From Candidatus Tumulicola sp. (lineage in GTDB: Bacteria; Vulcanimicrobiota; Vulcanimicrobiia; Eremiobacterales; Eremiobacteraceae), in contig DATNNM010000009.1 of NCBI GenBank assembly GCA_035601835.1, forward strand, positions 1-64,000: a stretch of 64,000 nucleotides of DNA, read 5' to 3'. The translations under genes and the position numbers were made by a program. Numbering within the stretch: the stretch's first letter is position 1; each line of letters begins with the position of its first letter. The notes under the pieces were generated by a model. It searched no databases and was not told the DNA's origin. It worked only from the letters and a program-made list of their open reading frames with translations. Shown in pieces: positions 1 through 64,000 of the stretch.

Positions 1-411
1 CTCTACAATCTGCGCGAGCCCGCCGATCCGGACGATTTGCGCGCGTCGTTAAAAGCGGCGCGGCCCATCACCGTCAGTCAGGTGCTGTGCGCCTGGATCC
101 TTGACGGGCACGGCTCCTTCGATGCGGACGAAGCAGTGCAAGCGGTCTCAAGCCGAGTGCAAAGCCTGCCGTCCGGCGCGCGCGTTGATCCAGAACTGCA
201 AGCGAATCCGGAGCGAATGGCGCGCGCAGCCATCATGGGCATGGTCCGTTTGGGCACACTGGTTCTTGACACGGGACGCTACCGGCTGACCGAAAAGCGA
301 GCGCACCCGCAGTTCCCGCTCGTGCGCGATATGGTCGCGTTTCAGGCGACGTTCTTCCGCGAGACCATCGAGGCGCTTGCGGGGCTGGAAGAACGGAATT
401 CACGGACCTAA
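1..411 (+). CDS. hypothetical protein, C-terminal fragment
   Basis: The frame is open from the first base of the window (LYNLREPADPDD...) through a TAA at 409-411, so the true start lies to the left and only about 136 C-terminal residues are seen. The visible part is soluble and probably helical, with no signal or membrane segment. I do not recognise the family. The stop codon lies in the middle of a perfect inverted repeat. The gene points the same way as the TonB receptor that follows 56 bases later, but the hairpin between them argues for separate transcription units. Confidence 0.6.
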   Translation, partial: LYNLREPADPDDLRASLKAARPITVSQVLCAWILDGHGSFDADEAVQAVSSRVQSLPSGARVDPELQANPERMARAAIMGMVRLGTLVLDTGRYRLTEKRAHPQFPLVRDMVAFQATFFRETIEALAGLEERNSRT

Positions 412-420
412 AGGTCCGTG
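401..420 (+). terminator. perfect 9-bp hairpin spanning a stop codon
   Basis: CACGGACCT at 401-409 is exactly complementary to AGGTCCGTG at 412-420, with AA between. The TAA stop of the upstream gene uses the apex. No T-run follows, so this could be a Rho-assisted terminator or an mRNA 3' end stabiliser rather than a classical intrinsic terminator. Confidence 0.5.
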
Positions 421-466
421 GGTACATGACGGCGCAACTTTTCTCGACAGGCTTGGAGGACCACGC

Positions 467-3400
467 ATGATTTTTCGTTTGACCTGCGTCGCTCTGCTCG
501 CAATGCTTTTCGCGGCGCCGCCGGCCCTTTCTCTCGCGGGAACCACCGGCGCGCTGGTCGGCGACGTCGTGACCGGCGGCCAAGTCCCGGTCGCCGATGC
601 CAAGATCACCGTGACTTCCGCCGCTGAGAACGAATCCACGCTCACGGACACACGCGGCCACTTCACCTTCGTCTCGCTGCTACCGGACGTATACGCGGTC
701 ACCGCGACCAAAGCGGGATTCCATGCGGTCTCGCAACCGGGCGTTGAGGTCTTCGCCGACAACACGCAGGCGCTTCGGCTGGTGTTGGAGAGCGAGACCA
801 AGACGCTGGGCACGGTGAACGTCTCGGCCAGTCCGAGTCTGGTGCGCGCCGGCACCGTGCAAAACGTGTATTCGGTCAACCAGCGCCTCGGCTCCAAACT
901 CGTCGCACTCGGCGGCGGCGGCAATCTCGATTTTGCGTATTCCGCCATCGCGGCCAGCCCCGGCACGTTCGTGCCGCCGTTCCAAACCGGCTGGAACCAG
1001 CCCATCTTTCTGCGCGGCGGGGACTTCACCGAGGTCGGCTACGAGCTGGATGGCGTGCCGCTGAATCGCTTCTTCGACAACATCACGACCACCAATCTGG
1101 CGACGCTCGGCCAGCAGCAGCTCCAGATCTACACCGGCGGAGCACCGGCCGACGCGCAGTCGCACGGTCTGTCCGGCTATATCAACCAGGTCGTGCGCAC
1201 GGGCACGTATCCGGGTTTCGCGGACGTGACCTTCGGCGTCGGCGCCCCAGCGCTATACAATAAGCTGAATTTCGAGGTTGGCGGGGCAACGCCGGACCAT
1301 CGCTTCAGTTATTACGCCGCGACCGGCGGCTTCGACCAAGATTATCGCTACGTCGATCAGTTCAACGGGCCGTTCTTCTCTCAAACCTTTGGTCAGCCGT
1401 TCGATCTCGCCAATTTCGCGCTCGGCCCGAACAGTCCGGTCGGCGCGCCGGGCTGCCCGCCGCTGCCCAACGGCTCGAACTTCGCGGGCTGCTATGCGAA
1501 CCACGGTTTTTTCAACGCACTGCCGGTCGGCCCGGGCGGCTATATCCTGGGGCCGTACAACATGGGCAAGAACTCGCGCATCACCGATCGCGAAAGCATG
1601 GTCAACCTCCACTTCGGTTTTCCGCACGGCCAGGGGATCAATGACGACGTCCAGGTCCTGTACGACACGTCGGCGATCTTCACGAGCGAATACTCGTCGT
1701 TCAACGACTGGGGCGGGGTACCGTTTTGGAGTGCGGCCGGCGCGCAACTCGGCGCCCACACGAACTCCATGGCGCCACCGCCGACGTATGCCTATCCGAC
1801 CATCCAGGCCGGCTTCCAGTACACGGGCGCGCTGCTCATGCCTGCAAGCGGCGCGCCGTTCGGTGCGATCGACAATATGATCCCGTATGTGTTCCCAAGC
1901 GAAGCGGCGTTCGGCGCCAACGGCCAGATCGCGGGGAGCAAGCGCGACGGCGTCTCGAACGGGCAGAGCATCTTCAAGGTGCAATACCAGCACAATTTCA
2001 GCCCGGCCGCCTACGTGCGCGTCTACGGCTTCACCGACTACTCGGATTGGTTCGTGCACAGCCCGAACAGCACGGGGCAGTTGTATATCAGCAACTCGCT
2101 CGACCGCGAGTTGTTCACGCACGAGCGCGGCTTCTCGGCCGAGTACGCCGCGCAGATCAGCCCGCGCCATCTGTTCGATCTCCAGGCATCGTACACGTCG
2201 GCGAACACGACCTTCTTCGACAATACGCAGATGACTAACTCGACGCCGGGCGCGCCGTTCTTCCCGTCGCCGCAGACGGTGTTCGCGGCGTTGGTCAGCG
2301 TCTCGGCGCCCACCAACGGCACGTGCTACGCGATGAATCTCATCTTCCCCGTGGCGCCGGTTCCGGTGTCGTGCATGACCGGTTCGCCTTCGCCTTTCTT
2401 GACCCAGAAGTTCCTGACGTATGGCGGACCCTTTATTCCGCCGCCGACGGGTTTTGAATGGCTTGCGGTGGAGAGCGGACCCTCCGGCCAAGTCAATGGC
2501 GTTTCGCCGCGCTTCACGTCGCTGTCCGCATCGGATCAGTGGACGCCGTCGACCCGCTTGCATTTCAATCTCGGCCTGCGTTTCGATCGCTTCCAGTTCA
2601 ACATGCCGCCCACTGCAGGCGGCGCGTCGCGCGCCTTTTGGTTCAACGCTTGGAATAACGTGATGTGCGTGAACCCCGGCATCAACGGCGGCAATCCGAT
2701 CGACGAGACGTTGATCGGCGCGGCACCAGGAACTCCGTGCGCGGCCATCTCCGGGCCCGGCATTCCCGCAGGCGCGCTGCAGCCGGCGACCTTGACCAAT
2801 TCCACCGCGGGCGGTTCGTCCGTGACGTTCACGCAGCTCGAGCCGCGCTTCGGCGGCACGTTCACCGCGGGCGAGAACGACGTGATCCGCTTCTCGTACG
2901 GCAAGTACGCGCTGCCGCCGGAGACCCAGTTCGAACAGTACAACACCCTGCAGAACGATCTGCCGGGCTTCATCGGCCCGCTCTTCTACGCGTTCGGGTT
3001 CAAGACACCCGAACACGACATCCGTCCTCCGGTCTCCTACAATCTCGACGCATCGTGGGAACACCGGTTCGGCAAGAGCGACGTCGCGTTCAAGCTGACG
3101 CCGTTCTACCGCACCACTCACGATCAAGAGCAGCAATTCTTCGTCAATCCTTCGACCGGCACGTTCTCCGGCATCAATGCCGGACATCAGAACGCTTCCG
3201 GCCTCGAGTTCGTGCTCACCAAGGGCGACCTCGCGAACAACGGGCTCTCCGTGCAGTTGGCGTACACGTACACGTACAGCCGCGTGCATTACGACACGTT
3301 GGCGAACGGCTCGACGCTGCTCACGCCGGCGAACGCCTCGATCCAGCTCTACAACTCGTTCACCTCCGCGTGCTCGAGCGCGACGCCTTCCACCAACCCG

Positions 3401-4195
3401 GCGAGCCTGTGCGGCGTCAACGGCAACGCCAACGCGTCGCCATGCTTCTCGCCCGGCTCGGTGAGCTCGCCCGGGCCGCCCGATCCGACCTGCACGGGCA
3501 TCGGCACCGTCGCCAATCCGTACTTCAACGCGCCGGCCCGAGCGCTGCTGGATCCCAACGGATCGTACGTGACGTACCATATCGTGCCGACGGGGACCCA
3601 GCTCTCGTCCGCTAGCTTCGGGGTGCCGTCATACGCAACGCTGCTGTTCAACTACCGGCACAACCGCTGGACGTTCGCACCGGTGTTCCAATACATCGCA
3701 GGCAGCCGCTACGGTTCGCCGCAGCAGCAGATCGGGATCAATCCATCCATGTGCGGGCCGCTCGCCGCTCCGCTGGCCGGCGATCCGCGCTATCCGCCCG
3801 GCAGCACCTCGGGCAATCCATATGACGCCACGACCTGCTCGGGGACGATGGTCATCCCCGATCAGTTCAGCGGCAACTTCGACGCGCCGGGCGCATTCCG
3901 CGAACCGTCGTTCTTCTCGGGCCACGCGCAAATCGGCTACGAAGCATCGAGACGCGTCTCGTACAAGCTGACGCTGGTGAACTTGTTCGTGACCTGCAGC
4001 GGCGGCGACGCAATGCCCTGGACCAAGGACAGCGGCGCGGCGTGCGGCTACGACACGATCTCCGGTCACTTGCCTCCGGTGGGGAACATCTACAATCCCG
4101 GCGATCCGATCCAGCGGCTTGTGAAGTATCCGTACGGCAACGCGTTCACCAAGCAGCCGATCGACGCCATCCTCAACATCGAAGTCAAGCTGTAG
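467..4195 (+). CDS. TonB-dependent receptor with carboxypeptidase-regulatory-like domain
   Basis: An outer membrane beta-barrel predicted to import a ligand using TonB energy; the ligand cannot be read from the sequence. The ATG at 467 is chosen because GGAGG sits 9 bases upstream and the protein then begins with a clear signal peptide (MIFRLTCVALLAMLFAAPPA). The order is: signal 1-24; carboxypeptidase-regulatory-like beta sandwich about 25-110 (TGALVGDVV...); plug about 130-250 with QPIFLRGG and ELDGVPLN; then a long barrel to residue 1242 rich in aromatic alternation. Extracellular loops are Gly/Pro/Ser-rich with paired cysteines. The last residue is Leu, not the usual Phe. No siderophore or cobalamin genes lie beside it; the neighbours are pilins. 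Confidence 0.9.
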   Translation: MIFRLTCVALLAMLFAAPPALSLAGTTGALVGDVVTGGQVPVADAKITVTSAAENESTLTDTRGHFTFVSLLPDVYAVTATKAGFHAVSQPGVEVFADNTQALRLVLESETKTLGTVNVSASPSLVRAGTVQNVYSVNQRLGSKLVALGGGGNLDFAYSAIAASPGTFVPPFQTGWNQPIFLRGGDFTEVGYELDGVPLNRFFDNITTTNLATLGQQQLQIYTGGAPADAQSHGLSGYINQVVRTGTYPGFADVTFGVGAPALYNKLNFEVGGATPDHRFSYYAATGGFDQDYRYVDQFNGPFFSQTFGQPFDLANFALGPNSPVGAPGCPPLPNGSNFAGCYANHGFFNALPVGPGGYILGPYNMGKNSRITDRESMVNLHFGFPHGQGINDDVQVLYDTSAIFTSEYSSFNDWGGVPFWSAAGAQLGAHTNSMAPPPTYAYPTIQAGFQYTGALLMPASGAPFGAIDNMIPYVFPSEAAFGANGQIAGSKRDGVSNGQSIFKVQYQHNFSPAAYVRVYGFTDYSDWFVHSPNSTGQLYISNSLDRELFTHERGFSAEYAAQISPRHLFDLQASYTSANTTFFDNTQMTNSTPGAPFFPSPQTVFAALVSVSAPTNGTCYAMNLIFPVAPVPVSCMTGSPSPFLTQKFLTYGGPFIPPPTGFEWLAVESGPSGQVNGVSPRFTSLSASDQWTPSTRLHFNLGLRFDRFQFNMPPTAGGASRAFWFNAWNNVMCVNPGINGGNPIDETLIGAAPGTPCAAISGPGIPAGALQPATLTNSTAGGSSVTFTQLEPRFGGTFTAGENDVIRFSYGKYALPPETQFEQYNTLQNDLPGFIGPLFYAFGFKTPEHDIRPPVSYNLDASWEHRFGKSDVAFKLTPFYRTTHDQEQQFFVNPSTGTFSGINAGHQNASGLEFVLTKGDLANNGLSVQLAYTYTYSRVHYDTLANGSTLLTPANASIQLYNSFTSACSSATPSTNPASLCGVNGNANASPCFSPGSVSSPGPPDPTCTGIGTVANPYFNAPARALLDPNGSYVTYHIVPTGTQLSSASFGVPSYATLLFNYRHNRWTFAPVFQYIAGSRYGSPQQQIGINPSMCGPLAAPLAGDPRYPPGSTSGNPYDATTCSGTMVIPDQFSGNFDAPGAFREPSFFSGHAQIGYEASRRVSYKLTLVNLFVTCSGGDAMPWTKDSGAACGYDTISGHLPPVGNIYNPGDPIQRLVKYPYGNAFTKQPIDAILNIEVKL

Positions 4196-4225
4196 GTCCT
4201 CAGGCGTCCCTCGCATCGGAATAGC

Positions 4226-4246
4226 CCGTCGCACGAAGTGTGACGG
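4226..4246 (+). terminator. hairpin after TonB receptor gene
   Basis: CCGTCGCAC and GTGTGACGG form a 9-bp stem with one G-U pair and a GAA loop, 31 bases after the receptor stop. A TTTT run comes about 10 bases later, too far for a textbook intrinsic terminator, but the position fits transcription ending before the pilin operon. Confidence 0.45.
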
Positions 4247-4315
4247 CGCTTGCAGTTTTGCCGGATAGCCGAGCCGAAGTCTATAAAACCTCCCGTGACA
4301 CATTATGATGGAAGG

Positions 4316-4891
4316 GTGATTCGTCTTTTGAATAAGCGCGGGTCAACGCTGGTCGAGGTCTTGCTGGCCGCTGCCCTGTTGGTCTTCGTCTTCCTCACAT
4401 GGGCCGCCGGTGCGATCATCGCTACGCAGGCCGCGAACACTGCAGCAGAACACACGCAGGCGATCTCCATCGCCAACGCGCTGCTGGAGAACGTCCGGCG
4501 CGATCCGCTTTTCTGGGACGAGTACGGACCCAACGGCTGCAGCACAGGCAGCAACTGCTGGAACGTTGTTCCAGGGCAGCCGTGCGGCCTCGGCGTGCCT
4601 CCTGGACCCGGCCAGAACGTCAACGCCTACAACGATAGCTATGACACATCGAAGAGCAAAGATCAGCAGGCCTGGGAGCCGGGCTATGCGTGCGGCGACC
4701 TCTCGTACCTTCAGAACTACAAAGGCACCGGACGAGATTTCCAATGGAAGTTCATGTGGCGTGCCGACGTCAAGGATTACAGCGCCGGTTCCAACTTCCC
4801 GTACGACGCGACCATCACGATATGGATCTACACCAACGTGGACGGACGAAGCAGCGTGTATAAGGTCGTGACGGAGAAGCGCCTTGGGTAA
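4316..4891 (+). CDS. prepilin, type IV pilus minor pilin (PilV-like)
   Basis: The N-terminus has a class III prepilin signature: short basic leader (IRLLNKRG) cut before STLVEVLLAAALLVFVFL, with Glu at mature position +5 and a long hydrophobic helix. It is therefore a substrate of prepilin peptidase and a candidate minor pilin or pseudopilin. The globular part contains three or four Cys (CSTGSNC, PCGL, YACGD). The start is uncertain: GTG 4316 directly follows the GGAAGG motif, TTG 4328 sits 12 bases after it. It is the first of three coupled prepilin-like genes, overlapping the next by 8 bases. This order matches pilV-pilW-pilX arrangements. Confidence 0.82.
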   Translation: MIRLLNKRGSTLVEVLLAAALLVFVFLTWAAGAIIATQAANTAAEHTQAISIANALLENVRRDPLFWDEYGPNGCSTGSNCWNVVPGQPCGLGVPPGPGQNVNAYNDSYDTSKSKDQQAWEPGYACGDLSYLQNYKGTGRDFQWKFMWRADVKDYSAGSNFPYDATITIWIYTNVDGRSSVYKVVTEKRLG

Positions 4892-5516
4892 GACCTCCGC
4901 AACCGCCGGATTTACGCTCGTCGAGCTCATGGTGAGTCTGACGATCCTCGCCCTGGTGCTGGCCCTTACCGCGGTCGAGTTCCCGCAGGTGTGGTCGCAT
5001 TTTTCGCGCTCTTCGCAGCAGCTGGATGCCGAGCGCACCGCTCGGGTCGTCATGACGCGAGTCACCGACGAGTTCCGTCAAGCGATGCCGGATCAAACCG
5101 ACAACCCGACGTCGCAACAGCCGGTCGTGTCGCCGCTGTGCCCCGGCACCTGCCAGCCCTCGGATCAAACGGGCAGCCAGGACACGAGCGTCGCCTTCTA
5201 TCGCGCTCGCGATCTGCGCGGCTCTCCCGGCTCGATCCCGGTCACGAACGGGCGCCCGACCCCAGCGTACGATCGCGTGATCATCTCGTACGACGCCGCC
5301 TCGAGGCACCTCAACCAATACGTCGTCGCCGCGACCTTTGTGGGACCGTCGCCGGCGCCGGAAGTCATCGGCCAAAACGTCACGAATTTCGTCGTCACGC
5401 CGAAAGGCAGCGAATACGAATTCGATCTGACGGTGACGTCGCCGGCCAGCGGCAACCAATCAACGGCCCAATCCTTTAAACTCACCTCGTCTGTCTATGT
5501 GAGTTACTATCCATGA
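4884..5516 (+). CDS. prepilin, type IV pilus minor pilin (PilW/PulJ-like)
   Basis: The N-terminal leader GKTSATAG is followed by FTLVELMVSLTILALVLALTA, a class III prepilin site with Glu at +5. TTG 4884 is chosen as start because GGAG lies 7 bases upstream (4873-4876) and the leader has the right length; it overlaps the previous stop. The remaining about 190 residues form a soluble domain with one CPGTC motif. Its stop overlaps the next start as ATGA, so translation is coupled. It probably forms part of the pilus-priming minor pilin complex. Confidence 0.83.
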   Translation: MGKTSATAGFTLVELMVSLTILALVLALTAVEFPQVWSHFSRSSQQLDAERTARVVMTRVTDEFRQAMPDQTDNPTSQQPVVSPLCPGTCQPSDQTGSQDTSVAFYRARDLRGSPGSIPVTNGRPTPAYDRVIISYDAASRHLNQYVVAATFVGPSPAPEVIGQNVTNFVVTPKGSEYEFDLTVTSPASGNQSTAQSFKLTSSVYVSYYP

Positions 5517-7222
5517 AAAACAAACGCATCCACGCTCCCGCGCAACGGGGCATCGCCTTCGTCACCGCGCTGCTGATGTCGGTCGTCATGTTGATCCTCA
5601 TCGGCGCGCTGCTGGTCCAGATCGCCGGCGACCTCAGTGACGTCGGCAACCGCGGCTTCGACAATCGCGCGCTGTACGCGGCCGATGCCGGCATTCAGGA
5701 ATTCACGGAGCAGATGGAAGTGACGGCCGGCAACCCGGCGTCCAGCTACACGTACACCACGTCTTCGTCGGATCCGCAGGGCATGGCGTATACGGTCACG
5801 CTCGAGAAGACGTGGAATTCGAGCAACAAGTATTTTCTCGTGACGTCGCGCGGCCAAGCCGGCGGCAACGTCCGCTACGTGCGCGCCATCCTCGAGACGG
5901 TGCCCTATTCGTACTGGGGCAACTTCACGATCTCCGAGTGTTTCAAGAACGGCGGCGGGCGCTGTCAGCACTATTACATCCAGGACGAGGCGATCACGGG
6001 ACCGGTGTATTCCGGCGGCCCGATGCACATCAACTACAGCTCGACTCCGGGGCTTCTGCCGATCTTCCTCGGCAAGGTCCGCACGGCTCAAGTCCCGATT
6101 TGGAACGACCAGGCGCCGGCAGGATCAAGCTCGCCAGATTCGGCCACGCCGAGTCCCGACGGCGCTTGGCACAACGTTCTACAGGGCGGCAAGCCGGATT
6201 TTTTGGTCGATCCGAACGGGCTGCAGCTGCCGGGCGCGGACAAGAATTTCATTCTCGCGAGCGAGGCCTGGGCGGGCAATAGTTCCAGCCTGACGCAGTC
6301 GAGCGGCTACGTCGCGCCGTCTTCAGGCAAAGGTTTGTACGTGAATCAGTCGCTTGCCAACTCGGCAGGGCCGAGCAGCGCGATCGCAAGCGGGCTGTAC
6401 ATCTACGGCGACGTAAACATGACCTCGCAGGCGCAATCCCCCAACGTGGATCCGGGCAACAACCAGACCTTCACCTTCACGCCGGTCGCCGGTGACCCGA
6501 ACTCGATCCCCGGCTCGTACACGGTCAATCTCAATTTCAGTTCGAATCAGACGACGGTGAACTATTACGCGCCTCCCGGACGACCGGGGGTGTCGAGCCC
6601 GACGAGCACGCTCACCTACACCGGATTGCCCAACGGTCAGCAGGTCAACGCGTCTGCAGGACACCAGGCCAACGGCGCCATCTTCGTCGACGGCAGCGTC
6701 AATTTGGGGCAGAACGGCACGACCGATTACATGCACGGCCAATTCACCCTGGGCACGCCCGATCCGCCGGTGAACGGCGAGACGATCTCGCTGCTCGGCA
6801 ACCTGAAGTACCGAGACGATCCGCGCATCGACCCGGCCTCGACCGACATGCTCGGCGTCTGGGCCAACGACGTGCTGATCAAGGACAAGGTCGATCAAAA
6901 CGTCGAGTTCGACGGCAACCTGCTGACGGGGTCCAATGGTGAATGCACGACGACGTCAGGGTCGAGTCCGTGCGGCGACGGCACGTGGTACAACCCCGAC
7001 ATCGCCTCCTCGGGCAACTTGGGCGATTGGACCATCTATGGAAGCCTGGTCGAGAACATCCCCGGTTTCCAGGGCGACCCCATCGGCGGCGCCAACCAAA
7101 AGGGCTACGCGGATCAATACCGCTATGACGCGCGCGCCGCGGTCGTGCCGCCGCCGTTTTTCCCGGACACGAATCTATACTTCGTGATCGCTTGGCAGGA
7201 CCTCGGCGTAAACCCGCCCTAA
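5513..7222 (+). CDS. PilX-like pilus assembly protein, unusually long
   Basis: The N-terminus (MKNKRIHAPAQRGIAFVTALLMSVVMLILIGAL) matches PilX-type proteins: basic leader, Gly before the hydrophobic helix, and the AADAGIQEF motif around residue 62 that typifies this family. Known PilX proteins are usually under 250 residues; this one is 569, with a C-terminal 400 residues rich in Gly, Ser and Asn that may be a beta-rich extracellular domain. It starts on ATG 5513 overlapping the upstream stop by four bases. Membership in the minor pilin operon is secure; the role of the extension is unknown (adhesion or a PilY1 substitute is conceivable). Confidence 0.78.
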   Translation: MKNKRIHAPAQRGIAFVTALLMSVVMLILIGALLVQIAGDLSDVGNRGFDNRALYAADAGIQEFTEQMEVTAGNPASSYTYTTSSSDPQGMAYTVTLEKTWNSSNKYFLVTSRGQAGGNVRYVRAILETVPYSYWGNFTISECFKNGGGRCQHYYIQDEAITGPVYSGGPMHINYSSTPGLLPIFLGKVRTAQVPIWNDQAPAGSSSPDSATPSPDGAWHNVLQGGKPDFLVDPNGLQLPGADKNFILASEAWAGNSSSLTQSSGYVAPSSGKGLYVNQSLANSAGPSSAIASGLYIYGDVNMTSQAQSPNVDPGNNQTFTFTPVAGDPNSIPGSYTVNLNFSSNQTTVNYYAPPGRPGVSSPTSTLTYTGLPNGQQVNASAGHQANGAIFVDGSVNLGQNGTTDYMHGQFTLGTPDPPVNGETISLLGNLKYRDDPRIDPASTDMLGVWANDVLIKDKVDQNVEFDGNLLTGSNGECTTTSGSSPCGDGTWYNPDIASSGNLGDWTIYGSLVENIPGFQGDPIGGANQKGYADQYRYDARAAVVPPPFFPDTNLYFVIAWQDLGVNPP

Positions 7223-7244
7223 TCTAACCCGTGAGGTACCCGCA

Positions 7245-8309
7245 ATGAAAATGCACCGCATTTTAGCTTTTGCGGCGGCTGCGGCCGCTGTCTCGTCCAT
7301 CCTCATTGGCGGCCGAGCGGTCGGGTTTCCGATCCCGGGCATTCCGGGCGTACCCGGCATCGATCCGCAAACCGTGGCGATCAATGCGGCCATCAAGCAG
7401 ATGGCGCCGTGGGTGCGCGCCAACCAGCCGATTCTTTTGGACTGGAGCGCGCTGTACCCGAACACGAACACGCTGCCGGGCGCGCCGTTCGCACCGGCCA
7501 GCGACGCCGCTAGTGTCGCCAGAATCCGGCAACTCATCCAGGGGCAGCTCGCTCACTCGAGCACCGGCATCGTCAACCTGCCACCCGGCGATTACGCGCT
7601 TGAGACGCGCGTATATTGCACCGACATCCATCGGCACGGCGGCAGCCGAGCGTTATGGTTGATGGGCCCGCTGCGCGGCACGCGCGGCAACCTCCTGGCC
7701 GCCATGTACGCGCGCGCGTCCGGGAAAAACGTGGACTTCCAGCAGCTCCAATCGCTCTCATGGGCCATGCAGGCAGGCATGCGCTACGATGAATTGCCGC
7801 TCGCATCGCGCCAGCTCTTCGACGCGCTCATCCCGGATTTCCGCGCCTTGGCGGCGGGCAGTTTCATCGAACAGGTCCAGGGTCAGTGGAACACCTTGTC
7901 GAGCACGATCCCGGGATTGCCTTCGATGGATTCGGCGATCGGCCGCATGGGCGATATCGGACAGACGATCTTCAACATCCGCAATGCGCGCGAAACGATT
8001 CTCGCAAATGCAAATAACTACCACGTGGTTGCAAGCACGCTTGCCCCGCCTTCACAAAGCGGGCCCGATACTTCCGGCTATCCCCCGCCGTGGGCGCAGG
8101 TCGGCCCTGGAGTATACGAGAGGGTGATGACGCCTGGGCATTACGGCGACAAGTCGGAGTTCGACATCCGGGTGACTGGGCCGGGCCAGGCGGGCGTGCC
8201 TTTTTCGAGCGTGATCAGCTACGCCCCGAGCCATCAGGAATGGCAACCGCTCACGCAAGATAGCCCGACGTTTTCCGGCAAGTGGAGCGACATCCACCTT
8301 CAGTATTAG
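7245..8309 (+). CDS. secreted protein of unknown family, end of pilin operon
   Basis: It has a Sec signal peptide (MKMHRILAFAAAAAAVSSILIGG) followed by a Pro/Gly-rich linker (FPIPGIPGVPGIDP) and about 310 residues that I cannot assign. Two cysteines are absent or rare; Trp and Tyr are frequent. GAGG lies 9 bases upstream of the ATG. It follows the PilX-like gene by 22 bases on the same strand and is most simply the last gene of that operon, so an extracellular role linked to pili is inferred. Its 3' end overlaps the convergent gene by 4 bases. Confidence 0.7.
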   Translation: MKMHRILAFAAAAAAVSSILIGGRAVGFPIPGIPGVPGIDPQTVAINAAIKQMAPWVRANQPILLDWSALYPNTNTLPGAPFAPASDAASVARIRQLIQGQLAHSSTGIVNLPPGDYALETRVYCTDIHRHGGSRALWLMGPLRGTRGNLLAAMYARASGKNVDFQQLQSLSWAMQAGMRYDELPLASRQLFDALIPDFRALAAGSFIEQVQGQWNTLSSTIPGLPSMDSAIGRMGDIGQTIFNIRNARETILANANNYHVVASTLAPPSQSGPDTSGYPPPWAQVGPGVYERVMTPGHYGDKSEFDIRVTGPGQAGVPFSSVISYAPSHQEWQPLTQDSPTFSGKWSDIHLQY

Positions 8310-8749
8310 AAGACTTCGACCGAGGTCGCGCCGGCGGACGTGAAAAGGCCTTTGACCTTGTCGGCATCATCCGCGTAATAGCCGGCGATGGCGCGCCCGT
8401 TCTCGAGCGCCTCGGCGTAATCATCGGTGCGGCCATCCGGCACATTGAGGTCTGAGAGCGCCTCGAGCTCGGGCGCCTCCTCGATCTCTCCGACGTCGGT
8501 GCTAAGCTTCGACAGACCCGGCACGTCCGGTCCGCCGTGGCTCGTGATGATGCCGGTGCCGCCGGCGAGGGTCGTTTCTTCGGCCTCGCCGCTCAAAACG
8601 AATTGCACGCCGCTGGAGATGAGCTTGCCGGAAGCTTCGTCGCCCGAGATGACGGTGAGGCGGGCCGGATCGAGTCCACCCTGCTTGAGCGAGTCGGTGA
8701 GCTTCTCGACGGCGGAGTTGCTGGGGAAAATTCCGACGACCACTGGCAT
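8306..8749 (-). CDS. general-stress-17M-like domain protein
   Basis: A 147-residue soluble acidic protein beginning MPVVVGIFPSNSAVEKLTDSLKQ, the beta-alpha start seen in the YflT/GSP17M-like and related DUF1269-type stress proteins. A central Gly-rich stretch (LAGGTGIITSHGG) and a C-terminal beta-alpha unit (DDYAEALENGRAIAGYYADDADKV...) follow the same pattern. AAGGAG lies just upstream of the ATG (RBS read at 8756-8761). The biochemical role of this family is not established. It is divergent from the BNR-repeat gene and shares a symmetrical intergenic region with it. Confidence 0.6.
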   Translation of the reverse strand: MPVVVGIFPSNSAVEKLTDSLKQGGLDPARLTVISGDEASGKLISSGVQFVLSGEAEETTLAGGTGIITSHGGPDVPGLSKLSTDVGEIEEAPELEALSDLNVPDGRTDDYAEALENGRAIAGYYADDADKVKGLFTSAGATSVEVF

Positions 8750-8755
8750 GGCACG

Positions 8756-8870
8756 GCTCCTTTACGATGAGAGCGCGCGGCCTTCGCGCATACCGCCCTG
8801 CCTACCCTCTTCGCGGTCCGGGAGGCCGAGTGTCGTTGGCCGCGAAGAACGGGTCACCTCGTAAAGGAGC
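8756..8870. promoter_or_regulatory. 12-bp inverted repeat whose arms are the two divergent ribosome-binding sites
   Basis: GCTCCTTTACGA at 8756-8767 is the exact reverse complement of TCGTAAAGGAGC at 8859-8870. Each arm contains the AAGGAG of one divergent gene (8749 leftwards, 8876 rightwards). The 91 bases between the arms must hold both promoters. The symmetry could be a duplicated leader, or a shared site for a regulator acting on both transcripts. Confidence 0.6.
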
Positions 8871-8875
8871 AATGC

Positions 8876-9991
8876 ATGAGCGGAGTAAGGCTGCTGGTTG
8901 GCACACGAAAGGGCGCGTTCGTCCTGACATCGGACGGAAAACGCGAACGCTGGGACATCAGCGGTCCCCACTTCACCGGTTGGGAGATCTACCACGTCAA
9001 GGGATCGCCTGCTGACCCGAATCGCCTGTATGCGTCTCAGTCGAGCGGCTGGTTCGGACAGGTCATACAGCGCTCCAACGACGGCGGCAAGACCTGGGAG
9101 CAAGTCGGAAGTGAATTCGTGTACGACGGCGCCACCGGCACGCACTTGTGGTACGACGGCACGCCGCACCCGTGGGAGTTCAAGCGCGTCTGGCATCTCG
9201 AGCCTTCACTGGCCGATCCGGACACGGTCTATGCCGGGGTGGAAGATGCCGCCTTGTTCCGCTCAAGCGACGCCGGTAAAACCTGGCAGGAGCTTCCCGG
9301 GCTGCGCCAACACGACTCGGCGCGCGCCTGGCAGCCGGGCGCCGGAGGGATGTGCCTACACACGATCATTGTCGACCCGAGTCATCCTCAGCGGATGTTC
9401 ATCGCCATCTCTGCGGCGGGCGCGTTTCGAAGCGACGACGCCGGCAAGACCTGGCGGCCGATAAACCGCGGGCTGCGTTCCGAACAGATCCCCGACCCGA
9501 ATGCCGAGGTCGGCCACTGCGTTCACCGCCTCGCCATGCATCGCTCGCGTCCAGACGTGCTGTTCATGCAGAAGCACTGGGACGTCATGCGCAGCGACAA
9601 TGGGGGCGAGTCGTGGAAAGAAGTCAGCGGCAACCTGCCGACCGACTTCGGGTTCCCGATCGACGTGCACGCGCACGAGCCGAACACCATCTACGTCGTA
9701 CCGATAAAAAGCGATTCCGAGCACATCCCGCCCGACGGAAAGCTGCGCGTCTATCGCAGCCGCACGGGCGGAAACGAGTGGGAAGCGCTCACGAAGGGTC
9801 TGCCGCAAAAAGACTGCTACGTCAACGTGTTGCGCGACGCGATGTCCGTCGACACCCTCGATTCGTGCGGCGTGTACTTCGGCACGACCGGCGGGCAGGT
9901 CTATGGATCGCGCGATGCCGGCGACAGCTGGGCTCCTATCGTTCGAGACTTTCCACCAGTGCTGTCCGTCGAGGCCCAGACGCTGCCATGA
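8876..9991 (+). CDS. BNR/sialidase-like beta-propeller protein
   Basis: A 371-residue protein with repeated Asp-box motifs ([10 protein letters not shown] near 65, [10 protein letters not shown] near 132, [10 protein letters not shown] near 187, [10 protein letters not shown] near 240, [10 protein letters not shown] near 350), so it is a six- or seven-bladed propeller of the BNR/VPS10 type. Such proteins are often annotated as glycosyl hydrolases, but no sialidase arginine triad can be claimed from this reading. There is no signal peptide, suggesting a cytoplasmic role. AAAGGAG precedes the ATG. The stop overlaps the start of a MoaD/ThiS-like gene as ATGA, so the two are translationally coupled. 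Confidence 0.8.
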
Positions 9992-10284
9992 TCCGCGTCG
10001 TGCTCCCGCCGCATCTGCGCACGCTGGCGCACGTCGACGGCGAGGTGAAGCTCGACGTCAAGGGTCCGGCCACGCTGCGCGCGGTCCTCGACGCGCTCGA
10101 GAGCGGGTATCCGATGCTGCGCGGAACGATACGCGATCACGTCACGCACGAGCGCCGCGCGTTCGTCAGATTCTACGCCTGCGAACAGGATCTCTCACAT
10201 GAAGCCCAGGACACCGCGCTGCCGGATGCGGTCGCGAAGGGGACGGAGCCTTTTTTGGTCGTGGGCGCGATGGCGGGCGGCTAG
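9988..10284 (+). CDS. MoaD/ThiS-like sulfur-carrier or ubiquitin-like protein
   Basis: A 98-residue beta-grasp protein ([22 protein letters not shown]...[11 protein letters not shown]) that ends in Gly-Gly, the C-terminus that is thiocarboxylated or conjugated in MoaD, ThiS and other ubiquitin-like carriers. [13 protein letters not shown] matches the last strand plus tail. ATG 9988 overlaps the propeller stop by four bases. No molybdopterin or thiamin genes are nearby, so its partner may be the BNR protein rather than cofactor synthesis. I recall similar pairs in other bacteria but cannot confirm here. Confidence 0.85.
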
Positions 10285-10289
10285 GGGTC

Positions 10290-11267
10290 TTAAGCTTTGC
10301 GGGTGGCCGCAAACCCGTTGCCGACGAACGCGGCGGGACCCGGCGCCTCGCGATTGATCTTCAAATCGAAGACGTCAGGTCTGCTATAATGGCCGGCCGT
10401 GTCGAGCGTGCGGCGAGCGGCGATCGCCTTTGCGGGATCGCACTCCGCGTAGAGCACGCCCTGCGCCTCGTGCATCGGCCCGGCGACGATCTCGCCGAAC
10501 GGATTGACCACCACGGAGTCGCCCTCGTTCATCCACTCACCTTTGACGTCACCGTAGATCTCGTCGCGGAACGGAAAATCGGCGGGGACGTCGCTGAAAC
10601 GGATCCCGCTGCCCGAGCCCAAGACCCAGCAGCGGCCCTCCAGCGCGATATGACGCATGGTCGCAAGCCACCCGTCGCCTTGGTCCCATGTCGTCGCCAC
10701 GTAGATCTGCACGCCTTGCGCGTATAGCGCGTAACGCGCAAGCGGCATGTAGTTCTCCCAGCAGATGAGGCCGCCGACTCTGCCGGAGGGTGTGTCCACG
10801 ACGCGCAAGCCGCTGCCATCGCCGATGCCCCAAACCATGCGTTCCGGATTGGTAGGCATGAGCTTGCGATGGCGGTTGAGGATCGAGCCGTCTTGCCCGA
10901 TCGTCACGATGGTGTTGTAGAGCGTGGTGCCGCTGTACGCCCCATTGCGCTCGTCGATGCCGCATACGATGGTGGCGCTGCGCCGAGCCGCGGCATCCTG
11001 CAGCGGCTTGAGATCGTCGCTTGCGAGGTCGATCGAGCCGGCGAGCAGGCGCGAGAAGACGGCCGCGTTGAGCTTATAGTTCTCTGGAGGCACGCGCCAC
11101 ACCCAATCGGGATATCCGGGAATGAACGTCTCTGGAAATACGATCAGTCGGGCGCCGGCTGCCGCCGCTTCGTCGACCCAACCGACGGCACGGCGCAGCG
11201 TTTCGGCGCGGTCGTACATCGCGGGCGGATGCTGCACGATGGCGACGACATGCTTGGTGTCACTCAT
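10290..11267 (-). CDS. nitrilase-family carbon-nitrogen hydrolase
   Basis: A 325-residue cytoplasmic enzyme of the nitrilase superfamily, branch 1-like. The Glu-Lys-Cys triad is visible: E46 in FPETFIPGYPDW, K135 in HRKLMPT, C169 in GLICWENYMPLAR. The GYPDW and CWENYMPL contexts resemble true nitrilases (nitrile to carboxylate plus ammonia) more than amidases; substrate is not predictable. The gene converges on the MoaD-like gene with 5 bases between stops. A small zinc-ribbon gene ends 7 bases upstream on the same strand and may be co-transcribed. Confidence 0.9.
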   Translation of the reverse strand: MSDTKHVVAIVQHPPAMYDRAETLRRAVGWVDEAAAAGARLIVFPETFIPGYPDWVWRVPPENYKLNAAVFSRLLAGSIDLASDDLKPLQDAAARRSATIVCGIDERNGAYSGTTLYNTIVTIGQDGSILNRHRKLMPTNPERMVWGIGDGSGLRVVDTPSGRVGGLICWENYMPLARYALYAQGVQIYVATTWDQGDGWLATMRHIALEGRCWVLGSGSGIRFSDVPADFPFRDEIYGDVKGEWMNEGDSVVVNPFGEIVAGPMHEAQGVLYAECDPAKAIAARRTLDTAGHYSRPDVFDLKINREAPGPAAFVGNGFAATRKA

Positions 11268-11273
11268 GGGAAG

Positions 11274-11636
11274 TTAGTCGCGCGCCTCGCGTGTCTTCGT
11301 CTGCTCTTCTGTCTGGTATTCTTTCAGTTTGGAAACGGCGACAAGCGATTGCTCTAAACTCTTGTTGGATTCATCGGTCACTGCCGCCAGCTCTTTCATG
11401 GCGCCCTCAAGTTCCGAGTACGCCGCCTTCAGTCTCGTCTCAGCGCTCTTCGTCCGCTTCACGTCATCTTTATGGCTCAGGCTTGCCGTCGCAACGGCAT
11501 CGCGGAGCACCCTGATATTCTCGCGCACCTCCAAGGCATGTTCCAGCACCTTGTTGCTGACGCACCACTGGCATACTTGGATGCTATCAACCCGTATGAT
11601 CTGCTGGGATTCCCGGCGGCAAAGGTCGCACAACAT
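11274..11636 (-). CDS. small protein, N-terminal zinc ribbon plus coiled coil
   Basis: The 120-residue frame starts MLCDLCRRE with a second pair C22-x2-C25 (VCQWCV), giving a four-Cys zinc ribbon in residues 3-25. The rest (30-120) is a charged heptad-like helix. No strong ribosome-binding site precedes the ATG, and frames on the opposite strand are also open, so the call rests on the Cys spacing and composition. It lies just before the nitrilase gene on the same strand. Function unknown. Confidence 0.55.
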   Translation of the reverse strand: MLCDLCRRESQQIIRVDSIQVCQWCVSNKVLEHALEVRENIRVLRDAVATASLSHKDDVKRTKSAETRLKAAYSELEGAMKELAAVTDESNKSLEQSLVAVSKLKEYQTEEQTKTREARD

Positions 11637-11793
11637 TTGTCGTTATTTTCGAGCGCCCAATCGCGTCATCCTACCCACATGAAAACGCCTCTGAAAGGCT
11701 GGACGCCGAAGACTCCCCCATTCCTGAGAACGCAGCTTTCAAGCGAAACGGTTCGGGGAGTGTGCGCATGGGCATATCATAGGGAGCAAACTC

Positions 11794-12732
11794 ATGACGA
11801 CCAGTACCGCCCCCAAGACATCGGAGGCCGCAGGCTCATCACACGAGGGCCGAACCGTGCTGCTCGTGCTCAATAAGCAGGCGCGCCAGGTCCAAGAGGA
11901 TGCCGATGCGGTGGTCGAGGCACTGCGGGCGTCCGGTTATAAACTTGTGCAGCCTGAGATTTCGTCCCGCGACGATGCTGAGAAAATCATTGGAAAGTAT
12001 GCGAAGTCCGTTGACCTGATCGTGAGCGCCGGCGGTGATGGCACTCTCAACAGGGTGCTGCAAGGGATCGTCGGCACCGATCTGCCGCTTGGGATTCTAC
12101 CGCTCGGCACCGCCAACGATCTGGCCAAATCGTTGAACATCCCGCTCGATCTGCAGCAGGCGTGCGACGTGATCGCAAAGGCGCATACGCGGCGCATCGA
12201 CGTCGGTTGCGTGAACGGCACATACTTTTTCAGCGAAATGAGCATCGGCATGAGCCCGACCGTTTCGCGGGTGCTCTCCAAGGAGGCTAAGGCGACGTTC
12301 GGCATTTTTGCCATCTTGGGCCGGGCGCTTTGGATCTTGCGCCGCATGCGCCGCTTTGGAGCGCGCGTCACGTGCGACGGCAAAGAGCAGGTCCTGCGAA
12401 CGGCGCAGCTCACGATCGGCAACAGCACCAACTTCGGCGGCTTCGTCACGACGGATGACGCGGCGATCGACGACCGCAAGCTCGATCTGTACAGCGTAGA
12501 GCTGCGGCACTGGTGGTCGTATGTCGAGGCGCTCTGGGCGCTGGCAAGCCACCGCTACGACACGTCGCGCTGTGTGTTCACGCTCCACGGGCGAAGGTTC
12601 GAGATTGAAACGCGCAGGCCGAGGCCGATCGAAGCGGACGGCGAGATCGTCTCGATGACGCCCGCCGTGGTCAAGGTCGTGCCGCGCGCCGTCACCGTCT
12701 TCGTGCCGGAGAATAGCCCACGCGAAGCGTGA
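11794..12732 (+). CDS. diacylglycerol/lipid kinase family protein (YegS/DgkB-like)
   Basis: A 312-residue DAGK-catalytic-domain protein that phosphorylates a lipid hydroxyl with ATP at the inner face of the membrane. GGDGTLN at 80-86 is the nucleotide-binding signature and GILPLGTANDLAKSL at 100-114 the second conserved block; the C-terminal beta domain ends VEADGE-like (IEADGEIV). GGGAG lies 8 bases before the ATG. Substrate (diacylglycerol or another lipid) cannot be chosen. The stop overlaps the GTG start of the next gene (GTGA), so both are made together. Confidence 0.9.
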   Translation: MTTSTAPKTSEAAGSSHEGRTVLLVLNKQARQVQEDADAVVEALRASGYKLVQPEISSRDDAEKIIGKYAKSVDLIVSAGGDGTLNRVLQGIVGTDLPLGILPLGTANDLAKSLNIPLDLQQACDVIAKAHTRRIDVGCVNGTYFFSEMSIGMSPTVSRVLSKEAKATFGIFAILGRALWILRRMRRFGARVTCDGKEQVLRTAQLTIGNSTNFGGFVTTDDAAIDDRKLDLYSVELRHWWSYVEALWALASHRYDTSRCVFTLHGRRFEIETRRPRPIEADGEIVSMTPAVVKVVPRAVTVFVPENSPREA

Positions 12733-13256
12733 GGTTTCGCAACCCCCGCCAGATGCTGCGCCCATTTCGCTGGGTCGAAAGCGTCACGTCGATTTCGCTT
12801 GACGAACTGAAGGCTCAGGGGATCCGCGCGATCATCATCGATCTGGACAATACGCTCGTCGGGTACAGACTCAAGGAGCCGGTGGCGGAGGTTGCGGCGT
12901 GGGTCCGGCGGGCGCAAGAGCTGGGCTTGGCAGTCGCGATCGTGTCAAACAACGTGCGCGCGTGGGTGAGCAGCATCGCCGAGCTGATGGGCATCGTGAC
13001 CTACGTGCACAACGCGCTCAAACCGCTGCCGTTCGGCGTGATCAAAGCCGTCAAGCAGCTGCGCGTTGCTCGCTCGGAGGTGGTGGTCGTCGGAGACCAG
13101 ATGTTCGCCGACGTGCTCGCCGCCAAACTGTTGGGCATCAGCGCGATCCTCACGGACCCGATCGAGCGCTCGGAGCACCGCGCCATGTGGCTGGTGCGCG
13201 CGCTCGAGCGCTTCATGCTCTTGGGCACCAAGCGTCACGTGCCCCCAAGCAGCTAA
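12729..13256 (+). CDS. YqeG-family HAD-type phosphatase
   Basis: A 175-residue HAD hydrolase. Motif I is DLDNT with D38 and D40, motif II the VSNN near 74, motif III the Lys of NALKP near 98, motif IV GDQMFADV near 118. Length and the N-terminal RPFRWVESV agree with the YqeG IIIA family, whose substrate is phosphatidylglycerophosphate in some lineages; with a lipid kinase directly upstream, a phospholipid role is plausible. It starts on GTG 12729 overlapping the kinase stop and converges on the EAL gene with a 4-base overlap. Confidence 0.87.
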   Translation: MRFRNPRQMLRPFRWVESVTSISLDELKAQGIRAIIIDLDNTLVGYRLKEPVAEVAAWVRRAQELGLAVAIVSNNVRAWVSSIAELMGIVTYVHNALKPLPFGVIKAVKQLRVARSEVVVVGDQMFADVLAAKLLGISAILTDPIERSEHRAMWLVRALERFMLLGTKRHVPPSS

Positions 13257-15550
13257 GCGCTGCGGGCGGCTAGCCACGACGTGAAGCCTCCGAGCGGCAA
13301 GGGATGACAAATCGCAAATCCTTGCGCGTAACGGCAGCAGCGTTGCCGCAGCCACTCGAGCTCCTCGGGCCGCTCCACGCCTTCAGCCAGTGACTTAAAA
13401 CCAAAGCGCTCGGCGATGGAGATGATGGTTTCGGTGATCACTTGGTCGTGGGGATCGCTCAGCAGTTCGGAGACGAAGCTCCGATCGATCTTGACGATGT
13501 CGATCGGCAACCGCTTCAGGAAGGATAGCGAGGAATATCCCGTACCGAAATCGTCGATCGCGATCTGCACGCCGAGGCGCCGCAGGGCCCGGCAAACGCG
13601 CCGCGTCGCCTCGACGTCTCGCATCGCGTCTGATTCGGTGATCTCGACGCCGATGTTGCTCAACGCCACTCCATTGCGAGCGGCGTGGGTGAATGCGCGG
13701 ATCAGCTTCGGATCGCCCGCTTGGCGGCCCGAGAGATTGAAGAACAGTCGGAAGCCGGGCCGCCCAGCGCTCAACTCCCTGGCGTCGGCAAATGCTCTCC
13801 GCATCACCCAGGCGTCGATGCTCGTGATGATGCCGCTCTGCTCCGCGAACGGGATGAAATGACTCGGCGCAAGGAGCCCTCGCACGGGGTGATTCCAGCG
13901 GATCAAGGCCTCGCAGCCGGTGACCTCGCCGGTGCTCACCTCGATGTGGGGCTGATAATAGAGCGTGAACTGGTCGCAGCCGATCGCCTCGCCGATCTCG
14001 TTCCGAAGCGCGGCGCGGTGCTGCGCATTGGCCTCCATGCCGGCCTCGTAGAAGATGACCGAGCCGTGTCCAAGCTCCTTAGCGGCGAACAGCGCTGCGT
14101 CGGCATGCGAAAGGATGGCGTCGATGTCCGAACCATCCTCCGGAGCCAGCGACACCCCGAGGCACGCGGTGCGTGCGATGAGTCCCTTTCCTTCACGCTC
14201 GCCGGTCGCGAACGAGTGTGCGAAGACCTGCGCGAAGACCAGCGCTCGAGAGCGGAGGAATTCCAGGGAGATCGGATTCGCGACATAGACGGCGAAGACG
14301 TCGCCGCCCACGCGACCAACCATCTCGCCGCGAGATGCTCGTTTTAAGAGAGCGTTGCCGATCTCGACGAGCAAGGCGTCGCCGATCGTCGTTCCGTACG
14401 ATTCGTTGATTTCGTGAAAATCGTTGACGTCGACGAGGATGACCCCAAAGCGGGAACTTGCACGCGTTGCCACACCGACTTGCGATCGGAATTGGGATCG
14501 GTTGAGGAGCCCAGTCAGGATATCGTGGGACTCCTGGTATTGGATCCGCTCGAACTGCCAGCGCTGTTGCACGTGATTTGCGAAGAATGACGCGAGAACT
14601 TCGACGTATGCGAGTTCGTTCGGTCCTAATGGCTTGCTTGTCGGTTTGGCGGATGAAAAGGATACCCCCCAGGTCGCACCGCCGGCGATGAACGTCGTGA
14701 CGACGAAGGCGCGCGTGCCGCTTTCGCGCTCGAGCGCGCTCGAATAATCGCTGGCTTGGATGTCGTCCCACGATCGCGCACCGCCGCCCTCTCTCAGGAT
14801 CCTGCCGATGGCCGTCGTCTCCATCGGAATGATCGACCCTGCGTGGGCACGAGAATCAGAGAGAAGGGGTTCGGAAGAGTCGCTGAGCGCCTCCACGATC
14901 AAATTGGTTCCGCCGACGCGCCATAGGTTTCCCCAGGAAGCCTGACCCGGCCAAATGGCGGCAGCGGCCTGACCGAGCATGGCAAGCCACAACTCTTCTT
15001 CGCGCAGGCTCGGATCGTTGACGAGTCGCCACAGTTCTTCAAGCCGCTCGGCGTGCTGCCGCGAGCGCTCTTCCGCCTGTTCAGCCGCTATGCGCGCCCG
15101 CGTCTCGGAGTATTCGAGGGAGCCCTCGAGGTGCTTCCGTTCCCTGGCGTCGCGGACGGCACGTTGTACGGCGCTCGCTAAACGCGTCAGGTTCGACTTC
15201 AAGACGTAGTCGACCGCGCCGCTTTGGAGAGCCGTGACGGCCCGGTCTTCGCTGATCGTACCAGACACGAAGATCAGTGGCGTCTTCGGGTACGCCTTTC
15301 GAACGATGCGCTGCGCCGTGAAGCCATCGAAGCCCGGGAAGCTGACATCGCACAGGATCACGTCGGGGGCAAAGGTGGTGAGTGCGGCGGTCAGTTCCGC
15401 TTTGTCCGCGGCGATCACGCACTCCGTCGCAACCCCGGCGCGACGAAATTCCATCGTCGCCAATTCGGCGTCGATCGGCGAGTCATCAATGATGAGGATC
15501 TTGATCGTGCCGTCAGGCAGAGGCGCCAGCCTCTCGGCGATCGCGTTCAC
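13253..15550 (-). CDS. response regulator: receiver-GAF-GGDEF(degenerate)-EAL
   Basis: I place the start at GTG 15550-15548, overlapping the upstream TAG by one base; longer in-frame sequence merely runs through the neighbouring gene. The 765-residue protein has a receiver at 15-130 (acceptor D68 in LCDVSF), a GAF-like region about 170-330, GGDEF about 335-500 and EAL about 520-765. The GGDEF signature is GGDVF (415-419), so cyclase activity is doubtful. The EAL half keeps EAL 547-549, N605, DDFGTG from 666, K687 and E723, so it is probably an active c-di-GMP phosphodiesterase whose input is phosphotransfer from the operon kinases. Confidence 0.9.
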   Translation of the reverse strand: MNAIAERLAPLPDGTIKILIIDDSPIDAELATMEFRRAGVATECVIAADKAELTAALTTFAPDVILCDVSFPGFDGFTAQRIVRKAYPKTPLIFVSGTISEDRAVTALQSGAVDYVLKSNLTRLASAVQRAVRDARERKHLEGSLEYSETRARIAAEQAEERSRQHAERLEELWRLVNDPSLREEELWLAMLGQAAAAIWPGQASWGNLWRVGGTNLIVEALSDSSEPLLSDSRAHAGSIIPMETTAIGRILREGGGARSWDDIQASDYSSALERESGTRAFVVTTFIAGGATWGVSFSSAKPTSKPLGPNELAYVEVLASFFANHVQQRWQFERIQYQESHDILTGLLNRSQFRSQVGVATRASSRFGVILVDVNDFHEINESYGTTIGDALLVEIGNALLKRASRGEMVGRVGGDVFAVYVANPISLEFLRSRALVFAQVFAHSFATGEREGKGLIARTACLGVSLAPEDGSDIDAILSHADAALFAAKELGHGSVIFYEAGMEANAQHRAALRNEIGEAIGCDQFTLYYQPHIEVSTGEVTGCEALIRWNHPVRGLLAPSHFIPFAEQSGIITSIDAWVMRRAFADARELSAGRPGFRLFFNLSGRQAGDPKLIRAFTHAARNGVALSNIGVEITESDAMRDVEATRRVCRALRRLGVQIAIDDFGTGYSSLSFLKRLPIDIVKIDRSFVSELLSDPHDQVITETIISIAERFGFKSLAEGVERPEELEWLRQRCCRYAQGFAICHPLPLGGFTSWLAARSA

Positions 15551-15993
15551 TATTTTGGAACCATGTTGACCATCAGCCAGTACATCCCGATCTTTGCGAC
15601 GGAGTCCACAAGATCTCCGAACTGGATCGGCTTGGTGATGAAGCCGTTGACCCCCAGCCGATAGCTCTCGACAAGGTCGCGTTCCTGATTTGACGAGGTC
15701 ATCACGACGATCGGAATCCGGCGAGTTTTCTCGTCCCCCTTCAGATCGCGCAGTACGTCCAGCCCGTCGAGGCGCGGCATCTTCAGGTCGAGCAGAATCA
15801 GCTTTGGGACTTGATGCGGATTTCGGATTTCGTAGGTCCCCTTGCAACGGATGAAATCCAAAGCTTCCACGCCGTCCTGAACCCAGAACAACTTATTGAG
15901 AAAGTTGTTCTTCTTCAGCGCGCGCACCGTCATCTCGGCGTCGTTGTGATTGTCCTCCACGAGAAGGATCTCGATATTGTCGAAGTCGTTCAT
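15550..15993 (-). CDS. CheY-like single-domain response regulator, Rcp1-like
   Basis: A 147-residue stand-alone receiver: acidic pocket EDN near 13-15, phospho-acceptor D69 in LLDLKMPRLDG, Thr in MTSSN and Lys in TKPIQF. The FWVQDGVEALDF stretch is typical of Rcp1-type partners of phytochrome-like kinases. ATG overlaps the upstream kinase stop (ATGA). It is a paralogue of the regulator at 16733-17179, about three quarters identical by eye, indicating a duplicated kinase-regulator module. Confidence 0.93.
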   Translation of the reverse strand: MNDFDNIEILLVEDNHNDAEMTVRALKKNNFLNKLFWVQDGVEALDFIRCKGTYEIRNPHQVPKLILLDLKMPRLDGLDVLRDLKGDEKTRRIPIVVMTSSNQERDLVESYRLGVNGFITKPIQFGDLVDSVAKIGMYWLMVNMVPK

Positions 15994-16736
15994 ATAACAC
16001 TTTCTTTGGGCAGGCCGAATGAAAAGGTAGCGCCATCGCCGAGTCGAGCATCGGCCCAGATCGTGCCGCCGTGGCGTTGGACGATCCGCTTCGCCATGGC
16101 AAGCCCGACGCCGGTACCGGGGAACTCAGGCCGACGATGGAGCGTTTGGAAGACACCGAAGAGCTTGCCGGCTTGCTGCATATCAAATCCGACCCCGTTG
16201 TCGCGGACGTGATAGACGACGCGAGCCGCATCAAGAGCAGCCCAGACCTGGAGCTGCGGAGCGGATTGCTTGCTCGAGTATTTGACGGCGTTGGAGATCA
16301 AGGTCGTCCACACTTGGCGGAGCAGCGCGCGGTCCCCGCGCACGGCCTGGAGATCGGCCACTTCGACCATCGGTTGCGGCCGGCCAGCGAGCTGTAACTG
16401 TTCGGCCACGACCCCTTGGACCAAGCCCATCATGTCGACCGTGACGCTCTCCATCGCGTGGCGGCCGAGGCGCGAAAGTGCGAGCAGGGCGTCGATCATG
16501 TCCACCATGCGCACCGATTCGCTTTGGACGACCGAGAGAAGCCGGCGGCCCTCCTCGTCGAGCGCAGAGCCGTAGTCATCCACGACAGCGCGCGCGTATC
16601 CCATGACGGCGCGCACGGGAGCGCGCAGGTCGTGGGATACCGAGTAGCAGAGGCTCTCCAAATCCGCGTTGACGACTTCGAGCTCGGCGCTTAACCGCGC
16701 GTTGGCGCTCTCGAGGCCTTGGACGGTCGCGTTCAC
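15990..16736 (-). CDS. sensor histidine kinase, no obvious sensory domain
   Basis: A short kinase: coiled lead-in 1-30, HisKA with H35 in SVSHDLRAP, and HATPase_c with N-box ISNAVKYSS, G1 DNGVGFD and G2 GTGVGLAMAKRI. GTG 16736 is preferred as start because it overlaps the previous stop as GTGA, the junction style used through this operon; GTG 16760 is an alternative. There is no transmembrane segment or recognised sensor, so it must be activated by a partner or act in the same complex as the larger kinase. The phytochrome-type HisKA pairs well with Rcp1-like regulators. Confidence 0.88.
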   Translation of the reverse strand: MNATVQGLESANARLSAELEVVNADLESLCYSVSHDLRAPVRAVMGYARAVVDDYGSALDEEGRRLLSVVQSESVRMVDMIDALLALSRLGRHAMESVTVDMMGLVQGVVAEQLQLAGRPQPMVEVADLQAVRGDRALLRQVWTTLISNAVKYSSKQSAPQLQVWAALDAARVVYHVRDNGVGFDMQQAGKLFGVFQTLHRRPEFPGTGVGLAMAKRIVQRHGGTIWADARLGDGATFSFGLPKESVI

Positions 16737-17179
16737 GTCACTTCGGTCCGATTGACGCACAACCAGAACATCCCGATTTGCGCCACCGTCTCGACGAACG
16801 CCCCGAACTGCACCGGCTTGACGACATAGCCGTTAGCCCCGAGCCGATAGCTCGCGGTGATGTCGCGTGTATGATTTGACGAGGTCATTGCAACGACCGG
16901 AATCGCACGAGTTCGCGCGTCCTTCTTCAGCTCGCGCAGGACGTCGAGCCCGTCAAGACGCGGCATCTTCAAGTCGAGGAGGATCAACTTCGGGAGTTGC
17001 TGCGGATCGCGGCTCTTAAAGTCGCCCTCGCAGCGAAGAAACTCCAACGCCTCGACGCCGTCCTGGACCCAAAACACCTTGTTGAGGAAATTCCCCTTCT
17101 TCAACGCGCGCATCGTCATTTCGGCGTCGTGCTTACTGTCCTCGACGAGGAGGGTCTCAACGTCATCGAAGTCGTTCAC
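16733..17179 (-). CDS. CheY-like single-domain response regulator, Rcp1-like
   Basis: A 148-residue receiver with EDS near 13-15, acceptor D69 in LLDLKMPRLDG, MTSSN and VKPVQF. It starts on an ATG overlapping the stop of the repeat-containing kinase (ATGA) and ends overlapping the start of the second kinase (GTGA). It is closely similar to the receiver at 15550-15993. Single-domain receivers of this kind act by protein contact or as phosphorelay intermediates, here perhaps towards the EAL protein. Confidence 0.93.
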   Translation of the reverse strand: MNDFDDVETLLVEDSKHDAEMTMRALKKGNFLNKVFWVQDGVEALEFLRCEGDFKSRDPQQLPKLILLDLKMPRLDGLDVLRELKKDARTRAIPVVAMTSSNHTRDITASYRLGANGYVVKPVQFGAFVETVAQIGMFWLCVNRTEVT

Positions 17180-18969
17180 TTGTCATTTCCGATCGGCAAA
17201 CCAAATGAGAATGTGGCTCCTTCGCCAAGCCGGGCATCGGCCCAAACCGTGCCGCCGTGACGTTGGATGATCCGCTTTACGATTGCGAGGCCCACTCCGG
17301 TGCCTTCGAACTCATCGCTTCGGTGAAGGCGCTGAAAGACGCCGAAGAGCTTATCGGCGTACTTCATGTCGAAGCCGACCCCGTCGTCTTGCACGTGATA
17401 GACGACGCGAGACGCTTCCTGCGTCGCCCAAACGCGCAGTTGTGGATCTGCTTTCTTGCTCGAGTATTTGATCGCGTTGGCGAGCAAGTTCACCCACACT
17501 TGGCGCAGCAGGACGCGGTCACCGCGCACGACGGGAAGGTCGGGTATGACGAAGATCGAGGCCAGCTGGCCGGCCGCTAGCGCCTGCTCGGCCGCGACCT
17601 CCCGGGCCAAGCTCGTCATGTTGACCGGCGCGTTCACCAAAGGCTGGCGCCCCAGTTGCGAAAAGGCGAGCAAGTCGTCGATGAGATCGCCCATCCGCAA
17701 CGCCTCGCTGGCGACGACGGAAAGAAGACGCCGGCCTTCGTCGTCGAGTTGGGAACCGTGGTCCTCTTCGATCGAGTGCGTGTAGTTCAAAACGGCGCGA
17801 AGCGGTGAGCGGAGGTCGTGGGAAACCGAATAGCTGAAGCTCTCCAATTCGGCGTTAAGAGCTGTGAGGTCGGCCGCATGCGCATGCAACTCTTCTTCGG
17901 CCATGTTCGTTCGGACAAGCTCGGCAGTGGCTTTTCCCCGAGCGACGTCATCGCGTTCGATCGTACGCTCGGCCAGACGTTGCTTGAGTTCCGCGTTGGT
18001 GCGCGCCAGCTCGGTGAGCGCTTCGTCCCGTGCGACGTCGTCGCGTTCGATCGTGCGCTCGGCCAGACGTTGCTTGAGTTCTGCGTTGGTGCGCGTGAGC
18101 TCGGCGAGTGCTTCGTCGCGAGCGACGGTGTCGCGTTCGATCGTGCGCTCGGCCAGGCGTTGCTTGAGCTCCGCGTTGGTGCGCGCCAGCTCCGCGAGGG
18201 CCTCGTCCCGAGCGACGTCATCGCGTTCGATCGTGCGCTCGGCGAGACGCTGCTTCAGTTCTGCGTTGGTGCGCGTGAGCTCGGCGAGAGCTTCGTCTCG
18301 CGCGACGGTGTCGCGTTCGATCGTGCGCTCGGCCAGACGTTGCTTGAGTTCCGCGTTGGTGCGCGCCAGCTCGGTGAGCGCTTCGTCCCGAGCGACGTCG
18401 TCGCGTTCGATCGTGCGTTCGGCGAGACGCTGCTTCAGTTCTGCGTTGGTGCGCGTGAGCTCGGCGAGTGCTTCGTCGCGAGCGACGGTGTCGCGTTCGA
18501 TCGTGCGCTCGGCGAGACGTCGCGTCAGCTCGGCGTTGGTCCGCGTGAGTTCGGTGAGTGCTTCGTCCCGAGCGACGTCGTCGCGTTCGATCGTGCGCTC
18601 AGCGAGACGCTGCTTCAGTTCTGCGTTGGTGCGCGTGAGCTCGGCGAGGGCTTGGTCCCGAGCGACAGTGTCGCGTTCGATCGTGCGCTCGGCGAGACGT
18701 CGCGTGAGCTCAGCGTTGGTCCGCGTAAGTTCGGTGAGCGCTTCGTCTCGAGCGACGGTGTCGCGTTCGACCGTGCGCTCGGCCAGGCGTCGCTCGAGCT
18801 CTGCGTTAACGGGCGCGGGCTCGGCGAGGGCTTGGTCCGGGGTGAGGTCGTCGGGCGTTATCGTCTGCTCTATTGCATGCGTTGGCGCGACGACGTGGAG
18901 GAGCACCGGAGATTTCGCGCGCGGTTTCGGCGGTTTCGGCGCGCCCGCAACGGAGACGGATCGGGCCAC
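17176..18969 (-). CDS. histidine kinase with ten 30-residue coiled-coil repeats
   Basis: The preferred start is GTG 18969 with AAGGA 10 bases upstream; a TTG at 19083 would add 38 residues lacking character. The 597-residue cytoplasmic protein has a Pro/Ala-rich head, ten tandem repeats of 30 residues (53-352; consensus RTNAELKQRLAERTIERD then (D/T)VARDEALAEL(T/A)), then HisKA with H384 in SVSHDLRSP and HATPase_c (GTGVGLAIVKRI). The repeat is charged and heptad-compatible, so it probably forms a long dimeric rod. No PAS, GAF or phytochrome domain is seen. It heads the five-gene signalling operon. Confidence 0.88.
   Translation of the reverse strand: MARSVSVAGAPKPPKPRAKSPVLLHVVAPTHAIEQTITPDDLTPDQALAEPAPVNAELERRLAERTVERDTVARDEALTELTRTNAELTRRLAERTIERDTVARDQALAELTRTNAELKQRLAERTIERDDVARDEALTELTRTNAELTRRLAERTIERDTVARDEALAELTRTNAELKQRLAERTIERDDVARDEALTELARTNAELKQRLAERTIERDTVARDEALAELTRTNAELKQRLAERTIERDDVARDEALAELARTNAELKQRLAERTIERDTVARDEALAELTRTNAELKQRLAERTIERDDVARDEALTELARTNAELKQRLAERTIERDDVARGKATAELVRTNMAEEELHAHAADLTALNAELESFSYSVSHDLRSPLRAVLNYTHSIEEDHGSQLDDEGRRLLSVVASEALRMGDLIDDLLAFSQLGRQPLVNAPVNMTSLAREVAAEQALAAGQLASIFVIPDLPVVRGDRVLLRQVWVNLLANAIKYSSKKADPQLRVWATQEASRVVYHVQDDGVGFDMKYADKLFGVFQRLHRSDEFEGTGVGLAIVKRIIQRHGGTVWADARLGEGATFSFGLPIGNDK
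17914..18813 (-). repeat. ten tandem 90-bp coding repeats
   Basis: Ten in-frame 90-bp units encode residues 91-390 counted from TTG 19083. Units alternate between variants ERDT and ERDD, and between T and A before RTN, so part of the array looks like duplication of a 180-bp pair. Near-identical DNA between units (for example the block GCGTTCGATCGTGCGCTCGG) indicates recent expansion and predicts length variation between strains. Confidence 0.93.
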
Positions 18970-19232
18970 GTTGTGCCATCCTTGGGGGGATCGGCGTGTG
19001 CCATGCGATCCGAAATGGTCGGCTGCGGCAGGTGCGGGACTACCGGCAGTGTTCGAAAGGCGACACGAGTGCGAATGAGTCAAAAATCAAAACGCCAATT
19101 TTTTGATTCTTATATAGCAAGCATGCCCACGTTTGGGACGCTTCAAACCATCTTTGTGCGCGGGTCGTACTTATGTGTCCCAGAAAGCCACGCCGGAGGC
19201 ATTCGCTCGACAACTTCTTAAGTCACCGGCGC

Positions 19233-19616
19233 ATGTTTCAGCTCGCTCACTTGACTGATTACGGCTTGCTGTTCCTTAGACTTATGGCCGGCGCGATCTA
19301 TGCCAACAGCGGCTACAACGACCTCAAGGATCCGGACGCGCGCAGCAAAAGCATCGGAATGCCCAAGAGCTTCACGGTTTTCCTCGCCGTGGCCGAGCTG
19401 GCCGGCGGAGTTGCGCTTATCTTGGGTGTGCTCCAGCAGCTGGCCGCGATCGGATTGATCCTCGTCATGCTCGGCGCGATCCAGAAAAAGATCTTCGTGT
19501 GGAAGACCGGGTTTTGGGGCAAAGATGGATTTGGCTGGTCGTACGACTTGACGCTGATCTCGTTGCTGCTCGTCATCCTGTTCACCAACGGCGGCAGATT
19601 CGTGCTCTTGCGGTGA
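19233..19616 (+). CDS. DoxX family membrane protein
   Basis: A 127-residue protein with four hydrophobic helices beginning LTDYGLLFLRLMAGAIYANSGYNDLKDP, the DoxX first-helix pattern with its conserved small residues, and VFLAVAELAGGVALILGVLQQLAAIGL for helices two and three. ATG 19233 is preferred over ATG 19173 because the additional 20 residues are very basic and not family-like. DoxX proteins are inner-membrane, often linked to redox homeostasis; the function is not settled. Its stop overlaps the next GTG (GTGA). Confidence 0.85.
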   Translation: MFQLAHLTDYGLLFLRLMAGAIYANSGYNDLKDPDARSKSIGMPKSFTVFLAVAELAGGVALILGVLQQLAAIGLILVMLGAIQKKIFVWKTGFWGKDGFGWSYDLTLISLLLVILFTNGGRFVLLR

Positions 19617-20092
19617 ACGCCTCGGAAATCTTCATCCTCGCGTTTGCGCTCGGCATCGTCGCCGGGCAGCGGTCGCTCATGGCGCCCACGGTCGTCAGTT
19701 GGGCTGCGCGCCTCGGCTGGCTCAATCTCCAACATAGCTGGTTGGCCTTCTTAGGCTACGCGCTGACTCCTTACATCTTTTCAGCGTTCGCGATTCTCGA
19801 ACTAATCATGGATAAGCTTCCGAAGACGCCGAGCCGGAAAACACCGCCGGTGTTCGCTGCTCGTATCGTCTTGGGCGCATTCTCGGGAGCAGCACTATGC
19901 ATGGCGGCGCGGCACTCTGCCGCAGCGGGAGCACTTCTCGGCGGTTTGGGCGCGGTGGCGGGCACTCTCGGAGGGTACGAGGCCAGAACGCAGTTGGTCA
20001 AAGGCCTTGGGGCGCCGGATTTCGCGGTCGCTCTTGTGGAGGACATTGTGGCGATAGGCGGCGGGCTTTTCGTCGTCTCGCGATTCGCATAG
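19613..20092 (+). CDS. DUF4126-like membrane protein
   Basis: GTG 19613 overlaps the DoxX stop by four bases. The 159-residue product (VNASEIFILAFALGIVAGQRSLMAPTVVSWAARLGWL) has about four hydrophobic segments, with the GQRSLMAP motif early and GAFSGAALCMAAR...GALLGGLGAVAGTLGGYEAR Gly-rich helices in the second half. This matches DUF4126-type inner-membrane proteins of unknown function. Coupling to DoxX implies a shared membrane role. Confidence 0.72.
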   Translation: MNASEIFILAFALGIVAGQRSLMAPTVVSWAARLGWLNLQHSWLAFLGYALTPYIFSAFAILELIMDKLPKTPSRKTPPVFAARIVLGAFSGAALCMAARHSAAAGALLGGLGAVAGTLGGYEARTQLVKGLGAPDFAVALVEDIVAIGGGLFVVSRFA

Positions 20093-20113
20093 AAAGCGAG
20101 GCGAGCAGCATAG

Positions 20114-20794
20114 ATGAGTAGTCGCAAGACGCGCGCGCATACGCCCGTCGACCACCGCGCAGGTGGGCCGCCGCTAGTGCTGCGCGCAGGGGCGACCGAA
20201 TGGACGGCAGTCGAGCTGGTCCACGCGCGAAGCGATCGCGCGGATGCGGCTATCGCCGCAAGCGAAACGCTTATCGAGTTGCTCGGCAAAGAGGTCGACG
20301 TGAAGGCGGCCGCGATCTTCGTTTCGCGACACAAACGACGCGTTGCGACGTTTGTCTGGCTCACCGGACACGATGCCTATGCCAAGCTCCAGCATGCTTG
20401 GGATAAGCATCACCTTGAACGCGAACATCGCGAAGCCGTGGAAAAGCGCGACTTGTCGTTATGTCGCGTCACTGCGGTCGCCGGCGATGCGACGATCGAG
20501 CCGGGAGCGCACACCGTTTCAGCGATCGAGAGACTCAGCCTTAGCGCCGCGAGGGCCGATGAAGTGCTGAACGTCATCGCAAAGTCGCATCCGGCGGGGT
20601 TTGTCGGTGCGGCGGTGTTTGGCGCGGATGACGGAACACACAGCTACTTGATGCACCGTTGGGAACATAAGGAGAGCTTGGCCGCGTTCCGCGAATCCGC
20701 AGCGACCACGAAGGTGATCGGACCCGTAGGCGAAACCGGCGACGCCTTCGAGTTCTACCAGCCCGTGCGGACCTTCGGCCCGCTCGCGAAGTAG
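20114..20794 (+). CDS. tandem dimeric alpha-beta barrel (ABM-like) protein
   Basis: A 226-residue soluble protein built from two ferredoxin-like halves: residues about 50-120 (VKAAAIFVSRHKRRVATFVWLTGHDAYAKLQ) and about 155-220 (GFVGAAVFGADDGTHSYLMHRWEHKESLAAFRES). The second half matches antibiotic-biosynthesis-monooxygenase-like barrels, which usually dimerise; here the two halves would pair within one chain. No catalytic residue can be singled out. The ribosome-binding site is weak. It lies 21 bases after DUF4126 and converges on a membrane protein gene. Confidence 0.55.
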   Translation: MSSRKTRAHTPVDHRAGGPPLVLRAGATEWTAVELVHARSDRADAAIAASETLIELLGKEVDVKAAAIFVSRHKRRVATFVWLTGHDAYAKLQHAWDKHHLEREHREAVEKRDLSLCRVTAVAGDATIEPGAHTVSAIERLSLSAARADEVLNVIAKSHPAGFVGAAVFGADDGTHSYLMHRWEHKESLAAFRESAATTKVIGPVGETGDAFEFYQPVRTFGPLAK

Positions 20795-21343
20795 CTAGCT
20801 CGAACTCGGTGGTTCCTGAAGGAGTTCCGTGACGATGTACGTCACGATGTCCCACGCATTATGAATGCCGATGAAGATCAGGAATATGACGCCGGCTGCG
20901 AGCGCGAACAGCGCGTTCACCGGACTGCCTGGAAACATGATACCGCCTGCGAGGATGGCGGCGTATGCAAGCAACGGCAGGATCGAATACCAGGCCCAGT
21001 CCTCGAGATCCGGACTATATGAGGTCAGCCGCCTCGTCCGGTGCATCACACGCAACACGTACACAACGCCGAACAGACCGACAAGTCCGATCAACGTGGC
21101 GGGCTGAACCAGCGAGTGCCAAGGCGCGCTGATGATCGCCGAGATGAGTAACGCCGCACAGAAGTGCACCACCGTCGGCGTGCTGAACGTCGAGATCCCG
21201 TCTGGGTTCCTTCGCACGCGCTCCACTCCGGTGATCAGGGTGATCACGACGAACATCAACCCGGTCAGCGCGGCAGCCGACGAGCCGGTCATGACGTAGA
21301 AGCTCGACCACGGAGTGAGGAAAGACGACGCGTTTTCAGCCAT
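20795..21343 (-). CDS. four-helix integral membrane protein, unknown family
   Basis: ATG 21343 is chosen since it comes one base after the amine-oxidase stop (TAAGATG) and removes an arginine-rich extension. The 182-residue product has four hydrophobic helices (SAAALTGLMFVVITLITGV; VVHFCAALLISAIIS; LIGLVGLFGVVYVLRV; ILPLLAYAAILAGGIMF and ALFALAAGVIFLIFIGIHNAWDIVTYI near the end). No catalytic motif is seen. Co-transcription with the upstream flavoprotein is likely. Confidence 0.72.
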   Translation of the reverse strand: MAENASSFLTPWSSFYVMTGSSAAALTGLMFVVITLITGVERVRRNPDGISTFSTPTVVHFCAALLISAIISAPWHSLVQPATLIGLVGLFGVVYVLRVMHRTRRLTSYSPDLEDWAWYSILPLLAYAAILAGGIMFPGSPVNALFALAAGVIFLIFIGIHNAWDIVTYIVTELLQEPPSSS

Positions 21344-21344
21344 C

Positions 21345-22667
21345 TTATTTTGCCTTGGCTCCGAGCGCGGTCGCCGCTTCCCGGGCGGCGCGCTCACCCG
21401 TTTCAAGCGCCCCGTTCACCGTGCCGCCTTGCCCATCATTCGATGTCGCCTCGCCTGCGAAGAACAGCGCATCGTCGACGGGCGCCCCGAGCACGGCGCG
21501 CGCATCCCCGCCACCGACGGCGACGTAACTGTATGCGCCGCGCGAGAACGGGTCCTGGTTCCAATCGTGCATGACACCGCTTTCGAACTCCTCACGCGCG
21601 AGCGCGGGCTCGCCGACCAAGGTCCCAAAGCCGTCGAGCGCGCGCTCGATGAGCTCTGCCTGCGAGGCGCTGCCCAATGCGGTCGCCTTCGGACCGCCCA
21701 CCCACGCCACGATCAGCTCGCTGCGCACCGGCAACTGCGTCCAATACGCCGCGAACGGCCGCTCTAGGCAGCGGAAAAATGCTGCGTCGCGGTAGCGTCC
21801 GTTTCGAATCCGCTCCCAGAACGCCGTTCGGAACCAAAGCCCTACCCTGACCACGTGGCCCATTTCGATGTTCCGAAGCGCTTCGCGCTTAGCTGCGGGC
21901 AAGTCGGGATCGAACACGACCTCGGTTTCGTCGCCGTTATGGCGCAAGACGCCGACCGGAAGCGTCACAATGGCTGCTCGCGCATGAATCGTCCGTGCTT
22001 CCCCCCACTCACTTTTCATAGCGACGGCGACGGCGCCGCGCCGCCACGAAATCCGCTGCACGATCGTCGACAAGGAGATCTGAACTTCTGCGGCGGCGCA
22101 GGCGTCGCGCAGGCGCTCGAACATCGGCCCGTAACCGCCGAGCGGCCGCGCGCTCGCAAAATCGACGCCCGACCACAACTCGTCCGAGATCGCTTTCACG
22201 CTTGCGATCGCCGGATCGGCGGCTTCGAATCCTTCGACGAATGCGCGCGCCGCTCGCACCGCTTCGCGGTTGTCTTTGTCGTTCTCGAAGCGCCGCAGAA
22301 ATCGTTCGACGCTCTCATCGTCGGCGAGCGCGCGAGCCTTTTCGAAGATGCGGGTGGCCGATCGCAAGTCGGCTTCGTCGCGTCGCAGGTCCCCCTCCTC
22401 GCGACATGTCCACCCATCGCCGACGGTTTCGATCGCGGCAGTCCCGGCATCGCGAAGCAACGCCATCGTCTCTTCGGCCCGGCCGTGGATGAACTCCGCG
22501 CCGAGTTCCTCCGCCACCGCTTTTCGCACCGACGGCTTCGACCACGCGCGACCGCCTATGCGGTCACGCGCCTCCAGTACGATCACCTGCAGCGACCGGC
22601 CGGCGAGGCTCCGCGCAGCCGACAAGCCCGCCGCGCCGGCACCGACCACGATGACGTCTGCGTTCAA
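21345..22667 (-). CDS. FAD-dependent amine oxidase (NAD(P)-binding Rossmann type)
   Basis: A 440-residue flavin amine oxidase. The dinucleotide fold VIVVGAGAAGLSAARSL is at 5-21, followed by EARDRIGGRAWS at 32-43, the second FAD-binding signature. The C-terminal FAD block (DALFFAGEATSNDGQGGTVNGALETGERAA) is intact. Substrate unknown (amines, or a protoporphyrinogen/phytoene-like compound); the soluble N-terminus without signal suggests cytoplasmic action. Start overlaps the stop of the upstream hypothetical gene (ATGA). Confidence 0.88.
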   Translation of the reverse strand: MNADVIVVGAGAAGLSAARSLAGRSLQVIVLEARDRIGGRAWSKPSVRKAVAEELGAEFIHGRAEETMALLRDAGTAAIETVGDGWTCREEGDLRRDEADLRSATRIFEKARALADDESVERFLRRFENDKDNREAVRAARAFVEGFEAADPAIASVKAISDELWSGVDFASARPLGGYGPMFERLRDACAAAEVQISLSTIVQRISWRRGAVAVAMKSEWGEARTIHARAAIVTLPVGVLRHNGDETEVVFDPDLPAAKREALRNIEMGHVVRVGLWFRTAFWERIRNGRYRDAAFFRCLERPFAAYWTQLPVRSELIVAWVGGPKATALGSASQAELIERALDGFGTLVGEPALAREEFESGVMHDWNQDPFSRGAYSYVAVGGGDARAVLGAPVDDALFFAGEATSNDGQGGTVNGALETGERAAREAATALGAKAK

Positions 22668-23158
22668 AGGATCGCCGGAATGATGCGTACGTCCCCGCGG
22701 AGTTGAAAGACGAGGTTGTGAATGTCGGTCGACGCAATCGCACGCAGCGTGGGCAGTTCCGCCGCCGCTTGCTCCTCATCGAACACGTTGAGGGGCCAAT
22801 CACCGACGGTTCCGCTTCGCAAATGCGGATGGAGGAAACCGCTGCCGTAGTACGCGCGAATGATGATCGGGTTGATGCCGGCGGTCTTCTGCTGTGGCCA
22901 GGAAAGCGCCCAAATCGCCTCAACTCCTGCGTTAGGTGAGCGCTGAACACCGGTCGCTGTGACCTCGCCGGTACCGAGCAACAGACATGTGTTTAATTCT
23001 TCGAGCGTTTGGCGCGCGTATGGATCGACGAGGGCGACGGCCTTGGTGAACAGGCGTTCCTTATCCGACCGGGCGGTGACGCCGTGATGCGTGCCGTCGC
23101 GCAAATCGACGAAATGGCGCAGCAGCGCTGCGGTGTGCGGCGGGCAAGAAGTCTGCAT
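22664..23158 (-). CDS. hypothetical protein coupled to amine oxidase
   Basis: ATG 23158 is preferred (GGAAGA about 14 bases upstream); a TTG at 23182 would add eight residues. The 164-residue soluble protein begins MQTSCPPHTAALLRHFVDLRDGTHHG and contains no motif I recognise. Conserved-looking Gly, His and Trp residues (GSGFLHPHLRSGTVGDWPLNVF) suggest an enzyme-like fold. The stop overlaps the amine oxidase start, so the products are likely to act together. Confidence 0.65.
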   Translation of the reverse strand: MQTSCPPHTAALLRHFVDLRDGTHHGVTARSDKERLFTKAVALVDPYARQTLEELNTCLLLGTGEVTATGVQRSPNAGVEAIWALSWPQQKTAGINPIIIRAYYGSGFLHPHLRSGTVGDWPLNVFDEEQAAAELPTLRAIASTDIHNLVFQLRGDVRIIPAIL

Positions 23159-23249
23159 GATGCGGTCGCGTCTTCCGTGCAAAAACGAAAGGTCCTTGAC
23201 TCCGCATGAAAGGTTGCCGTGCGCAGCTAGCTAAGCAGGGGAGTTCGCT

Positions 23250-24911
23250 ATGAGTGGACTTCCGGTAACCAGCGCTCTCGCTGAACACGTCTTTCCGATT
23301 TTGACGCCAGAACAGATTCGTCGCTTTGCGCCACACGGGCGGGTGCGCGCGATTCAAGCCGGCACCGTGCTCTACGAACCGGGAGCCACCCCCGTCCCGT
23401 TCTTTGTCGTCGTCTCCGGTGAGCTCGAGGTCGTCCGCCTTTGGGCCGGGACTGAAACCCTTGTCACCGTTTTCGGCCCCGGGAAGTTCACGGGCGAAGT
23501 CAACTCTCTCTCGGGTCGGCCCGCCATCTTGCGCTTGCGCGTCTCCAAGTCCGGCGAGGTGATCGAGCTCGATCGTCAGCAGATGCTGGCGTTGTTGCAG
23601 ACCGACGCCGAGCTTGGCGAGATCTTGATGCGAGCGTTCATTCTCCGCCGGGTGGAGCTGGTAGCGGCTGGTATGGGTGACGTCGTGCTCCTGGGATCGA
23701 CGCATTCCGCCGGTACGCTTCGCATCAAAGAATTTCTGATGCGCAACGGCCATCCGTATTCCTACATCGACCTCGAACGGGACCCTGACGTACAGAACCT
23801 GCTTGAGAGTTTCCATATCGAGGCCGGCGAGATACCGGTGGTGATCTGCCGTGGTCAGGTCGTGCTTCGAAATCCGACGAATCAGAAAGTCGCGGATTGC
23901 CTTGGCTTCAACGAAACGATCGACCAAACGCACATGCGCGATCTGGTCGTCGTCGGCGCAGGTCCCTCAGGCTTGGCCGCGGCCGTGTACGGCGCATCGG
24001 AAGGCCTTGACGTGCTGGTGCTGGAGACAAACGCGCCAGGCGGTCAGGCCGGCTCCAGCTCTCGCATTGAAAATTATTTGGGATTCCCCACTGGGATCAC
24101 GGGGCAGGAGCTCGCCGGCCGGGCCTTCACCCAGGCGGAAAAGTTCGGCGCACAATTGCTGATGGCGACGGGCAAACGGCTCTGGTGCGGCCCCAAACCA
24201 AACATCGTCGAAGCCGACAACGGCGCTCGCATCCCGGCGCGTGCCATCGTGATCGCCACCGGAGCCGAGTATCGAAGGCCACGCTTAGAGAACTTGGCCC
24301 GCTTCGAGGGCGCCGGTATCTACTACGGAGCAACCTTCGTTGAGGCGCAATTGTGCACCGGAGACGAAGTGGTCGTCGTAGGCGGAGGGAATTCCGCAGG
24401 GCAGGCAGCCGTGTTCCTGGCGCGCACGGCGTCGCGGGTATATATGCTCGTCAGGTCAGCGGGTTTGGCCGAGAGCATGTCGCGCTATCTGATCCGCAGG
24501 ATCGAGGAGACGCCGGCGATCGAACTGCGAACGCACACTGAGCTCACCGCGCTTCGAGGCGATGATCACCTCGAATCGGTCACTTGGCAAAACAGCGAAA
24601 CCGTTGCGAGCGAAGAGCACGCGATCAGTCACGTGTTCCTCATGACCGGCGGCGCTCCGAACACGCGCTGGCTTGACGGTTGTGTCGCACTTGATGAGAA
24701 AGGCTTCATCAAGACGGGTCCCGATCTATCGCCGGAGGATCTGCGCGCTTCCAAATGGCCCCTGGCGCGGCAGCCGTTCTTGCTTGAAACCAGTGTGCCG
24801 GGCGTATTTGCCGTCGGCGACGTGCGCGGCGGGAGCATCAAGCGCGTCGCATCCGCCGTCGGCGAAGGGTCGATTGCAATCTCTTTCGTTCACCGGGTAC
24901 TGCAGGAATAG
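23250..24911 (+). CDS. cyclic-nucleotide-binding / glutaredoxin-like / thioredoxin-reductase-like fusion
   Basis: A 553-residue cytoplasmic fusion. Residues 1-130 form a cNMP-binding beta roll (PGKFTGEVNSLSG phosphate-binding cassette near 78-90); 143-215 a glutaredoxin-like fold (LLGSTHSAGTLRIKEFLMRNGHPYSYIDLE) whose CxxC is replaced by THSAG; 230-553 a thioredoxin-reductase-like flavoprotein with GAGPSG (236-241) and a second NADPH fold GGGNSAGQAAVF. The usual redox CxxC of thioredoxin reductase is missing: the aligned segment reads YYGATFVEAQ. FAD end motif GVFAVGDVRGGSIKRVA is present. GGGGAG precedes ATG 23250. It probably couples a nucleotide signal to NADPH oxidation. Confidence 0.9.
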   Translation: MSGLPVTSALAEHVFPILTPEQIRRFAPHGRVRAIQAGTVLYEPGATPVPFFVVVSGELEVVRLWAGTETLVTVFGPGKFTGEVNSLSGRPAILRLRVSKSGEVIELDRQQMLALLQTDAELGEILMRAFILRRVELVAAGMGDVVLLGSTHSAGTLRIKEFLMRNGHPYSYIDLERDPDVQNLLESFHIEAGEIPVVICRGQVVLRNPTNQKVADCLGFNETIDQTHMRDLVVVGAGPSGLAAAVYGASEGLDVLVLETNAPGGQAGSSSRIENYLGFPTGITGQELAGRAFTQAEKFGAQLLMATGKRLWCGPKPNIVEADNGARIPARAIVIATGAEYRRPRLENLARFEGAGIYYGATFVEAQLCTGDEVVVVGGGNSAGQAAVFLARTASRVYMLVRSAGLAESMSRYLIRRIEETPAIELRTHTELTALRGDDHLESVTWQNSETVASEEHAISHVFLMTGGAPNTRWLDGCVALDEKGFIKTGPDLSPEDLRASKWPLARQPFLLETSVPGVFAVGDVRGGSIKRVASAVGEGSIAISFVHRVLQE

Positions 24912-25083
24912 CGCTATCGGTTACTCCGAAGTGCTTGGCGTGCAAGGCATCAATCTCGGCGGCCATCTGCTCTATCGTCATGCCTTTTGCCGAATGTGAA
25001 ATACACCCGCTCCGTTGTTGGCTCGTCCGGAGGCCGCCCCGGCTCTCCACGCTTCGGTCGCTTACGCTTCTCATTCGTTGATG
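24838..25083 (-). pseudogene. possible frameshifted small gene
   Basis: On the minus strand one frame reads KRKRPKRGEPGRPPDEPTTE followed by RVYFTFGK, and an adjacent frame continues KGMTIEQMAAEIDALHAKHFG. Removing one A from the AAAA at about 25004-25007 would join them into one basic-then-helical protein. The segment overlaps the end of the flavoprotein gene. It may be a broken DNA-binding or antitoxin-type gene, or chance. I see nothing else coding in 24912-25156. Confidence 0.3.
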
Positions 25084-25156
25084 ATAACCAAATCGGCGCG
25101 TTGTAGCAAGAGTGACCACCCCCGATGGATTCTGGCAATGAAAAACCCGCCAAGTG

Positions 25157-25576
25157 CTAGATAAACACCGCCACAGAAACGTTGAAATGCTGTGCTAGCT
25201 TCCTCGCCAGACTCACGCTTATCGGCCGCTTCCCGTGGTAAATCTCCGATGCGGTTCCGCTCGAACTCGTAAAGCGCGCGAGGTCGGCCTGCTTCATTTC
25301 ACGGGCCTCCATGAGCTCATGTAGAACCTCGATCGGCGTCGCTTTCGAGATTCTTACGTGGCGGCGATCGTAGTCCGCGATAAGCGCAACGAGCAGATCA
25401 AGGTAATCACCACACGCCTCGTCGAGGTGCCGACCGCTCTCCTCGAGCTCGTTCTCCTCCAGCATGAAAGCGCTGAGCTCGGCCCGACGTTCGTCGTACT
25501 CCTTGCGGGTGCGGATCACGTGAGGCAGACGCTCGGTGAGAATCGTGCGGTACTTCTCGCGGACTGCGGTCGTCAT
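25157..25576 (-). CDS. higA: HigA-type antitoxin, helix-turn-helix
   Basis: ATG 25576 overlaps the toxin stop as ATGA (an ATG at 25585 is also possible). The protein has an acidic helical N-terminal half and a C-terminal XRE-like helix-turn-helix (TPIEVLHELMEAREMKQADLARFTSSSGTASEIYHGKRPISVSLARKLAQHFNVS), where SEIYHGKR matches the HigA recognition helix. It should neutralise the coupled HigB-like RNase and repress the operon by binding the palindromes upstream. Confidence 0.85.
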   Translation of the reverse strand: MTTAVREKYRTILTERLPHVIRTRKEYDERRAELSAFMLEENELEESGRHLDEACGDYLDLLVALIADYDRRHVRISKATPIEVLHELMEAREMKQADLARFTSSSGTASEIYHGKRPISVSLARKLAQHFNVSVAVFI

Positions 25577-25860
25577 CGTTTCCACTTTCCCTTATTATAC
25601 GAACTGTGCGTCAAGAATTGCTCGATGTTGATTAGTTGGCGCTGATAATCAATTATTGTGATGAGCCTGTAGTTATTGCCCTTGATGTTTAAGACCGTGT
25701 ACGGCTTGACGTAATCTGCTTGCGGATAGGTCTTCCTGAGTTCGATGATATTGCTCCATGCCGCCCCCTCCGCCACCGTCAACCATGTTTTTAGCTGTCT
25801 CTTAGCGTCAGGGTAGGTTATGGCGTATTCTTCTAACACAGCCGCGCCTACGACCAGCAT
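25573..25860 (-). CDS. higB: HigB-type mRNA interferase toxin
   Basis: A 95-residue RelE-superfamily toxin: MLVVGAAVLEEYAITYPDAKRQLKTWLTVAEGAAW matches the HigB start, and the C-terminal core (NIKGNNYRLITIIDYQRQLINIEQFLTHSSYNKGKWKR) carries the Lys/Arg/His and Tyr residues expected of ribosome-dependent mRNA cleavage, ending with the YxKGKWK motif. Toxin-first order is typical of HigBA. No ribosome-binding site precedes the ATG, so initiation may be leaderless or weak. Two identical palindromes lie 31-84 bases upstream. Confidence 0.87.
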   Translation of the reverse strand: MLVVGAAVLEEYAITYPDAKRQLKTWLTVAEGAAWSNIIELRKTYPQADYVKPYTVLNIKGNNYRLITIIDYQRQLINIEQFLTHSSYNKGKWKR

Positions 25861-25890
25861 CTAAAACCCGTTAAGTATTAACAAACACAA

Positions 25891-25944
25891 TCCTCTCATT
25901 TTGAGAGGAACCTGTCAATCCCCACTCCTCTCATTTTGAGAGGA
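25891..25944. promoter_or_regulatory. two identical 19-bp palindromic operators and -35 box of higBA
   Basis: TCCTCTCATTTTGAGAGGA occurs at 25891-25909 and again at 25926-25944. Each has 8-bp arms and a 3-bp centre; centres are 35 bp apart. On the minus strand a consensus TTGACA (-35) lies exactly between them at 25913-25918, so a repressor bound to either copy would block RNA polymerase. This fits HigA or HigBA autoregulation. Confidence 0.82.
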
Positions 25945-25964
25945 AAGCGGGACAACCGCTACGA

Positions 25965-26032
25965 ATAGCGACAAACATTGTCGCTATAGGCAACGCCCGC
26001 AGAAGAGCGCCGACCCCAATGAAATCGGCGCA
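25965..26032 (-). terminator. two hairpins between DUF899 gene and higBA
   Basis: ATAGCGACAA and TTGTCGCTAT (25965-25987) form a perfect 10-bp stem with a 3-base loop, and GCGCCGA/TCGGCGC (about 26008-26032) a 7-bp stem. Both lie just after the DUF899 stop in its reading direction. Neither has a T-run. They probably end or process that transcript and insulate higBA. Confidence 0.45.
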
Positions 26033-26044
26033 TTAATCTCTCGA

Positions 26045-26713
26045 CTAGGCGTAGTCGTTCGAGGGACTCCAGTCATCGCGGCCCGACGGCAGCAGATCGA
26101 ACAAATGCCACACCGGGCTCAATAAATCGATGCCGCCGAATTGCCCGAACATGAACGCGTGCGAGACGTACGTGTTCCGAATCGCGGGTCCATCCTTCGA
26201 GAATACCAAGACCGTTTCGACCGGATCGCCGTTGGCGTCTTCGGCGCCCGTGTCGCGCGCAAATGTTGGACCATCGTCGGAGAGCAATCGAATCGAATCC
26301 CAACCACGGCGCTTCGCCCACGCCTGCAGCTTCTCGACGGGCGCTCGCGTGGCCACCACGATGTTGGCGCGCTGATCGACGTGCTTGGCAACCCCGTTCA
26401 ATCCATCGATCCACATCGAGCACATCGGGCAGAACTCGTCGTCGTCGGCCCAATACATGAGATGGTACACGATCAGCTCGGAGCCTCGCGAAAAGAGTTC
26501 GGATAGCCGGACGCGCCGCTCGCCCGCCATGAAGGCGTAGTCCTGAACTTCGGGTCCGGCGGGAAGCGTCCGGCGCTTGGCCGCAACGGTTCCGATCTGT
26601 TCTCGAAGTGCGTCTTCGGCGCGAAAGAGCTCTTCTCGCGCCTTTTTGTACGCGTCGCTCGCGCCAGGCATGACGGGAATCGCGTCCCGCACGGAGATTG
26701 CTTGTGCCATCAT
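26045..26713 (-). CDS. DUF899 thioredoxin-like protein
   Basis: A 222-residue soluble protein of the DUF899 family: N-terminal helical part, then LFSRGSELIVYHLMYW, the DDEFCPMCSMWIDGLNG motif near 91-107 with a CPMC pair in the thioredoxin active-site position, and the conserved end FMFGQFGGIDLLSPVWHLFDLLPSGRDDW. Family members are peroxiredoxin/thioredoxin-fold proteins of unknown substrate. AAGGGG lies just before the paired ATGs. It stands alone in the region. Confidence 0.85.
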   Translation of the reverse strand: MMAQAISVRDAIPVMPGASDAYKKAREELFRAEDALREQIGTVAAKRRTLPAGPEVQDYAFMAGERRVRLSELFSRGSELIVYHLMYWADDDEFCPMCSMWIDGLNGVAKHVDQRANIVVATRAPVEKLQAWAKRRGWDSIRLLSDDGPTFARDTGAEDANGDPVETVLVFSKDGPAIRNTYVSHAFMFGQFGGIDLLSPVWHLFDLLPSGRDDWSPSNDYA

Positions 26714-26847
26714 TGTTCCCCTTAAGTTAGGTGTTCCAGGAATCTTCTTGTAACCGGATGATTGGTGAGCAACGCCCTTTCCGGCTTGACGTAGGTATAC
26801 CTAGCGGGGCGCTGTCGGGACGAAGAAGTAACCCGCAAACAGAGAGC

Positions 26848-27123
26848 CTAGTCAACTCCCAAGTCGGCGACGATTCTCGCTTCACTGTTGATTTCGGCGC
26901 GCTTCACGCCGATTTGCGCGACTATGACGCGACACATCGCTTCCCATGCTTCTTCCTTAGTCCAGCTCTTGCCACGTCCAAGACGATGCGCATTATCCAG
27001 CTCGCTCACGATGAGGTTATAAAGGTCACCTACGGTAAGAAGCTCGGCAGTCTTTTCATCATCGATGTCGATCTGAAACTCTTCTTCGATCCCCATTATG
27101 AGCTCTAACATGTCTAGCCCCAT
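26848..27123 (-). CDS. acyl-carrier-protein-like, apparently circularly permuted
   Basis: The 91-residue product begins MGLDMLELIMGIEEEFQIDIDDEKTAELLTVGDLYNLI, which is the second half of an ACP (helices 2-4 after the serine), and after a short linker ends AWEAMCRVIVAQIGVKRAEI...ARIVADLGVD, which is the first half of an ACP up to the residue before the attachment Ser. The break is exactly at the DSL motif, and neither terminus retains a serine there. It may not carry phosphopantetheine. No synthase gene is adjacent. It lies between DUF899 and tRNA-Asn; 26714-26847 holds no gene. Confidence 0.7.
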   Translation of the reverse strand: MGLDMLELIMGIEEEFQIDIDDEKTAELLTVGDLYNLIVSELDNAHRLGRGKSWTKEEAWEAMCRVIVAQIGVKRAEINSEARIVADLGVD

Positions 27124-27246
27124 GCTCTTGCCTCCATCCGCTTTTTATCGGCCGGCGGATACGTTCCTCATTACGGCATCGAGCTGCACGCTTCCCATTG
27201 TGTTTCTCCCGCCCTGACTTTCTGAGACTTTGAAGCAAATCAACCG

Positions 27247-27278
27247 AAAACCCGCAAAGCTTTGTGCCTTGCGGGTTC
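27247..27278 (-). terminator. intrinsic terminator of tRNA-Asn
   Basis: In the minus-strand sense AACCCGCAA and TTGCGGGTT pair around the loop GGCACAAAGCT, followed by TTCGGTTGATTT. It lies 5-10 bases after the CCA end of the tRNA, the usual position for a tRNA terminator. Confidence 0.75.
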
Positions 27279-27283
27279 TCACA

Positions 27284-27359
27284 TGGCTCCCCGAGTTGGA
27301 CTCGAACCAACGACATTCTGATTAACAGTCAGACGCTCTACCAGCTGAGCTATCGGGGA
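27284..27359 (-). tRNA. tRNA-Asn (GTT)
   Basis: The minus strand reads TCCCCGATAGCTCAGCTGG... with a 7-bp acceptor (TCCCCGA/TCGGGGA), D-arm GCTCAGCTGGTAGAGC, anticodon loop CTGTTAA (anticodon GTT), T-loop GGTTCGAGTCC and genome-encoded CCA (27284-27286). The cloverleaf is complete, so it should be functional. A broken phage integrase lies 71 bases upstream of its 5' end, suggesting this tRNA marks a border of the integrated element. Confidence 0.97.
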
Positions 27360-27392
27360 ATGCTGGATTCTATTTGAGTTTCCGCCGCTTCT

Positions 27393-27437
27393 GAGGTCTT
27401 ACCTTCATCGCGAAATACCCCAAAGTACCCCTAAGCG
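27393..27437. repeat. short direct repeats next to tRNA/integrase
   Basis: AATACCCC and AGTACCCC follow each other at about 27413-27430 (plus strand), between the tRNA 5' end and the integrase stop. Paired short repeats in this position are often recombinase arm-binding sites. No matching copy was recognised elsewhere by eye. Confidence 0.3.
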
Positions 27438-28104
27438 GCTTGAAGTCCGCCATAGATCGCATCGATTGCTTGCACCGCTTGCTTTTGCATCGATGGCATG
27501 TAGTGTGCGTAGGTGTCGAGGGTCATCTTTGCTGATGCGTGCCCCACCCGCTGAGAAACCACGTGCACCGGCACGCCTGCCGCAAGCAATAGGGTCACGC
27601 ACGTGTGTCGAAGATCGTGGATTCGGATGGGTGGCAGCTCGGCGGCTTTCACGAGTTTGTAAATGCCGCGTCTGACCGAATCCTGGTCGCGTGGCCGACC
27701 GGCCTCATCGGGAAAGAGCCAGTCTGACTTCGGTCGCTGTGTTCCTTGATGCACGCGCAGCGCATCGAGCGTCTTGGGTGCCAGCTCGAATCGACGTGCG
27801 CTACGCTTTGTCTTTGGCACTGGCCGCGTCGAGTTTCCAGCCACCGGTCAAGAAAGTCGCCGGCGGTTTCATTTAGCGCGTCGAAGGACGCGATCTTTTT
27901 GCCCTGCTCGGCGTGCATCTTGGCCCTGACTTCCTCAACGGTCTTACCGTAGACGGATTTCCGGCGAACTCGGCCTAGGCTGTCCCTGACGACGATTCTG
28001 CCCTCCCAGTAGATCGCTTTGGATCCGTCCGCGTTGCGTCGCTCACGCTTACGCGTTCCGGTGTAGTGTCGTTTTCGTTTGACTGTCTCCGTTGGTTCGT
28101 TCAT
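27431..28104 (-). pseudogene. int: tyrosine recombinase (phage integrase), internally deleted and frameshifted
   Basis: ATG 28104 (GGAGGAG upstream) opens an AP2-like integrase N-terminus (KRKRHYTGTRKRERRNADGSKAIYWEGRI; about 90 residues to GDFLDRWLE near 27835). The frame then changes, and from about 27820 another frame encodes the C-terminal catalytic part: KTKRSARRFELAPKTLDALR, HDLRHT, VGHASAKMT, YAHY. About 150 residues, including the core-binding domain and the first catalytic Arg, are absent compared with normal 370-400-residue enzymes. The remaining His-x-x-Arg, His and Tyr are intact but the enzyme should be dead. Confidence 0.85.
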
Positions 28105-28298
28105 GAAGTCTCCTCCCTTCCGATACACTCCAGTTGCGCTCTGGGAATGCGTACCACGCGGCCCAACTGAAGATACTTTATGCGACCGTCGTCGAGCATG
28201 TGACGAACAGTCGTCCGGTGTACTCGAAGAACCGCAGCCGCCTCCGCGATCCCGAGAAAGTCGGGCATGTCGGCCAGACGGATTTTCTTGGAACGCAT
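28101..28298 (-). CDS. excisionase-like helix-turn-helix protein
   Basis: A 65-residue protein of the HTH_17/excisionase class: PDFLGIAEAAAVLRVHRTTVRHMLDDGRIKYLQLGRVVRIPRAQLE, a winged-helix (MerR-like) fold with the expected GRIKYLQLGRVVRIP wing. ATG 28298 overlaps the previous stop by one base; GTG 28301 would give a 4-base overlap. Its stop overlaps the integrase start (ATGA). It probably directed integrase or regulated this phage module. Confidence 0.83.
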   Translation of the reverse strand: MRSKKIRLADMPDFLGIAEAAAVLRVHRTTVRHMLDDGRIKYLQLGRVVRIPRAQLECIGREETS

Positions 28299-28522
28299 CA
28301 CCGGTTTTTGTCTGACCTGGGTCTGAACTGAAGGACCACACCCGGCCGCTCTGGCCGAATAGCCTCCGACTCGGTCGTTTCACGTAAGTGCGCCGGCGAC
28401 TCGAGGCCGTGGCGTTGGTACACGGCGTTAAGGTGCTTTTGAGCTTCCGCGAGGTGATCGACTTGAACGGGCAGGGCGATGACCTTGGAAGCCTCATCGG
28501 ATTTTGACGTTGGTTTTTGCAT
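28298..28522 (-). CDS. small phage protein, unknown
   Basis: A 74-residue polar protein (MQKPTSKSDEASKVIALPVQVDHLAEAQKHLNAVYQRHGLESP) with a central helical segment and Arg-rich tail. I recognise no family. It is in the coupled run that ends with excisionase and integrase, which supports it as a real gene. Confidence 0.6.
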   Translation of the reverse strand: MQKPTSKSDEASKVIALPVQVDHLAEAQKHLNAVYQRHGLESPAHLRETTESEAIRPERPGVVLQFRPRSDKNR

Positions 28523-28534
28523 CGGCCAACGCCC

Positions 28535-28879
28535 CTATGCGATCTTCCGACGGCGAGCCACGTTCGCATACCTCAAATCGTCTCGCCACTCGTCCAGCAA
28601 CACCCTTGCGTCGTCGAATGCAAATTTGACCTCTGTCCGAGGAATTGCGAGCGGATCATCCGTGAGCCCGGCGCATATCCTCATCGCAGTGTCGAAGCCC
28701 ACCGCGAATTGGGTGCTGCCGTCGCAGCCGCCGAGCAGTTCGTTGTCGCCTTCCTTGTAGAGGATGCGGTAGGCCAGGCCGGCGGCATAGTCGGCAGCTT
28801 CCTCGTCGTCCTCTGTTGTCTTCATGGTCTTGCTAATCGCGTTGAACGCTAGGGCCTGTAGAGCATCGTAGTCAGCCAC
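28535..28879 (-). CDS. hypothetical phage protein
   Basis: GTG 28879 follows AAGGAG by 8 bases. The 114-residue acidic protein begins ADYDALQALAFNAISKTMKTTEDDEEAADYAAGLAYRILYKEGDNELL and looks like a helical soluble protein; no motif is recognised. It sits between the RHH regulator and the excisionase module, all on the minus strand with short gaps. Confidence 0.65.
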   Translation of the reverse strand: MADYDALQALAFNAISKTMKTTEDDEEAADYAAGLAYRILYKEGDNELLGGCDGSTQFAVGFDTAMRICAGLTDDPLAIPRTEVKFAFDDARVLLDEWRDDLRYANVARRRKIA

Positions 28880-28919
28880 GGTGGTTCTCCTTCCGAAACG
28901 AAGCGTGCCTCGAACCTCC

Positions 28920-29093
28920 TTAGGGCTTACGTGGAATGCGTTTGTAGCGAGAAACGTGAGTGAGCATTAACTCTCTCATGAGCTCGGACGCATTTTTACG
29001 TTCGTACCATGCGATGATGCGGAACTTTTCCAACAGGTCCTTCGGCAGGTAGAGGCTGGTTTTCACCCCTTCGCGTTTGCCTTTGTGTCTCAA
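28920..29093 (-). CDS. ribbon-helix-helix (CopG/Arc-type) DNA-binding protein
   Basis: A 57-residue gene, too short for a usual length cutoff. TTG 29093 has AGGAGG four bases upstream. The product HKGKREGVKTSLYLPKDLLEK then FRIIAWYERKNASELMRELML has the one-strand/two-helix pattern: strand VKTSLYL, helix DLLEKFRIIAWYE, turn KNAS, helix ELMRELML. It should bind DNA as a dimer. It is the first gene of the int-side minus-strand operon and may repress it; the 219-base divergent space to 29313 presumably holds its promoter. Confidence 0.8.
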   Translation of the reverse strand: MRHKGKREGVKTSLYLPKDLLEKFRIIAWYERKNASELMRELMLTHVSRYKRIPRKP

Positions 29094-29312
29094 TATACCT
29101 CCTATACCCTACTGTATTCACGGACGTTGGTGGACCACCCCGGGGGACCGACGGTCCCAAGGCCGCTTCCCATGCCTGTGGGGTCGGCCCCTTCAGTGCG
29201 CGCCGCAGAGGCGGCGGTCTGCGGCGCCGACAGGACACTGCGTCCACAAATGGTCTAGGAGGTGGGTCGTAGCCATTCTGGTATTGGGTTCAGAGATGGG
29301 GAGGGTCTGGCC

Positions 29313-29789
29313 ATGAGGACTCTACGTTGGGCGTTGTTGGCTCTTATCGTGGCGTCACTGCACACGACGAGCGCGATGGCCGACCAATCGGTGGAGGTGA
29401 ATGGCGTTGTCTACACGCTTTCGCATGTCCGCGCCACACACACCATTGGCGATCCGGCAATGGGAGGCTCACGTGCCAACGGGGTCTACGTCATAATCTC
29501 GCTGGCGATGGTAAACAACACCCACCGCACTCGGACCGTGAATCCGACCGTATGCACGCTGACCGACGGCGGCGGAACCGTCTATCAGACCTCGGATACG
29601 GGTGATGCTGCTCTCGCAATGACGGGTGACAAGAATGCGTCGTGGCTAGACTCGCAAGTGCAGCCCGGCGTTCCGCGCACGTCCGACATTGTTTTTGAGG
29701 TGCCTAGCGGCAAGCGCAGCTTTACGCTAACAATACCCGCTTCGCTGTTGTCTTTCGGTAGATCGGGTAAGATTGCGATATCTTTTTAG
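29313..29789 (+). CDS. secreted DUF4352-type immunoglobulin-like protein
   Basis: ATG 29313 has GGGAGGG 8 bases upstream and starts a Sec signal (MRTLRWALLALIVASLHTTSAMA). The mature part matches DUF4352/telokin-like Ig domains: NGVYVIISLAMVNNTHRTRTV, then VQPGVPRTSDIVFEVPSGKRSFTLTIP. Such domains occur as surface or phage-carried accessory (moron) proteins. It is the only plus-strand gene inside the degraded prophage, consistent with independent expression. Confidence 0.75.
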   Translation: MRTLRWALLALIVASLHTTSAMADQSVEVNGVVYTLSHVRATHTIGDPAMGGSRANGVYVIISLAMVNNTHRTRTVNPTVCTLTDGGGTVYQTSDTGDAALAMTGDKNASWLDSQVQPGVPRTSDIVFEVPSGKRSFTLTIPASLLSFGRSGKIAISF

Positions 29790-29835
29790 GGCGATTGTCT
29801 GCCTGTTGACACCAACGGTTTAATCCTCATCGAAA

Positions 29836-30291
29836 TCACTTCCCTCGGATCCGGTGAATGACGTAACCTTGGGGATCAGCCTTGTTGGGCGTTTCGAGCC
29901 ACTCCTCACCGCCGGGATTGTTGACGTACATCAAACGGTGTGCGACCATGGCGTTCACCTTAGCGTCCGTCTGCTGGTCGAAGGGGGCCATATCCACGGC
30001 AACGTCCGCCTTGGACGTGAAGGCAATAAACGTGATACACCGATCGCTCCCGCTACCGACGACGGCTATGAACTTGTGATACGCCGCGATGAGATCGGCG
30101 ACCTTATGTGAGCGCACGATGACACGTTCCCCAAACCCACCGTAGCCACCGCAAGGAATATCCCATCGCTGGACTACATCGTACGCGCCGCGGTCTGGCG
30201 TAGGTGGCGTCACTACACGCGGCTCCCGGGGCGCGGCGCACCCTGCTGCGAACAGCATGAGGGCGCAGGGCAGGGCGACCTTGGTAATCAT
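29836..30291 (-). CDS. lipoprotein, prophage-associated
   Basis: The N-terminus MITKVALPCALMLFAAGCAAP has a lipobox (FAAGC, C18), so it is predicted to be lipid-anchored. The mature 134 residues contain DRCITFIAFTSKADVAVDMAP and HRLMYVNNPGGEEW, no family recognised. It lies after the tape measure cluster on the same strand; such a position is common for lysis or superinfection-exclusion lipoproteins. Its ATG overlaps the end of the frameshifted small gene upstream (ATGA). Confidence 0.72.
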   Translation of the reverse strand: MITKVALPCALMLFAAGCAAPREPRVVTPPTPDRGAYDVVQRWDIPCGGYGGFGERVIVRSHKVADLIAAYHKFIAVVGSGSDRCITFIAFTSKADVAVDMAPFDQQTDAKVNAMVAHRLMYVNNPGGEEWLETPNKADPQGYVIHRIRGK

Positions 30292-30435
30292 TTGCTTTGG
30301 TTTTTTTTCACCGCGATTTTTGCTTTGAAGACTTTCGCTTTCTTGCGCGCCGGATAATCGCCCTTTTTAACGTAGCGGCTTATCGCCCGGGTCGAGGAGG
30401 GCCGGCTTCTTTGCGGACCCGTGCAGGGAGATCAT
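30288..30435 (-). pseudogene. small lysine-rich gene with probable single-base frameshift
   Basis: ATG 30435 overlaps the previous stop (ATGA) and opens MISLHGSAKKPALLDPGDKP, which stops early at TAA 30367. The +1 frame continues SRYVKKGDYPARKKAKVFKAK and ends at a TGA that overlaps the lipoprotein start (ATGA). The span is 148 bases, one more than a multiple of three, as expected from one inserted base. Coupled junctions at both ends support a single original gene of about 49 residues. Confidence 0.5.
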
Positions 30436-30578
30436 CGGATGATGCCTAGGGCCTGCATCAAGAAGCGCGCAGCCCGGCCGATAGACCACGCGACCGTGTA
30501 CTTGACAACCGCGCAAGTGTACCCGAGATGCGCGAATGCCTGACGGACAAAGATCCCGCTAGCGTGGAGCTGATTCAT
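30432..30578 (-). CDS. small hydrophobic phage protein
   Basis: ATG 30578 immediately follows the tape measure stop (TAGATG). The 48 residues (MNQLHASGIFVRQAFAHLGY, then TCAVVKYTVAWSIGRAARFL) contain an amphipathic or weakly hydrophobic segment. It could be a small membrane-active protein, but length and composition do not allow assignment. It is coupled at both ends, which is the main support. Confidence 0.5.
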   Translation of the reverse strand: MNQLHASGIFVRQAFAHLGYTCAVVKYTVAWSIGRAARFLMQALGIIR

Positions 30579-32771
30579 CTAGAACCCGCTCGTTCCGCCG
30601 GCGAACAGCAGATTACCGATAGGACTGCGGCTTCCGGTGCTACTGGCACCAAACTTCCCGAACTTGACAAGGCTGTCGCTAATCGCTTTTTCCACACTGG
30701 CGGCGACGTCTTTTGGTTGGCTCACCGGACCGTTGAAAATCACCTCGACGTGGAATTGGCCCGGAAGCCCGGCGGTGTTCGCAAACCCTTTCGGAAGTTG
30801 CCAGCCGGTGAGGTGCGGCATTCCCTTGGCGAAGTCGCGTTGGTCCCAGCCATACTGAACCCAAGCCTGGGCCGCTTTCATATTTGCCCAGTTCGGTTTA
30901 GGCACGTTCGCCATGGCGTCATCGATCGCTTGACTGAGCAACGTCTGGCCAGCGGCAGATGTCAGCGGGTTGGCCAACAGCATCGCCGCGACCATGCCCT
31001 TCGGTGACGACGCACCTCGGATGGCCCCCATGCCCTGTTGGAACATGTACTGAAGGCCTTGCACCAGCAGACGCGCTGTCGCACCAATGCCGTAGGCGAT
31101 CGTGTACTCGACCTTCGGCCAGCTCGCGAACCACCACTGTTTGACATGCGCGGAAATGTCGGGCAGATTCTTGGCGAGCGCGAGCAATCCGATGATGACG
31201 CCTACGGGTCCGAGGAGCCGCAGCAATCCTCCACCAGCCGCTCCGGCACCGCCGGCCGCGGCGCCCTCGGCCGCTGGCCCAAGTCCCCACGCCCAACTCA
31301 TAGCGCCGAGAGCTGACTTGCCGCGGAATCCACTGGCCACGTTCGTCGCGTTGGCCGCAGTCGCGCGAGCCGAGGCCAAGGCGACGGTGTTGATCGAGCC
31401 CGCAAGCCGTAGCAACCAGATGGAAGCATAGGTAGCCGATCCGACCGCGGCTACAAGCGATGTCGTAAATGCGGCTATCGCCACATCCCTGTGCGTGGCG
31501 AAAAACACACCCAGGCGACCGAGCTGATCAGAGATCCTCTTCATGGGGGTGTGCAGATATTGCAGAACGGGGAGCGCCATCTGACCCAGGTCGGTTGCGA
31601 TGTCAGTAGTGATGAGTTGCATGGTTCCCCGGAACGTGCTGCGCAGAACATTGCGCTGCGCCTCATCCAGGCCCTCCATTTGGCCCATGCGGGTCCACGT
31701 TCTCTGCTGTTGCTCCAAGGCTTCCGGCCTCATCATCGTCGCAACGAAGCGACCGCCTTGCATGCCGAACGTGTTGTAGATGTCCTTGAGGAGTTCTTTT
31801 CTCGGTAGCACGAGCGAGGCAGCAGCAACGATGTGGAGAATCTTCATCACATCCACGCTGCCGTCGGGCTTCATGAATTGGTCCGCGCCACCAATCGTCA
31901 GCCCGAGTGCTGCTTTGGCCTTATCGCGTGCGGCCTGCCGGTGCCCCGTGAGTTGCTGAACTCCGAGGGACTGCAAAATCGTGTTGGCCAGTCCGGTGCC
32001 GCCCTTACCGCGCAAGAGTCCGACTTGGCCCATCATGGTGAGCAACATCATCGTGTCTTTGATCGACACGCCGGCCACGCTGGCAAACGGTACGCCATAA
32101 GCAGACTGCGTCAGTACGCGATTCAGGCCCTCCGGTTGGACCTGCTGCATCTTGTATATCAGGTCCGTCATCGTTTTGATCTCGCCGGGCTGATACTTCG
32201 CGAAAAGATGGGCGATCTGCACGGCCATGGTTGATGCTTGAGCCGGATTCATACCGCGCGTGAGCTGCATGATATCGCCGAACTTGATCAGCGTTGTGCC
32301 GACCTCGGAATTCAGTTGCTTGAACGACATGCCGGCCTGAAGGACGGCCAGCATCTGCCCAGCGATCGTTGTAGCGCTTTGCGCGGTCGCGGCGGAAAGC
32401 GCCACCACTCGCGTGTTCATGTTGGCCATTTCGTCGCCGGTGGCACCGCTGGCCAACTGAATTTTTTTCAGGGCGAGTTCCAAATCAGCCGCGTTGTTGA
32501 CGGCCGCCACGAGTCCGCCGCCGATTACCAAGGCACCGAGACCGGCCAACGCCCCCTTTGCCATCGTGGCGCCCCGAGCGATGTTCGAGAATGGGCCGGC
32601 GCCCTGCCAGCCAGCCGGTAAGGAGCGTCCCGTGAGGGCGATGTTCCGGTTGAGTCCGACGACTTGTCGGTTAAGGCCAGCGATCGCTGCGGCGTCGCGC
32701 GTCGCGGTGACGCCGAGGCTCGACATGGCTTTAAAAGCCACGGCCACCACAAATTCGCTGCCCGAAATCAC
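30579..32771 (-). CDS. phage tail tape measure protein
   Basis: A 730-residue protein of the TP901-type tape measure family: an alpha-helical N-terminus, the conserved central block (ADLELALKKIQLASGATGDEMANMNTRV, then IAGQMLAVLQAGMSFKQLNSEVGTTLIKF and the TGLANTILQSL segment), hydrophobic Gly/Ala-rich segments near 450-560, and a Trp-rich C-terminal part. Start is GTG 32771, one base after the TAA of the preceding gene. It is short for a tape measure protein, implying a short tail. It shows that the element is derived from a tailed phage. Confidence 0.9.
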   Translation of the reverse strand: MISGSEFVVAVAFKAMSSLGVTATRDAAAIAGLNRQVVGLNRNIALTGRSLPAGWQGAGPFSNIARGATMAKGALAGLGALVIGGGLVAAVNNAADLELALKKIQLASGATGDEMANMNTRVVALSAATAQSATTIAGQMLAVLQAGMSFKQLNSEVGTTLIKFGDIMQLTRGMNPAQASTMAVQIAHLFAKYQPGEIKTMTDLIYKMQQVQPEGLNRVLTQSAYGVPFASVAGVSIKDTMMLLTMMGQVGLLRGKGGTGLANTILQSLGVQQLTGHRQAARDKAKAALGLTIGGADQFMKPDGSVDVMKILHIVAAASLVLPRKELLKDIYNTFGMQGGRFVATMMRPEALEQQQRTWTRMGQMEGLDEAQRNVLRSTFRGTMQLITTDIATDLGQMALPVLQYLHTPMKRISDQLGRLGVFFATHRDVAIAAFTTSLVAAVGSATYASIWLLRLAGSINTVALASARATAANATNVASGFRGKSALGAMSWAWGLGPAAEGAAAGGAGAAGGGLLRLLGPVGVIIGLLALAKNLPDISAHVKQWWFASWPKVEYTIAYGIGATARLLVQGLQYMFQQGMGAIRGASSPKGMVAAMLLANPLTSAAGQTLLSQAIDDAMANVPKPNWANMKAAQAWVQYGWDQRDFAKGMPHLTGWQLPKGFANTAGLPGQFHVEVIFNGPVSQPKDVAASVEKAISDSLVKFGKFGASSTGSRSPIGNLLFAGGTSGF

Positions 32772-32972
32772 TTATGCAACTCCTTCGTCGAGCGCGCGTC
32801 CGTTGCGGCGCAGTGCCGCGTCGATGCGTTCACGACGTTTCGTTGACAACCGATGCCCGGCGTGTTGGAAGCGCTCGAGGTTCTCCCGAGTCAGCACGAC
32901 ATCGCCTTTCCGCGCCCAACGCAAGGCTTGGGCGAAAAAATCGCCATACGGGCTCTCGGAATTTGGGCTCAC
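32772..32972 (-). CDS. small phage protein upstream of tape measure
   Basis: A 66-residue basic protein (SPYGDFFAQALRWARKGDVV, then LTRENLERFQHAGHRLSTKRRERIDAALRRNG) likely all helical. It starts on an ATG overlapping the previous stop (ATGA) and ends directly before the tape measure GTG. Position fits a tail assembly chaperone component or tail completion protein; no family is recognised. Confidence 0.65.
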   Translation of the reverse strand: MSPNSESPYGDFFAQALRWARKGDVVLTRENLERFQHAGHRLSTKRRERIDAALRRNGRALDEGVA

Positions 32973-33264
32973 GCTATCGCGCGAATTTCGCCGCCGGCGA
33001 GCTGGATATCGTAGGCGGTCGCGGGGTCATCGATGTGCTGGCCACGTTGGAACCGTATCGGCCCCGAGAACGCCGACGGGTAGGTAAATTCCTTGAGCAC
33101 GATCCACTTCGTCGGCTTCCTGCCGGCGGCGAACTGCGCTTGGACATCTTCCGAGGCATGTCGAGCTCTTCCACGAAGGATTCCGGGGACCGCATTCGCG
33201 CGAGGACTCTTTGCACCGTTGCGCGGTTCATCATCTTTCGCGCTACGGGTTTGATTGTTGGCAT
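32969..33264 (-). CDS. tail-chaperone-position gene needing a -1 frameshift
   Basis: ATG 33264 overlaps the upstream TAA (TAATG). The first frame is MPTIKPVARKMMNRATVQRV, then LARMRSPESFVEELDMPRKMSK, after which it becomes Arg/Ser/Pro-rich shadow sequence; the -1 frame continues naturally as EDVQAQFAAGRKPTKWIVLK through YDIQLAGGEIRAIA to a TGA overlapping the next ATG. The 296 bases are one short of a multiple of three. The change must occur near 33135-33160. In many tailed phages a programmed -1 shift makes the two tail assembly chaperones just upstream of the tape measure gene, but no canonical slippery heptamer is evident here, so a mutation or assembly error is equally possible. Confidence 0.55.
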
Positions 33265-33509
33265 TACCGTGCTCGCTTTCCGAGTGCTTCCCACTCCGCA
33301 TCAAGGGCCTGAGAGTTCGTTTTGAATCGTTCAGAACGAAACAGCTGCGGCTTTCTAGCCTTGAGATCCGCGACCGCTTCCGCGGCGCCGTGGACCTCGC
33401 CGTGCTCGTCCATTGAAACCTTCGACCGCTCGATGAGAGCGATCATGTCGTGATCAACGAGCCCGGCTTCGATGGCCGCAGCTTTAATAGTTGCAAGAAT
33501 GTAGTCCAA
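33264..33509 (-). CDS. scaffold-like or minor structural phage protein, short
   Basis: An 81-residue helical protein: DYILATIKAAAIEAGLVDHDMIALIERSKVSMDEHGEVHG, then AAEAVADLKARKPQLF. The order helix, VDxDMIALI, DxxGEVxGxxEAVxxLKxxKPxLF resembles the C-terminal part of phage scaffold/GP20-like minor structural proteins. Compared with those (150-250 residues) it would lack the N-terminal coiled coil. The upstream 140 bases (33510-33652) contain no coding frame I trust, so it might be a deletion survivor. Confidence 0.55.
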   Translation of the reverse strand: MDYILATIKAAAIEAGLVDHDMIALIERSKVSMDEHGEVHGAAEAVADLKARKPQLFRSERFKTNSQALDAEWEALGKRAR

Positions 33510-33652
33510 GAGTTAGTACCTCTTCAAAAAAGAATGGAGCTCTAGGGGGAACCTGTGTGACTCACCAGCCCGGCGACGTGAGTCGTCCAGAGGGTACGCT
33601 TAACTGACTCCTTACTTCGAAGGAGACCGAGATGTTAGGCCTTCAGTGGCCT

Positions 33653-33838
33653 CTAGATTTTGCGCTTGCCGTGCGAAGAGGCCGCGATGTGTCCTGCGCC
33701 GTTGGCGACGACTACGAGCGCGTCGCGGATGTCAGCGAGAACTTCGATCACGACCTTGTTGAAGATTCTGTCACCGGTGGTCGAGTCCTCAACTTCGTCA
33801 AGCAGGGCTTTCTTAAGTCGCATTTTGCCGTTGGACAT
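33653..33838 (-). CDS. small phage protein
   Basis: ATG 33838 has GGAGG 9 bases upstream. The 61-residue product (MSNGKMRLKKALLDEVEDSTTGDRIFNKVVIEVLADIRDALVVV) looks like a structured alpha-helical protein; no family known. It is the only gene in the 470 bases between the terminase stop and the scaffold-like gene, where capsid and portal genes would be expected. Confidence 0.65.
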   Translation of the reverse strand: MSNGKMRLKKALLDEVEDSTTGDRIFNKVVIEVLADIRDALVVVANGAGHIAASSHGKRKI

Positions 33839-33985
33839 GAAGTGAAACCTCCGTTCCAGGAGACTTCTTGAACCATACTCATCTTGCCGTCCATGCCGAC
33901 TCGTAATCGGGCTCTTCGGCTCAATCGTGGGCGTCTGGACAACGGCATTGCCGCGCTCAAGCGCCCAGAGATTGCCGAGTAGCCC

Positions 33986-35491
33986 TTAGCGTCCGCCCGT
34001 CAAACCGACGATGCCCGGACCGCCGTAGTAGTCTGCGACGCTTTGAAGCTGTATTTGGGGACGCACGCGCTCCGGCAGCCAGTTGAGGGCCATGCTCGTT
34101 GTGTCAACCATGTCATCGTTTCGGCCGGCCGGGAAGCGAAGATGTTCGGAGATCCACTGCTCTAACCACGGTGCGCTCTTGGGAAGGTGAACTCGAGCAG
34201 CTTCGAAGTACGGAGTCGTAGCCACGGCGCGCGCGCCTTTGGATTGCGTTCTAACCTGGATCGGGATCACCGGAATCCCCGTATCGCGTTTCAATTCCGA
34301 GATCAGTGCGTACCCGGCCGCGGTCTCTTCAACGCACAGTGCGCTTGGCCTGAACTTGCTTTCGTAAAAAACGCGTCTTGCCACGTGCTTGAGGTCAGCG
34401 TATTGCACCTTGCCGCGCCAGACGTCGACTATGTAGTAATCGCGCCCGTTGGTGGCCCAGGTTGCGATCACCGACCAGTCATTTTGCACACCGGTCTTCC
34501 AGGCCGAGTCGCAGAATTGGACGACGAAAAGCCCGTCCGGCAAGCGATCGTATTCGAACCGCGGAGCGTTAGCGAACCACTCGCCCTTGAAGGTCAAACC
34601 GCTCTGCGGAGTCGGGTCGCATTGGTACTGCGCGTCGAATGCGCGCGTTCCCATCTCGACCTTCCTGCGTTCTAACTCCGCGCTCGACCAGCGGCCCGGC
34701 CACAGTGGTTCGCCCGACTTGCGCCCGAATGGGTCGCTTTCGTCATCAGTCGAAATTGCCGCAGCACGGAGCACCTTCCAGGCATCCGCATCAGGCGAAT
34801 CGGCGATCCGGCCGAAGACGTCGGTCATGGACCAGCGCGTACCGATCAAGACGACGGCTCCTCCCGGCTCGAGCCGCGGCATCAAGACCTCGCTGAACCA
34901 GGTCCAGGTCGTGTTTTGCTCGCTCTCTGAGGACGCGTCATGCTCGATGTCGTCGCACACGATGAGGTTCCCGCGAAAGCCCGTGACCTTTCCCTCGACG
35001 CCGATCGCGTAGAGGCCACCGCGCCCTGGCGTGACCGTCCACTGTCCGACCGCCGTCGAATCCGCTGATAGCTTGACTTGGAACGGGAAGCGCGAATCCT
35101 CGAAGAGCAGGCGCGTCTCTCGGCTATTTCGCTCGACGAGCGCCGCGCTGTTCGCCGTGAAGATCCCCTTGCGCGTTGAATCCTTGCCGAGGTACCAAGC
35201 CGCGAACAATTGGAGCAAGCGCGACTTGCCGTGCCCCGGGGGCAGATTGATGATCAGTCGCTTGAGTACGCCCGACTCGACTGCCTCGAGCAGCTCAGCG
35301 ATGCGAACGATGTGAGCCGGCGTTTGAAACTTGGAGTCCATGCGCCGACAAAAGGCGAGCAGATCGGTCTGGGCTGCGCGAAGCTCGATCATCTGTTGCG
35401 CCGCTGCGCGTGCCTTTGGGTTCGAGATGACGGCGCGCGCTCGCGCCGTAAGTTCGGGTTCAGATTTCAACCGGTAATCCTCGCGAGGCAA
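33986..35491 (-). CDS. terL: phage terminase large subunit
   Basis: A 501-residue DNA-packaging ATPase/nuclease. Walker A is LPPGHGKS (83-90), Walker B LIVCDDIEHD (176-185), coupling motif in VLIGTRWSMTDVFGRI. The nuclease half shows FCDSAWKTGVQNDWSVIATW, VEETAAGYALISELKRD and NDDMVDTTSMAL, which carry the metal-binding aspartates of Terminase_6-type enzymes. All motors appear intact, in contrast to the missing head genes. A probable small terminase lies upstream after a 470-base non-coding gap. Confidence 0.95.
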   Translation of the reverse strand: MPREDYRLKSEPELTARARAVISNPKARAAAQQMIELRAAQTDLLAFCRRMDSKFQTPAHIVRIAELLEAVESGVLKRLIINLPPGHGKSRLLQLFAAWYLGKDSTRKGIFTANSAALVERNSRETRLLFEDSRFPFQVKLSADSTAVGQWTVTPGRGGLYAIGVEGKVTGFRGNLIVCDDIEHDASSESEQNTTWTWFSEVLMPRLEPGGAVVLIGTRWSMTDVFGRIADSPDADAWKVLRAAAISTDDESDPFGRKSGEPLWPGRWSSAELERRKVEMGTRAFDAQYQCDPTPQSGLTFKGEWFANAPRFEYDRLPDGLFVVQFCDSAWKTGVQNDWSVIATWATNGRDYYIVDVWRGKVQYADLKHVARRVFYESKFRPSALCVEETAAGYALISELKRDTGIPVIPIQVRTQSKGARAVATTPYFEAARVHLPKSAPWLEQWISEHLRFPAGRNDDMVDTTSMALNWLPERVRPQIQLQSVADYYGGPGIVGLTGGR

Positions 35492-35961
35492 ATTCAGAAA
35501 ATTTTGGACCTTGCTCGAGGAGGGGGCACACCGCCTACCCGGGGCCTCATTTTGAGGTATACCCCCACCCCCTCTGACGTCGACGCCCGACTCTCCCGAT
35601 CGACGCGGCTCACCAGGCGGCGAGTGGACCTGGCCGAGTTGCCCGGCTCGGAGCCGCCGCCTAAGGTTGCCGGCGTGGGTCCGGCTTTACGGTCGTTAGA
35701 AGGAAGAGACGGGGGTACAAGCTGCGGGTATTTCACTGCGCGGCCGCACCTCAAACCTTGATGAACACAGGGATTGCCTACATGGCAGCGCCTGGCTAAC
35801 TGGCAAACGCGCATCATTCCGGCCTATCGCTCGAACATACGTTCGATGCGGATGGCCCTCCCTTGCGCTACCGAGGCCGCTGCGCGACGATTCCCCGTCC
35901 GGCTGTGGGGCACCGGGCCCGTCGCTTGAGCGCGCAAATCGGGCCCTTGCGCTTCGCGCGC
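35492..35961. other. non-coding gap between terminase genes
   Basis: No convincing gene is seen. The frames present are Arg/Pro/Ser-rich and lack ribosome-binding sites. The sequence contains a GGTATACC palindrome-like core followed by a C-run near 35560 and several GC-rich inverted stretches. It could contain the cos/pac site, as that often lies next to terminase genes, but nothing proves this. Confidence 0.4.
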
Positions 35962-36462
35962 TCAAGGCACGCTTTGCTCGACCAATTTCGTCCCCGGCAA
36001 GGCGCGCGTGCTCAGCTCGGCGGCCAGCGACTTCCAGTCCGCGGCATCGAGATCACCGATGAGCGCCAAGGTTCGAGCGTCGATCGCCACGTTCAAATTG
36101 CCGTGACCATCGCGCAATTGGCCGGTGAGCCTCGCTATGGCCAGCAGATTCTCACGCGATTCGCGGACCAATTTCGCTGCCGTGCCGCGATCTTTCTCGT
36201 CGATCGCCTGGCTCAGCAGCTCTTGCGTCGTCTGGGCCAACGCGCCAAGGCGATCTAGGATGCTTTCGGCGCCCTGCTCCTCGCGTGCCGTTTGCGCCCG
36301 AGCGAGCCGGGGGCCCAGATGGCTATCCCTGTGCCGCAGCACGGCGGCCGAGGTCAGCCCGTTCTTCTTCGCTATGCTCCGAATTGAATCGTTATTTGCT
36401 GCGATTGCGGCGTCGATGGACTTTCTCTCGATATGGTCGCAGACCGAGCAGCGTCGGGGCAA
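35962..36462 (-). CDS. probable terminase small subunit / HTH phage protein
   Basis: A 166-residue protein with C5-x2-C8 near the N-terminus (MPRRCSVCDHIERKSIDAAIAAN) followed by a helix-turn-helix-like stretch (DSIRSIAKKNGLTSAAVLRHRDSHL), then a long helical region (QTTQELLSQAIDEKDRGTAAKLVRESRENLLAIARLTGQL). DNA-binding N-terminus plus helical oligomerisation core and location upstream of terL fit a small terminase. The family itself is not certain. Confidence 0.65.
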   Translation of the reverse strand: MPRRCSVCDHIERKSIDAAIAANNDSIRSIAKKNGLTSAAVLRHRDSHLGPRLARAQTAREEQGAESILDRLGALAQTTQELLSQAIDEKDRGTAAKLVRESRENLLAIARLTGQLRDGHGNLNVAIDARTLALIGDLDAADWKSLAAELSTRALPGTKLVEQSVP

Positions 36463-36465
36463 CGC

Positions 36466-36771
36466 TTACTCCGCGTCCGGCCGCGCCCACGGCAGCTCAT
36501 TGTCTCCGGGCGCAAATGTCAGCTTGGCCACCTCGGCTACGATCGCGTCGACCTGATCAAGGAGTGCGACATCTTCGGCGCGAGGAAGATTCCATTTGCC
36601 CAGCCGCGCGCGCTGCAACCACGCTCGAAGCACCCAATCTAGGTCCAGGCCGGCGCGTCGAAAGTGATAGAGCGCCGCATGCGCGTTGCCCGGAAGGCCA
36701 TTCTCTGCCATTAGGTCCCGGATGAACGAGCCACGCAGGATTTCGGCTTTTTCGGCATGGGAAAAGCTCAT
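36466..36771 (-). CDS. hypothetical phage protein
   Basis: ATG 36771 is preceded by GAGGTGGGAG. The 101-residue product (MSFSHAEKAEILRGSFIRDL, then MAENGLPGNAHAALYHFRRAGLDLDWVLRAWLQRARLGKWNLP) seems helical; no family recognised. It lies between the DUF1376 replication gene and the small terminase gene with short gaps on both sides. Confidence 0.65.
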   Translation of the reverse strand: MSFSHAEKAEILRGSFIRDLMAENGLPGNAHAALYHFRRAGLDLDWVLRAWLQRARLGKWNLPRAEDVALLDQVDAIVAEVAKLTFAPGDNELPWARPDAE

Positions 36772-36790
36772 GCTCCCACCTCTCGGCCCA

Positions 36791-37549
36791 TCATGCGAGA
36801 TCCTCAAGGCGCGCGTCGCGGACGGACGGCGGATCCCAGCTGCGGTACTTCACCTCGCGGCGTGACCCATTGGGGCGTACCGGCAGGTCGTACTTTCCCT
36901 TGATCGCCGCCACCAAGTAGGCGGCCCGATTCTCAATCTTGGATCGTTTCGGAAGAAATTCAAGTTGGCGCCGGCACTCTAAGGGATCCTCACGCGCCAA
37001 CCGCTCAGCTGTCGGCCCGTCAACGCCGTCTGATACCAAGTCGCCCTTGATTTTTTCAAACTCAGCAGCAGCCTCGTCGCCTTCTTGTTGCTGCTCTTTT
37101 TCTGACTCTGTTTTTGCTCTGCTCTGCTTCTGTTCGCCATCTACACCTCTAATAGCTGAGCCACCCGCGTTGGAAATGGCTGAGCCATTTTGGCCTGCGT
37201 GGCTGCCCCATTTACCCTTGGCGCCCTTCTTACCAGACGCTTTGCGTTCTTGGTGACGCGCTGCCATGTCGGCGCGCTCGTCTTCTTGGCGAGCGTTTCT
37301 GAGCATGGTGTCGGAGCCTCGCTGGAACATCGCGGCTACGGCCGGCCAGGCCGCCGAGACTTCATCGATTGGGCGGCGAATCGCCAAGGCCACCTCTGCG
37401 GAATCATCGGGAATTGCGCCGTGTCGCCAAGAGTAACACAACATGTCGAAGTACAGCCCGCGCTCCGCGAGGCTCATTTTCATGACGGGCGGATCGTCCG
37501 TCCAGTCGCTGGTGTAAAATTTCATGTATGGGGCTCGAGTTTGGCTCAT
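36791..37549 (-). CDS. DUF1376 (YdaU-like) phage replication protein
   Basis: The 252-residue protein opens with the DUF1376 signature MKFYTSDWTDDPPVMKMSLAERGLYFDMLCYSW (residues 9-41), a winged-helix domain common in phage replication initiators. A low-complexity middle (ERKASGKKGAKGKWGSHAGQ, repeated Glu/Gln/Lys) links to a C-terminal segment with AERLAREDPLECRRQLEFLPKRSKIENRAAYLVAAIKGKY, like DnaD/primosomal C-termini. It likely recruits host helicase for phage replication. ATG overlaps the stop of the small HTH gene (ATGA). Confidence 0.85.
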   Translation of the reverse strand: MSQTRAPYMKFYTSDWTDDPPVMKMSLAERGLYFDMLCYSWRHGAIPDDSAEVALAIRRPIDEVSAAWPAVAAMFQRGSDTMLRNARQEDERADMAARHQERKASGKKGAKGKWGSHAGQNGSAISNAGGSAIRGVDGEQKQSRAKTESEKEQQQEGDEAAAEFEKIKGDLVSDGVDGPTAERLAREDPLECRRQLEFLPKRSKIENRAAYLVAAIKGKYDLPVRPNGSRREVKYRSWDPPSVRDARLEDLA

Positions 37550-37752
37550 GAATTGTGTCCGCTGAGCAGACGCTCGACCTCGCAGCGCGAGATCCGAATC
37601 GCCCGGCCGAACCGGAGCGCTCTGACTGTGCCAGCTGTGCCGGCGGCGATGTCTTCGTATAGCCGTGCCGGGCTTACGCGCAGGAGTGCGGCGGCCTCTG
37701 AAATCCGAAGGAAGTCGGGCGCATCAGACACTCTCGCCGCTGTCTTAGCCAT
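37546..37752 (-). CDS. small helix-turn-helix (HTH_17) protein
   Basis: A 68-residue MerR-like/excisionase-family domain: APDFLRISEAAALLRVSPARLYEDIAAGTAGTVRALRFGRAIRISRCEVERLLSG. It is related in form to the protein at 28101-28298. It is coupled to the replication gene and may be a phage early regulator. The 270 bases to its right (37753-38022) contain no gene I trust. Confidence 0.8.
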   Translation of the reverse strand: MAKTAARVSDAPDFLRISEAAALLRVSPARLYEDIAAGTAGTVRALRFGRAIRISRCEVERLLSGHNS

Positions 37753-38022
37753 ATGGTTGAACCACCGTTTTGTAGATCGAGAAAAAGAGATGACCCGCCC
37801 CCAGGAGAGCGGGTCACTGTGACGCGGAAAGGGCGCACACCGCTACCGCCGGGGTGCCGTTACGGCGGAATCTTGAGACGGATCCCTCGGCGCGCTGCGC
37901 CATTCGACGTCGGGCGTCAAGAGGCGGATTTCGGGGCGCCGGCCGTCGCGTTCTGAACCATGCGGTTCGTCTAGATTCACATGACGATCAGTGCTCCTGG
38001 GTCGAATAATCAGACTCATATC

Positions 38023-38256
38023 TCAAACCTCCGCTATTTCTGCACACACAGCCAGGTCGCGCCACTGATGCCCTAGGACGGCTACAAACCGCTCTCGGGC
38101 TTCGGGACTTGGCTCGTACTTAAGCAACTCGATCCTGCTGATCAGAGACTGGCTCACACCCACACGTAGAGCGAGTTGCATCTGGCTGAGGCCTAGGGCT
38201 TCGCGCACGAGACGCAACATCGTCACGGGTGGAGTTTCTGACGCGCTCATCAACAT
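38023..38256 (-). CDS. XRE-family transcriptional regulator
   Basis: A 77-residue protein consisting of one XRE helix-turn-helix: TMLRLVREALGLSQMQLALRVGVSQSLISRIELLKYEPSPEARERF. ATG 38256 follows the stop of the upstream gene directly (TAGATG); ATG 38250 is possible. It is a candidate phage repressor or Cro-like protein. The three CCGG-spaced repeats at 39181-39357 upstream of the operon are possible binding sites. Confidence 0.85.
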   Translation of the reverse strand: MLMSASETPPVTMLRLVREALGLSQMQLALRVGVSQSLISRIELLKYEPSPEARERFVAVLGHQWRDLAVCAEIAEV

Positions 38257-39120
38257 CTATCCTGTTACCCCATTATAGCAAATGGGGGGTGTTATTTCGT
38301 CAGCGCCGCCGTTGACGGCATGCTCATGCCGCGGCAACCGCGAAAGCGGATGAACTGCCAGGTCGCGCTGGCACAGCCGTCCTAGGATGTAGTCGTTCTT
38401 CCCGGGGTAGGGCATCACCACGCCGGACTTGCGCCTCGGATCGCGGTTCCCGTCATTGTTGGGGCGCATCAGCCCGACTGTTTCGGGATCGACGTAGTCG
38501 TGTCGGCGCCGCTCGGCTGCAAGTAGTCGCGCTTTGCGAGCTGCCGACGCTTCGTCTGCCGTTCTGAAGCGCCATGCGCTGTTCTTCACCTTGAGCAGGC
38601 ACTCGTTCACAGCGGCCTGCACCGCTTCACCGATATGTCCCAGCGCGTCAAATTCATGACTGAGTACACCGAACACGACCGGTCCGCCGAGGCGTTCGAC
38701 GTACTGAAGCAACTCTGTGACGGCCTCGGGAACAACGAGCCAATTGCCTCGGCCGATATTTCCGAAGTCGGCCGTTGCCCACCCAAATCTCGTGGGCAAT
38801 GCGTGTCTGGAAAATCGATACTTTGTAGAGCACCCTTCACAGCGAATCAGAAAGGCTCGGCCTTCAAAGACTAGTCGCCAGGGCGGTTTGAGCAAACCGA
38901 AACCCATCAAGCGCTTGCAGCCAGCGCAAACAAACGCATTAAGCGCCGCAAGACCCACCCGAATGCGCGACCAGCGATCGGCTCTGCGCTGGGAAACGCA
39001 CGAGTCCAGGCTCCCCCAAAGCCTGAGAGTTGTCTCGAGTGTTTGGTCGGGTCTTGTCATGAGTTCTAAACGATGCCGGAATGCGATATCTAAAAACCGA
39101 TTCGGCTGACCTAGGCGCAT
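38257..39120 (-). CDS. hypothetical zinc-ribbon protein of prophage
   Basis: A 287-residue protein with a zinc ribbon formed by C65-x2-C68 (VCAGCKRLMGFG) and C94-x2-C97 (RCEGCSTKYRF). A helical region follows (VQAAVNECLLKVKNSAWRFRTADEASAARKARLLAAERRR), then a charged tail. GGAG lies 9 bases before ATG 39120. It is the first gene of the leftward phage early operon. Family not recognised; the ribbon suggests nucleic-acid contact. Confidence 0.65.
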   Translation of the reverse strand: MRLGQPNRFLDIAFRHRLELMTRPDQTLETTLRLWGSLDSCVSQRRADRWSRIRVGLAALNAFVCAGCKRLMGFGLLKPPWRLVFEGRAFLIRCEGCSTKYRFSRHALPTRFGWATADFGNIGRGNWLVVPEAVTELLQYVERLGGPVVFGVLSHEFDALGHIGEAVQAAVNECLLKVKNSAWRFRTADEASAARKARLLAAERRRHDYVDPETVGLMRPNNDGNRDPRRKSGVVMPYPGKNDYILGRLCQRDLAVHPLSRLPRHEHAVNGGADEITPPICYNGVTG

Positions 39121-39180
39121 GGGCTTCAGCTCCGGAGAGCCGCCGTAAACGAAAAACCAGCGGCTAACTCGCCACTGGCC

Positions 39181-39357
39181 TCACCGGCTTGACCGGAGTA
39201 TCGCCCCACCCTCGCTCACCGGCTTGACCGGGGTATCGCGGAGGGTGACGGCCCCGGCATGAAGGGACCGTTTTACCGTCGGTTACGCCACGTCAGGTTC
39301 ACCCGATCTCCCCTGGGGTTGATCGCTCATCGTTCACCGGCTAGACCGGCGTGTCGC
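39181..39357. repeat. three copies of a 24-bp motif with CCGG-N5-CCGG core
   Basis: TCACCGGCTTGACCGG followed by (A/G/C)GT(A/G)TCGC occurs at 39181-39204, 39216-39239 and, with CTAGA in place of CTTGA, 39334-39357. CCGG boxes on each side of a 5-base spacer make each copy a small inverted repeat. A weaker relative lies near 39806-39825. They lie upstream of the leftward phage operon in the otherwise gene-free 39121-39570 stretch, so operators or replication iterons are likely. Confidence 0.7.
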
Positions 39358-39570
39358 GACGAGTTTCGGTGGCGCTCCCTTGGTCAATTCTATTTTAGCA
39401 CAATGCGTCAAGGGGTTCCCAGAATGTTCTCTCTGGATCACGCGCGCGCGCCGGCGCGGCTCCGCTTTTTGGGCTACATGACAGGACGTACGCCGGCCGC
39501 CCCGTTGTTTCATTGTGCATGCCTGTGGACAAATATGAGTCCACGAATAAGATGGCCCGGCGCCGGTGCT
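39358..39570. promoter_or_regulatory. AT-richer non-coding stretch upstream of phage early operon
   Basis: This part of the 39121-39570 gap has no convincing gene. The relatively AT-rich TCTATTTTAGCACAAT at about 39388-39403 stands out, with TTGACG on the minus strand at 39405-39410. Spacing to a -10 is not ideal, so a promoter is suspected rather than shown. Confidence 0.3.
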
Positions 39571-39786
39571 TCATGCCTGGCGGGCGTCGATGAACTCTTC
39601 GAACTCCTCGTCGGTCTTGAAAACGCGACCCTCGATCAACGGCAGTTGAAGCTGGCCATGGATACGCCTGTAGTGCTGCGCGAAGGCGCTAGGGTTTGGC
39701 CAAAAGCGTTCTGCAGAGTCGACGTCGCAACGGTCGCAGATGATCAGACCTATTTCGTCGATCGAACAGCCGCGTGCCCTCGTCAT
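39571..39786 (-). CDS. small C2H2-type zinc-finger protein
   Basis: A 71-residue protein with C17-x2-C20 and H38-x4-H43 (ICDRCDVDSAERFWPNPSAF, then AQHYRRIHGQ), the ligand pattern of a prokaryotic C2H2 finger, followed by an acidic tail (KTDEEFEEFIDARQA). Prokaryotic C2H2 proteins are mostly transcription regulators. It is isolated between the repeat region and an unknown gene on the same strand. Confidence 0.65.
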   Translation of the reverse strand: MTRARGCSIDEIGLIICDRCDVDSAERFWPNPSAFAQHYRRIHGQLQLPLIEGRVFKTDEEFEEFIDARQA

Positions 39787-39837
39787 CGTTTCTGCCTCAG
39801 GTCGCGGCCGGCTAGGTTGACCGGCGTAAGCAAACTA

Positions 39838-40155
39838 TTATCGCGCTAGCCTGGCCCGGTGAAACGCCGCGGTACCCATGACCCACTTCATCGAGGTCGG
39901 GTCGTCTGCGCGCAGCTCGTCCGTCCACAACGCGGCTTCGAGATGAAGCCCGAACTGCCGCACGACTTCCCGAGCCGGGGCGCTGGCTAGTAGACGCTCG
40001 TTGATCGCTTTCAGGACCGGCAACGAAACACAGATGGCGTCTCTGGCGCGCGCCACTCCGCCATTGGGGTCGGCTTCCCCGCCCATCGCACAGTGAATGC
40101 GCAGGAGTTCGCCGCCGGCGTACAGCCCTCGCTCATGAACTGCTTGATCCAACAT
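39838..40155 (-). CDS. hypothetical protein
   Basis: ATG 40155 has GGAAG 9 bases upstream and avoids overlap with the divergent toxin gene; a longer frame to 40374 exists but is antisense to it. The 105-residue protein (MLDQAVHERGLYAGGELLRI, then CVSLPVLKAINERLLASAPAREVVRQFGLHLEAALWTDELRA) looks alpha-helical. No family recognised. It is divergent from the PIN-like gene and could be its antitoxin only by position; the expected DUF433 fold is not evident. Confidence 0.55.
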   Translation of the reverse strand: MLDQAVHERGLYAGGELLRIHCAMGGEADPNGGVARARDAICVSLPVLKAINERLLASAPAREVVRQFGLHLEAALWTDELRADDPTSMKWVMGTAAFHRARLAR

Positions 40156-40296
40156 GATGTCGCTTCCGCCTCCGTGTCTACTATTTTTCTCGGGTCGGAT
40201 AAATCGGTCCTTGTCGCGCAATCCTTTGCGGACTCGCGAGGGCGGTAGGGTGTCGCACAAGGAGTCGTTTACGATGCTGTCGCGAAAGAGGGAACA

Positions 40297-40767
40297 GTGG
40301 CCAACTTTCTGATCGACAACTGCTGTAACCATCTCGCCGAAGCGTTCCGAGGACATCGGATGTTCCGGTTGCATGATGTCGGCCTGCAGGAAACGGCCGG
40401 GGACGAGCAGATCGCGGAGGCGGCGAGCAACCGGGAAGCGATCATTGTCACGGAGAACAAGAAAGACTTCACTAGGATCATGCGTGAACGTGCATCACGG
40501 AGCGGCGGCCCGAAACTTGATTGTCGCGACGGGCGTGGTGTACTACGTGTCTCGAACGGCGCGCGACATATCGACCTACTGGACATAGCGCGCCGTATGA
40601 AGTTGAACGGCATTCTTGTAGATTGGGAGGACGTCGGCGATTACAATCTTTGTGTGAACGTTGGGCGCGATCCGCGGACCGTTTCGAGCACGCCGATGGC
40701 CCGATGCGCCACCTGCCTCCGGCAGCAGAGCGCATGGCCGCGAGCGCGCGAGTTGGGCTTGATCTAG
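40297..40767 (+). CDS. PIN-like DUF5615 (Mut7-C type) protein, putative toxin
   Basis: GTG 40297 follows GAGGG by 5 bases. Residues 1-115 match DUF5615: MANFLIDNCCNHLAEAFRGH, the (D/E)EQIAEAASNREAIIVTENKKDF motif and the end LLDIARRMKLNGILVDWED. LIDN and TENKKDF supply the acidic positions of a PIN-like nuclease. Family members are usually toxins with a DUF433 antitoxin, which I do not find. The last 35 residues may be non-family sequence. Confidence 0.75.
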   Translation: MANFLIDNCCNHLAEAFRGHRMFRLHDVGLQETAGDEQIAEAASNREAIIVTENKKDFTRIMRERASRSGGPKLDCRDGRGVLRVSNGARHIDLLDIARRMKLNGILVDWEDVGDYNLCVNVGRDPRTVSSTPMARCATCLRQQSAWPRARELGLI

Positions 40768-40826
40768 CCCGCGACCTCGCTTTTGCGGTGCGCTACGTTG
40801 GAGGATCATTTGGGAGGAGACTTGCT

Positions 40827-41018
40827 TTGGCTGACATTGACAAACTACACAACACCATGGCGCGACTGCTTTTCGTTCGCATCGGCAACGATGTTACCCT
40901 CAGATTTCGCTCAGGCCAAGAAGTCGTCGGCCGAATTGAAAGAGTTGACGATGAGATGGTCGTGTTGAGGGGTATGGGGGTCTATCGGGTCGAGGAGGTT
41001 GCAGGAGTAGAGCCATAG
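40827..41018 (+). CDS. small Sm/SH3-like protein
   Basis: TTG 40827 is chosen because a strong GGGAGGAG lies 7 bases upstream; longer in-frame starts overlap the previous gene and lack sites. The 63-residue product (ADIDKLHNTMARLLFVRIGN, then DVTLRFRSGQEVVGRIERVDDEMVVLRG) resembles a small beta barrel of Sm/SH3 type. Its end overlaps the proposed start of the next gene by 4 bases. Confidence 0.6.
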   Translation: MADIDKLHNTMARLLFVRIGNDVTLRFRSGQEVVGRIERVDDEMVVLRGMGVYRVEEVAGVEP

Positions 41019-41599
41019 CTCGCGCGCGGACAAAGCCCACAAAAGTTGAGTTCCGTTCCTACCGGGTCTCGACCGAAGAACGAAAGATCGCTCTAGCATG
41101 CCTAGACGCGTCGGGTATCAAAGTCGCTCAGGAGCCCGAGGCCGACATCATTCGAGAGTCGGGGGGCGAATCGGCGGCGACCTTCATGCTCCAGTGGGTT
41201 GCGGGTCACGGCTTAGATGTGCTAGCCGATTTCCTAGGTGCCCGAGTACTTAAAGCTATAGGTAAAATCCGAGACTCATTCCGAAAGCGCGCACCTCTGA
41301 TTCAACTGATGCTTCAGGACGATCAAGGCTGGTGGATAGTATATCAGGTGCCGAGGGAGGAGCTAGAGGAAGCACTAAAGGCAATTCCGACTGACTTTTT
41401 CGCTGAACCAATCACTAATCTAAGGGACAACCGCTTTTGGGAAGGTGGCCGGTGGCTGTCGGCTCATAAGCATCTTGTCGCTAGAGACCCGAGTTACGGA
41501 GAATATTTCAAGCGGCTCGTCGCGAGTCGTTCGAAGAAGAACGTCAAGGCGAGCGCAAAAAAGAGCACAGGTCGCGGCCCGCGGCGCCGGAAACGATAA
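41015..41599 (+). CDS. hypothetical protein with no standard start codon
   Basis: Coding character (ARTKPTKVEFRSYRVSTEER, then KIALACLDASGIKVAQEPEA) runs continuously from about 41018 through an internal ATG at 41186 to TAA 41599, but upstream there is no ATG, GTG or TTG before a stop at 40952. AGGAG at 41003-41007 is 7 bases before ATA 41015, which overlaps the previous TAG (ATAG). An AUA start, a mutated start or an error is implied; otherwise translation begins at ATG 41186. The 194-residue protein has a helical centre and a very basic tail (SRSKKNVKASAKKSTGRGPR). Function unknown. Confidence 0.6.
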   Translation: MARARTKPTKVEFRSYRVSTEERKIALACLDASGIKVAQEPEADIIRESGGESAATFMLQWVAGHGLDVLADFLGARVLKAIGKIRDSFRKRAPLIQLMLQDDQGWWIVYQVPREELEEALKAIPTDFFAEPITNLRDNRFWEGGRWLSAHKHLVARDPSYGEYFKRLVASRSKKNVKASAKKSTGRGPRRRKR

Positions 41600-42189
41600 T
41601 GGAACCGGCGGACACCGACGTGTCGAAAGACCAGCCGCCTAAAGAAGTTGCTAACGTCTGGGTCCCTTTTCGATACGAGTTCTTGCTAGAGGGTTTTCGT
41701 CGTGGCTCCGAGTTGCTGATGGACGCAGTCAACGACGGCAGCGCTGACGCGAGTGTGATCGTCTACCCGCTGGGCTACCTGAGCCGACACCGCCTGGAAC
41801 TAATGATGAAAGTCGCGCTTGGTACCGGACGATTGCTGGGCCACGAAGTGCCTGACGACCTGTTCCGCAGCCATTCGCTAGCTCGACTATGGGCTGAGAC
41901 CAAGAACGTGGTGGCGGCTTATTGCTCAGAAGAAGAATCCGGTGCGGACGAAGCCGATCCAATCATCCAGCGCATGCATGAGTTCGACCCGGATTCCCAG
42001 CATTTTCGGTACGTGCGCACAAACAGGGGTGATCCCACGCTCGCAGGTATTCCCAAGATTGACTTGACGCAACTGTCCGAGGACGCGAAGCGCGCCGAAG
42101 AAGTGCTAACCGGGATTACCGACTACCTTCGCACTGCCTTGCATGAGAAGCGTCGCACCCAAGTTACCAGCTCGGGTGACCTTGTTTGA
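41599..42189 (+). CDS. HEPN-like hypothetical protein
   Basis: ATG 41599 overlaps the preceding TAA by one base. The 196-residue helical protein has FLLEGFRRGSELLMDAV, then YLSRHRLELMMKVALGTGRLLGHEVPDDLFRSHSLARLW and the later DPDSQHFRYVRTNRG, a combination typical of HEPN-type helical proteins (His-containing second helix, DPxS..FRY). A catalytic R-x4-6-H is not clear. With the preceding two genes it forms a coupled cassette that could be a toxin-antitoxin or defence unit. Confidence 0.6.
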   Translation: MEPADTDVSKDQPPKEVANVWVPFRYEFLLEGFRRGSELLMDAVNDGSADASVIVYPLGYLSRHRLELMMKVALGTGRLLGHEVPDDLFRSHSLARLWAETKNVVAAYCSEEESGADEADPIIQRMHEFDPDSQHFRYVRTNRGDPTLAGIPKIDLTQLSEDAKRAEEVLTGITDYLRTALHEKRRTQVTSSGDLV

Positions 42190-42625
42190 TGTGCGCGAGG
42201 TCGATCTCGGCGTCGTTGCGATCAAAACCTTTCAGATGTTGCAGGTCGCGAACGAACATCTCGTAGGCGACCCTGTCCGAGAGCCGATCGTAAATGTAAC
42301 CCTCGTGCGCGTAACGCGCCTCGATGGCGTAGTAGCCATAGTCGCTTTCGTAGCTGCCACCCGCGCAACTGGCCTGGAGGCCGCTTGCCTTTCCCATGTT
42401 CTGGCGCGCGGACTCCCACGCAGCATTCGCCTTGGCATTGACCGGCGCGTTGCCGTAGTCCATGGCCTCAACGAAGTGATCCAGCGCGAACCCAACAGCG
42501 TCCAGGCGTGCCCCTAGCGACGGGCAGTCGGCGTAAGCGGGATGGGATCGTGCAATCACCAGCGCCACGATAAGCGCACTCGTGGTCACTATTTTTGTCG
42601 CGTTCAAATCGCGTACCCCAATCAT
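42164..42625 (-). CDS. secreted hypothetical protein
   Basis: The N-terminus MIGVRDLNATKIVTTSALIVALVIARSHPAYA is a Sec signal with likely cleavage after AYA; the mature 120 residues contain two Cys (ADCPSL, ASCAGG), one potential disulfide. The helical sequence with GSYESDYGYYAIEARYAHEGY is not one I recognise. It overlaps the HEPN-like gene at its 3' end (convergent, 26 bases). Confidence 0.6.
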   Translation of the reverse strand: MIGVRDLNATKIVTTSALIVALVIARSHPAYADCPSLGARLDAVGFALDHFVEAMDYGNAPVNAKANAAWESARQNMGKASGLQASCAGGSYESDYGYYAIEARYAHEGYIYDRLSDRVAYEMFVRDLQHLKGFDRNDAEIDLAHIKQGHPSW

Positions 42626-42684
42626 CCGGCGTCTCTGGGTTGGCTGATCGGTATTTCGCGGCCAGCCCTTCTTCTTCTGCCTCT

Positions 42685-43719
42685 CTACCTCGGCGTTGAC
42701 GATGCTTGAGGTGGCGAGGCAATCGGCTGAGTTGAGGGCGAAGCCGGCTCGTTCGACGGTCCTGGCGCGGCGCTACTAACGCCCGCAGTAGGCGTTGGAC
42801 TTGGGGCGCTTCCGGTCGATTCAGGAGGCGGCAAGGTCACGACCGGGGATGGAGTCCACCACGGTGGTCGGTTGATTGACCCCTTTGCGTGAGGGATTGG
42901 GGAAGGTCTTGTCCGACCGGCATTGCGGGGAGTGGATGAGACCACAACGGCAGGGTGGCCGTAGACTGTTTGACCCGCCGGACCCTGCTCCGTAATCTGC
43001 GGGGTTGCGATGGGCTTTGTAACTAGCTGCCGATTGAATTCGTATCTTGCACTGACACCTTGCCCGACCCAATGAACGATCAGAAAAAGTACTCCAATCC
43101 CTATTCCCATTGCCTCGAAGAGAAGCGGCCGGCCTGTTGGGATGAGCGGAGGGGGCGCATTCCGACGCGGGCCAACCTGTTGCATGAGTCGCGCATATGC
43201 GCCACCATCGAACAACTCCACGCCCGTTGCCCGCGCGGCTTTCTGCGCGTCAGCGGAAAAGCCCGACGTGCAAATGACTACTGCCCGGTTGCACCTGTAG
43301 ATCGCCTTGGCCGTGTATGCCTGCTGAACCGCGTCGTTGCCGATCGTCGAGGACCACTGCTTGCATTGAATGGCTATTCGGTCTGCACCGCTTTCCGCGA
43401 TGACGTCGGCACCACCGTCACGACTCGCGCGGGTTATCTTTGTACTGTACCCGAGTCGACGGAACGTCTCGGCGACGTGGGTTTCGAACGTCGGGCCTGA
43501 TAGGGTCTTAAGATCCCTGACGCGCTCCCACAACCGGCGGGTGGACGCCTGGCGCCAAGCCATGACGCTGCCATACATGAGCGCTACGACAATGACCGTT
43601 ATGCCGGCGGCGTCACCAACCGGAGAAATAATCACGCGAAGAAGCAGCCAGAGGAAGAACACGCCGATTACGATCGCAATCAACGCGTTGGTCGAGTTGG
43701 CGCTCTTACGTCTGGGCAT
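42685..43719 (-). CDS. membrane-anchored Mrr-type restriction endonuclease-like protein
   Basis: Two N-terminal helices (ALIAIVIGVFFLWLLLRVII; GITVIVVALMYGSVMAW) precede an Mrr/RecB-like nuclease fold at about 75-180: GPTFETHVAETFRRLGYSTK, DGGADVIAESGADRIAIQCK with the D...QxK catalytic pattern, and VVICTSGFSADAQKAA. A third helix (LLFEAMGIGIGVLFLIVHWV) leads to a Pro/Thr/Ser-rich tail of about 95 residues. By topology the nuclease would be cytoplasmic and the tail outside. It may cut incoming DNA at the membrane. Intact in all visible residues. Confidence 0.85.
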   Translation of the reverse strand: MPRRKSANSTNALIAIVIGVFFLWLLLRVIISPVGDAAGITVIVVALMYGSVMAWRQASTRRLWERVRDLKTLSGPTFETHVAETFRRLGYSTKITRASRDGGADVIAESGADRIAIQCKQWSSTIGNDAVQQAYTAKAIYRCNRAVVICTSGFSADAQKAARATGVELFDGGAYARLMQQVGPRRNAPPPLIPTGRPLLFEAMGIGIGVLFLIVHWVGQGVSARYEFNRQLVTKPIATPQITEQGPAGQTVYGHPAVVVSSTPRNAGRTRPSPIPHAKGSINRPPWWTPSPVVTLPPPESTGSAPSPTPTAGVSSAAPGPSNEPASPSTQPIASPPQASSTPR

Positions 43720-43880
43720 GCTCTCTTTCTGCCACTAGGGCCAGGATAAGCGTTGCGAGCGCTACTGGATCGCCCGCGAGTCCCTCAAGCACTCTTCCCC
43801 CCTACCAAATCTCACATCCGAGGATCGATCTTCTCCTAAGTCGTAGTGTTGCACTACTGCGTTGGCTTTTCTGTTGTTGC

Positions 43881-43950
43881 CGTGCTCGCAGATGACGGGC
43901 CTCGAACCGGCGATCCTCAGCTTTGGGAGTTCGCTCAACCGACGTACGCC
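43881..43950 (-). other. degenerate tRNA-like sequence
   Basis: On the minus strand GGCGTACGTCGGTTGAGCGA is followed by an anticodon-like arm with CCCAAAG and a T-loop-like GCCGGTTCGAGGCCCG. The acceptor ends do not pair and the T-stem has a mismatch, so it should not be a working tRNA. It may be a tRNA fragment left by a mobile element. Confidence 0.4.
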
Positions 43951-43975
43951 TAAACACATTGATATTCGCCCATCA

Positions 43976-43997
43976 GGCTACAGTTTGGCTACAGTTG
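43976..43997. repeat. two direct GGCTACAGTT repeats
   Basis: GGCTACAGTT at 43976-43985 is repeated at 43988-43997, beside the tRNA-like remnant. The geometry (short direct repeats on the 5' side of a tRNA-like sequence) repeats that beside the real tRNA-Asn at 27.4 kb. Recombinase arm sites are a possible reading. Confidence 0.4.
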
Positions 43998-44202
43998 GGA
44001 TGGCAATTCAGTGCCTGATGCCGAGGCTGGGCTTCACCTAAGGATACTAAAGTAACCCGCGCAAAAGTCCGCTTTGCCCTCGCCCTACTTCCTGGCCGAC
44101 CGGGCCTAACGCTTGACGTGTTGGCGCGACGCATGAAGTGATGCACGAACGACGCATCCAGACCTTTGATGAGTCCGTGTCCGATCCACGGAGAGGCGTG
44201 GT

Positions 44203-44619
44203 TTACAAACCCGCCTTGATAACCTGACTCAAGAGTTTAGCGTTGGTCGCCTGCCTCCAATCGCCAGATCCGGTCCTTTCAAATACGTAACTCTTTGTCC
44301 GGGTAGCAAAGACTGGACCGAGTCCAATGGTGGCCTGGGCCTTGATAATGCAAAGATCGAGAACCGATTTTTCTAGCAAGGGTCGTACCCGAACGAAGAT
44401 TTCGTCGGCACCTTGCGAAGCCTGGTGCTCAAAGTCCCCATTTTTCACACGGGGGCGGAACCAAATCACCAAGACACGCTTTTTGACGGCACCAACGTAG
44501 CCCTTCCACATCCCTGTGATGCCCATGGGGCTCTCTTCACCCTGCCGCGGCATTTGGATGCCACCGGGTGCATCATGCCGGCATCCCAGAGCCGCGCACA
44601 CGAAGACCAGGACAAGCAT
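44203..44619 (-). CDS. putative lipoprotein
   Basis: From ATG 44619 the protein starts MLVLVFVCAALGCRHDAPGG with a lipobox-like AALGC (C13). The 138-residue product contains a WKGYVGAVKKRVLVIWFRPR segment and a Lys/Arg-rich second half; no family is recognised. A longer frame to 44739 exists without signal. The ribosome-binding site is unclear. It lies downstream of the RHS gene and its overlapping membrane gene, on the same strand. Confidence 0.5.
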   Translation of the reverse strand: MLVLVFVCAALGCRHDAPGGIQMPRQGEESPMGITGMWKGYVGAVKKRVLVIWFRPRVKNGDFEHQASQGADEIFVRVRPLLEKSVLDLCIIKAQATIGLGPVFATRTKSYVFERTGSGDWRQATNAKLLSQVIKAGL

Positions 44620-44656
44620 TTTAGTTTGGAGGTATTGAGTTCTCACTGCTCTCCGT

Positions 44657-44926
44657 TCACCGCTCGAGGAATTTGAGGTGAACCCCGAATAACGATAGGA
44701 GGGTCGCGACACCAAAAACAAGCAATACGCTACCGACAATCATGGTGCCCACAAGGAAGACCGCGGATTCCATGTAGCGCACATATTCGCGACTCACACC
44801 AAATGGCCTCATCGCTGCGAATCTTAGGGACCACCCCCGAACTACTCGCGGAAAAAGAAGTGCCACGATGCCGATAGTGGCCGTAACCACGCCTTCGATG
44901 ATGCTAACTGGGCTCACCAGCACCAC
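44657..44926 (-). CDS. small membrane protein overlapping the RHS gene, candidate immunity protein
   Basis: The GTG-started 89-residue product has two or three hydrophobic helices (VSIIEGVVTATIGIVALLFP; AVFLVGTMIVGSVLLVFGVATLLSLFG). Its start lies 13 bases inside the 3' end of the RHS gene. Genes at this position in RHS/polymorphic toxin loci commonly encode immunity proteins, and a membrane immunity protein would fit a toxin tip acting at the envelope. This is positional inference only. Confidence 0.6.
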   Translation of the reverse strand: MVLVSPVSIIEGVVTATIGIVALLFPRVVRGWSLRFAAMRPFGVSREYVRYMESAVFLVGTMIVGSVLLVFGVATLLSLFGVHLKFLER

Positions 44927-47900
44927 AATCTATCGGCCGCGCTAAGCGCCTGACCTACCTTGCAAGAGTAAGTTGCGTTGCCGTTAATCCCCGGCAGGGT
45001 CCAGCCACTTTCGACCGCGTAATTGGTGCTGTTCGTTCCTGTTCCACCGGTCGCGCACCCGCCGAAACCGAAGCCCATGCAGCCTCCGTAAGTCCAAGTA
45101 GTGATGAAGCTCGCCATTCCTTTAGCGTTAGGGGTATATCTTAGGGAGCCAGACATGTAGCTAAGAGAAGGTCCGATTGAGGGGCCCCAAACAAAACCAC
45201 TACCATGATAGACTTGTCCAAAAGTATCTCTAAAGTAGCACCTCTGCCCGCCAACAAAGTAACTAAACCCGGCGCATATACCGTCGTAACCTACGTTAGG
45301 ATTGAATCCTTGGGGTGGGTCATCTGAATTATTACCCTTCATAATAGCGGGCAACTCAGGCGGTCCGCAATTGGCCCCACTAGTGGGGCTTCCATTCACG
45401 TAAAAGAGTCCGCATACAGTCACCTTGCCAGGCACAAACGAGTCCGAGTAAGATTGGCCGCCGTAGCCACCGAGCGGATCTGCTTCCGGATTAACACCCG
45501 AGGTTATTGGATTCACGCCGCAAAAGATCGACGGTTGGCACAGGAGCGGGATCTGCCTAGGGTTAGTCCCTGACGGATCTCCGAAGGCGGCGGTGTTATT
45601 ACCGTCGTACATGTATGGGTCTTCGCTTTGCGGATTCCCGACATCCGCGCCTAGCGCATCACGTGAGTTCCATATACCGTTAATCGAATCGTAGGCCCGT
45701 ATTCCCTGAATAATATTCATCCCGTCGGTAATGCCATCCGTTCGCGGCTCGGCGTACACGCTGTAGTTCGGCTGCGAGTTAGGCAATTGGGTATCGGGGG
45801 CGGGTAATGAGTTGCCCCCGAGGGACGCCGACGGAGTGAACGATGGCGCCGGCGTTGCAAGAACTTGCGTAGCTGAACAGTAGAGAATTTTCGTCTTGGA
45901 ACATATCGTCCCGACCGGGCTCGTATCGAACCAGGCTCCTTTTCCTGCGGAACCGTGCTGGGAGACCGCCACTCCGGAGAGGTCTCGATCCCAAACGGTC
46001 AAGCCAGAGTAAAGCGGGTCAGAGGGCAGGATATCGGCCGTTGTGCCGAACTTCAAGTCGGTCAGATGGCCATTGGGATCGGTCGTGAACAGCAGCGAGC
46101 CGCCCTCCCAGTGCAGAGTCTGATTCTGCCCGCTGGGGTTTGACATCATCGGGTGGCCGTTTGGACCCCATGCGTAATTAAAGGAACTCCCGTTCCCGGC
46201 GACATGGTCGACTGTGTCGTAATTCCAGTTACTACTTACAGGACTGATCTCTCTGCCGGCGGCGTCAAACATGATGTTGTTGGATTCGGTGGTGGTGGTT
46301 TGAAGCGTCACGTTGTCCGTCGTTGATGTCGTCTGACCGAGCGGGACCGCTGCGCGCTCGTCGAAATTACCGCTGGTGGTTGTCGTAGTTGGGTCACCCG
46401 TTATTGGATCCGTACCCGAGTTTGTTGTCGTAGCGACCATCAAACCATCCGCGCTCTGCAAAGCGAAGGACCCAGAAGGTCCGGGAAAGGGCGTTGGCAC
46501 CACCTGTTTTGCGATGAGTTCCCCGCGAACGTCGTAAGTATAAGCCAGGGTCTTTGGCGAGCCGGTTGGCGCTGGTTTAGCTACATAACCAGTCATCTGG
46601 CCCGAGGTCGTGTAACCAATCTGATCGTATTTGCCTTGAGGCAGTCTTTCTGTTCTAAGGCGGCCAAAACTGTCATACGTCGCAGAAATCGCAGGGGTGC
46701 TCGTGGCATACGGGTCGACCTGAGTGGCCAATCGGCCACCAGTCGTATACGTATACCCGAATTTGTAGCTGTTCGAGCCGTAGTTCAACGTCCCGCTCAA
46801 GACGCGCGCATCGTCGCGATACGTAAATGTCTTCAAATTCGCTTGCGTGAAGCCGGACGACGTGACGGAGAGAGCTGATTCCCATCCATTCGGATAGTAT
46901 GCGTAGGTGAGGGTGGCTGGAGAGCTGGGCGATCCTGAGGCGGGGTACTGCGTTGTGCCGGATCCACCCGCTGGTTCCACAGAATTGTTAAGAGTTCCAT
47001 CGGCGTTGTAAGTATAGCTCTGCATGCCGTAGGCGGCTGTCGCTACCGATGCAACGCGGCCCGCAGGATCGTACACAAGGTTTCGCGTCGGGTATGCTAG
47101 CGACCCGCCTGACGGCGAGGCTGAAGATTGAAATGATGTCACGCGGCCGAGTGGATCATACGCTAACGTAGCAACATCTTGCAGGGCATTCGTAACGGTC
47201 GTCAAGAGGCCGAGATTCCCGGACGCGTCGTAACTGCGCGACGTGACTTGAAGATTGCCCCCCGGCTGATAGAAGTAGCTCTTGAGCGGCCGATTGAGCC
47301 CGTCGTAGGAAGAACCAGAAACATCCATCCAGGAGTACAAAGAGAACTGGGTTGGGCCGTGCTGGAGTGCCGCTGTCAAGTACTTTTGAGTCTTGTACAG
47401 ATTGCCGTGCGCAAGGTAGGTCGCGGCGCCGTATGTCGGGTCTCCGATATTTACCGATCCTTGCCCCTTCGTGAGATCGTAGAGATAACGCGTGAGCCAC
47501 GGCTGCGTGAAATAGTCGTTCGAATCATATGGCAATCCCACTTCCACAAGCCGATCGTCCCCGTCGTACATATAGCTCGCGCCGTATGGCGTATCTCCGC
47601 CTATGCTTGTCAGATTGCCGTCTGGGTCGTAGGTGTAGGAGATATTAGGGTATGGATAGGTATTGCGTTGCGCAGACGTTTGGAGCGTGAGGAGACGACC
47701 GTCCGGCGCATATGTAAAGTAGGTCGCGGATTGATACGGGCCCGCTGTTTTCCCACACGCCGAACCGCTCAATGATCCATCATCGGCGTCTCCCACGGCG
47801 AGTAGTTGGCCTGGCGTACTGTACTGCATAACGCTCCAGCGATTTAGGCCATTGGAGCGGCAGATAAGATTGCCGTGAACGTCGTAGATGAAGGTACCGG

Positions 47901-49932
47901 ACGGTGTGACCTGGGTGCCGTCGAGTTGTGTGAATGACGCGCCCGTGAGGGATGTTGCGAGGCCGTAGTCAAGCCCGCCCTGACTGCTCGCGCTGTACGA
48001 GAAAGTGGTGACATAGCCAGACGGCTTTTTGATCGACATGAGTTGCCCGAAGGGCTCTGATCCATCTGCTGGGGGCGTCCAGGTTAGTTGCGTTGACGCG
48101 CCCGTTCCCGCAGGACAAAGGGACGCCGTTGCCGCGGGTGTTGCGGTCCAGTTTGCGCTCCTACTGTTGACGTTGACTGGATCGCACGCGCCGGTAAGGT
48201 TATTGTGTACGTCGTAGCTGAAATAACTCGTAGGGCGGAAAGTTCCGGCGCTAGTCGTAGTCTGCGGCGCACCGATGGCGATGAGGTTGCCGTTGTTGTC
48301 GTAAGCAAGATCGGTTTCATTACCACGTGCGTCCTTCGTAAAGCTTACCCGGTGCGCTCGTAAGTCGGGCGGTGAATACCACCCTTGAGACGTTGTCAGA
48401 GTCGTCGAGCCGGTCGTCGCTGCGATTTGATTAACCCGTCCATATCCGTCGATCGAGTATGTTGAATTGTGTCCATCCGTGTCCGTAATCTGGGTCGAGC
48501 CAGAATTATACGCGATGGTGACGGAGCGATACGTCTGTACGCCGGACGGGGCCAATGGCTGAAGCAGGCTACTCGTCCCGTCACCGGTGTCAAAATTAAC
48601 GACGCCGGTGTATGAAACGTTAGTAGCTTGATTCTGCGCGTTGTAACTAAAGGTAACATTGCTCCCAGCTGCGGCAAAGCCGCCTTGGCCGTGGACCCAG
48701 TTAGGTGACAAGACAGACTGTAAGAAGCCGTTTGCCAGGTACGTGTATTGGTGTGGAATCGGCTGCCCGTTCAGCACGTTTGTTGGCTCCGACACTTGTG
48801 TGAGATGCGCGGCATTATCATATGCGTAGCTAACTTGCGTCCCGTCCAGCCACGTCAGCGTAGAGAGGAGCCGAAACGTGCCGAAATTGGCAAACTGAAG
48901 CGTTGCAGCGCGTCCGTCTTCCGCGGTGACAGTGATCTTATTGAGGGTAGCGCTGCTCGAAGCGTTGGCGTTATCCCACGAGTATGCGAAGACGAGATTG
49001 TTGTTCGTGTTTCGCCCGAATATCTTGGAAAGACGACCGGCATAGCCCATGTTTGACGAGGTTTGCGTTGGTGAGTAGAAGTAAAATACTACGCCGGACT
49101 TCATCTGCCAATAGTAACCGTTGGCACCGTCCCAAGTCAGAGTTGCTTGAACGCCCGGTGGCGGGGTCCAGGAGCCATTGCTGCCTGTGTAGTCGTAACG
49201 CGTACCGCTGGAATCGTACACACTAATGATCCCAAGCGCCGAGTTGTAGCCCATATGGGCGTCCCACGTGTTTGTCCAGCCATTCCCGTAGTTCGACGGT
49301 GTACTCCCATCCGTGCCAACGTAGTCGTGCCCGCTCATTGAGTTGTATGCGCGGGCAAACGCGAAAGGCGCATCCTTGTTAGTAGCCGTGAGATCCGCGG
49401 ATGACAATGCGAGGTTTCCATTGGCGATGTTGATTCCAGAGTTGCCCACGCCGCTAATCGGGGCAGTCACAATGGTCCACCACGGGAACGCGCCGGTTTG
49501 CGCAGGCGGCATCGTCGGTGAGGACATGAGCCGGATGGACGAGGAGGTGGATAGCCTTGACTGCGCCTGGCCGAGTGGAATGCGCTGCGGCAAGGGAGTT
49601 GGTTGGGTGCCATTTTGCGAAGGCCGAATATTTTGGGCCGCACGCGGGTCGCGAAGCTGAAGGTGACGGGCTGATTGCAGGATTGCCGGCTGCGAGAGCA
49701 TGGACGGCCCCGCGCTCAGCACTCCCGGCGGCGGCAGCAATGGGGCAACCACTTGCGCTCGCGGCTGACTTGGGTAGTGCACCAGCGCTGGCTTGAATCC
49801 ACCTGTCCATGCGACGGGATGTGCCACCATATGCAGCGAGTAGTTTGGTGGAGACGTGAAGCCTAGCGAAGGCGTGAACACCTGCATACCGACCAGTAGG
49901 ATGGCGACAATTTTCGCAACAACAGAACGCAT
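44914..49932 (-). CDS. secreted RHS-repeat protein with variable C-terminal tip
   Basis: ATG 49932 starts a signal peptide (MRSVVAKIVAILLVGMQVFTPSLG). After a Pro/Gln-rich region comes a DUF6531-like start (INIANGNLALSSADLTATNKDAPFAFARAYNSM), then over 20 YD repeats (for example YDNNGNLIAIG, YDPDGNLTSIG, YDPLGRVTSF) to a core ending RAYDSINGIWNSRDALG...YMYDGNNTAAFGDPSG near residue 1450. The last about 215 residues are Cys/Gly/Tyr-rich and non-repetitive, the typical position of a toxin tip. No Sec-independent loader is near, so it is probably exported by its own signal. 1672 residues. Confidence 0.9.
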   Translation of the reverse strand: MRSVVAKIVAILLVGMQVFTPSLGFTSPPNYSLHMVAHPVAWTGGFKPALVHYPSQPRAQVVAPLLPPPGVLSAGPSMLSQPAILQSARHLQLRDPRAAQNIRPSQNGTQPTPLPQRIPLGQAQSRLSTSSSIRLMSSPTMPPAQTGAFPWWTIVTAPISGVGNSGINIANGNLALSSADLTATNKDAPFAFARAYNSMSGHDYVGTDGSTPSNYGNGWTNTWDAHMGYNSALGIISVYDSSGTRYDYTGSNGSWTPPPGVQATLTWDGANGYYWQMKSGVVFYFYSPTQTSSNMGYAGRLSKIFGRNTNNNLVFAYSWDNANASSSATLNKITVTAEDGRAATLQFANFGTFRLLSTLTWLDGTQVSYAYDNAAHLTQVSEPTNVLNGQPIPHQYTYLANGFLQSVLSPNWVHGQGGFAAAGSNVTFSYNAQNQATNVSYTGVVNFDTGDGTSSLLQPLAPSGVQTYRSVTIAYNSGSTQITDTDGHNSTYSIDGYGRVNQIAATTGSTTLTTSQGWYSPPDLRAHRVSFTKDARGNETDLAYDNNGNLIAIGAPQTTTSAGTFRPTSYFSYDVHNNLTGACDPVNVNSRSANWTATPAATASLCPAGTGASTQLTWTPPADGSEPFGQLMSIKKPSGYVTTFSYSASSQGGLDYGLATSLTGASFTQLDGTQVTPSGTFIYDVHGNLICRSNGLNRWSVMQYSTPGQLLAVGDADDGSLSGSACGKTAGPYQSATYFTYAPDGRLLTLQTSAQRNTYPYPNISYTYDPDGNLTSIGGDTPYGASYMYDGDDRLVEVGLPYDSNDYFTQPWLTRYLYDLTKGQGSVNIGDPTYGAATYLAHGNLYKTQKYLTAALQHGPTQFSLYSWMDVSGSSYDGLNRPLKSYFYQPGGNLQVTSRSYDASGNLGLLTTVTNALQDVATLAYDPLGRVTSFQSSASPSGGSLAYPTRNLVYDPAGRVASVATAAYGMQSYTYNADGTLNNSVEPAGGSGTTQYPASGSPSSPATLTYAYYPNGWESALSVTSSGFTQANLKTFTYRDDARVLSGTLNYGSNSYKFGYTYTTGGRLATQVDPYATSTPAISATYDSFGRLRTERLPQGKYDQIGYTTSGQMTGYVAKPAPTGSPKTLAYTYDVRGELIAKQVVPTPFPGPSGSFALQSADGLMVATTTNSGTDPITGDPTTTTTSGNFDERAAVPLGQTTSTTDNVTLQTTTTESNNIMFDAAGREISPVSSNWNYDTVDHVAGNGSSFNYAWGPNGHPMMSNPSGQNQTLHWEGGSLLFTTDPNGHLTDLKFGTTADILPSDPLYSGLTVWDRDLSGVAVSQHGSAGKGAWFDTSPVGTICSKTKILYCSATQVLATPAPSFTPSASLGGNSLPAPDTQLPNSQPNYSVYAEPRTDGITDGMNIIQGIRAYDSINGIWNSRDALGADVGNPQSEDPYMYDGNNTAAFGDPSGTNPRQIPLLCQPSIFCGVNPITSGVNPEADPLGGYGGQSYSDSFVPGKVTVCGLFYVNGSPTSGANCGPPELPAIMKGNNSDDPPQGFNPNVGYDGICAGFSYFVGGQRCYFRDTFGQVYHGSGFVWGPSIGPSLSYMSGSLRYTPNAKGMASFITTWTYGGCMGFGFGGCATGGTGTNSTNYAVESGWTLPGINGNATYSCKVGQALSAADRLWCW

Positions 49933-49950
49933 AACACACCCCAAGTTCAT

Positions 49951-50270
49951 TCAAAGAACGGGTGACATCGGGCTAAGACCCTGGTGATCGCGGTCTCTCC
50001 GTTGACGAGCCTAACACTGAGCCTATCACATTCGCCGCCCCGGAGTCACTGGGAAGGTTTAGCCTCCCACGTTTCAAGGTGTTTGCGAACGCGTGTGCTC
50101 CGAATCTAGCTGTCGCACCAAACTCTAACCGAATAAAAGGCCCAAAACCCGTTGACGCGCCGGATAAATCATGCTTGGCGCGGTGGCGTTCCAATAATCC
50201 GTCCGGGATGATTCTGTCGAACGCGCTCTGTGGAAACTTCAAACACTTTCAAGATTCGGAAACTCTGCGA
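49951..50270. other. intergenic region before RHS gene
   Basis: No gene or known riboswitch is recognised. The 89-residue frame here lacks a ribosome-binding site and typical composition. The region presumably holds the RHS promoter; AT-rich AATAAAAGG near 50131-50140 is the only weakly promoter-like part. Confidence 0.4.
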
Positions 50271-50873
50271 CTACGAACTCACCACGAGCACATTGCGAGC
50301 ATTGGTCAGGTTGTAGTAGTCGTGGTCGCCGAAATAATATGTCCCTGGTGTCACACTCAGCGGCTGTGAGAAACATGGCAGTGGAGCGAGTTGCCCGGTG
50401 GACCATTGCGCCTGCGAGATCGAGTTTCCAATCTGTTGCTGCGTCGAAGTGGGGAAGCTGTACGGGGGTGCCGGAAAGCCGATGGCATTCGGGAACCCCA
50501 CTGCTGAATGCAGAATTGTTGCCGGCCCGGTGTTCTCCGCGTTCACGAATTGGATGACGTCGGTCGAGTGCGCGTTGATGACCGCAGCGACGTTGTCGAA
50601 GGTTTGATTCGTGTTCGCCTTGATATAGCCGTTAATCACGTTGTATGGCGAAGCAATAGTTGCGGTGATGCTCGACGACATGACGATGAGCACAGTCGCT
50701 TGCGGCGCCTGCGTTGCGCACGCTGCCGGGCTGCTCGATGGACCAGCGCTGGGCGTGGGAGTTGGGGTCGGCCCCGGAACGACCGAATAGCTCGGCAGGT
50801 GCGCACAGGCCGCGATGGCGAGAGCACAGCCCCATAGGGCCAGCACGCCAATCGGTTGGGCACGAGCGTTCAC
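50271..50873 (-). CDS. cupredoxin-like lipoprotein coupled to secretin
   Basis: GTG 50873 overlaps the secretin stop (GTGA). The 200-residue product begins VNARAQPIGVLALWGCALAI then AACAH with a lipobox at C23, and a Pro/Thr/Ser linker (GPTPTPTPSAGPSSSP). The remainder looks like a cupredoxin barrel: TDVIQFVNAENTGPATILHS and the end SVTPGTYYFGDHDYYNLTNA. The usual C-x-x-H-x4-M copper loop is not present in normal form, although one Cys and one His remain nearby. Either a copper-protein relative or a pilotin-like partner of the secretin. Confidence 0.7.
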   Translation of the reverse strand: MNARAQPIGVLALWGCALAIAACAHLPSYSVVPGPTPTPTPSAGPSSSPAACATQAPQATVLIVMSSSITATIASPYNVINGYIKANTNQTFDNVAAVINAHSTDVIQFVNAENTGPATILHSAVGFPNAIGFPAPPYSFPTSTQQQIGNSISQAQWSTGQLAPLPCFSQPLSVTPGTYYFGDHDYYNLTNARNVLVVSS

Positions 50874-53590
50874 GGAAGCACGCTGATCGGGATTTGCAGG
50901 TTGGCGCTGGATCCATCGGGTTTGGAAGCCGTAAGCGTCAGCTGTGCTTGCGGCTGGCCCAGCGGGATGCTCCCCGCATTGAAGGGGAACGAGGCTTGCC
51001 ATTGCCCCGGTGAGACAAGAGTCAGTGTTGACGAGTAGCCGCCTGCGCCGAGCGTCACTGCGTTGGCGTTGGTCGTGGTGATGACCGAAACATGAACGAG
51101 CGCGCCGTTACGTAGCACGGTGGGAGAAAACGAAGCATACAAGATGCGCACCGGATCGGTCGGACCGGCGTACGAGTTTGGCGGCGGACTTCCGAACGTG
51201 AAGACATTGGCCGCTGCGAACGCGGAGGGCGTCGGCTGAGGCAACGCTATGGCTTGGCGAGATACGCCGACCACGCCTTGGGGCGAAGGCGTCGGCTGCG
51301 CCAAGGGCAGACCCATTGGGAACTGGCCGCTCGGCGTTGGCAGGTTGGCATTCGGCGGCAAAGTGGGTAGGGCGCGCGGCGTTGGCAGCACCGGCAAGGC
51401 AGGCCCCGGAACGACGAGGTTCTCCCCAGCACGTAAGATGTGCGGCGTCACCACGATGATCAACTCGTTGCGCGACTGGGTGAGTTGCTGGTTGCGGAAG
51501 ATGCGCCCGATGAGCGGGAGATCTCCCAAGATGGGCAGCCTGTTTTCGGTGCGCGTGGTGCTCTCTTGGATGAGACCGCCGATCACCAGTGTCTGGTTAT
51601 CATGCAGCTGCACGGTCGTCACCACTTCGCGCGAAGAGATCTGCGGCACGCCGTTGTTGATGCCGGCCAAACTGCTCACATTGGGATGCAAGGTCACGGA
51701 GACCTCATCGCCGCTGTTGACGACCGGGGTGATGTCCAGCAAGACGCCGGTCTGGAAGCTTTGCACGCTGGTTTGCGTGGGCACGCCAACACCGCCGCCG
51801 CTTGTCACAAGAATTGATATGTTATCGCCGGCCTTGATTGAGGCGGTTCGGCCGGACATGGTTGTGATGCGCGGATCAGCGAGTACGCGTGCCTGACCAT
51901 GCTGAATGAGAAAGTTGAGCTGCGCGGTGATGGAGATTCCGGTGCGAGTAAAGGGTTGGATGCCTAGCAGCGGTGGTGGGGTGCCGCCGGTCGGCGGGGC
52001 GATTGGTTGAATCTCGGAGTATGTCGTGCCGATGACCGCAGTCGGAAAATTCAAGCCCAAGTTCTTGGCGGTGCTTTCTTGCACTTCGAGGACCTCGGTG
52101 TCGAGCACGACCTGCGGCGGCGAAATATCTAGTTTGTCGATGAGCTGTCTGGCCAGCTTGATGCTGTACGGGCTTCCCGAAAGAACCAGGCTGGTTGAGT
52201 TTGGTGGTACTGTGATCCGAAGATCCGGGGCCGAGCCCTGCAGAGCTTGCGTGACGGTCGTCTGAATGTCCGTCGCGGTGGTTGAGACCGCACCTTGGGT
52301 CAAACCGGGCTGTGCGGATTTCAAGGTCACGACCTCGATGTTCGTACCGCCCGGACCCGCTACGCCTGCGCCGGCCACTCCCGTCGTCGTGCTCGTTGCG
52401 CCTGAGGTTCCGGGCGCGACGTCAAGTTGATTGACCGCGTCTGCGATGCGTTGTTGTTCGGAGGTCGTGGCGAGCACCGAAATCGCGTTAAGATCGGCAT
52501 CGACGTCCACGTGAATGTCCGAGAACGAGCGGGTCAGTAAGCCCGCTACTGAGCGCGCATCGACGAACCTGATGCGATACACTTGGGTGAATCGGCTGCC
52601 TGCCTGCGGCAGATCGATCAAGGCAATTAACGCCTTGGCCTTAGCGATCGCATCGGGCGGTCCGCTCAAGATCACGGATGTTCCAAGGGCACTGGCGCGC
52701 ACATCGGGATATTGGCGCGCCACGACGCGGGCAACATCTCGCGACCGCGCTTGGGTCACTTTGACCGCCTCGGCCGCAGCGAAGGTGGGGGCCGGCGTGA
52801 CCGTGGGTGTGTCAATTGATGCGATCACGGATTTGATTTGCGTTAGATCTTGTGGGATAGCGACTACGATGATTGTCTTGTTCGGACCAGCAGATATGCG
52901 CGCGCGCGGGTAGAGCGCCTGCAGCCGAGTCGCCAACGCCCTGGCATTAACCGTTCGCACTGGAACGGCCTCACTTACCGGACGCGTTGGATTCTGGACG
53001 TCGATGCCCTGAAGCACACCGCGCATTGCCTGGACGACTTCAGGCGTTGCAATGACAATAACCGCGTTGGCTGAGCTATCGACGTTTATTTGAGCGTGCG
53101 GGTATAGGCCTCGCAGGACTGAAGCTGCCCGGTCCGCAGAAATGACGGTGACTGGAATGACAGCGGGTGCGATGCCCGGGGTAACGCTTGGCACCGCGCC
53201 GGTGGTACGAATCGGGGCGCTCGAACCAATCACGATGACGTTGCCGCTGCGGTGGATGCGGTATCCAAATTGTGAGGTCAACGCCTCGAGCGCTTGATCG
53301 AGCGTCACGTCGTGCAACGTCATGCTCACGCGACCCTGCACGTCATTGCCGACTACAATGTTGATTCCGACTTGCCTGCCGAGTTTGAGAAGTACATCGC
53401 GTAACGGTTCATTCTCGGCCGTAAGTGAAATGCGCCCGGCGGATTCGCTTATGGTCGCGGCAGTCGTCGACAATGGCGCAAATACGGATGGAAGCACAAG
53501 TGCCACAGCGAGAACAACCACGATGATTCGAGCGATCTTCAATGCCGCCTCGAACGAATAGCGCACCCCTGCGAGGTGGGCATCCCACAT
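50870..53590 (-). CDS. secretin (PilQ/GspD family)
   Basis: A 906-residue outer-membrane secretin. Signal-like helix IARIIVVVLAVALVLPSVF at about 18-36; N0/STN domain (EPLRDVLLKLGRQVGINIVV...VTLDQALEALTSQFGYRI) at 60-120; several N1-type repeats (VIVIATPEVVQAM, VVVAIPQDLTQIKSVIASID, VILSGPPDAIAKAKALIALID); secretin core from about 500 to 720 with VPTQTSVQSFQTGVLLDITP and RNELIIVVTPHIL. A Pro/Gln-rich linker and an unusual C-terminal Ig-like domain (about 815-906) follow. TTG 53542 is an alternate start with a better leader. No pilM-P genes are adjacent. Confidence 0.93.
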   Translation of the reverse strand: MWDAHLAGVRYSFEAALKIARIIVVVLAVALVLPSVFAPLSTTAATISESAGRISLTAENEPLRDVLLKLGRQVGINIVVGNDVQGRVSMTLHDVTLDQALEALTSQFGYRIHRSGNVIVIGSSAPIRTTGAVPSVTPGIAPAVIPVTVISADRAASVLRGLYPHAQINVDSSANAVIVIATPEVVQAMRGVLQGIDVQNPTRPVSEAVPVRTVNARALATRLQALYPRARISAGPNKTIIVVAIPQDLTQIKSVIASIDTPTVTPAPTFAAAEAVKVTQARSRDVARVVARQYPDVRASALGTSVILSGPPDAIAKAKALIALIDLPQAGSRFTQVYRIRFVDARSVAGLLTRSFSDIHVDVDADLNAISVLATTSEQQRIADAVNQLDVAPGTSGATSTTTGVAGAGVAGPGGTNIEVVTLKSAQPGLTQGAVSTTATDIQTTVTQALQGSAPDLRITVPPNSTSLVLSGSPYSIKLARQLIDKLDISPPQVVLDTEVLEVQESTAKNLGLNFPTAVIGTTYSEIQPIAPPTGGTPPPLLGIQPFTRTGISITAQLNFLIQHGQARVLADPRITTMSGRTASIKAGDNISILVTSGGGVGVPTQTSVQSFQTGVLLDITPVVNSGDEVSVTLHPNVSSLAGINNGVPQISSREVVTTVQLHDNQTLVIGGLIQESTTRTENRLPILGDLPLIGRIFRNQQLTQSRNELIIVVTPHILRAGENLVVPGPALPVLPTPRALPTLPPNANLPTPSGQFPMGLPLAQPTPSPQGVVGVSRQAIALPQPTPSAFAAANVFTFGSPPPNSYAGPTDPVRILYASFSPTVLRNGALVHVSVITTTNANAVTLGAGGYSSTLTLVSPGQWQASFPFNAGSIPLGQPQAQLTLTASKPDGSSANLQIPISVLP

Positions 53591-54036
53591 TCGCCGCTGG
53601 ACCCTCTTGCCCTATCGAATAAATATCCTTCGTCTACATATTCCGGCCATAGGCTAGGGCTTAAGTTTGCGGACTTCACTAGTGGCCCCGCGACGTCTCT
53701 CTGATAGACTCAAGCGTGGAGGCATACGCGTGAGAGCCTTGTTTCGCTCCAAGAACCGGTATGTCGTTGTCGCCGCTTTGAAGCTGGCGATGTTTCCGCA
53801 ATGGCGCGGCGAGAGGGCAGGTCAGCATCTTCGAGGTGAGGCCTTCTGTACCGCTGCCGTTGAGCGTATTGCAATTCGATCGACAGGATCTGCTCAACGC
53901 GGCTTACGCGGCTGGCGAGGTTGCGGGCAAGTCACCCCAGCCAAGCCATCTCTGAGGCAAAGATTGTGGGATTTTTCCCGCACTCGAAATCGTCCGTAGC
54001 GAATTGGTCGCGAGGTCTAAATGGAGGTTGACCCTT
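53591..54036. other. intergenic region, possible small ORF
   Basis: No strong gene. A 39-codon frame at 53836-53955 (GTG start; VRPSVPLPLSVLQFDRQDLLNAAYAAGE) has natural-looking composition and could be a gene remnant. AT-rich AATAAATATCC near 53619-53629 may be part of the secretin promoter on the minus strand. Confidence 0.35.
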
Positions 54037-54570
54037 GTGAGTATTAACTCGATGGTGGACGTTAGCGTGGTGAAGCACCTAGCGAAGCAAGACCCCAAGA
54101 CGAGTAATGCGACTCTGCCTTTGAATCTAATGGCGCTCACCGGCGCGCTGGATTCCGGAACGCCGACACCACTGGCGATTCAACAGGCCGGAAGCAAGGC
54201 GCTCCAAGGTGATTGGGACCGTATCACGACCTATATTCCGTCGGAAGTTATCGGCGCGTATTTGGCCATACTCAACATCGTCCCGGGCCCTTACGCAACC
54301 ACTTGGGATCCGTGGGCGTTTTACGTTCTGTTGGCCTTGACGCCTATTGCGGTCGTAGCGGGTGTTGCGGGCAAGATAAGAAGCGCGACTGGTAAACTGC
54401 CGCCTATCAAAGCATACTCGATTTTTCCGATACTTGCGGCGCCCGTCGCGTTCGCTGCGTGGGGTCTGGCCATAAGCCTAGTGGACCCAAGATACTCGCT
54501 GCTTGGTGCGACCCAAGTGCCGTCGTTTGTGGGCGTTGGCTATCGTTGGGGCTTCCCTGATACTCGGTGA
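54037..54570 (+). CDS. membrane protein of unknown family
   Basis: GTG 54037 has GGAGG 9 bases upstream and replaces a longer frame. The 177-residue protein has a soluble first third (LPLNLMALTGALDSGTPTPL), a helix with TTYIPSEVIGAYLAILNIVP, and two later hydrophobic helices (PWAFYVLLALTPIAVVAGVAG; FPILAAPVAFAAWGLAISLV). The YIPSEVIGAYLA motif is seen in small bacterial membrane proteins of unknown function. It precedes two exported proteins on the same strand. Confidence 0.65.
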   Translation: MSINSMVDVSVVKHLAKQDPKTSNATLPLNLMALTGALDSGTPTPLAIQQAGSKALQGDWDRITTYIPSEVIGAYLAILNIVPGPYATTWDPWAFYVLLALTPIAVVAGVAGKIRSATGKLPPIKAYSIFPILAAPVAFAAWGLAISLVDPRYSLLGATQVPSFVGVGYRWGFPDTR

Positions 54571-54629
54571 GCTTTCAAAGCTGTTTGATTGAGCAACTCG
54601 AGTGCGCCCTTTTATGAAGGGACTCTTAA

Positions 54630-54926
54630 ATGAACCGCTTTGTCATCGTGGTGTTTCTCATGAGCACTCCTTTGAGCGCTTGCAATCAGAATATCAACCT
54701 CGCCTCCGGACAGGATTTACCCCAGGCGGCTGCACGCCAGGAGAGACCTTTTATCGACTTGGCAGCGGGATCTCTATGGCAGTTGTCAACGGGCGCGACT
54801 CTTGGAATCTCATCTCATCACTTATCTGCGCCGGCGACCACGGTGTATATTGGCTGCGCCATGGACGGACGCGTCCGCGCTGCACTACTTGTGTTCTTAT
54901 CGGGTCGCTCAAGAGGTCTTGCGTGA
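54630..54926 (+). CDS. small lipoprotein
   Basis: ATG 54630 is preceded by AAGGGA. The N-terminus MNRFVIVVFLMSTPLSACNQ has a lipobox (LSAC, C18). The 80-residue mature part is short and unassigned; its end contains a hydrophobic strand (VRAALLVFLSGRSRG). A different frame over the same DNA (54602-54940) lacks signal character and was not chosen. It lies 18 bases before the next secreted protein gene, probably in one operon. Confidence 0.6.
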   Translation: MNRFVIVVFLMSTPLSACNQNINLASGQDLPQAAARQERPFIDLAAGSLWQLSTGATLGISSHHLSAPATTVYIGCAMDGRVRAALLVFLSGRSRGLA

Positions 54927-54944
54927 TTAGGAAAGGATAAAACC

Positions 54945-56567
54945 GTGGGCTACGCTTTCAAACGGTCAACGCGTCGGTGCGTCACTGTGGCAGCCGCGAT
55001 CGTCGCCCTGGGTGCGGTCTTCTGTGCTCCCGCTCCAGCCTTCGCGCAACAGAAACTCTACTTTTCGGTTGCGCAGGAGCGTACTTCTAAGGATCACGTA
55101 ATCGTCGAGAAGCCTCGTGGCACCGTGTCACTCGAAATCGTCGGTATCAACGGCTTCAAGTACAAGAATGCGATGGTCACGACGACAGTTCAGGCGCTGG
55201 CGGGTCCAGATTTTACGCCGCTTCTTGGCAACATCCAGAACATGCTTCCGCTAGGGCAGATTTTCGCCCCTCTAGGGTCGTGGTGGAAGGGCGCGGTCCA
55301 TCCCGGCTTCGCGGTAGAGGCCGCTCGAACAGCGTTGAAGCAGGCCAAGGTTGAGCACCGGTGCGACAAAGGTTTGGATTTCGCTTGCGCGCGACGAGTA
55401 GTCGAACTTCTTGAAAGTGAGCGGGCGACAATATTGCAGGCCTTCGAAACTAGGCGCCAGGCCCTTAGCAAGCCTGAGGGCTTAACTACAAGCGCCAGTA
55501 GCACCGTTGACAAAGCCGCATTGATGCCCGCAAACGTCGACGCCGATAAGTTCGCCCGCCAATTCTCCGAGGTAGTACTCAAGCAATATCCCGTCGCCGT
55601 ACGCGCATGGAAACAGGTAAACGATCTCGGCGACGGTACCGATGCAACGGACTGCGTTCTTGGCCCGACGGACCATTTCTCATTCGACTGCGTCAAGCGC
55701 TTTCAGAAGCTCGAGCTTGCCGAATTTCGTCGGACGCTTACCCTGCAAAGCAAGCTTACTCCATTCGAATATGAGCGGATCAAGGACGCGCTGGAGCCGC
55801 TAGACGTTTCTGCGTACGCGCAGGACGGTTTAGCCGGATCGCAGATGAGGTCGGCATACGCGCAGCTGAAGGGCACGCTTGATGACCTGCTACTTGGGGA
55901 GTCGAGCAGTACGGCCGAGCCGGTGTCTCAACCCAAAGCGACGCCGGCGCCTGAGCCGGGTGCTCACTACAAGAGTCAATTTGTGCTGGAAGCCACGGGA
56001 ATCGGTTGCGCAAAAGGCCTTGGCTTCAACGGACTGAGCACGTCCATCTCGGTGAGGGCCGAGGCGCGGCAGCAAAGTAAACCAGCACTTGCTCAAGACA
56101 TCGTTACGATTGATTGCCCAAGCCGGTTTGCAGTGAGCGCGGGCGCTGGCTATAGCACGTTGCCCAACATCGACTATCAGGCTCAAGGCGTGCTCGCCAT
56201 CGTCAACGGCAAGCCGGTAATTGATCACTATGTCGTCGCGTATAAGGTGAATAGCCGCGCCAGAACTGTTGGCGCGGCCCTTGCGCATTTCGATGTCGCA
56301 AGCATCGGAGGCGGATCCGGTGCTCCCCATCTCAACTTGACCGCTGGCGTCGGCGCCTCCAAGAGCTCCATCGATCTGCTCTATGGCTTCAGCGTCGCTT
56401 TTGGGAAAAGGGCTTTTCTGAACGTGGTCGAGCACGTGGGTAGTGTCACTCAACTCCATCCCGGCTTTTTCGTCGCTCAGACGATCCCAGCCAATTTCTC
56501 TCCGCCCACGCAACAGTTAACGACGACTAAACTGGCCTGGCTGTTAACTATTTCAACCGGCAAGTAA
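54945..56567 (+). CDS. exported protein, possibly outer-membrane associated
   Basis: GTG 54945 follows AAAGGA by 7 bases. The N-terminus MGYAFKRSTRRCVTVAAAIVALGAVFCAPAPAFAQ is a Sec signal. Residues about 60-330 are helical with paired Cys (HRCDKGLDFACARR; TDCVLG...FDCVKRF); 335-355 form a Pro-rich hinge; 360-540 show alternating strands with a beta-barrel-like finish. It may be a periplasmic module tethered to a barrel-type domain. Family unknown. Confidence 0.65.
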   Translation: MGYAFKRSTRRCVTVAAAIVALGAVFCAPAPAFAQQKLYFSVAQERTSKDHVIVEKPRGTVSLEIVGINGFKYKNAMVTTTVQALAGPDFTPLLGNIQNMLPLGQIFAPLGSWWKGAVHPGFAVEAARTALKQAKVEHRCDKGLDFACARRVVELLESERATILQAFETRRQALSKPEGLTTSASSTVDKAALMPANVDADKFARQFSEVVLKQYPVAVRAWKQVNDLGDGTDATDCVLGPTDHFSFDCVKRFQKLELAEFRRTLTLQSKLTPFEYERIKDALEPLDVSAYAQDGLAGSQMRSAYAQLKGTLDDLLLGESSSTAEPVSQPKATPAPEPGAHYKSQFVLEATGIGCAKGLGFNGLSTSISVRAEARQQSKPALAQDIVTIDCPSRFAVSAGAGYSTLPNIDYQAQGVLAIVNGKPVIDHYVVAYKVNSRARTVGAALAHFDVASIGGGSGAPHLNLTAGVGASKSSIDLLYGFSVAFGKRAFLNVVEHVGSVTQLHPGFFVAQTIPANFSPPTQQLTTTKLAWLLTISTGK

Positions 56568-56664
56568 ATAGGAAAACCTTTTGCGGCTGCGAACAGACGC
56601 AACTAATGCGAGCCGGCACCCACGAGTTTCTTGACCATACGACTGCACACGTCGGAGGAACCCT

Positions 56665-59600
56665 ATGCCGAGAGTCGTCGTCGCCGGATCCGAAAACGAC
56701 ACTTCGTTCGCTGTCATTGATTTCACCAACCCGAATGCTCCCAGCGTCAAGTTAGTCGACCCGGGCTTCGCCTCTGGCTGCCACGTGACCATCAACGGGA
56801 ATAATGCCGTCGCGGGCAGTGTACTCACCAGCAAAGTGCGACTCGTCGATGTCTCCAATCCCGCGGTTCCCGCCTTGCGCGGCACCATCGCGACGCCGTT
56901 GAACGGCATCGGAGCGATCGCGATGCGCGGGTCGCGCGTTGCGGTGGGAGAGTTTGTCAACAATTTCAAAGCACGGGTATCCCTGCTCGACTTCTCCAAT
57001 CCCAACGCGCCCACCGTGATTGGCACTGCTGCAACACCGCTCGCCTCCAATCCCAACACCGCCGTCGGATCGATCGCCTTCCTCTCCGACAACGTTGTGG
57101 TCGCCTCGGGGCCGAGCGATTTCGAGATCGTGCAGGTCGATTTTTCAAACCCGATGGCCCCCGTCGTCACGAATTTCAATCCGGTATTGGCGGGTCCGCC
57201 CGTCATCGATTCCGACAGCGCCGTGATTGCCGCCGGCGACAGCACCAGCGGTATTCTTAAGTTGTTCGATGTCAACAAGGCGCTTATCGCCTCGGTGAAT
57301 ACCATGCTGCCCGGCATCACCTCGGTGGCGGTCTCCAATCCGCTAGTTCTCGCGGCCAGTGCCAACAGCTTCAACTCGGACAAGGTCGACTTCGGCGGCC
57401 CCAGCGTCAGTTCGTTCAACCCGAATCTCGCAGGCGGCTCTACTACCGCAATCGAGGGGAAAACGGGGGCATGTGGCGCGATTCTGGGTTCGAGTGTCGC
57501 ACTGGTCGATCTAACTGGCGCGCCAGCCGTACTTGGGACCGCCAACGCAGCGGTCGCGTCGATTTCCACGCTGGCGATCAGCACCTTTGCGGGGCCAGGC
57601 GGGCCGCAAGTCACGGTCAATCCGCTTGCTTTGGTCTTCGGCGCCGTCAAGGTTAACACTCTCCAGTCCTTGATGTTCACCATTCACAATGCTGGCGGCG
57701 GCAATCTCAACATCAACAACCTGCACAGCTCCGACCCGCGCTTCACTTTCAGCCCCGGCGGGCCGTTCAATCTCGCGGGTGGCGGGAATCAGGTGGTTAC
57801 GATCACCTTCAAACCCACTGCCGAGGCACCGTTCAGCGGCAACCTGATTTTCAGTACCAATGACCTCGCGCATCCCACCGTCACCGTTCCTTTGTCCGGC
57901 GTTGGCGGGCTTCCCCACATCAGTGTGTCGCCTTTGAACCTAGACCTGGGCAGCGTGGCGGTATGCCTCTCGGGCTCGCTCCCGGTCAACATCAAGAACA
58001 CCGGCGCCGTGCCCCTGACGGTGAGCTCGGTGACTACTAGCGGTCCGCCATTCAGCGCGGCGCCCGGGAATCTCGTCGTCAATGCCGGTGCCACCGCGCC
58101 AGTGACAGCAAAATTCACGCCATCGGCGATCGGGCCGGCGGCCGGCACGCTCACCATCACCTCGGACGATCAGACCAACCCGGCGGTCAACGTGGCGCTG
58201 AACGGTACGGGTCTTCCCACGCCGCCGCCAGCCATCGCAGTCAGTCCCAACCCGATCAACTTCGGCGCCACGCCTGTGCAGTTCTACATCGGACGGCGTA
58301 TCACAATTGCCAACACCAGCCCGTGCCAATCTCTCTTCGTGACGCTGACCTCCAACGGCGCGCCCTTTTTCGTCACCGATGTCGATCCCACCACGCTGCC
58401 GCCGGCGTCGCTCACGGTTTCAGGCAGCGTTCCGGCAAACGCGTCCAAGCGTTTCGTGGTTGTCTTCGCGCCCACGGTCCTCGGAGCGTCCAATGGGACC
58501 TTAGCGATCACGAGCAACGACCCGATTAATCCGAAGGTGAATGTTCCGCTCAGCGGCATGGGCGTCCAGCTCAATCCGGCATCAGTGGAGCTGGTACTAG
58601 ATCGTTCCGGCAGCATGTCCGCACCCGCGCAAGGCGGGACCAAGATGGACGGGCTGAAAGCAGCCGTGCACCTGTTTGCGGATCTCATGATTCCAGGCCA
58701 GGGTGACGAAATGGGGTCGGTGGAATTCGATGACGCAGTAAACGTGCTCACGCCGTTTGGCTCTTACGACACCCCGAAGCGAGATGCCATCAAGAACGAC
58801 GCCGACACGCTGACACCGCGCCACCTTACGTCGATCGGCGGCGGGCTGCACACCGGGCAGGCGCAGGTTGTTGCCGGGACGACAGGGCGCAAGGTCATCC
58901 TCGTGTTTACCGACGGCATGGAAAATACTCCCCCGATGATTGCCACCGAGGAGCCGCCCATCCTCGCCGCTGGAACCGAAGTGTACGCCATCGGCCTGGG
59001 CCAGCCTCAGAATATCTCCGCCGCAGCGCTGAGCATGCTGGCCGCCTCGTCCAATGGAAACTTTTTCCAGACGGACGACACGCTCATCCTGCGAAAGCAT
59101 TTCGTGCAGGTGCTGGCCGACGCATTTCGCCAGAACATGGCCCAGGACCCCGTATTCGCGATCGCTCAAGGCGCCACCAAGAAGATCCCGGTCTCCATCA
59201 CGCAATGCGAACGCCGCATCACGTTCGTGCTCAACTGGGACGATGCCGGTTCTCAAGTGGATCTCAACGTGCGCGCTCCCGACGGCACGCTGTTCACGCC
59301 CAACTCGCCGAACCAAAACCAGCTCGTGCGGTATGGCGATTTTCCCGGGTATCGCTATTACCAGATCGCGTTTCCGCCACTGGATCCCGGCTCGGGGCTG
59401 ACCATCGGTCCGTCACAGTTGGGCCAGTGGGTGATGGAGGTGCGCGGCTCGGCGCTGGCCGGTGCCAGCGAGCGCTGTACTACCAGTGTGGTGGTGGAAA
59501 GCCAGCTTGAACTCCGTGGCATCGTTCATGCGGTGGACATTGGCCAGCCCATCCAGATTGAAGCGACGATCACGGATCACGGTTTGCCAGTGACCACCGC

Positions 59601-60183
59601 CGAATTGGTGGTTACGCTAACGGCGCCCCAGAAGTCGCTTGCCGCGGTCTCCACGCCGCCGGTCATTCTCAAGGCACTGGATGCCGACAAGCACCCCATT
59701 CCCGCGGGGAAGATCCCGCTAATTCCCGTGAAGAAGACGAAGTACAGGATGAAGCCGGGTAAGGAATCGCGGCCCTTTACGCTGACTCTGCCGGCACCGC
59801 GACTGGACGGGGTGTATCAATTCGAGTTTCAGGCGAAGGGGCAAGCTTGCGGGGGCGCTTTCGACCGTTACCGGGAATTCTCGCTCTACATCGGACGCAA
59901 AGCCCACGACCGGCGCACCGGCCTGACGGTGGAGTCAAGCGGACCCACTAGCGCCGTGGTGACGGTGACGCCGCGCGATTCCCGCGGTGAGCCGCTTGGC
60001 CCAGGGCTAGCCTCGCTGTTGAGACCCGGTCTCAAGGGCGGCACAGTGTTCCCCGTGGTCGACCGGCGCGATGGTTCCTACGCATTTCGCGCTTCGTGGC
60101 CAGGGAAGCGGCCACCGACGCTAAACCTGAAACTCGGCGACAAGATGTTATCCGTTCCGTTGGCGCCGAAACAGAAGCGCTGA
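56665..60183 (+). CDS. large LVIVD-like/ASH/VWA domain protein
   Basis: CGGAGGA lies just upstream of ATG 56665. The 1172-residue protein starts with LVIVD-like propeller repeats (KVRLVDVSNPAVP, VSLLDFSNPNAP; residues 1-305), then three ASH/DUF1573-type Ig domains (VTVNPLALVFGAV, ISVSPLNLDLGSV, IAVSPNPINFGAT; about 315-635). A von Willebrand A domain follows with MIDAS DRSGS at 646-650 and TDGMENTPP near 752. C-terminal beta domains and a basic tail close it. No signal peptide or membrane segment is visible, odd for such architecture. It may be secreted by another route or act inside the cell. Confidence 0.85.
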   Translation: MPRVVVAGSENDTSFAVIDFTNPNAPSVKLVDPGFASGCHVTINGNNAVAGSVLTSKVRLVDVSNPAVPALRGTIATPLNGIGAIAMRGSRVAVGEFVNNFKARVSLLDFSNPNAPTVIGTAATPLASNPNTAVGSIAFLSDNVVVASGPSDFEIVQVDFSNPMAPVVTNFNPVLAGPPVIDSDSAVIAAGDSTSGILKLFDVNKALIASVNTMLPGITSVAVSNPLVLAASANSFNSDKVDFGGPSVSSFNPNLAGGSTTAIEGKTGACGAILGSSVALVDLTGAPAVLGTANAAVASISTLAISTFAGPGGPQVTVNPLALVFGAVKVNTLQSLMFTIHNAGGGNLNINNLHSSDPRFTFSPGGPFNLAGGGNQVVTITFKPTAEAPFSGNLIFSTNDLAHPTVTVPLSGVGGLPHISVSPLNLDLGSVAVCLSGSLPVNIKNTGAVPLTVSSVTTSGPPFSAAPGNLVVNAGATAPVTAKFTPSAIGPAAGTLTITSDDQTNPAVNVALNGTGLPTPPPAIAVSPNPINFGATPVQFYIGRRITIANTSPCQSLFVTLTSNGAPFFVTDVDPTTLPPASLTVSGSVPANASKRFVVVFAPTVLGASNGTLAITSNDPINPKVNVPLSGMGVQLNPASVELVLDRSGSMSAPAQGGTKMDGLKAAVHLFADLMIPGQGDEMGSVEFDDAVNVLTPFGSYDTPKRDAIKNDADTLTPRHLTSIGGGLHTGQAQVVAGTTGRKVILVFTDGMENTPPMIATEEPPILAAGTEVYAIGLGQPQNISAAALSMLAASSNGNFFQTDDTLILRKHFVQVLADAFRQNMAQDPVFAIAQGATKKIPVSITQCERRITFVLNWDDAGSQVDLNVRAPDGTLFTPNSPNQNQLVRYGDFPGYRYYQIAFPPLDPGSGLTIGPSQLGQWVMEVRGSALAGASERCTTSVVVESQLELRGIVHAVDIGQPIQIEATITDHGLPVTTAELVVTLTAPQKSLAAVSTPPVILKALDADKHPIPAGKIPLIPVKKTKYRMKPGKESRPFTLTLPAPRLDGVYQFEFQAKGQACGGAFDRYREFSLYIGRKAHDRRTGLTVESSGPTSAVVTVTPRDSRGEPLGPGLASLLRPGLKGGTVFPVVDRRDGSYAFRASWPGKRPPTLNLKLGDKMLSVPLAPKQKR

Positions 60184-60438
60184 GCCCATGCGCGGATCAG
60201 AGGCGCTCGCGCCTTTAACGTGTTCGGGAGCCGGTCGAGCTTTGCCGCGCGCCTCAATGCAGGCCGCGCAGGTATTGTAGAGCTTCCCGTCCGCGTAGGG
60301 CGCGAGCTTCCACTTAGCGCCGTTGCCGGCCATGGTTGCCTTGCACCTGCTGCCGCCTGAGGGATGCGTTCCGCCGTTGCATCCGGAGCACGCGCAGATT
60401 GGGTCGCCGGTCTGCGCATCCACGAGAGTGTTCAACAT
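60148..60438 (-). CDS. Cys-rich small protein, HNH-like zinc module
   Basis: A 96-residue protein with C15, C17, C20 (ICACSGCNGG), C32 and CAAC at 57-60, a set of ligands for one or two zinc ions, as in compact HNH/recombination endonuclease folds, but without a clear catalytic His pair. It overlaps the VWA gene by 36 bases (convergent). A ribosome-binding site is not evident. Confidence 0.5.
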   Translation of the reverse strand: MLNTLVDAQTGDPICACSGCNGGTHPSGGSRCKATMAGNGAKWKLAPYADGKLYNTCAACIEARGKARPAPEHVKGASASDPRMGSALLFRRQRNG

Positions 60439-60494
60439 ACCGAAAACGTTCGGTCGCTCGACATTTAGGTCCTAGAGCGGAGGGGCGGCGCTTC

Positions 60495-61136
60495 TCAGAC
60501 TAGATACGTAGCCAGAATCCGCCTAACATCGGTTAGCATTCTTTTCACGTCTTCCAAGAGGTACTTCGAAAAATGCCCATGATCGGCGTCATTTCGTAAC
60601 GTTGCCCAGGACTGGACTTGCTGCTGCTCGCTACGCGTATACACGTTGTTTGTAGCGCACTTGTTATTCAAAGCACTCAAGTCGTCTCTCGATGACACTT
60701 TGATTGCGTTGTTTACAGCGACACGGCGAAGCCCATTTTCAAGCACCGCGCCAATTAGGGAGGCGGCCGCGTCCTTGTAACCGTTGTCCAGAAGATGTGA
60801 TGCCATATCGAGAAAGTCGCCAAATACCGCAGCCGACACCAAATCTTCGACGCGTGTTAAGAAACCTTTTTGAAGATCTTCCGAAAGGCTTCTCATTATT
60901 GCCAGGCCGCTCTTCACACTAAACTTGTATGCGGAGCCAGTCACCTGATTAAAATTGATGTAATAGATGTGATCGGGGCCGACTAAATTGATCAAATAGC
61001 TCTGGACCTGGGTTCTCCAGCCGTTGAATTCAGCCAAATCGACGTCGATGCCGCTGGAGGGGCCATGGGCAAGAAGCCCCCTACCTCGTTCATGAAGCGT
61101 GTCCAGCCGCTCAAGCAACTGTTCGATATGCTTCAT
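60495..61136 (-). CDS. HEPN-type protein with R-x4-H motif
   Basis: A 213-residue helical protein. The C-terminal part (AAASLIGAVLENGLRRVAVN, then EQQQVQSWATLRNDADHGHF) matches HEPN domains; R181-N-D-A-D-H186 is the R-x4-H catalytic motif of HEPN ribonucleases. The N-terminal 110 residues are also helical. HEPN proteins are widespread in toxin-antitoxin and abortive-infection systems. No minimal nucleotidyltransferase partner lies beside it; a divergent double-HTH gene does. Confidence 0.75.
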   Translation of the reverse strand: MKHIEQLLERLDTLHERGRGLLAHGPSSGIDVDLAEFNGWRTQVQSYLINLVGPDHIYYINFNQVTGSAYKFSVKSGLAIMRSLSEDLQKGFLTRVEDLVSAAVFGDFLDMASHLLDNGYKDAAASLIGAVLENGLRRVAVNNAIKVSSRDDLSALNNKCATNNVYTRSEQQQVQSWATLRNDADHGHFSKYLLEDVKRMLTDVRRILATYLV

Positions 61137-61240
61137 TGCGACTCACGCTGTCGGCAAGCGCTGCATGAATCTTGGTTGGCAACGATGCACTGTAACTCCC
61201 TCGTCTCTCGCTAACACTTGAGTCATTTGGGAGATTCTTC

Positions 61241-62059
61241 ATGCTTGAGAGCAAAGATTGGACCGTAGAAATCCGTCTGGCCTATGATGTGAAGGCCAGC
61301 AGCGCGGAACAGGCTCTCGGGGCCGTGTTGCCGCTTTTGTCTCTGGGCCCCGAGCGCTACGGTGCGCAACCAAGAGTTGCAGACTACACTGTTCGTGAGA
61401 TTGCCCCGGAGGCGCTTGCCGTGCTTACCACCGACGATCCGTTGCAAGGCTTGGTCAAGCCAGTCTACACGGCCAAGGAAGCCGCCCAAATACTTGGGAT
61501 AAGTCTCAACAACGTCTACACGCGCATTCCGAGTATGAGCCTCGGCCGACTACGTCGCTTTTCTCGGGCAGCGATCTTGAGGGTCCTGGAGCACGGCGTA
61601 GACCGTGAACCGGAGCCGAAACCAGAGCCCATAAGGCACGATCGAACGCTTCGACGGGAAATGCCAGCGAAAATCGTTCGGTCAAGAAGGCAGAAAACCG
61701 AAAGCCCCGTCGTCTCAATAACCGAGGCGGCAAGGATGTTGCGGATCTCCGCCGCCAAAGTCCGCCAGCTGCTCGAGCAACGGAAAATCTACTACTCCGA
61801 ATACTCTGGGAGGAAAACCATGCCCAGGCAGGCCGTACAGAACTACATTGACGGTCTCACGCCACGGGCGTTCGTCGAGGCGGAACTTGTCGGCGCCGAG
61901 GACGACCCTATGTGGAGGAACGACCGGGAGGGTTTGGAGCAATTTGCCGCAGAGTGGCGGGCTCAATGGCCCGACGAGCTATTTGACCGTCAGTCCGCCG
62001 CGCGAGGACAGCTAGGGCGCGAATCTGGTGATGGGGACACAGGCGGCTCGGTCGAATAA
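61241..62059 (+). CDS. protein with two excisionase-type helix-turn-helix domains
   Basis: GGGAG lies upstream of ATG 61241. The 272-residue protein has an N-terminal alpha/beta part (TVEIRLAYDVKASSAEQALG), a first HTH_17 at about 78-118 (VYTAKEAAQILGISLNNVYT, with FSRAAILRVLE), a basic linker, a second HTH_17 at about 160-205 (SITEAARMLRISAAKVRQLL, with MPRQAVQNYID), and an acidic Trp-rich tail (DDPMWRNDREGLEQFAAEWR). It likely binds DNA at two half-sites. It is divergent from the HEPN gene and may regulate it. Confidence 0.75.
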   Translation: MLESKDWTVEIRLAYDVKASSAEQALGAVLPLLSLGPERYGAQPRVADYTVREIAPEALAVLTTDDPLQGLVKPVYTAKEAAQILGISLNNVYTRIPSMSLGRLRRFSRAAILRVLEHGVDREPEPKPEPIRHDRTLRREMPAKIVRSRRQKTESPVVSITEAARMLRISAAKVRQLLEQRKIYYSEYSGRKTMPRQAVQNYIDGLTPRAFVEAELVGAEDDPMWRNDREGLEQFAAEWRAQWPDELFDRQSAARGQLGRESGDGDTGGSVE

Positions 62060-62102
62060 CTTCTACTGGGCCGCGCTCGGCGTGCACGACAAGCTTTGGG
62101 AA

Positions 62103-62351
62103 CTAGTTAGCCGATTGATCGGCGGACGCTTCTTCTTTTACGCCGGCTTCGATTGCTTTCTTCTTGATCACCTCGGCTGAGGCTATCGCTGCTTTCTTGA
62201 CGTTGACGGCGGCTATGCTGATGATAAGCACCACAAGTACTAGGGCGAGTGGCCAAAGGGAGGCCAAAAGGATATCGTTCTGCTGGGCGTGCCATAGCTC
62301 GGTTGGCGGTGTAGCTGTAGTAGTGTGACCGGCTCCCAGGACGAGCATCAC
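62103..62351 (-). CDS. small single-pass membrane protein
   Basis: An 82-residue protein with one strong helix (ILLASLWPLALVLVVLIISIAAV) followed by a charged helical tail (KKAAIASAEVIKKKAIEAGVKEEASAD). Its ATG overlaps the stop of the preceding gene (ATGA). It is the third gene of a leftward operon with DUF6338-like and low-complexity partners. Function unknown. Confidence 0.65.
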   Translation of the reverse strand: MMLVLGAGHTTTATPPTELWHAQQNDILLASLWPLALVLVVLIISIAAVNVKKAAIASAEVIKKKAIEAGVKEEASADQSAN

Positions 62352-62623
62352 CCGTTTTCTGCTTTGGTGGCGTTCGGATTCGCGTTGGTTGCGGCGCCAG
62401 AATCGGGTTTGGTGGCGTTCGGGCTAGCGCCGGTCGTGGTGCCGGGATTAGTATCTCCGGATTTGGGTTGCATTCTTATCGGCGGATTGTCTCGGTCGAT
62501 GTTGTCCACGGTGACGCCGCGAACGCCCTTCTCGACCAACGGCTGCTCGCTCTTCCTTGGCGTGATGATCTCACGTAGTTTCTGAATACCAGGGTTCTTG
62601 TTTCCTTTGCTATCTGAAGCCAT
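62348..62623 (-). CDS. low-complexity soluble protein
   Basis: A 91-residue protein: basic N-terminus (SDSKGNKNPGIQKLREIITPRKSEQPLVEKG), a short hydrophilic middle and a repetitive tail (GASPNATKPDSG, TNANPNATKAENG). The tail repeats the NATK motif. It is likely disordered at the C-terminus. It lies 14 bases after the membrane gene and is coupled to the next gene. Confidence 0.6.
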   Translation of the reverse strand: MASDSKGNKNPGIQKLREIITPRKSEQPLVEKGVRGVTVDNIDRDNPPIRMQPKSGDTNPGTTTGASPNATKPDSGAATNANPNATKAENG

Positions 62624-62637
62624 CAGCGTTCTCTCCT

Positions 62638-63228
62638 TTACTCAAAAAACTCGATTGTGTCGATTTCGCCACCGCTGACCAGAAATCCGGCAGAACCTTT
62701 CACGCGGTCTCCAAACCCGGTTTCATCTACTTCGTACTGTTCCCTGACATATAGCTGTTCAGGGGCCGGGTATGATGAAGACCACGACCCTTTGCCATAG
62801 ATACCGCCAATGTAACCGCCGCTCTTTAGCTTGACGCGCACCCGGTGGGCATGCTGGTCAGCAAAGAACTTGTCCCACGGCGTAGCTTCGGGCTCGAGCA
62901 AGTACGAGAGCACTTTAGTCGTTAGGATTCTGTCGCGCCAGTAGTCCCACTTCCGGGCCAGCAATATGATTGGCGGCCAAAGAATCGGCAATATCAGAAC
63001 GACAACGTAGGCGGCTATGAGGCGCGGTACACCCGCCGGCGCGACGAGAACGATCCACCCTGTCAGGGCATAGTGGATTGCGCTGTAGGCGATCACCTCT
63101 GGAAGCCGCTTCGTGAAATCGGAGTTGTTAGTTGCAATGAAGAGTCCGTAAACGCTCATTGAAATGAATCCTGGCACAAAAAAGACCAGAAAAAGCAGCA
63201 ACTTGTCTGTGCTCCATATGTCACCCAT
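62638..63228 (-). CDS. DUF6338-like membrane protein
   Basis: ATG 63228 gives MGDIWSTDKLLLFLVFFVPGFISMSVYGLF, the expected start; a longer frame to 63279 adds 17 unlikely residues. Two further helices follow (YSAIHYALTGWIVLVAPAGVP, LIAAYVVVLILPILWPPIILLA), then a cytoplasmic domain with HRVRVKLKSGGYIGGIYGKGSWSSSYPAPEQLYV, characteristic of DUF6338. Such proteins are membrane proteins of unknown function often found in accessory clusters. First gene of a three-gene operon. Confidence 0.75.
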   Translation of the reverse strand: MGDIWSTDKLLLFLVFFVPGFISMSVYGLFIATNNSDFTKRLPEVIAYSAIHYALTGWIVLVAPAGVPRLIAAYVVVLILPILWPPIILLARKWDYWRDRILTTKVLSYLLEPEATPWDKFFADQHAHRVRVKLKSGGYIGGIYGKGSWSSSYPAPEQLYVREQYEVDETGFGDRVKGSAGFLVSGGEIDTIEFFE

Positions 63229-63279
63229 ACAGCTTATTTCCCCGAATGCCGCCCGGTACCATCGCGGGGGCTCAAACAT

Positions 63280-63637
63280 AGCGGCCTAAACCCACCGCGC
63301 GCTAACGGGGCGAGATAAGGGTTCTTATCTGGCCAGCACGCTGACTCGGGCAGTCCGAGAGCCCTGGCTGGCAGAATCGAAGCTGTCCTAATTCCTCTAC
63401 GCCGGATTGGTCTCGCGAATGATCTAGGATCTGAAAAGTTCGGCGTTCAGCCGATTGACGGCGTCCTGAAGGATTGGTATGGCCGACGCCTGGTCATCGG
63501 CGTTGTGCCCTCTTGCTTAATGTGGCTGACAGCGTCGGCCTCATATCCAGGATCCTATACTTTGAGTTTGCGCGCGCCTTCAAATCGAAGGGCGGCAACT
63601 CGCGTCACCGCCCCGCGCGCGTGCCGACTACTTTCGA
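63280..63637. other. intergenic region, nothing recognised
   Basis: No gene, repeat or RNA is recognised in these 358 bases. The plus-strand frames at 63474-63710 are antisense to the regulator gene and lack supporting sites. The DUF6338 operon promoter presumably lies near its right-hand end. Confidence 0.4.
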
Positions 63638-64000
63638 TCAGGCTACCACAAGCTCACGGGCCGGCTCGACCTTTATTTCGATCTTGCCCCTCAACTTGTC
63701 GATGATCTGATCGACGCGGTTTACGGTGATCCCGTGATACTCGTTGCGCTCGTCGCGAGACACCTGGCTCTCATCTACACCGAGCGCCTCAGCCAACTCG
63801 CGTTGAGTTATGCCGGCCGCAATTCGCAGTCCGATTAGCAGACGGCCCACGCTGTTGAATGTCGTGGCCACCTGGACGTCGCCACGCCTAGCCTGCGTGT
63901 ACCAGTCAACCTCGTCCTTCAGCTGCTCGAACAGCGTGTACTGGGGTGCCATGGCTCGAGCGACCTCCTCAGCCGATCGGCCCTGCTTTCGCAGCTTCTG
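63638..64000 (-). CDS. XRE helix-turn-helix regulator, 5' end outside window
   Basis: The frame is open to the window edge (QKLRKQGRSAEEVARA before ATG 63952), and the additional residues look like the usual N-terminal helix of this family, so the gene probably begins beyond base 64000. A helical segment (LKDEVDWYTQARRGDVQVAT) is followed by an XRE domain (RIAAGITQRELAEALGVDES, then QVSRDERNEYHGITVNRVDQII). The DERNEYHGI motif marks a common antitoxin-like XRE family whose toxin partner, if any, would be encoded to the right. Confidence 0.8.
   Translation of the reverse strand, partial: QKLRKQGRSAEEVARAMAPQYTLFEQLKDEVDWYTQARRGDVQVATTFNSVGRLLIGLRIAAGITQRELAEALGVDESQVSRDERNEYHGITVNRVDQIIDKLRGKIEIKVEPARELVVA

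Follow-up and report, generated by a model that had tools for sequence, protein, structure and literature searches.

The first kinase of a signalling operon in Candidatus Tumulicola sp. carries ten tandem copies of a 30-residue unit, each of which contains the core motif of the S-helix. We think there is about an even chance that this array is an oligomeric rod of tandem S-helices, an exchangeable N-terminal module that would hold the kinase and set its resting state. The array lies on a contig of which we analysed the first 64,000 nucleotides (the window), and it is found on kinases, SpoIIE proteins and a GGDEF-EAL protein of related genomes in numbers that vary from 2 to 12. The features that we discuss are collected in Table 1.

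Table 1. Features of the kinase operon and proteins that carry the repeat unit (genomes other than that of the window are given by handle)
Feature	Genome	Positions	Strand	Basis
Kinase 1 gene from its likely GTG start, AAGGA nine bases upstream	window	17176..18969	-	ORF, start codon and upstream sequence
Half-unit PDDLTPDQALAEPAPV, decayed C-terminal half of an eleventh unit, with helix-breaking prolines	window	18808..18858	-	residue and base matches
Array on kinase 1 (HisKA-HATPase_c), ten units of 90 bp / 30 residues, consensus NAELKQRLAERTIERD[D/T]VARDEALAEL[A/T]RT	window	17908..18807	-	Tandem Repeats Finder, unit table, codon-position bias, helix model
Alternating T-type (ERDTVAR; units 2, 4, 6, 8) and D-type (ERDDVAR; units 3, 5, 7) units	window	18088..18717	-	Tandem Repeats Finder, DNA nearest neighbours
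D-type unit 9, continuing the alternation	window	17998-18087	-	
HisKA and HATPase_c catalytic core after the linker ALNAELESFSYSVSHDLR	window	17179..17857	-	PF00512 1.7e-13, PF02518 2.8e-24
Stand-alone receiver, Rcp-like response regulator, overlapping the kinase 1 gene	window	16733..17179	-	PF00072 8.2e-19, coordinates
Kinase 2, catalytic core 62% identical to that of kinase 1, without repeats	window	15990..16760	-	Pfam, sequence comparison
Second stand-alone receiver	window	15550..15993	-	Pfam
REC-GGDEF-EAL protein, last gene of the run	window	13253..15847	-	Pfam
HisKA-HATPase-REC-Hpt hybrid kinase, 4 units	G110			
GGDEF-EAL protein, 3 units, NN gap	G110	L132:4161-6542, NN at 6308		
SpoIIE protein, 11 units	G020			
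SpoIIE protein, at least 7 units, across a contig break	G049			
SpoIIE protein (scanned as SpoIIE only), 12 units	G099			
SpoIIE protein with membrane-helix-like N-terminus, 2 units	G127	L136:4992-5430		
SpoIIE protein with membrane-helix-like N-terminus, at least 6 units, NN gap	G111	L134 about 6900-7070, NN at 6719		
REC protein ending in the repeat at a contig end; PAS-kinase-REC protein starting in the repeat at another contig end	G111			

A ten-unit repeat in the first kinase of an operon

The ten units are in frame, in the NAEL register, within the open reading frame at 17176-19083 on the minus strand. This mechanical reading frame extends to a TTG at 19083, and the GTG at 18969 is the likely start of kinase 1. 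Tandem Repeats Finder reports 10.2 copies of 90 bp at 17937-18853 with a score of 1223 and no indels, as well as 5.0 copies of 180 bp with a score of 1364, which exceeds that of the 90-bp period. Units 1-9 differ from one another at 5-20 of 90 bases, and the most diverged is unit 10. When each unit is paired with its nearest neighbour at the DNA level, units 2, 4, 6 and 8 and units 3, 5, 7 and 9 form two alternating types. Because of these two types and the higher score at 180 bp, duplication of a 180-bp pair is a fair reading, and the array probably grew by copying such pairs. The preliminary description had already reported ten tandem 90-bp units and two alternating variants pointing to expansion of a 180-bp pair. 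Both claims are borne out, and the array that it placed at 17914-18813 is the same one shifted by 6 bp.

Departures from the unit consensus fall 18, 13 and 58 times on codon positions 1, 2 and 3 (binomial p = 8.5e-10), and from this excess at third positions we conclude that the array evolves as protein in the kinase frame. Coding on the opposite strand, in the open reading frame at 17818-19221 (+), was ruled out because it is the kinase frame whose third positions hold the variation. Before unit 1 there is a decayed half-unit of seventeen residues, PDDLTPDQALAEPAPV and the one residue that precedes it, in which 8 of 17 residues and 33 of 51 bases match the unit; none of 20,000 shuffles matched equally well.

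The repeat is absent from the domain libraries searched (Pfam and NCBIfam) and from the solved-structure searches, where by sequence the array gave only a match at chance level. Pfam matches inside the array to RecX_HTH1, GYF_2, Fapy_DNA_glyco and others were rejected as scores amplified by repetition; no individual stretch passed by itself. Judged by title and abstract, the papers that a literature search on Eremiobacterota together with histidine kinases returned treat other subjects.

Kinase 1 is a histidine kinase of the HisKA type by its PF00512 and PF02518 domains, its SHDLRSP motif and a fold match to solved kinases, the nearest being RpBphP2 (8f71), with a TM-score of 0.82 of the target. 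HisKA and HATPase_c are the only domains that Pfam credits, and it recognises nothing N-terminal to the array, so the earlier statement that kinase 1 has no recognisable sensor domain holds at this level of search. Kinase 1, described earlier as the first kinase of the operon, is the first gene of an overlapping run on the minus strand that encodes a kinase, a receiver, a second kinase, a second receiver and a REC-GGDEF-EAL protein. Elsewhere in the window, DoxX-like and DUF4126 membrane proteins are encoded divergently from the kinase operon at 19173-20092, and a cyclic-nucleotide-binding domain is fused to a pyridine-nucleotide disulphide oxidoreductase at 23250-24911.

The unit on other signalling proteins and its conservation

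Of 149 Eremiobacterota genomes searched with two units, 7 contain arrays; a profile search added only three borderline single matches. In the 13 other genomes of the window's family that the search covered, no array was found. Beyond the phylum, the search took in the best 80 loci of one contig scan. Viral contigs, phages and plasmids gave no relatives of the array.

The proteins that carry the unit differ in their outputs (Table 1). In those SpoIIE proteins that were scanned over their full length, SpoIIE is accompanied by HATPase_c_2. The two contig-end pieces in G111 are probably one REC...PAS kinase with the repeat between its parts, which we infer by joining them. The SpoIIE parts from G020, G099 and G127 are 78-81% identical, and the SpoIIE orthologues as a group (72-80% identical) carry 2, 11, 12 and at least 6 units, so that unit number does vary when related genomes are compared, as had been anticipated; some of these copy numbers may be affected by assembly. 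In two SpoIIE versions, the array immediately follows a membrane-helix-like segment (LIVSVGVGLCIVAVIVYAW; VFGAIGAGVCIVVVLAYVW); they contain 2 and at least 6 units, compared with 11-12 in the soluble versions. Several assemblies break or hold NN inside arrays (C138/C281 in G049, C73 and C23/C24 in G111, C114 in G110, and the contig ends at L135/L150 and L137/L138), and published copy numbers are therefore likely underestimates.

Two comparisons bear on what the array replaces. Outside the window's own genome, the closest kinase in the phylum (G042, L004:685-2208), whose core is 57% identical to that of kinase 1, has two PAS domains where kinase 1 has the array. At the N-terminus of the window's REC-GGDEF-EAL protein is a REC domain; the G110 homologue, 63% identical, carries an array in that place. 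By these comparisons, the array takes the place of input domains (PAS and REC) in two independent cases. The G042 kinase precedes an Rcp-like receiver and a REC-PAS protein, a counterpart of the window operon.

Selection on the unit was estimated from 53 units in nine array segments of seven genomes. Comparisons between arrays give a dN/dS of 0.10, and those within an array 0.14. Residues E14, R15, D16, A19 and A23 never vary, and R7, L8, A9, E10, R11, T12, R20, E26, L27, R29 and T30 almost never do. Between the arrays of the window and G020, mean pN is 0.076, compared with 0.176 for rpoC of the same genomes, while pS is comparable (0.49 vs 0.43), a comparison that averages non-orthologous pairs of units and in which homogenisation between units is possible. 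On these substitution patterns, the amino-acid constraint (purifying selection) on the unit is strong. Since the unit is common to other signalling proteins and is under strong purifying selection, we regard it as a module and not as a spacer specific to this kinase. The dS between the same two arrays is 0.8, which is no lower than that of rpoC (0.64) but falls short of the values (up to 2.0) seen when SpoIIE genes are compared inside one family. These values do not establish that recent horizontal transfer alone caused the similarity between arrays, and the array may have been transferred between families.

Helix, conserved face and alternative readings

Modelled alone with AlphaFold2 on a seven-sequence alignment, the array is predicted as one helix that spans residues 2-314 of 315 with a mean pLDDT of 86. 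In the model of full-length kinase 1, the array lies in long helices with two low-confidence breaks. Numbered from the GTG start, the first 53 residues of that model are predicted to be disordered, the helix starts at residue 54 and unit 1 starts at residue 55.

Conservation over 40 distinct units peaks at a period of 3.75 residues (p = 0.0006; 0.014 over all periods), which is the sole significant helical periodicity; a repeat of 30 allows only periods of 30/k, among which 3.75 is the only near-helical one, so that this peak shows a helix with one conserved face and does not measure its pitch. At 3.75 residues per turn, the 30-residue unit makes eight turns. The conserved face consists of L4, L8, R11/T12, R15, A19, A23, E26/L27 and T30, and the variable face of A2, Q6, I13, D17, D21, L24/A25 and A28. 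The hydrophobic moment of the unit is 0.06 at 3.5, 0.00 at 3.6 and 0.75 at 3.75 residues per turn, the last of which is not significant against shuffles (p = 0.22). Hydrophobicity alone thus gives no significant helical period, and the packing of the core would therefore be unusual. Among hydrophobic periods, 5.0 is the strongest (p = 0.002, or 0.045 when all periods are considered). A pentapeptide-repeat reading of this period was ruled out by the lack of a Pfam match, the predicted helix and the one of six pentads that has no hydrophobic centre.

In the reading that we favour, an oligomeric rod of tandem S-helices, recurrence of the S-helix core (N-x-E-L-x-x-R-L-x-E-R-T) every 30 residues would give a continuous helix of ~300 residues, which would measure about 45 nm when fully straight, taking a rise of 1.5 A for each residue. 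Packing would most likely join two or more chains, perhaps with a right-handed twist, along the conserved face (L4, L8, R11/T12, R15, A19, A23, L27 and T30/N1), and the packed rod would hold the kinase as an oligomer and fix its resting signalling state. The rod would stand in for an input domain and hold the outputs together, with any input perhaps acting at the N-terminal end. Gain or loss of whole units would change the length of the rod without rotating the output, and such phase-neutral steps of eight turns would explain how copy number could drift from 2 to 12 while the units keep their sequence. Counting against the rod, hydrophobicity shows no helical period of significance, the S-helix matches only about half of the unit, nothing recognisable precedes the array in the window protein, and dimerisation of a linker alone would need one unit, not ten.

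We put forward only tentatively a broader proposal, which we find somewhat doubtful, that the array is a transferable multi-S-helix module, so far in few Eremiobacterota, through which two-component, SpoIIE/anti-sigma-type and c-di-GMP outputs join one shared helical assembly, homotypic or heterotypic, and that copy number is a length or valency able to evolve while helical phase stays the same. If true, this would be a natural plug-and-play signalling rod, new as a repeat family. Known S-helices occur singly as linkers, and their part in keeping outputs off is still under debate; 2 to 12 near-identical copies on orthologous outputs, in steps of nearly whole turns, would amount to a natural experiment on linker length, phase and valency. 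The unit is a candidate repeat for building helical rods, and arrays of this type break short-read assemblies and are missed by domain libraries.

The array could instead be a multivalent docking scaffold, the main rival reading, which we consider unlikely. Each unit would bind a partner (e.g., a receiver or another repeat protein), copy number would set stoichiometry or avidity, and the helix would be a display surface. The charged residues R7, E10, R11, E14, R15, D16, R20, E26 and R29 are near-invariant in 53-54 units while third positions are free, a constraint that exceeds what a generic rod needs. Many near-identical copies also resemble repeated binding sites, and a unit shared by kinase, phosphatase and c-di-GMP outputs could gather them on one partner. 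However, the loci read show no recurrent partner gene next to the arrays, the invariant residues lie mostly on one face of the helix and are compatible with helix-helix packing too, and there are orthologues with only two units.

The preliminary description had read the array as a variable-length coiled-coil rod of heptad-compatible helices that could set spacing or a signalling threshold. The long continuous helix in that reading is supported by the AlphaFold2 model; its heptads are not, because the array lacks the a/d pattern and 3.5 periodicity of a heptad coiled coil, the unit is 28+2 residues and 30 is no multiple of 7. A canonical heptad spacer, i.e., a parallel dimeric rod with a distance-only role that tunes spacing or threshold by its length, is in our judgement quite improbable. 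It would account for the varying copy number, and in the SpoIIE versions of G127 and G111 there is an N-terminal membrane-helix-like segment that a rod would space. The protein in the window, however, has no anchor to be spaced from, and surface positions of the unit are conserved as much as core positions, which a pure spacer does not need.

Slippage could also have expanded the array in frame with little function, the product being tolerated since it is helical and in phase. The recent pair expansion in the window, the patchy distribution among genomes and the decayed terminal unit are all in keeping with such a history. We nonetheless hold it to be very unlikely, as every comparison of two arrays gives a dN/dS of ~0.1. 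This holds also for the old array of G099, where dS among its own units is ~2.3, near saturation, and the protein sequence has been kept (dN/dS 0.09).

A monomeric single alpha-helix rod of the ER/K type, held by i,i+4 salt bridges, would suit a predicted single helix with 45% charged residues, and we give it hardly any credence because opposite-charge pairs at i,i+4 are not enriched (8 observed vs 9.6 in shuffles, p = 0.70) and there are 15 like-charge pairs. Least credible is an array inflated or collapsed in a metagenome-type assembly, since, despite the breaks and NN inside the arrays of relatives, the window contig crosses the whole array without N, the units differ at 5-25 bases each and can be placed by an assembler, and independent assemblies carry the same unit, although the exact unit count of the window array is uncertain.

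Relation to the S-helix and other known systems

The defining mark of the S-helix is its ERT signature, flanked by conserved N, E, R and E, and the element is found upstream of histidine kinases, PP2C, GGDEF and EAL domains (PMC1592074; Anantharaman, Balaji and Aravind 2006), where it is described as a parallel dimer that prevents constitutive activation. Its outputs are those found here, namely histidine kinases, PP2C/SpoIIE, GGDEF and EAL. The repeat unit shares with it the ERT, the upstream N and L, the R before the central leucine and the E two residues after the T. All ten window units carry N1..L4..R7 L8. E10 R11 T12. E14, and the core NxELxxRLxERT is present in each. Residues 1-14 fit the S-helix, so that only about half of the unit matches, and the second half has no S-helix counterpart.

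We built an S-helix HMM only from 30 S-helix-type linkers of other phyla and scored each unit against 20,000 composition-matched shuffles. The window units score 7.8-13.2 bits, with 3-72 of 20,000 shuffles scoring as well, and the NAELEQRLAERT units (E5Q6) of other arrays score 17.5-18.8 bits, with none of the shuffles scoring as well. The positions at which the HMM aligns are the N, L, R, ERT and following E given above. Removal of DDVARDEALAEL from the unit would restore the canonical S-helix spacing (RT-x-E-x4-N-x-E-L), which suggests that the unit arose from an S-helix through a gain of about 12 residues followed by tandem repetition. The threonine of the last ERT lies 48 residues from the phospho-acceptor histidine in the window kinase and 41 in the G110 hybrid kinase, compared with 19 (29 cases) or 26 (2 cases) in other kinases. 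At 3.63 residues per turn, the surplus of 29 and 22 residues comes near to 8 and 6 whole turns, a post hoc match that is only suggestive.

The array also departs from the S-helix in several respects. The S-helix is a single element of ~40 residues with five continuous heptads, whereas the array repeats its core every 30 residues in 2-12 near-identical copies with no heptad register. S-helices normally connect a sensory domain on their N-terminal side to a catalytic domain on their C-terminal side, and the window array has no recognisable N-terminal sensor. By motif comparison, then, the array is S-helix-like in its core and its output partners and differs in length, heptad register and position.

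A periodicity of 15/4 = 3.75 is that of right-handed pentadecad coiled coils (PMC4786415). The array resembles these in its 3.75 residues per turn, and two pentadecads make 30 residues; it differs in that its pitch is deduced from conservation.

The nearest functional parallel is the HAMP arrays of fungal class III hybrid kinases (Nik1/Os-1 type; PMC5159414), in which a cytosolic kinase likewise carries N-terminal tandem helical transmission units whose number varies between species. HAMP units are two-helix domains of about 50 residues that are far more diverged among themselves than the array units, and Pfam scans of the array proteins gave no match to a HAMP domain; the likeness is one of possible mode of action, not of descent. 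Photoreceptor kinases and diguanylate cyclases have coiled-coil linkers (PMC6798134, PMC12805367) whose register and phase set the state of the output and in which changes by whole turns are tolerated. Those sensor-effector linkers are short and heptad-based, whereas the array extends over ~300 residues and changes in 30-residue steps of eight turns.
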